Source: an uncultured Spirochaetales bacterium
GTDB taxonomy: Bacteria > Spirochaetota > Spirochaetia > Sphaerochaetales > Sphaerochaetaceae
NCBI GenBank assembly: GCA_937902565.1
Contig: CALFMX010000157.1
Location: forward strand, 1 to 15,630
Direction of reading: 5' to 3'
DNA: 15,630 nt
Shown: one piece after another, positions 1 through 15,630 of the stretch
Layout of the letters: the number at the start of each line of letters is the position of its first letter
How positions within the stretch are numbered: position 1 is the stretch's first letter
Made by a program: the position numbers and the translations under genes
The notes under the pieces: model-generated
Told to the model about the DNA's origin: nothing
The model's input: the letters and a program-made list of their open reading frames with translations, nothing else
The model's database searches: none

Positions 1-535
1 AAATCGTCGCCGTGTGGCCGAAGCCGACGTTGAAGACCTGCGTGGTTCCGCCAGCCAGGGTGATGGTGCCACCGGTCAGCGTCAGGCCGTTGGCCTGAGT
101 CATGTCGAAGATCAGACTTTCGTTCAGGGAGACGGTGTTGAGGTTCAGTGCCTGGCCGGCCAGGTTGCTGGCGAAGACAATGGTCTGGGTACCGGTGCCA
201 TCGGCTGCGGCGATGGCCACCGCCTCGCTGTGGTTGACCCTGAACGCGATCTCGTCACTGGTCAACTTGATGGAGAGGGGAACGGAGATCATCCGGGCCT
301 TGATGACCCCATGTTCACAAGTTACCCATGCCCCCTTGCCCTCGCTGAGAATGGCAAGGGTCTCCTCGGCCTTGAAGCCCCGATTGATAAGGTATGCAGC
401 AACATAATCGGAGGACCGGTCGGTCTCGGTGAACGTGGAGGCGATCCACCCCTCATCACCTCTCGTATTGGTGTACGTACGCGTAGGATATTTTTGAGCA
501 GCCTCGTGTAGCATTCGGACGATCGTTCGTTCCAT
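1..535 (-). CDS. fadD: Long-chain acyl-CoA synthetase (AMP-binding), N-terminal part, runs off left edge
   Basis: The minus strand is open from ATG at 535 to the window edge with no stop. The start has GGAG eight bases upstream. The first ~110 residues read like the start of an ANL-superfamily acyl-CoA synthetase: an 'MLHEAAQKYP' opening, then 'AAYLINRGFKAEETLAILSE', a 'WVTCEHGVIKA' segment and 'VPLSIKLTSDEIAFRVNHSE'. This is the family's N-terminal substrate domain; the AMP-binding P-loop lies beyond the edge. Such enzymes activate fatty acids with ATP and CoA at the membrane. From about residue 110 (window ~205 down to 1) the reading frame stays open, but the protein becomes a low-complexity Thr/Gly/Asn-rich stretch ('LTLTGGTITLAGG') unlike this family, so the last ~205 bases may be an assembly chimera. 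The gene lies downstream of a GntR regulator on the same strand and has its own candidate promoter. Family call fairly sure for 205-535, unknown for 1-205. Confidence 0.72.
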   Translation of the reverse strand, partial: MERTIVRMLHEAAQKYPTRTYTNTRGDEGWIASTFTETDRSSDYVAAYLINRGFKAEETLAILSEGKGAWVTCEHGVIKARMISVPLSIKLTSDEIAFRVNHSEAVAIAAADGTGTQTIVFASNLAGQALNLNTVSLNESLIFDMTQANGLTLTGGTITLAGGTTQVFNVGFGHTATI

Positions 536-571
536 TGTGGTTTCTCCATTAGTTCAGTTCGTTCAGATACA

Positions 572-600
572 GATATACCCTAATGGCATGGGAAACACAA
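572..600 (-). promoter_or_regulatory. Candidate sigma-70 promoter for the acyl-CoA synthetase gene
   Basis: On the minus strand, TTGTGT (600-595) and TATATC (577-572) are separated by 17 bp, and the ATG at 535 lies about 30 bases below the predicted start site. The -35 box is only a partial match. Transcription could also come through from the GntR gene, 99 bp upstream. Confidence 0.4.
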
Positions 601-634
601 GGAAGCGTCCAGTCTTTTGATTAGATAGGTACAT

Positions 635-1354
635 TTATGTCAGGGGCGTCGCCTCTCCTCCATCAATGGAAAACTCATACTGGAGCCCATTGAGAATATT
701 CGAACAGCGTGCGATGGGGGTGCCATCCTCGAGTGAGCAATACCCCCTGCACCAGAGATTCGCAGACTGGCCCTGATTACCAAAAAGCGTCTGTATTTCA
801 TCCGATGCAATGATGGCAGCGAGGCGACAGGAGGTGAAGTGGCACTGCTGGCCAGTGGCGCGGCTTATCAATTCAAGGAAGGAGAGTGGGCTCTCCTCCC
901 CCAGGTCTCCTATGAACGAGCCGAAGAGCGGGGAGACGTAGTAGTCACTGAGGATAGAGGGAACCGAATCGATGAGGTGAAGGGTGCGCAGGTGCCATAC
1001 ACGCTGCTCCCCTTCGTCACCGCTGAGGCCGAGCTCCTCCACATCAACGGCGGTGGCTTCGATGAGATCTCGCTTCAGGAACTTGTACATACCAAGAGAA
1101 TCATCTTCCAGCGGTGCGATGGGGTCCGGACTGATGAGGGAGCGCTGGAACTGTACATACGAGCCCCGCCCCCTCGTCCTGACCAAATAGCCCCGGTCGA
1201 CCAACCCCTCCAGTGCCCGCCGAATCGTTACCCTGCTGACCCCATACTGCTCACAGAGCTCCATCTCGGTGGGAATCTTGTGCCCCTCGGGCCACTGGCC
1301 GGAGATGATTTTCGTTTGCATCAAGGAAAAAACGGACTTGAACTTCAGCGCCAT
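635..1354 (-). CDS. GntR-family transcriptional regulator, HutC/UTRA type
   Basis: A 239-residue protein with ATG at 1354 preceded by a strong AAGGAG. Residues ~5-70 form the GntR winged helix, with 'GHKIPTEMELCEQYGVSRVTIRRALEGLVDRGYLVRTRGRGSYV' features: a helix-turn-helix around 'CEQYGVSRVTIRRAL' and a wing 'RTRGRGSYV'. The remainder (~90-239) matches the UTRA effector domain of the HutC subfamily in length and layout, including 'SILSDYYV' and a C-terminal 'GTPIARCSN' strand. These regulators bind a small molecule and release an inverted-repeat operator. The effector here is unknown. The acyl-CoA synthetase gene follows on the same strand, making fatty-acid or lipid control possible. An inverted repeat over the gene's own -10 box suggests autorepression. 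It diverges from the encapsulin operon across ~350 bp. Confidence 0.9.
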   Translation of the reverse strand: MALKFKSVFSLMQTKIISGQWPEGHKIPTEMELCEQYGVSRVTIRRALEGLVDRGYLVRTRGRGSYVQFQRSLISPDPIAPLEDDSLGMYKFLKRDLIEATAVDVEELGLSGDEGEQRVWHLRTLHLIDSVPSILSDYYVSPLFGSFIGDLGEESPLSFLELISRATGQQCHFTSCRLAAIIASDEIQTLFGNQGQSANLWCRGYCSLEDGTPIARCSNILNGLQYEFSIDGGEATPLT

Positions 1355-1392
1355 TACAACTCCTTAGAAGTGTACAAAACCAAGAGACTATT

Positions 1393-1431
1393 CTGTACCG
1401 AAAGTATAGTACAGCTTGCACAATCCTACAA
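1393..1431 (-). promoter_or_regulatory. Promoter of the GntR gene with overlapping inverted-repeat operator
   Basis: On the minus strand, TTGTAG (1431-1426) and TATACT (1408-1403) are 17 bp apart, a plausible sigma-70 promoter. A perfect inverted repeat, CTGTAC (1393-1398) and GTACAG (1409-1414), is separated by 10 bp. The -10 box lies wholly inside its spacer. GTAC-cored repeats are typical of HutC-type GntR operators, so the protein encoded just downstream is the likely ligand. A further TGTACA lies at 1371-1376. Binding is inferred. Confidence 0.5.
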
Positions 1432-1450
1432 TATCGATTATTTGCAACTA

Positions 1451-1462
1451 ATTAGTACTAAT
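1451..1462. promoter_or_regulatory. 12-bp perfect palindrome, possible second GntR site
   Basis: ATTAGTACTAAT is its own reverse complement and has the same GTAC core as the operator at 1393-1414. It lies upstream of the GntR promoter, between that gene and the divergent encapsulin operon. It could be an auxiliary operator or chance in AT-rich DNA. Confidence 0.25.
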
Positions 1463-1503
1463 AGGCACCATTAGTTAAGGTTTGTACTCTTACAGTCTAT
1501 TTT

Positions 1504-1523
1504 TTAAAATACTAATATTTTAA
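1504..1523. promoter_or_regulatory. AT-rich inverted repeat upstream of the encapsulin operon
   Basis: TTAAAATA (1504-1511) and TATTTTAA (1516-1523) form a perfect 8-bp inverted repeat around a 4-bp centre. It sits just before a weak promoter-like pair, TTGGCT (1528-1533) and TACTCT (1551-1556), with 17-bp spacing. Size and AT content resemble Fur/PerR-class operators, which would suit an iron-storage operon, but it matches neither consensus well. The rest of 1560-1690 is a leader in which I see nothing recognisable. Confidence 0.3.
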
Positions 1524-1701
1524 TTTTTTGGCTTAGGGTACTAGTTTCTCTACTCTTTTAGGAACAATTCAAGGCTCTTTTCCCACCTAAACCAGTACAC
1601 GACGTTCAAGCCGTTGTTCTCTTCCAGGATTTTCAAACACACCACTATCTTTCTCAATTCATCAGGTTTACCATGTAGGGAGTATCAACGAGGAGGATTC
1701 T

Positions 1702-2043
1702 ATGCCGTATACTGAACCGTATGACGCCCTTGATGAGAAAACGAGGGATATCTCCCGGGCCATCACGAGCCTCAAGGAGGAGATCGAGGCGGTGAACTGG
1801 TATAACCAGCGCGTTCATACCACCACCGACCCCGAGCTCAAGGCCATCATGGCCCATAACCGTGACGAGGAGATCGAGCACGCCGCCATGACCATCGAAT
1901 GGCTCAGGCGTAACATGGATACGTGGGACGAAGAGTTGAGGACCTACCTCTTTACCAGTGGATCCATCACCGCGTTGGAGGATGGGGAGGCTGCCTTCGA
2001 GTCGAAGCCAGGCTCTTCGCTGGGCATTGGGACACTAAAGTAG
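1702..2043 (+). CDS. Encapsulated ferritin (EncFtn), encapsulin cargo
   Basis: A 113-residue ferritin-like protein with ATG at 1702 behind AGGAGG (1691-1696). EncFtn proteins are half-ferritins that form annular decamers. They oxidise Fe(II) at the dimer interface and pass it into an encapsulin shell for mineral storage. The metal-site residues known from Rhodospirillum rubrum EncFtn are present with a shift of five: E27, E57 and H60 for the di-iron site, E26 and E29 for the entry site, and W33-Y34 next to it, within 'EEIEAVNWYNQRV' and 'AHNRDEEIEHA'. The C-terminal tail 'SSLGIGTLK' after a flexible Gly/Ser/Ala-rich linker (~86-103) is the encapsulin loading peptide. The shell gene starts 9 bp downstream, with its ribosome site overlapping this stop codon, so the two are co-translated. 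Function is secure by family; redox or iron regulation is only inferred. Confidence 0.95.
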   Translation: MPYTEPYDALDEKTRDISRAITSLKEEIEAVNWYNQRVHTTTDPELKAIMAHNRDEEIEHAAMTIEWLRRNMDTWDEELRTYLFTSGSITALEDGEAAFESKPGSSLGIGTLK

Positions 2044-2052
2044 GAGGTTGTC

Positions 2053-2838
2053 ATGGATATGTTCAAGCGTGAACTGGCCCCCCTCTCGAACGAGGCGTGG
2101 GCAGAGATTGAAAGTCGTGCCAGGGAGGTCCTGCTCTCCCGGCTCAGCGCACGAAAGGTCGTCAATGTGCAGGGACCGAAGGGGCTCGATTTCACGGTTA
2201 TCAGCGAGGGGCGGCTGAACCTCGTCGATGACGGTGAGGTGAAGAGCGGTGTCTACACCGTCAGGCCCCTGACCGAGGCACGCATCCGCTTCACCCTCAA
2301 CAAGTGGGAGCTCGACAACCTCGCCCGCGGGGCGAAGGACATCGACTTCGATGCGATGGACAGCGCCTTGGAGAAGCTCGCCCTCTTTGAGGAGAACGCC
2401 ATCTACAACGGCTACGCAAAGGGTGGGATCACCGGTCTTAAGGAGGCGAGTGCCCACAAGACGCTGAACTTCGGAGGGGATGCCAACACCATCCTCGCCT
2501 CGATTGCCCAGGGGATGCTCCTCCTAAAGGCAGCCCACATCCATGGCCCCTACTCCCTGGTGGTCGGCAAGGATGCCTGGGTGAAACTCAACAGCGAGAC
2601 CCATCCGATGAGCCTCTTTGACCGGGTCGAGCGGATGATCGGGGGCAGTGTCGTCCTCTCCACCTGTCTCGACGGGGCCATCCTCATCCCCTATGACGAT
2701 GAGAACCTCGAGCTCACCCTGGGGATGGATTACACCCTCGGCTATGAGAGCCATGACACCAAGGAGGTCACCCTCTTTGCCACCGAGTCCTTCACCTTCC
2801 GGGTGATGGAGGAGAAGGCGATCGTCGTCTACAAGTAA
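2053..2838 (+). CDS. Family 1 encapsulin shell protein
   Basis: A 261-residue HK97-fold shell protein (linocin M18/CFP29 family). ATG at 2053 follows AGGAGG, which overlaps the TAG of the ferritin gene. The length matches the Thermotoga maritima shell, which assembles as a 60-subunit T=1 particle. Recognisable segments: N-terminal 'MDMFKRELAPLSNEAWAEIE' helix that docks loading peptides, 'SARKVVNVQGPKG', the E-loop with 'RPLTEARIRFTLNKWELDNL', 'ALFEENAIYNG', the A-domain 'GPYSLVVGKDAWVKL', and a C-terminal 'LFATESFTFRVMEEKAIVVYK'. W85 in 'NKWELDNL' corresponds to the tryptophan that stacks with flavin in the T. maritima shell, so flavin binding is possible. With the ferritin upstream it forms a complete iron-storage nanocompartment. 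No other cargo gene is adjacent. A strong terminator follows at 2858. Confidence 0.97.
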   Translation: MDMFKRELAPLSNEAWAEIESRAREVLLSRLSARKVVNVQGPKGLDFTVISEGRLNLVDDGEVKSGVYTVRPLTEARIRFTLNKWELDNLARGAKDIDFDAMDSALEKLALFEENAIYNGYAKGGITGLKEASAHKTLNFGGDANTILASIAQGMLLLKAAHIHGPYSLVVGKDAWVKLNSETHPMSLFDRVERMIGGSVVLSTCLDGAILIPYDDENLELTLGMDYTLGYESHDTKEVTLFATESFTFRVMEEKAIVVYK

Positions 2839-2857
2839 CAACGGTCTTTGTGATCTG

Positions 2858-2891
2858 CAATCCGGGGTCTGAGAGGCCCCGGATTGTTCTC
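2858..2891 (+). terminator. Rho-independent terminator of the encapsulin operon
   Basis: CAATCCGGGG (2858-2867) pairs perfectly with CCCCGGATTG (2877-2886) around a 9-base loop, followed by a pyrimidine-rich TTCTC tract. It begins 20 bp after the shell stop codon. Confidence 0.8.
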
Positions 2892-2903
2892 TCTCCAGGT
2901 ACC

Positions 2904-2937
2904 AAAAAAAAGCCCCCCAAGAGCTATCCTGGGGGGC
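2904..2937 (-). terminator. Rho-independent terminator of tRNA-Gly
   Basis: Read on the minus strand, GCCCCCCA and TGGGGGGC (2930-2937 with 2912-2919) form an 8-bp GC-rich stem with a 10-base loop, followed by eight T (2911-2904). It lies directly after the tRNA 3' end. Confidence 0.85.
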
Positions 2938-2940
2938 AGA

Positions 2941-3011
2941 GCGCTAGAGGGGAATCGAACCCCCGTCTCATGCTTGGGAAGCACGAGCACTAACCATTGT
3001 GCTACTAGCGC
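2941..3011 (-). tRNA. tRNA-Gly, anticodon CCC
   Basis: A full cloverleaf folds on the minus strand. The acceptor stem GCGCTAG/CTAGCGC, D stem GCAC/GTGC, anticodon stem CGTGC/GCATG with loop TTCCCAA, and a T arm with five G opposite CCCCT and loop TTCGATT all pair. The anticodon CCC is at 2978-2976, reading GGG codons. The next base (2940) gives discriminator U, usual for bacterial tRNA-Gly. The 3' CCA is not encoded. Confidence 0.95.
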
Positions 3012-3023
3012 TTTTCTTTGGCT

Positions 3024-3052
3024 ATCCTAGCAAAATAGGCGTTGGATGTAAA
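3024..3052 (-). promoter_or_regulatory. Sigma-70 promoter for tRNA-Gly
   Basis: On the minus strand, TTTACA (3052-3047) and TAGGAT (3029-3024) are separated by exactly 17 bp. The predicted start site falls a few bases before the mature tRNA 5' end at 3011. Confidence 0.65.
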
Positions 3053-3097
3053 GGCAAGAGTTGGTATTTTCGCTCTATAATACACCGGCCATTATGT

Positions 3098-3126
3098 TTG
3101 ACACTCGCGGCACGGTGCAGTACAGT
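3098..3126 (+). promoter_or_regulatory. Candidate sigma-70 promoter for the sugar ABC ATPase gene
   Basis: A perfect TTGACA (3098-3103) is followed after 17 bp by TACAGT (3121-3126), placing the start site about 20 bases before the ATG at 3156. A TATAAT at 3076-3081 lacks a convincing -35 box. Confidence 0.5.
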
Positions 3127-3155
3127 ACTCATAGATAAAATAAATGGAGGCATTT

Positions 3156-4250
<1,095 letters not shown>

Positions 4251-4267
4251 GAGGACTTCCTTCTATA

Positions 4268-4296
4268 GAAAACCGGCCTTTTCAGGCCGGTTTTTC
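4268..4296. terminator. Bidirectional Rho-independent terminator
   Basis: AACCGGCCT (4271-4279) and AGGCCGGTT (4284-4292) form a 9-bp stem with a four-base loop. T tracts flank it on the plus side (4291-4295) and, as the complement of GAAAA, on the minus side. It can end both the ATPase gene and the convergent UPF0316 gene. Confidence 0.85.
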
Positions 4297-4323
4297 ATCG
4301 CTCGCGATCAGATTCGCAGTACA

Positions 4324-4827
4324 TCATGCATTCTCTCGCCATCGGATATCCTCGACGACAAGGTAGCTTTTGGGGTCGATCGCCCGCGATATCTTGAGCA
4401 CCTTCTGCGCATCACGCCGCCTCACCTGGACAAAGAGGAGGGTCACCTCACCATCACGCCCCTTGCCGGAGAACTCGGTGACCCTGAAGCCGTTGTCCCG
4501 AAGTTCCTTGGCCACCTCTCCCCCGATGCTGGAGAAGACCTTGACCGCCTGGTCCCCGATCTTCAGTTTGCCCTCGAGGGTGATACCGACGAAGGTACCG
4601 GTGGCAAAGCCCAGGGCAAAGGCGAAGGCGGTGATCGGGGCGGAGAGATCACCGAGCACCTTGGAGACGGCGAAGACCCAGATCAGCATCTCGAAGAATG
4701 CCACCCAGAAGGCCACGAGCCGCTTGCCTCGGATAATCATCGCATGGCGGATGGTTGCCAACGAGACGTCACACACACGCGCCACAAAAATAATGGCAGC
4801 CAACGACAACGATTCAACTGTGAACAC
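4324..4827 (-). CDS. UPF0316 membrane protein (DUF5698 plus DUF2179)
   Basis: A 167-residue protein that I read from GTG at 4827, with GAGG eight bases upstream. The N-terminal ~85 residues hold three hydrophobic segments with 'ARVCDVSLATIRHAMIIRG' between the first two, the pattern of the DUF5698/UPF0316 family. The C-terminal ~80 residues, with 'SSIGGEVAKELRDNGFRVTEF' features and 'GEVTLLFVQVRRRDAQKVL', match the soluble DUF2179 domain, also found at the end of YitT-type membrane proteins and suspected to bind a ligand. The biochemical function is unknown. It lies 83 bp downstream of the aspartate kinase, separated by a perfect palindrome, and ends at a shared terminator. Family call is fairly sure; any role is not. 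Confidence 0.82.
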   Translation of the reverse strand: MFTVESLSLAAIIFVARVCDVSLATIRHAMIIRGKRLVAFWVAFFEMLIWVFAVSKVLGDLSAPITAFAFALGFATGTFVGITLEGKLKIGDQAVKVFSSIGGEVAKELRDNGFRVTEFSGKGRDGEVTLLFVQVRRRDAQKVLKISRAIDPKSYLVVEDIRWRENA

Positions 4828-4847
4828 TGAATTAACCTCAAAAGAAG

Positions 4848-4873
4848 ATAGGAGACAGAGCTCTGTCTCCTAT
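4848..4873 (-). terminator. 26-bp perfect palindrome, likely terminator after aspartate kinase
   Basis: ATAGGAGACAGAG is followed immediately by its exact reverse complement. As minus-strand RNA it can form an 11-bp stem with an AGCT loop, followed by CTTCTTTT. It lies ~40 bases after the aspartate kinase stop and just before the UPF0316 ribosome site. Such a symmetric site could also be a protein-binding operator. Confidence 0.5.
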
Positions 4874-4910
4874 AAGATTACGAAAGAAATACAAAACAGG
4901 CAATGAGAGG

Positions 4911-6218
4911 CTAGGCAAATAGCGCCCGATAGAGGGCGATGGTAGCCTCCTTGGCCGACTCTTCAGCCACGCCGATGAGCAGGGACGTGTCACTGCTGCC
5001 ATAGTTCAGGAAATGGATGGGGATCTTCTCGCTCTGCAATGCACAGGAGACGCTGCCGATCAATGAGGGATCGCTGTTGACACCGGCGCCCACAACCCCC
5101 AGGATGGCATACCCGCCATCGACCTCGATCGACTCGAGGGCGAACTCCTCCTTGAGGCGGGCACACATCGCCTCCAGCACCCCCTCGCTCGCCTGGCTCG
5201 TCTCGAAGAACCAGACGATCGAATCGATGCCAAAGAGGGAGAAGGAGGGGCGGACCCCGAAGACCCGCATCATCGTCATCAACGCATGGCGGATACCGGT
5301 GCTCTTGAGGAGCATCAGCTTGCGGATAGTCAGGCGACTATAGCCACCCTTTGCCGCAACCCCGGAGAGGGGATTATCCCCGCACTCACGGCTCTCGACG
5401 ATCCATGTCCCCTTATCAAGGGGGGCATTGGTATTCTTGACGTTGATCGGGATTGCAACCGGGAGAAGCGGTGCGATTGCCTCCTCGTGGAAGACTCCTG
5501 CCCCTACCCCGGCCAATTCACGTACCTCACGGTAGGTCATCTCCCCAATCACCTTCGCCCCATCGACGAGGCGGGGGTCGACGCTGAAGACACCGGAGAC
5601 ATCGGTCCAATTCTCATAGACCTCGGCGCCGCTTGCACGGGCGAGGATCGCCCCGGTGATATCGCTGCCACCTCGGCTGAAGGTCTGCACCATCCCTTGT
5701 CCATTGGAACCGTAGAACCCAGGCACGACATAGCGCGTGCCAGGCTCAAGGGAGGCACTGAGGAGCGTATAGCTCTGCTCGTCGACACTGCCGTCGTCGG
5801 CGATGATGATCCTCCCCTCGGTCTCGAGGAACTGCCAGCCAAAGTATTCGGCCACCAGACGTGCACAGAGGTGCTCCCCGCGGCTGGCTGCCCAATGCGC
5901 ACCGGCTCCTGCATCGATGCTCGCCCGCACTTCTGAGAGGATGGGAAGGAGGAAGTCCCCGTTCATGCCCAGGCCGCTGAGGATCGATGTATAGCGATCG
6001 GCGACCTTGGCAAAGAGCGGCTCGCACGACCGGCCCTCTCTTACCAGCCGGGCACAGCCGTAGAGCATGTCGGTGACCTTCTCATCAGCACTTGTGCGTT
6101 TGCCGGGGGCGGAGACGATGACGATCGCTCGACGGGAATCGGCGTCGACGATCTCTTTGACCTTCTGTATCTGCACTGCGTCAGCCAACGAGCTGCCGCC
6201 AAATTTACATACGATCAT
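4911..6218 (-). CDS. lysC: Aspartate kinase with C-terminal ACT domains
   Basis: A 435-residue monofunctional aspartokinase. It phosphorylates aspartate, the first step to lysine/diaminopimelate, threonine and methionine, in the cytoplasm. ATG at 6218 follows GAGG. The kinase domain (~1-285) shows 'CKFGGSSLAD' at the N terminus, 'VIVSAPGKR', 'FSRGGSDITGAILA' with the substrate-binding residues, and 'WTDVSGVFSVDPRLV'. The C-terminal ~150 residues carry two ACT-like repeats ('SFSLFGIDSIVWFFE' and 'YAILGVVGAGVNSDPSL') that normally bind the feedback amino acid. Length is typical. No other lysine or threonine pathway gene is adjacent, so it appears to stand alone with its own promoter. Which amino acid inhibits it cannot be read. 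Confidence 0.95.
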   Translation of the reverse strand: MIVCKFGGSSLADAVQIQKVKEIVDADSRRAIVIVSAPGKRTSADEKVTDMLYGCARLVREGRSCEPLFAKVADRYTSILSGLGMNGDFLLPILSEVRASIDAGAGAHWAASRGEHLCARLVAEYFGWQFLETEGRIIIADDGSVDEQSYTLLSASLEPGTRYVVPGFYGSNGQGMVQTFSRGGSDITGAILARASGAEVYENWTDVSGVFSVDPRLVDGAKVIGEMTYREVRELAGVGAGVFHEEAIAPLLPVAIPINVKNTNAPLDKGTWIVESRECGDNPLSGVAAKGGYSRLTIRKLMLLKSTGIRHALMTMMRVFGVRPSFSLFGIDSIVWFFETSQASEGVLEAMCARLKEEFALESIEVDGGYAILGVVGAGVNSDPSLIGSVSCALQSEKIPIHFLNYGSSDTSLLIGVAEESAKEATIALYRALFA

Positions 6219-6239
6219 GGCTACCTCACAACTAGAGGT

Positions 6240-6268
6240 ATTGTAATGAAGGCATCCTAAATGTGCAA
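6240..6268 (-). promoter_or_regulatory. Sigma-70 promoter for the aspartate kinase gene
   Basis: On the minus strand, TTGCAC (6268-6263) and TACAAT (6245-6240) are 17 bp apart. The start site would fall near 6233, giving a leader of only about 15 bases before the ATG at 6218, so there is no room for a riboswitch. Confidence 0.6.
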
Positions 6269-6331
6269 GAGAGAAAAGATTTATTTAATTTGTTAATATA
6301 CGTACAGATATTGTAGCAAAAAAAATAGAAA

Positions 6332-7672
6332 CTACGAATTAATCACTAAAAGCATAGGTACCGGTCGCTCAGCCTCCGTGTCATCGTCGTAGCGATCGGA
6401 GATATACAACGTTCGTTTCCTGTCCATCAAAATCTGTGCAGAGCCTCCCCCATCGAGGTTGAGGACATCCTCATACCCCTGTTCCTCTGAGAAGAGTGCC
6501 AGCTCCAAGAGCGAGGATCCCGTTGAACACACCCCTGCAACATAGCGACACTTCGAAGCCCCCTCCGCCCAGATCAGGACCGGTTCATGAGAGTCATCGC
6601 TGCCGATGGCGATCCGGGCGGCCCGTGCGCTCTCGAATGGCAGGGGGTAGACCGTGGACGGGAAGGGGATCGGGTCCCTCTCTCCATCATAGAAGGGGCA
6701 ATCAAGGTGGGAGACCATCATGCCGTCCCTCATCATAGACGGGCCGACCTGGATACCGAAGAGATACTCCTCCAGCCCGTGGTAGCGGACCGTACCATCA
6801 CGCACCTCGATTTTCGAGTCGAGGGAGAGGACAAAACCTGCCATCGGGATGGTGGTTCCCCCTCCGTCGTTGACCGCCACCACCCTCCCTTCGACGATGA
6901 CAACATCCGATCCCGACGATGGTGGGGTTACCCGATGGGACGTCCTGCTGTAGAAACGGGCATTCTTGTTGTTGGTATAGACAACCCCATCGATCTCAAC
7001 ACCGAGATCATCGAGGGTGAATGATTGAATATGGCTTCTCCCACTGCGGTCGACGACAAAGCAGGGTCGTCCGTTGAGCGGGGGCATCATGACCACCCCA
7101 TCCTTGAGCATCAGGCCGTAGGGGGTTCCCAGCTCACAGTAGGGGGAGTCGAGGTCGGTGGGGTCCATAAGGAAGAAGTGGGTGTTCACCGCCAGGGCTG
7201 AGTCGACCTGGGAGGCAAACCCCAGTCGGCTGCTGAGGGGAAGGAAGCGCAGGCCCTCCCCCTCACCGCTCACTATCTCGAGGAGCCCCTCCATTTGAAG
7301 CTTGTTCAGAAACTGAACGATCCTGCTGTCATCGCAGACAAACGATCCATCGTAGCTGAGCACTGCCTCTCCAGCCAGTGCATTGAGTGTTATCGAGGCG
7401 GATACGTTGGCCGAATAGAGTACCTGTGTACCGATCCTGTGGCCAAAGGGATGTGCCATGCCATCGGGCAGGTTGAAGAAGACCAAGGTGCCGAAGTACC
7501 GGGGGTGCTTGCGCACGATGTTGATGCGGTAGAGGCGGGCGATCTCCGAGATCGACCGCACATCGAAGCCCGGACAGTGGAAGCGAAGCTCCTCCCACTT
7601 GAAGGCGCTGACGACCTGGTAGCGTTGGATCTCCCCGTTTGGATGGGTCTTGATGATGGTCTGTGATTTCAT
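6332..7672 (-). CDS. Phosphodiester glycosidase (NAGPA-domain) family protein
   Basis: A 446-residue protein with ATG at 7672 after AAGGGA. The C-terminal half (~200-446) matches the NAGPA domain named for the enzyme that removes GlcNAc from mannose-6-phosphate diesters. The hallmark 'DVLNLDGGGSAQILMD' lies near residues 405-420, preceded by 'VVAVNDGGGTTIP' and 'AARIAIG'. Bacterial members are linked to carbohydrate or exopolysaccharide metabolism, mostly without proven substrates. The N-terminal ~200 residues have no family I can name. There is no signal peptide or membrane segment, so the protein looks cytoplasmic, whereas many relatives are exported. Directly upstream lies debris of a sugar-binding protein and a HAD phosphatase gene, suggesting this is the survivor of a carbohydrate operon. 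It probably uses the promoter at 7926-7953. Confidence 0.82.
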   Translation of the reverse strand: MKSQTIIKTHPNGEIQRYQVVSAFKWEELRFHCPGFDVRSISEIARLYRINIVRKHPRYFGTLVFFNLPDGMAHPFGHRIGTQVLYSANVSASITLNALAGEAVLSYDGSFVCDDSRIVQFLNKLQMEGLLEIVSGEGEGLRFLPLSSRLGFASQVDSALAVNTHFFLMDPTDLDSPYCELGTPYGLMLKDGVVMMPPLNGRPCFVVDRSGRSHIQSFTLDDLGVEIDGVVYTNNKNARFYSRTSHRVTPPSSGSDVVIVEGRVVAVNDGGGTTIPMAGFVLSLDSKIEVRDGTVRYHGLEEYLFGIQVGPSMMRDGMMVSHLDCPFYDGERDPIPFPSTVYPLPFESARAARIAIGSDDSHEPVLIWAEGASKCRYVAGVCSTGSSLLELALFSEEQGYEDVLNLDGGGSAQILMDRKRTLYISDRYDDDTEAERPVPMLLVINS

Positions 7673-7679
7673 GGTATCC

Positions 7680-7769
7680 CTTGATTCCCGAGCTCATGGC
7701 AAAGACATCGGGCACCGTGTTCTGGTTTGCCTGGATGCGGATCTTCGTCCAATAGGCCGAGGCCTGCAC
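7680..7769 (-). pseudogene. Fragment of a sugar ABC transporter substrate-binding protein
   Basis: On the minus strand, one frame encodes 'YWTKIRIQANQNTVPDVFAM', which resembles the early part of family 1 extracellular solute-binding proteins, where a 'W..K......N..PDVF' pattern is common. No start, signal peptide or remaining domain is present. It overlaps the ribosome site of the phosphodiester glycosidase gene. It is about 30 codons long, so the assignment rests on one motif. Confidence 0.45.
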
Positions 7770-7789
7770 GGCGCAGGGTCTTGCTTCGC

Positions 7790-7866
7790 CCGCTTCCTGA
7801 GCACGCCCGCCAACAAATCAGCGGTGCTCTCAACCAGCGTCCCGTCGAGATCGAAGACTACTCTCA
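7790..7866 (-). pseudogene. N-terminal fragment of a HAD-superfamily phosphatase gene
   Basis: From ATG 7866, with AGAGGGG ahead, the minus strand encodes 'MRVVFDLDGTLVESTADLL', the HAD motif I (DxDGT) at the position where phosphoglycolate phosphatase-like enzymes begin. After about 25 codons the homology stops. The frame runs on into unrelated sequence and ends at a TGA near 7700. The rest of the enzyme is missing. The promoter and ribosome site are intact, so the fragment is probably transcribed. Confidence 0.65.
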
Positions 7867-7925
7867 TGCTACCCCTCTTACCGCGTCAGATCTTTCCCTT
7901 TTCCAACGCCCAGGCAACCATGACC

Positions 7926-7953
7926 AGTATACCATGGTAGAATCCGCTGTCAA
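7926..7953 (-). promoter_or_regulatory. Sigma-70 promoter driving the HAD remnant and the glycosidase gene
   Basis: On the minus strand a perfect TTGACA (7953-7948) and TATACT (7931-7926) are separated by 16 bp. The start site would be near 7919, about 50 bases before the HAD ATG. I see no clear promoter on the plus strand of 7867-8044 for the divergent MFS gene. Confidence 0.6.
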
Positions 7954-8044
7954 AGTTGAGAGCGTGCCCAAATCAGACTCAAGTTTGACAATTATAGAAT
8001 GACAAGCAGAGTGTGCCCTGCTACCATGTGCCCAAGAGGTAGGT

Positions 8045-9322
8045 ATGCAGGATACAAAGCGTTCGATTGTTGCGTGGGCATTCTACGACTGGGCGAACAG
8101 CGCCTTTGCCACCACCGTGATGGCAGGCTTCTTCCCGGTCTTCTTCTCAGCCTATTGGGCAGTTGGCTCCTCCGCCGCCGAAGGGACCTTCTTCTTGGGC
8201 CTGGCCAACTCCATCGGCAGCGCGATCATCGCCCTGCTGGCCCCCTTCCTCGGCTCGATCGCCGACTGGGGCTCCTACAAGAAGCGGCTTCTCGGCTTCT
8301 TCGCCCTCCTCGGGTCGGTGATGACGGCGAGCCTCTACTTTTTGCAGATGGGCAACTGGCCGATGGCGGTCATCATCTACCTCTTTGCCATGATCGGCTT
8401 TGCCGGTGGCAACACCTTCTACGATGCGCTCCTGCCCTTCGTGGCCAGCGAGAAGAAGGTTGACTTCGTCTCCTCCCTCGGCTACAGCCTCGGCTACATC
8501 GGCGGAGGCCTGCTCTTTGCCGTCAACGTGCTGATGTTCCTGAATCCGGGGAAATTCGGTATCTCCAGCCAGGAGCAGGCGGTGAAGCTGAGCTTTGTCA
8601 TGGTGGGAATCTGGTGGATGGTCTTCAGCCTCCCGATCCTCCTCCTCGTCAAGGAGGAGAAGGGGTATGATGCCCTGCCGCTCAAGGAAGCGATCCGCAA
8701 GGGGATGAGCATGACCGTCTATACGGTGAAGAGCTTTCGCCAATTGAAGATGCTCTTCACCTTCCTCGTCGCCTACTGGCTCTACATCGACGGGGTGGAT
8801 ACCATCATCGTCATGGCGGTCAACTACGGCACGTCGCTGGGCTTTCCCAGCGAGTCGCTCATCGTCGCCCTCCTGATCACCCAGTTCGTCGCCTTCCCCT
8901 CCGCCCTCCTCTACGCCCTCTTTTCCAAGAAGGTGGGGGTCAGGCGGGCCCTGCAGGTCGCCATAGCAGCGTACACCCTCATCGCCATGCTCGGCTTCTT
9001 CATGAACAAGCCGATCCACTTCTACCTGCTGGCGGTAGCCATCGGCCTCTTCCAGGGAGGGATCCAGGCCCTCAGTCGCTCCTACTACACTCGCTTCATC
9101 CCCGAAGGGCGCAGTGCCGAGTTCTTCGGCTTCTTCAATATGCTGGGCAAGTTCGCCTCCATCCTCGGCCCCCTGCTCATGGGCCTGGTGAGCCTGGCCA
9201 CCGGCTCCACCCGCCTGGGAATTGTCAGCCTCATCATCCTCTTTGCCGGAGGATTCTTCATGCTCTCCAAGGTCGATGAGAAACGAGGTGAAACGGAGGC
9301 CAAGGCGTTCCTGGAAACCTGA
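8045..9322 (+). CDS. MFS transporter, UMF1 (Atg22-like) family
   Basis: A 425-residue, very hydrophobic protein with about 12 membrane segments. ATG at 8045 follows AAGAGGTAGGT. The N terminus 'SIVAWAFYDWANSAFATTV' is diagnostic of the UMF1 family, the bacterial relatives of the fungal vacuolar exporter Atg22. 'GSIADWGSYKKRLLGFFALLG' matches the conserved loop between helices 2 and 3, and 'GGIQALSRSYYTRFIPEGRSAEFFGFF' the late conserved block. Bacterial members are presumed drug, sugar or amino-acid transporters, but the substrate is unknown. A MATE exporter starts 34 bp downstream on the same strand, so both may be one transcript. Family call is sure, substrate is not. Confidence 0.92.
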   Translation: MQDTKRSIVAWAFYDWANSAFATTVMAGFFPVFFSAYWAVGSSAAEGTFFLGLANSIGSAIIALLAPFLGSIADWGSYKKRLLGFFALLGSVMTASLYFLQMGNWPMAVIIYLFAMIGFAGGNTFYDALLPFVASEKKVDFVSSLGYSLGYIGGGLLFAVNVLMFLNPGKFGISSQEQAVKLSFVMVGIWWMVFSLPILLLVKEEKGYDALPLKEAIRKGMSMTVYTVKSFRQLKMLFTFLVAYWLYIDGVDTIIVMAVNYGTSLGFPSESLIVALLITQFVAFPSALLYALFSKKVGVRRALQVAIAAYTLIAMLGFFMNKPIHFYLLAVAIGLFQGGIQALSRSYYTRFIPEGRSAEFFGFFNMLGKFASILGPLLMGLVSLATGSTRLGIVSLIILFAGGFFMLSKVDEKRGETEAKAFLET

Positions 9323-9356
9323 TAGCTTTACCAAAGAGTCCCTCTATGCTATTAGT

Positions 9357-10745
9357 ATGTGCATGTCCACACCAATAGCATCTGAGAACAAGATGGGGGT
9401 CAAGCCGATCCCCTCGCTCGTCCTGTCCATGTCATTTCCCATCATGCTCAGCATGCTGGTCCAGGCCCTCTACAACGTAGTCGATAGCCTCTACGTCTCC
9501 CACTACAGCCAGGACGCCCTTACCGCCCTCACCCTCGCCTTCCCCCTGCAGAACCTCCTCATCGCCGTCAGCGTCGGCACCTCGATCGGGATCAACTCCC
9601 TGATCAGCCGCAAGCTCGGCGCCCAGGACAAGAAGGCAGCGAGCAAGGCGGCGGGCAATGGGATCACCATCTCCCTGCTCAGCTGGCTGCTCTTTGCCGC
9701 TATCGGCCTCCTCTTCACCCGTCGCTTCATCGGCTTCTTCACCGCCGACGCCGAGCTCTTGCGCATGGGCCACATCTACAGCGCCATCGCCCTCTTCTTC
9801 TCACTGGGCGTCTTCATCGACATCACCTGTGAGCGGATCCTGCAGGCGACCGGGGACACGGTCAGGCCGATGATCATCCAGATGACCGGGGCTATAGTCA
9901 ACATCATCCTCGACCCGATCCTGATCTTCGGCTGGTTCGGCTTGCCACGCATGGGTGTGGTCGGGGCAGCGATCGCCACCGTCTTCGCCCAGCACGTCTC
10001 GGCGGTGATGGCCCTCTACTACGTGCGCAAGAACAAGGAGATTATCATCGAGAAGAGTGACCTGGCCCTTGAGTGGAAGACGGTCAAGGACATCTATGCA
10101 GTCGGCCTGCCCTCGATCATCATGCAGTCGATCGCCACGGTGCTCAACACCAGCCTCAACAAGATCCTCATCGGCTTCGGCACCGCCGCCGTTGCGGTCT
10201 TCGGCATCTACTTCCGCCTGCAGTCCTTCATCTTCATGCCGATCTTCGGCCTCAACAGCGGCCTCATCCCGATCATCGGCTACAACTACGGGGCCCGGAG
10301 GCCCAAGCGTATCACCGAAGCGCTCCGCGTCGGCATCATCCTCAGCCTGACCATCATGACCATCGGCTTCTTGCTCTTCACCTTCATCCCCCACATCCTC
10401 CTTGGCTGGTTCAACGCAACCGAGGCGATGGTGGCCATCGGGATCGTGGCGATGAAGCGCATCAGCCTCTGCTTCATCTCAGCGGGCATCTCCATCGTCC
10501 TCGGCTCCGCCTTCCAGGCAACCGGAGACGGTCACTTCACCATGATCACCAGCATAACACGCCAGCTCGTCTTCCTCCTGCCTGCAGCCTACCTGCTGGG
10601 CAAGTACTTCGGCCTCGATGCCCTCTGGTTGAGCTTCATCATCGCCGAGACTGCCTCCCTGATCCTGACAATCTTCTTCTTCATCAAGCTCTATAGGAAG
10701 AAGATCAAACCGCTGTCAGCGCCTGTGTCCACCGTGCAGTCATGA
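9357..10745 (+). CDS. MATE family efflux transporter
   Basis: A 462-residue, 12-helix protein of the multidrug and toxic compound extrusion family, which exports cationic compounds in exchange for Na+ or H+. 'GVKPIPSLVLSMSFPIMLSML' and 'QALYNVVDSLYVSH' open the first half, and 'GVVGAAIATVFAQ' and 'NYGARRPKRI' are conserved MATE blocks; the two halves repeat ('AVGLPSIIMQSIATVLNTS' begins the second). It resembles the MepA/NorM-like group of anaerobes. No good ribosome site precedes the candidate starts at 9357, 9363 and 9393. I choose 9357; the open frame continues upstream to 9222 but overlaps the MFS gene. Its TGA overlaps the stop of a convergent pseudogene in TCATGA (10740-10745), with no terminator between them. 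Confidence 0.92.
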   Translation: MCMSTPIASENKMGVKPIPSLVLSMSFPIMLSMLVQALYNVVDSLYVSHYSQDALTALTLAFPLQNLLIAVSVGTSIGINSLISRKLGAQDKKAASKAAGNGITISLLSWLLFAAIGLLFTRRFIGFFTADAELLRMGHIYSAIALFFSLGVFIDITCERILQATGDTVRPMIIQMTGAIVNIILDPILIFGWFGLPRMGVVGAAIATVFAQHVSAVMALYYVRKNKEIIIEKSDLALEWKTVKDIYAVGLPSIIMQSIATVLNTSLNKILIGFGTAAVAVFGIYFRLQSFIFMPIFGLNSGLIPIIGYNYGARRPKRITEALRVGIILSLTIMTIGFLLFTFIPHILLGWFNATEAMVAIGIVAMKRISLCFISAGISIVLGSAFQATGDGHFTMITSITRQLVFLLPAAYLLGKYFGLDALWLSFIIAETASLILTIFFFIKLYRKKIKPLSAPVSTVQS

Positions 10746-11270
10746 CCTTCTCGTGCCACTGACGATCTCCCCCACCGCCCAGAGCGGCACGTTGAGCAGC
10801 CACCCCTCATCTTTGTAGTCCGCCATATTGGCACGGATCGAGAGGTGGGGGTTGAACTTCTCACGATACACCTTGAGGCTCTTCACCTGCAAATTGAGTT
10901 CGGCCTTTACCTCAATCGGGATGACATCACTGCCGGTATCGATCATAAAATCCACCTCGGCGCTGCTTCGATCATTCGCCCAATAGCAGGTCTCGATCCC
11001 CTTCAGCATCTTGAGCTGTTGCACTACATATTGCTCGGTCAATGCACCCTTGAACTCCTTGAACAGCTCATTACCATCAAGGAGTGTACTCTGCTGCAAC
11101 CGCACCATGCAGGACAAGAGTCCAATATCCACGAGGAACAACGTGAAGGCCTTGGAATCTTCGTATGCCCTGCATAAAGCTCCAAGCCCGTCACGATGCG
11201 TTGGATATTGAAATCGGCGGAGAAGAGTTTTGCATAATACACGACATATTGATCCAGTATGTGTTGTGCA
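10740..11270 (-). pseudogene. AAA (AAA_14)/DUF4143 ATPase with internal deletion and frameshifts
   Basis: The C-terminal ~140 codons (11170-10740) are intact DUF4143: 'AYEDSKAFTLFLVDIGLLS', 'FKGALTEQYVVQQL', then the nuclease-like 'EVDFMIDTGSDVIPIEVKAE'. Immediately upstream, in a different frame, 'LFSADFNIQRIVTGLELYAG' (about 11225-11165) matches the N-terminal ATPase domain of the same family, normally some 150-200 codons away. The Walker A region, the rest of the ATPase and the middle are gone. Full-length relatives are ~400-450 residues, ATPases of uncertain role common in anaerobes. The gene is broken by an internal deletion near 11160-11172 plus frame changes, and no start or ribosome site is convincing. 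Confidence 0.75.
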
Positions 11271-11380
11271 GACCATACCCACATCATGAGGCTACCGCAT
11301 CTCTCTATCCTCTTGGTTGAAGAAGCTGTGGAACACACAAATCCACCCTCTCTGCAACTCTTGATACCGCTGAAGCACAA

Positions 11381-11625
11381 GCAAGGCAACAAGAAAAGCA
11401 TAGAGTCGAGACCCTCCCGGGCCCGATGGTCGCTCTGCTGAACGCCCTGGAATCCAAGAGCCTCTCCCATCAAGAACGCTTTGCTGCAACAGGAAGGACA
11501 AACGACGTCCGGTCCTTCAAGCGCACCATCGAACCGCTTATAACAGATGGCTACGTCGAAATGACTGTGCCCGACAAACCGAGCAGCACTCTTCAACGAT
11601 ACAAGCTGGCCGATCTCTGCTCAAG
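11381..11625 (+). pseudogene. C-terminal winged-helix remnant of a Fic- or RecG-like (AlbA_2/AAA_4) protein
   Basis: One plus-strand frame encodes 'LLNALESKSLSHQERF...' followed by 'RSFKRTIEPLITDGYVEMTV' and 'PDKPSSTLQRYKLA'. This resembles the final winged helix of Fic-family and RecG-related regulators, whose last residues are typically 'MTIPDKPNSRLQKYRLT'. The frame opens at 11321 after a stop and has no start or upstream domain. It then runs on to 11722, antisense to the end of guaA, which is not a normal ending. Between 11271 and 11380 I see nothing recognisable. Assignment rests on the C-terminal pattern only. Confidence 0.5.
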
Positions 11626-11659
11626 GACTCCTTCTAGAGCACTTGGTACGCAGCCCCGC

Positions 11660-12880
11660 TCACTCCCACTCAATGGTGGCAGGCGGCTTGTCGCTGATAT
11701 CGAGGAGCACCCGGCTGACTGAGGTCACTTCGCTGAGAATGCGGGCCGAGATGGTCTTCAACAGTGCGGCATCGAAGGGGTAGCAGGTGGCATGGATTGC
11801 ATCGACGCTCTCCACTGCCCTGATGGTGCACACCTCCTGGTGGCTGCGCTGCCCATCGCGGATCCCCACGCTCTTGACCGGCAGGAGGCAGGCGATAGCC
11901 TGGAAGACCTTGTCGTAGAGGCCGGCCTTTCGTACCTCCTCGATGAAGATTGCATCCACGTCGCGCAGCGTATCGAGCCGCTGTTTGGTCACCGCTCCCA
12001 CGCAGCGGACCCCGAGGCCGGGACCCGGGAAGGGGTGGCGGCCCAAGAGCTCTGAAGGAAGGCCCAATACACGACCGAGCTGGCGCACCTCGTCCTTGAA
12101 GAGTTCGCGCAGTGGCTCGAGCAGTTCCCACTTCAGGTCGGCAGGAAGGCCGCCGACGTTGTGGTGGCTCTTGATGGCAAGCGAGCCGGCCTTTGCCGGG
12201 TTGAGGCTCTCGATGACATCGGCGTAGATGGTGCCCTGGGCGAGGAAGGAGATGGTCCCGAGGGAGCGGCCCGCCTCATAGAAGGTATCGACGAAGAGGC
12301 GCCCGATGATCTTGCGCTTCTCTTCAGGGTCTGAGACATCTTTTAACGCTTGGAGGAAGCGCTCCTCTGCATCGACGGTGACCAGGTTGATCTTGTAGTG
12401 CTCCCTAAAGAGCTGTTCGACCATCGCAGCCTCCCCCTTGCGAAGCAGGCCATGGTCGACGAAGACACAGACCAGCTGGTCGCCGATGGCCCGGTGGATG
12501 AGGAGGGCGGCGACCGAACTGTCAACCCCGCCCGAGAGGCCAAGCAGCACCCGTTTGTCCCCTACCCGCTCCCTGATGGCCTTCACCTGACTCTCGATGA
12601 ACGCCTCCATGGACCAGGAGGCGGAGAGACCTGCCACCTCAAAAAGAAAGTGGGAGAGCGCCCCCTCGTCGATGGCAGCAGTGGAGTCGATGCTCATCGC
12701 CTTCAGTGTGGTCTCAGGCACTGGCGTCTGGTCGCAGATGATGACGGCCTGCGCCCCAAGGGAGGCGAGCGCCTCTGGGGTGAAGACGACCTGGCTGTAG
12801 ACGCCAAGGCTTCTCACCGCCCTGGCGACGTGGTGGACGGGATGTTCACCATTGGTGTAGATAGCTACGGTATCGTGCAT
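11660..12880 (-). CDS. guaA: GMP synthase with degenerate, truncated glutaminase domain
   Basis: A 406-residue protein from ATG 12880 with GGTAGGAG ahead; an upstream in-frame GTG at 12895 overlaps that ribosome site. The synthetase part is complete. The PP-loop 'LSGGVDSS' is at 115-122, 'RKIIGRLFVDTF' and 'LAQGTIYADVIES' follow, then 'IKSHHNVGGLP', 'LFKDEVRQLGR', 'RHPFPGPGLGVR', and the dimerisation domain ending 'DISDKPPATIEWE'. It converts XMP to GMP via an adenylated intermediate. Normal GuaA is ~510-525 residues with an N-terminal glutaminase of ~200. Here only ~110 residues precede the PP-loop. They align to the first strands ('VARAVRSLGVYSQVV') and the last helix ('FLFEVAGLSASWSMEAFI') of that domain. 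The nucleophile-elbow Cys motif and the 'HPE' His-Glu pair are absent. It is the last gene of the ecf operon, 8 bp after ecfS. Confidence 0.95.
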   Translation of the reverse strand: MHDTVAIYTNGEHPVHHVARAVRSLGVYSQVVFTPEALASLGAQAVIICDQTPVPETTLKAMSIDSTAAIDEGALSHFLFEVAGLSASWSMEAFIESQVKAIRERVGDKRVLLGLSGGVDSSVAALLIHRAIGDQLVCVFVDHGLLRKGEAAMVEQLFREHYKINLVTVDAEERFLQALKDVSDPEEKRKIIGRLFVDTFYEAGRSLGTISFLAQGTIYADVIESLNPAKAGSLAIKSHHNVGGLPADLKWELLEPLRELFKDEVRQLGRVLGLPSELLGRHPFPGPGLGVRCVGAVTKQRLDTLRDVDAIFIEEVRKAGLYDKVFQAIACLLPVKSVGIRDGQRSHQEVCTIRAVESVDAIHATCYPFDAALLKTISARILSEVTSVSRVLLDISDKPPATIEWE

Positions 12881-12888
12881 ATTGACTC

Positions 12889-13410
12889 CTACCACGAGAG
12901 GGCGCTAACCGGGGGATAGGCGCGCTTGACTGCGCTCGAGACGGCCAGGCCGAGGATGAAACCGACTGCGCTTTGGACGAGGTTGCCCGGAATCTCGGCA
13001 GCGGCAACGGCAGCGGTGCTGATAAAGAGCGCTGACAAGGCGAAGTAGCCGAGACTGACAGTAGCCATGCAGACGATGCCGGCAATGATTTTCCTCAAAA
13101 ACGACGCTTCATGGTCACCTTTGCTGCGGACGATCAGGGCGATGAGAAGCCCCTCCAGGCCGTGGACGGCAAAGGAGATGGGCGCCCACTGGGCGTACCC
13201 GCTGATCAGGTCGGCCAGAGCGGTCCCCAGAGCTGCTGCGATGAACGATGAGGCGGGACCGAAGGTGAAGGCGATGAAGCAGATGGCGACATCACAGAGG
13301 TTGAGGTACCCCTTTGCGGTCGGGATACGGATGATCATGGTGAAGACAACGACTACCGCCGTCAACACTGCGGTCACAGCGAGCTTGAGTGCATTACGAT
13401 TCTGTTGCAT
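12889..13410 (-). CDS. ECF transporter S component (substrate-binding membrane subunit)
   Basis: A 173-residue integral membrane protein with about six hydrophobic segments. ATG at 13410 follows GGGAG, which overlaps the end of ecfT; the gap is 9 bp. It begins with 'ALKLAVTAVLTAVVVVFTMI', then 'IRIPTAKGYLNLCDVAICFI', 'TFGPASSFIAAALGTALADL', 'GYAQWAPISFAVHGLEGLLI'. This is the pattern of the ECF-type S-component family often annotated as riboflavin- or HMP-type (PF07155-like). S components capture a vitamin or nucleobase and deliver it to the EcfA-EcfT module. The substrate cannot be told from these motifs, but the tight linkage to guaA points to purine metabolism rather than riboflavin. The family call is fairly sure. 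Confidence 0.87.
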   Translation of the reverse strand: MQQNRNALKLAVTAVLTAVVVVFTMIIRIPTAKGYLNLCDVAICFIAFTFGPASSFIAAALGTALADLISGYAQWAPISFAVHGLEGLLIALIVRSKGDHEASFLRKIIAGIVCMATVSLGYFALSALFISTAAVAAAEIPGNLVQSAVGFILGLAVSSAVKRAYPPVSALSW

Positions 13411-13419
13411 GGTATCTCC

Positions 13420-14187
13420 CTATGCTTTGAAGATCAGCCAAAGCACAGTGACAATGGTAATGGAAATGACAAAATCGGTAAATAGATGGGTGTAGGAGTC
13501 GAGGCTGCGGTAGCTGCTGCGCGTCTCACTACGTCCAAGGCCCCGCATCTCCAGGCTCATCGCCAGGTTGGGGATGGAGCGCAGGGCGACGACGAGGACA
13601 CTGGTGAGGGTGGGCAACAGATCCTTGAGGCGTTGGATGTAGTTCTTCTTCTCCTCGTCGGCAGCCTCCCTGAGGCTGTGGCTCTCCCCAATCTGGGAGA
13701 AGGATTCGGCGATGAAGGGGATGGAGGAGAAGGAGAGGGTCACCACCAGAGCCGCCTTGTAGGGCAGGCGCCAGAAGCGCAGCGCCAACATGAGCTCCCC
13801 CATCACGGTGGTGGCAAAGAGGAGGGTACAGACGTAGGTGATACCGATGAAACGGCAGGCGAGGCGCAGGGCCTGTGCCGCCCCCTCAACCGTGATGATC
13901 GTCACTGACCCTATGCTGAGGAGCACCTCCCCTCCCCTGACGTTGAAGGGGGCGAAGAGGAGCATGAAGAGGAGCATCGGGGTGATGGACTTGAGCACCG
14001 AGACCATGTTCCGTGTTCCGGTGTTGTGCCACCCCACCGCGATGACCAGTAGCACACTCACAGCCAGTCCCACCAGGGTGATGGGGAGGAAGAAGAAGAC
14101 ACAGAGGAGGATCATCAGGAGGATCTTTGCCCGCGGGTCGAAGCGGTAGAGCCAGCCCCGTCCATCTACGAAGGTCGAGGTGTTCAT
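13420..14187 (-). CDS. ecfT: ECF transporter transmembrane component EcfT
   Basis: A 255-residue membrane protein, the coupling subunit between the ATPases and the S component. ATG at 14187 overlaps the stop of ecfA by four bases (ATGA), so the two are translationally coupled. The N-terminal 'WLYRFDPRAKILLMILLCVF' is the usual EcfT opening ('DPR.K' before the first helix). Several membrane segments follow to ~130. The cytoplasmic coupling region includes 'FSSIPFIAESFSQIGESHSLR' and 'ALRSIPNLAMSLEMRGLGR', whose 'MRG' near residues 214-216 fits the ATPase-docking X-R-X motif. One last membrane helix closes the protein. Placement between ecfA and ecfS supports the call. Confidence 0.92.
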   Translation of the reverse strand: MNTSTFVDGRGWLYRFDPRAKILLMILLCVFFFLPITLVGLAVSVLLVIAVGWHNTGTRNMVSVLKSITPMLLFMLLFAPFNVRGGEVLLSIGSVTIITVEGAAQALRLACRFIGITYVCTLLFATTVMGELMLALRFWRLPYKAALVVTLSFSSIPFIAESFSQIGESHSLREAADEEKKNYIQRLKDLLPTLTSVLVVALRSIPNLAMSLEMRGLGRSETRSSYRSLDSYTHLFTDFVISITIVTVLWLIFKA

Positions 14188-15600
14188 GCGTCTCTCAGCC
14201 TCCCCCCTTCGATGGTATACCCCCGCCCCCCTACCTTGGAGGCGAAGAGGCGGTCGTGGGTGATGAGGAGGATTGCCGCCCCGCGCCTCCTCAGGTGGGC
14301 GATGATGGTGAGGGCACTATGGTAGGTAAGGGCACTGTCAAGCTCATCGAGGATGTAGAAGGGGCGGTCGAGGAGGTAGTAGACGGCAGCCTGCAGCGCC
14401 TTGCGTCCCGGATAGCTCATCGTCGTCGGGGTGTCGGTGAGGGTGAGGCCAAAGAGCTCCGCTGCTTCACTCACCAGACCCTTGATCTCGCGAGGCGAGA
14501 GGTCGCTCCGTCTCTTGAGTGACCAGGCAAGCTCATCCTCCACCGTCGGCAGGAAGATCTGCAGGTCGGGGTTCTGGAAGAGGTAGCCGACGGTTCGGTT
14601 GAGCCCCTTTGAGGGGGAAGGAACCCCATCGATGGTGATGACCCCGCTCTTGGGTTCATCGAGGCCACAGAGCAGGCGGCTGAAGGAGCTCTTGCCACTG
14701 CCGTTGGCTCCGGTGAGGGTCACCACCTCCCCGCTCTGCAGCTCAAAGCCCTCCACCACCAGCTCGAAGGGGGCTACGCGGAGTGCATTGCGCCGTCTGC
14801 GCTCCACCACCAAATCCTCCATGCTGCTGTCGATATCCTCCACGGCAAGGGTATGTGTGTAACGAGGTTCAATGGGAGCTGCCCCGAGTGGGTTGGGTCG
14901 GTCATCACCCGAGAGGTGGGCAAAGCGGTCGAGCAGGTCGCCTCGCTCCATCTCGACAACGCTCTTGCCATCGAGCAGGAGCACCCGGTCAAAGAGATCG
15001 GCGAACTCGTCGAGGTAGCGGCTGGCCAACACCAGGGTAGTCCGGCCCTCCTGGGCGATCACCTGCTGAAGGTGGCCCCTCCACTCTACATCCAGATCAT
15101 CGAAGACCTCATCGAGCAACCAGAGACGGGGGGCGATCGCATCCTGGATTGCCAGGAGCACCCGCTTGCGCTCCCCTCCGCTCAGCTCGCTCTCGTTGGC
15201 ACCCCTGAGGTGGGTGAGACCCCACTTCTCGAGGGCCCAGTCGATACGCTCTGCCATCTCACTCCGTACAAGGCCGAGGGACTCCAGGGGGAAGGCGATT
15301 TCCTCCTCCACGGTGGTGGCGATGAACTGCTCAGCCGGGTTCTGGGAGACATAGCCCACCTCGGTGAGCAGCTGCCATGGCTCGGTGAGGGAGAGGTCAT
15401 GGCCGAAGACCGAGATGGTGCCCGTCAATGTGCCGGGAAAGTACTTGGGGCAGACGCCACAGATGATCTTGGCGAGCGTGGTCTTGCCCTTGTCAAAGGG
15501 GGCAAGGAGCAGGACCCGCTCCCCCTCCCCGATCACCAGATTGAGATCGGATAGGAGGGGTTCCACCTCGATCCCATCATAGGACCGGTAGGTGAAGCGC
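14184..15600 (-). CDS. ecfA: Fused ECF transporter ATPase (EcfA-EcfA), 5' end cut by adapter
   Basis: A two-domain ATPase of at least 471 residues. Homology continues upstream of a GTG at 15566 ('RFTYRSYDG', the adenine-stacking A-loop), so the true start lies beyond the adapter junction. Numbering from that GTG: domain 1 has Walker A 'APFDKGKTT' (22-30; first Gly replaced by Ala), Q-loop Q75, canonical signature 'LSGGERKR' (128-135), Walker B 'LWLLDEVF' (148-155), but Ser182 in 'LASRYLDE' where the H-loop His is expected. Domain 2 has canonical Walker A 'GANGSGKSS' (286-294), Q331, Walker B 'FYILDEL' and His437 ('ITHD'), but the signature is degraded to 'MSYPG' (383-387). One ATP site should therefore be consensus and the other degenerate. 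It powers the transporter with EcfT and the S component encoded next in the operon. Confidence 0.9.
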
Positions 15601-15630
15601 AGATCGGAAGAGCGTCGTGTAGGGAAAGAG
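15601..15630. other. Illumina TruSeq adapter sequence at the contig end (artefact)
   Basis: The last 30 bases, beginning AGATCGGAAGAGCGTCGTGT, are identical to the widely used Illumina TruSeq adapter found at the 3' end of read-through reads. The reading frame of the ATPase gene makes sense up to 15600 and is not genomic beyond it. This is untrimmed adapter, not biology. Confidence 0.97.

Follow-up and report, generated by a model that had tools for sequence, protein, structure and literature searches.

A short GuaA without a glutaminase core in a Sphaerochaeta-like bacterium: a probable ammonia-dependent GMP synthase

GMP is one of the units from which RNA and DNA are built. To our knowledge, bacterial GMP synthases are not known to draw their nitrogen directly from free ammonia. 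In one review, the bacterial enzymes are presented as having two domains (PMC10526850, excerpt), and a survey of ATP-dependent amidotransferases in 730 genomes scored guaA as 100% fused and none as 'no glutaminase' (PMC3376133, Table 1, excerpt). The 100% figure must rest on bacteria or on rounding, since archaeal split forms are known. Among enzymes that dispense with a glutaminase, the short, NH3-dependent NAD synthetase (NadE) is likewise an N-type ATP pyrophosphatase acting on free ammonia, and most single-domain NAD synthetases use free ammonia in vivo (PMC3376133, excerpt).

The window, which is the whole stretch of 15,630 nucleotides that was analysed, carries a GuaA of 406 aa that can be set beside four of these or related systems. 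With the two-domain GuaA of the E. coli 1GPM type it shares the ATPPase and dimerisation domains, the synthesis motifs, the operon and the ancestry; however, the short form has no catalytic glutaminase (GATase) domain, keeps only what appears to be its docking half, and has lost the second basic residue of helix alpha1 in 12 of 13 cases. Like the ATPPase subunit of the archaeal two-subunit enzyme (2DPL, 3A4I, 6JP9), it is a synthetase without a covalent glutaminase, which in Archaea is a separate chain, but it bears an 88-residue GATase-derived N-terminal extension, and no partner GATase gene was found in the searches described below. Sphaerochaetaceae also have a synthetase-only GuaA of about 326 aa (G012, G035, G145 and other genomes), again a bacterial GuaA without GATase, although this form belongs to a separate clade, has no GATase remnant and is mostly a second copy beside a longer GuaA. 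Short NadE differs in substrate and family and has been proposed to be ancestral (PMC3376133, excerpt), whereas the short GuaA would be derived by deletion.

Text searches of the literature, with full texts largely outside their scope, yielded no description that we recognised of a glutaminase-less bacterial GuaA. The short form is new, yet not unique in kind, as the synthetase-only GuaA is common in the same family.

The short guaA gene and its N-terminal stub

The window belongs to a fragmented metagenome-assembled genome (MAG) of a Sphaerochaeta-like bacterium (G000; 2.33 Mb, 332 contigs, 86% complete), in which the short gene is the sole guaA found. The search for a second copy, suggested in a preliminary description of this DNA, was run with the PF00958 profile over the genome and returned a single match. 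The gene starts with the ATG at 12880 of the minus strand, and its features are summarized in Table 1.

Table 1. Features of the short guaA gene and its operon in the window, with one synthetase-only gene from another locus
Feature	Position	Strand	Basis
guaA, short form, 406 aa	11660..12880 (stop 11660-11662)	minus	ORF without internal stops, family profile matches
AGGAG, ribosome-binding-site-like, 5 bases ahead of the ATG	12886..12890	minus	read directly
Remnant of the GATase N-terminal half, residues 1-52 (beta1-alpha1-beta2-alpha2-beta3)	12725..12880	minus	hhalign, dN/dS, models
Predicted strand 60-64, putative junction ~64-72, predicted helix 72-82 and linker (residues 53-88)	12617..12724	minus	alignments, models
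PP-loop SGGVDSS, residues 116-122	12515..12535	minus	alignments, motif search
Signature PEEKRKIIGRLF, residues 185-196	12293..12328	minus	motif after PMC9312489 (excerpt)
Lid-loop IKSHHN, residues 236-241	12158..12175	minus	motif search
alpha12 motif KDEVR, residues 262-266 (substrate binding, alpha1 docking)	12083..12097	minus	motif search, PMC10526850 (excerpt)
Dimerisation domain PF00958	11666..11941	minus	Pfam, 1.8e-32
C-terminal motif KPPATIEWE	11663-11689	minus	motif search
ECF transporter S component, immediately ahead of guaA	12889..13410	minus	Pfam PF07155, synteny
ECF transporter T component (CbiQ family)	13420..14187	minus	Pfam, synteny
ECF transporter ATPase, two ABC domains	14184..15566	minus	Pfam, synteny
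Synthetase-only GuaA, example	L006, 5363-6355		

Pfam matched GMP_synt_C and the ATPPase region in the 406-aa protein and gave no match to GATase (PF00117). The NCBIfam whole-GuaA model aligned its positions 179-512 with residues 74-406, alignments with full-length GMP synthetases of the PDB began at residues 69-78, and structural alignment to 9kpv, 7sbc and 1gpm gave 46-47% identity over 366-369 residues. The NCBIfam score of 488.9 bits exceeds the cut-off of 400 for 'glutamine-hydrolyzing GMP synthase'; the automatic label is given regardless of the missing glutaminase, and hence glutaminase-less enzymes can hide in databases. Membership of the nadE family was not indicated, as TIGR00552 gave 43.2 bits, under its cut-off of 63.65.

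The synthetase and dimerisation domains had been described as complete, and this holds in the Pfam domains and in the motifs: SGGVDS, the PEXKRKIIGXXF type, [IV]KSHHN, DXXES, KDEV and KPPXTXE were each found in 13/13 short forms, the lid-loop reading IKSHHN in ten and VKSHHN in three. Motif definitions, among them that of the C-terminal KPPXTXE(F/W), follow PMC9312489 (including PEXKRKIIGXXF and the lid-loop) and PMC10526850 (both excerpts), while the PP-loop pattern was taken from the sequences of relatives. PEXKRKIIGXXF was scored with a pattern relaxed at two positions, [PA]E.KRK[IT]IG..F, which misses 8 of 104 full-length forms.

The difference lies ahead of the PP-loop. In the short GuaA the PP-loop begins at residue 116, after 115 residues, and in the full-length forms read it usually follows 222-231 residues (more if an upstream start is taken), in line with the earlier estimate of about 110 against about 230. 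Alignment with P0019-type GuaA gives a net loss of 111 residues, the ordinary distance to the PP-loop being about 226. Both the Cys elbow (G-I-C-Y-G) and HPE are missing by motif reading and in the alignments, as the preliminary description had stated and as reading the short forms against full-length relatives bears out; the N-terminus holds no class I GATase with a Cys-His-Glu triad.

What is left of this domain was compared by hhalign, in which the 13 short N-termini matched a full-length GATase profile with a probability of 97.9% (E 4e-13, 51 columns), against 0.14% for a reversed-profile control. This comparison indicates that the similarity of the stub to GATase is homology, not chance. 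It is detectable by profile, since a single-sequence search with the GATase HMM missed the stubs of the window and of G006 at E 0.01; the same search detected the stub of G022 (E 3e-8). A stub-only query recovered just three proteins (P0001, P0002 and P0006) among 160 candidates, because the stub diverges too fast for that search tool.

The remnant had been placed at residues ~5-50 and ~75-110. These ranges need slight correction: the homology is clear at residues 2-52, beyond which a predicted strand at 60-64 and a predicted helix at 72-82 resemble the strand just ahead of the catalytic Cys and the final GATase helix, respectively. The segment bearing Cys, His and Glu is absent within residues 53-88, and, as judged from the alignments, the deletion junction probably lies at about residues 64-72.

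Helix alpha1 (residues 16-24 in the short GuaA) is the one that docks on the ATPPase in known GMP synthetases (PMC10526850, excerpt). The first basic residue of its docking motif, the counterpart of Plasmodium Lys24 by motif order, is kept in 13/13 short forms, and the second, mostly lost here, is kept in 104/104 full-length forms. The invariant stub residues in the 13 forms are G11, A19-R20, R23, G26, Y28-S29, L38 and L79. Structure models gave residues 1-100 a block mean pLDDT of 86-97, likewise with the short clade alone as input, and predict that the stub, of ~85-88 residues, folds as a small four-stranded alpha/beta cap with alpha1 retained. In the first model (residues 1 to 401), 369 residues aligned with whole GMP synthetases versus 275-281 with ATPPase subunits alone.

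Relatives and origin of the short clade

The short type (400-406 aa) accounts for 13 of the best 120 homologue clusters from at least 8000 scored (P0001-P0012 and P0014). P0001 represents the GuaA of the window, with which it shares 99% identity, and identities of the remaining twelve range over 60-83%. Three whole genomes of the genus carry the short GuaA, G000, G006 and G022 (86%, 92% and 87% complete), and in 139 genomes of the family these three provided the sole matches starting at residue 1 among the matches listed. The short forms made up one clade of 14 rows, with 99% SH-aLRT in the first tree and 100/99 in a 63-row tree. The first tree had 99 rows, including 64 intact ones, with L147 and L157 (long upstream starts) classed as synthetase-only; the 63-row tree, drawn from these, omits the synthetase-only rows, L159, L027, the truncated one and some of the intact ones. 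P0103 (348 aa, starting MQFHPE) was set aside, by eye, as a truncated gene model. We regard the short GuaA of this MAG as confirmed.

Between G000 and G006, dN/dS was 0.20 for codons 2-50, 0.30 for codons 2-66 and 0.58 for codons 51-85, and in the synthetase part 0.15 (codons 91-300) and 0.10 (301-406). Codons 2-50 of the stub are under purifying selection. The view that the deletion is in frame and functional rather than a step in decay is well supported by the motifs, the single clade, the conserved operon and a dN/dS far below 1 along most of the coding sequence.

The ECF ATPase, ECF T and ECF S genes precede the short guaA in this order in the window, L003 and L154. The same operon, whole or in the part covered by the locus, also precedes the full-length guaA of many relatives, though not at every locus read. 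Given this shared operon, the short gene is most simply an orthologue that underwent deletion in place, not an import. Trees and synteny agree that it is orthologous to the guaA of the genus, most simply the ordinary two-domain guaA of Sphaerochaetaceae. The ECF-guaA arrangement is common in Sphaerochaetaceae and suggests purine-related import, perhaps of xanthine or hypoxanthine; no specific NCBIfam model matched the S component above cut-off.

Other GuaA forms with a defective glutaminase were also found. The catalytic Cys is replaced by Gly in P0013, which keeps HPE, by Tyr in L012, and by Gly in L150 (G027:C77), which has lost HPE; P0051 (460 aa) has a partly deleted GATase, and both motifs are gone from L027 (Bacillota). 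Sequencing errors are possible in P0013 and L012, each of which is a single sequence. These full-length or near-full-length Cys-less forms probably represent several separate inactivations of the glutaminase. P0013 may be an intermediate towards the short clade: a sister position was compatible with the AU test (p 0.43), and the free tree places it among intact forms. Grouping with the short clade was weakly rejected for L150 (p 0.043) and not rejected at 5% for P0051 (p 0.073), so that their origins look separate, though not decisively. Together with the short enzyme, the Cys-less P0013, L150 and P0051 offer a natural series for studying the loss of channelling.

The ~326-aa synthetase-only GuaA forms its own clade on a long stem. 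It is abundant in databases, supplying nearly all of the best 120 of 7999 scored, and often occurs as a second copy in two of the family's genera; among the matches listed, some genomes have no other copy. Fifteen genes of this kind were read, at as many loci (L006, L140-L149 and L155-L158), mostly with flanks of 0.3 to 4 kb. In 13 of them no GATase ORF lay near the gene, and L006 and L140 hold the full-length GuaA of the genome. This form is possibly another ammonia-dependent GMP synthase.

Amidotransferase content of the genus

Class I glutaminases were searched with PF00117 over 26 genomes of the genus. The 20 genomes with ordinary GuaA each had two to seven matches. The Cys elbow and HPE were read in the GuaA of 17 of these; in G004 and G018 the PF00117 match lies in the same frame as GuaA, and the G005 gene is apparently split over two contigs. 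No native match was found in G000, G006 or G022, nor any match in G010, G014 and G023, which gave no GuaA match either, so that all three short-GuaA genomes fall within the six-genome set without a native class I match. The only PF00117 match in G000 is a C-terminal GATase piece, PyrG-like by eye, at a contig end (L002, G000:C272); it was counted as archaeal contamination because it lies beside an archaeal IF-2 beta gene. Neither the window nor the sequence read near the short genes of G006 and G022 contained a separate GATase ORF. G010, G014 and G023, all of this genus, are small (1.4-1.7 Mb, 80-82% complete) and have IMPDH matches but no match to PF00117, PF13522 or GuaA.

Class II glutaminases were searched with PF13522 in 13 genomes, which gave one match in G000 (AsnB-type), one in G020, four in each of six others, and none in G006, G022, G010, G014 and G023. 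A complete loss of glutamine amidotransferases was rejected as stated for G000, in which the AsnB-type gene is present. This gene (L120, G000:C43) would encode a glutamine-dependent asparagine synthase in an otherwise amidotransferase-poor genome; its sequence looks foreign by eye, possibly reflecting horizontal transfer or a chimeric contig. The partner search covered PF00117 and PF13522, with GATase_2, GATase_5, GatA and nitrilase types outside its scope.

PyrG was not found in G000, G006, G009, G010, G014 and G020 (G022 lay outside that search), and of 10 genomes searched for CarB, 8 gave none, including G000, G006, G022, G020 and G027. The idea that other amidotransferases had also shed just their glutaminase was not borne out for PyrG (G000 and G006) or CarB (all three short-GuaA genomes); their acceptor parts were not found either, which fits loss of the whole enzymes. 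The PF13522 query is the glutaminase domain, beyond whose reach lie the acceptor parts of GlmS, PurF and AsnB. The short-clade lineage has few amidotransferases, PyrG and CarB missing whole and GuaA minus its glutaminase only. Such absences are not special to the short clade, with PyrG also missing in G009 and G020 and CarB in G020 and G027, and some genomes with ordinary GuaA lack them too, so that the association between amidotransferase loss and the deletion amounts to a correlation in one clade.

For IMPDH, which makes XMP, a complete gene was found in G006 and a partial one in G000, and nothing passed the cut-off in G022. All three genomes have a glutamine-synthetase match; its frame is 720-756 aa long, presumably type III by length. 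Given this match and the AsnB-type gene of G000, glutamine is not absent from short-clade cells.

Proposed mechanism and competing explanations

We propose, with a probability of roughly 0.77, that the short GuaA is an ammonia-only GMP synthase that arose by deletion in place and has kept the stub as a structural cap. An in-frame deletion in the common ancestor of the short clade would have excised the catalytic portion of the glutaminase domain. The ATPPase domain would still adenylate XMP, and the amide nitrogen would come from free ammonia, taken from the medium or the cytosol, in an NH3-dependent amination of XMP, and not from glutamine via a tunnel. By analogy with known enzymes, free ammonia is most likely the substrate: the isolated E. 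coli and Plasmodium ATPPase domains form GMP when NH3 is supplied, and the ATPPase does not require the GATase for its activity (PMC10526850, excerpt). Known GMP synthetases prefer glutamine, with a Km for NH4Cl of up to 174 mM (PMC10526850, excerpt); at so high a Km, free ammonia could serve only in a rich habitat or with altered kinetics. The stub would have refolded into a small cap that holds alpha1 on the ATPPase helices alpha11/alpha12, and it may be kept for structure, perhaps for the lid-loop, and not for catalysis; we infer its role and its docking, and likewise the evolutionary rationale. The change would belong to a lineage with smaller genomes, where the search found no further native class I GATase and GuaA is perhaps the only former class I amidotransferase. 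Should free ammonia indeed be the substrate in this clade, GMP synthesis would join NAD synthesis among the steps feasible without glutamine in vivo.

The preliminary description had offered two sources of ammonia, of which the free form fits best. The other, a separate class I or non-homologous glutaminase that binds the short GuaA and supplies it with ammonia, has a precedent in archaeal GMP synthetases, which are split and whose subunits associate only transiently (PMC10526850, excerpt), and a partner could have been missed in incomplete genomes or among the nitrilase-like, serine-type and GatA-like glutaminases outside the search scope. We nevertheless consider it quite improbable, as PF00117 gave nothing native in the three genomes, the neighbourhoods read hold no GATase ORF, and the stub as modelled would take up the alpha1 docking face needed by a GATase subunit. 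A stub that is more than a cap, forming a new regulatory or ammonia-handling module, would agree with the confidently predicted small fold, the selection on residues 2-50 and the invariant residues; it seems unlikely nonetheless, because most of those residues belong to the ancestral region of the docking helix, no new motif appeared, and conservation is lowest in the N-terminal region. A broader version of the ammonia-only reading, which we advance tentatively and consider doubtful, is that the lineage shed its class I GATases, that GuaA as the last one became an ammonia enzyme, and that the docking-half mini-domain gates or assists NH3 entry in place of the tunnel.

That the gene is decaying or repurposed and no longer serves to make GMP is suggested only by the faster evolution of the stub, most visible in codons 51-85. 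It is very unlikely in view of the intact synthesis and dimerisation motifs in 13/13 forms, the constraint on the synthetase part, the status of the gene as the only guaA found in its genome, and the age and diversity of the clade (down to 60% identity). A collapse of the assembly or a sequencing error that lost about 111 codons might be suspected in a MAG of 332 contigs, but this explanation is ruled out by the twelve further clusters, from several sources, that share the short architecture, and is countered also by the short genes of G006 and G022, which are open and syntenic.

Two further loci in the window were recorded. Adjoining guaA, positions 10740-11282 of the minus strand encode a C-terminal piece of a DUF4143 protein; such proteins usually carry an ATPase part, which is missing here, and the locus looks like a broken gene. 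At positions 1702-2838 of the plus strand, an EncFtn-like protein (PF22277) is followed by an encapsulin shell protein (PF04454), forming an encapsulated-ferritin iron store, and the C-terminal end of the ferritin, SLGIGTLK, resembles a cargo-loading peptide.
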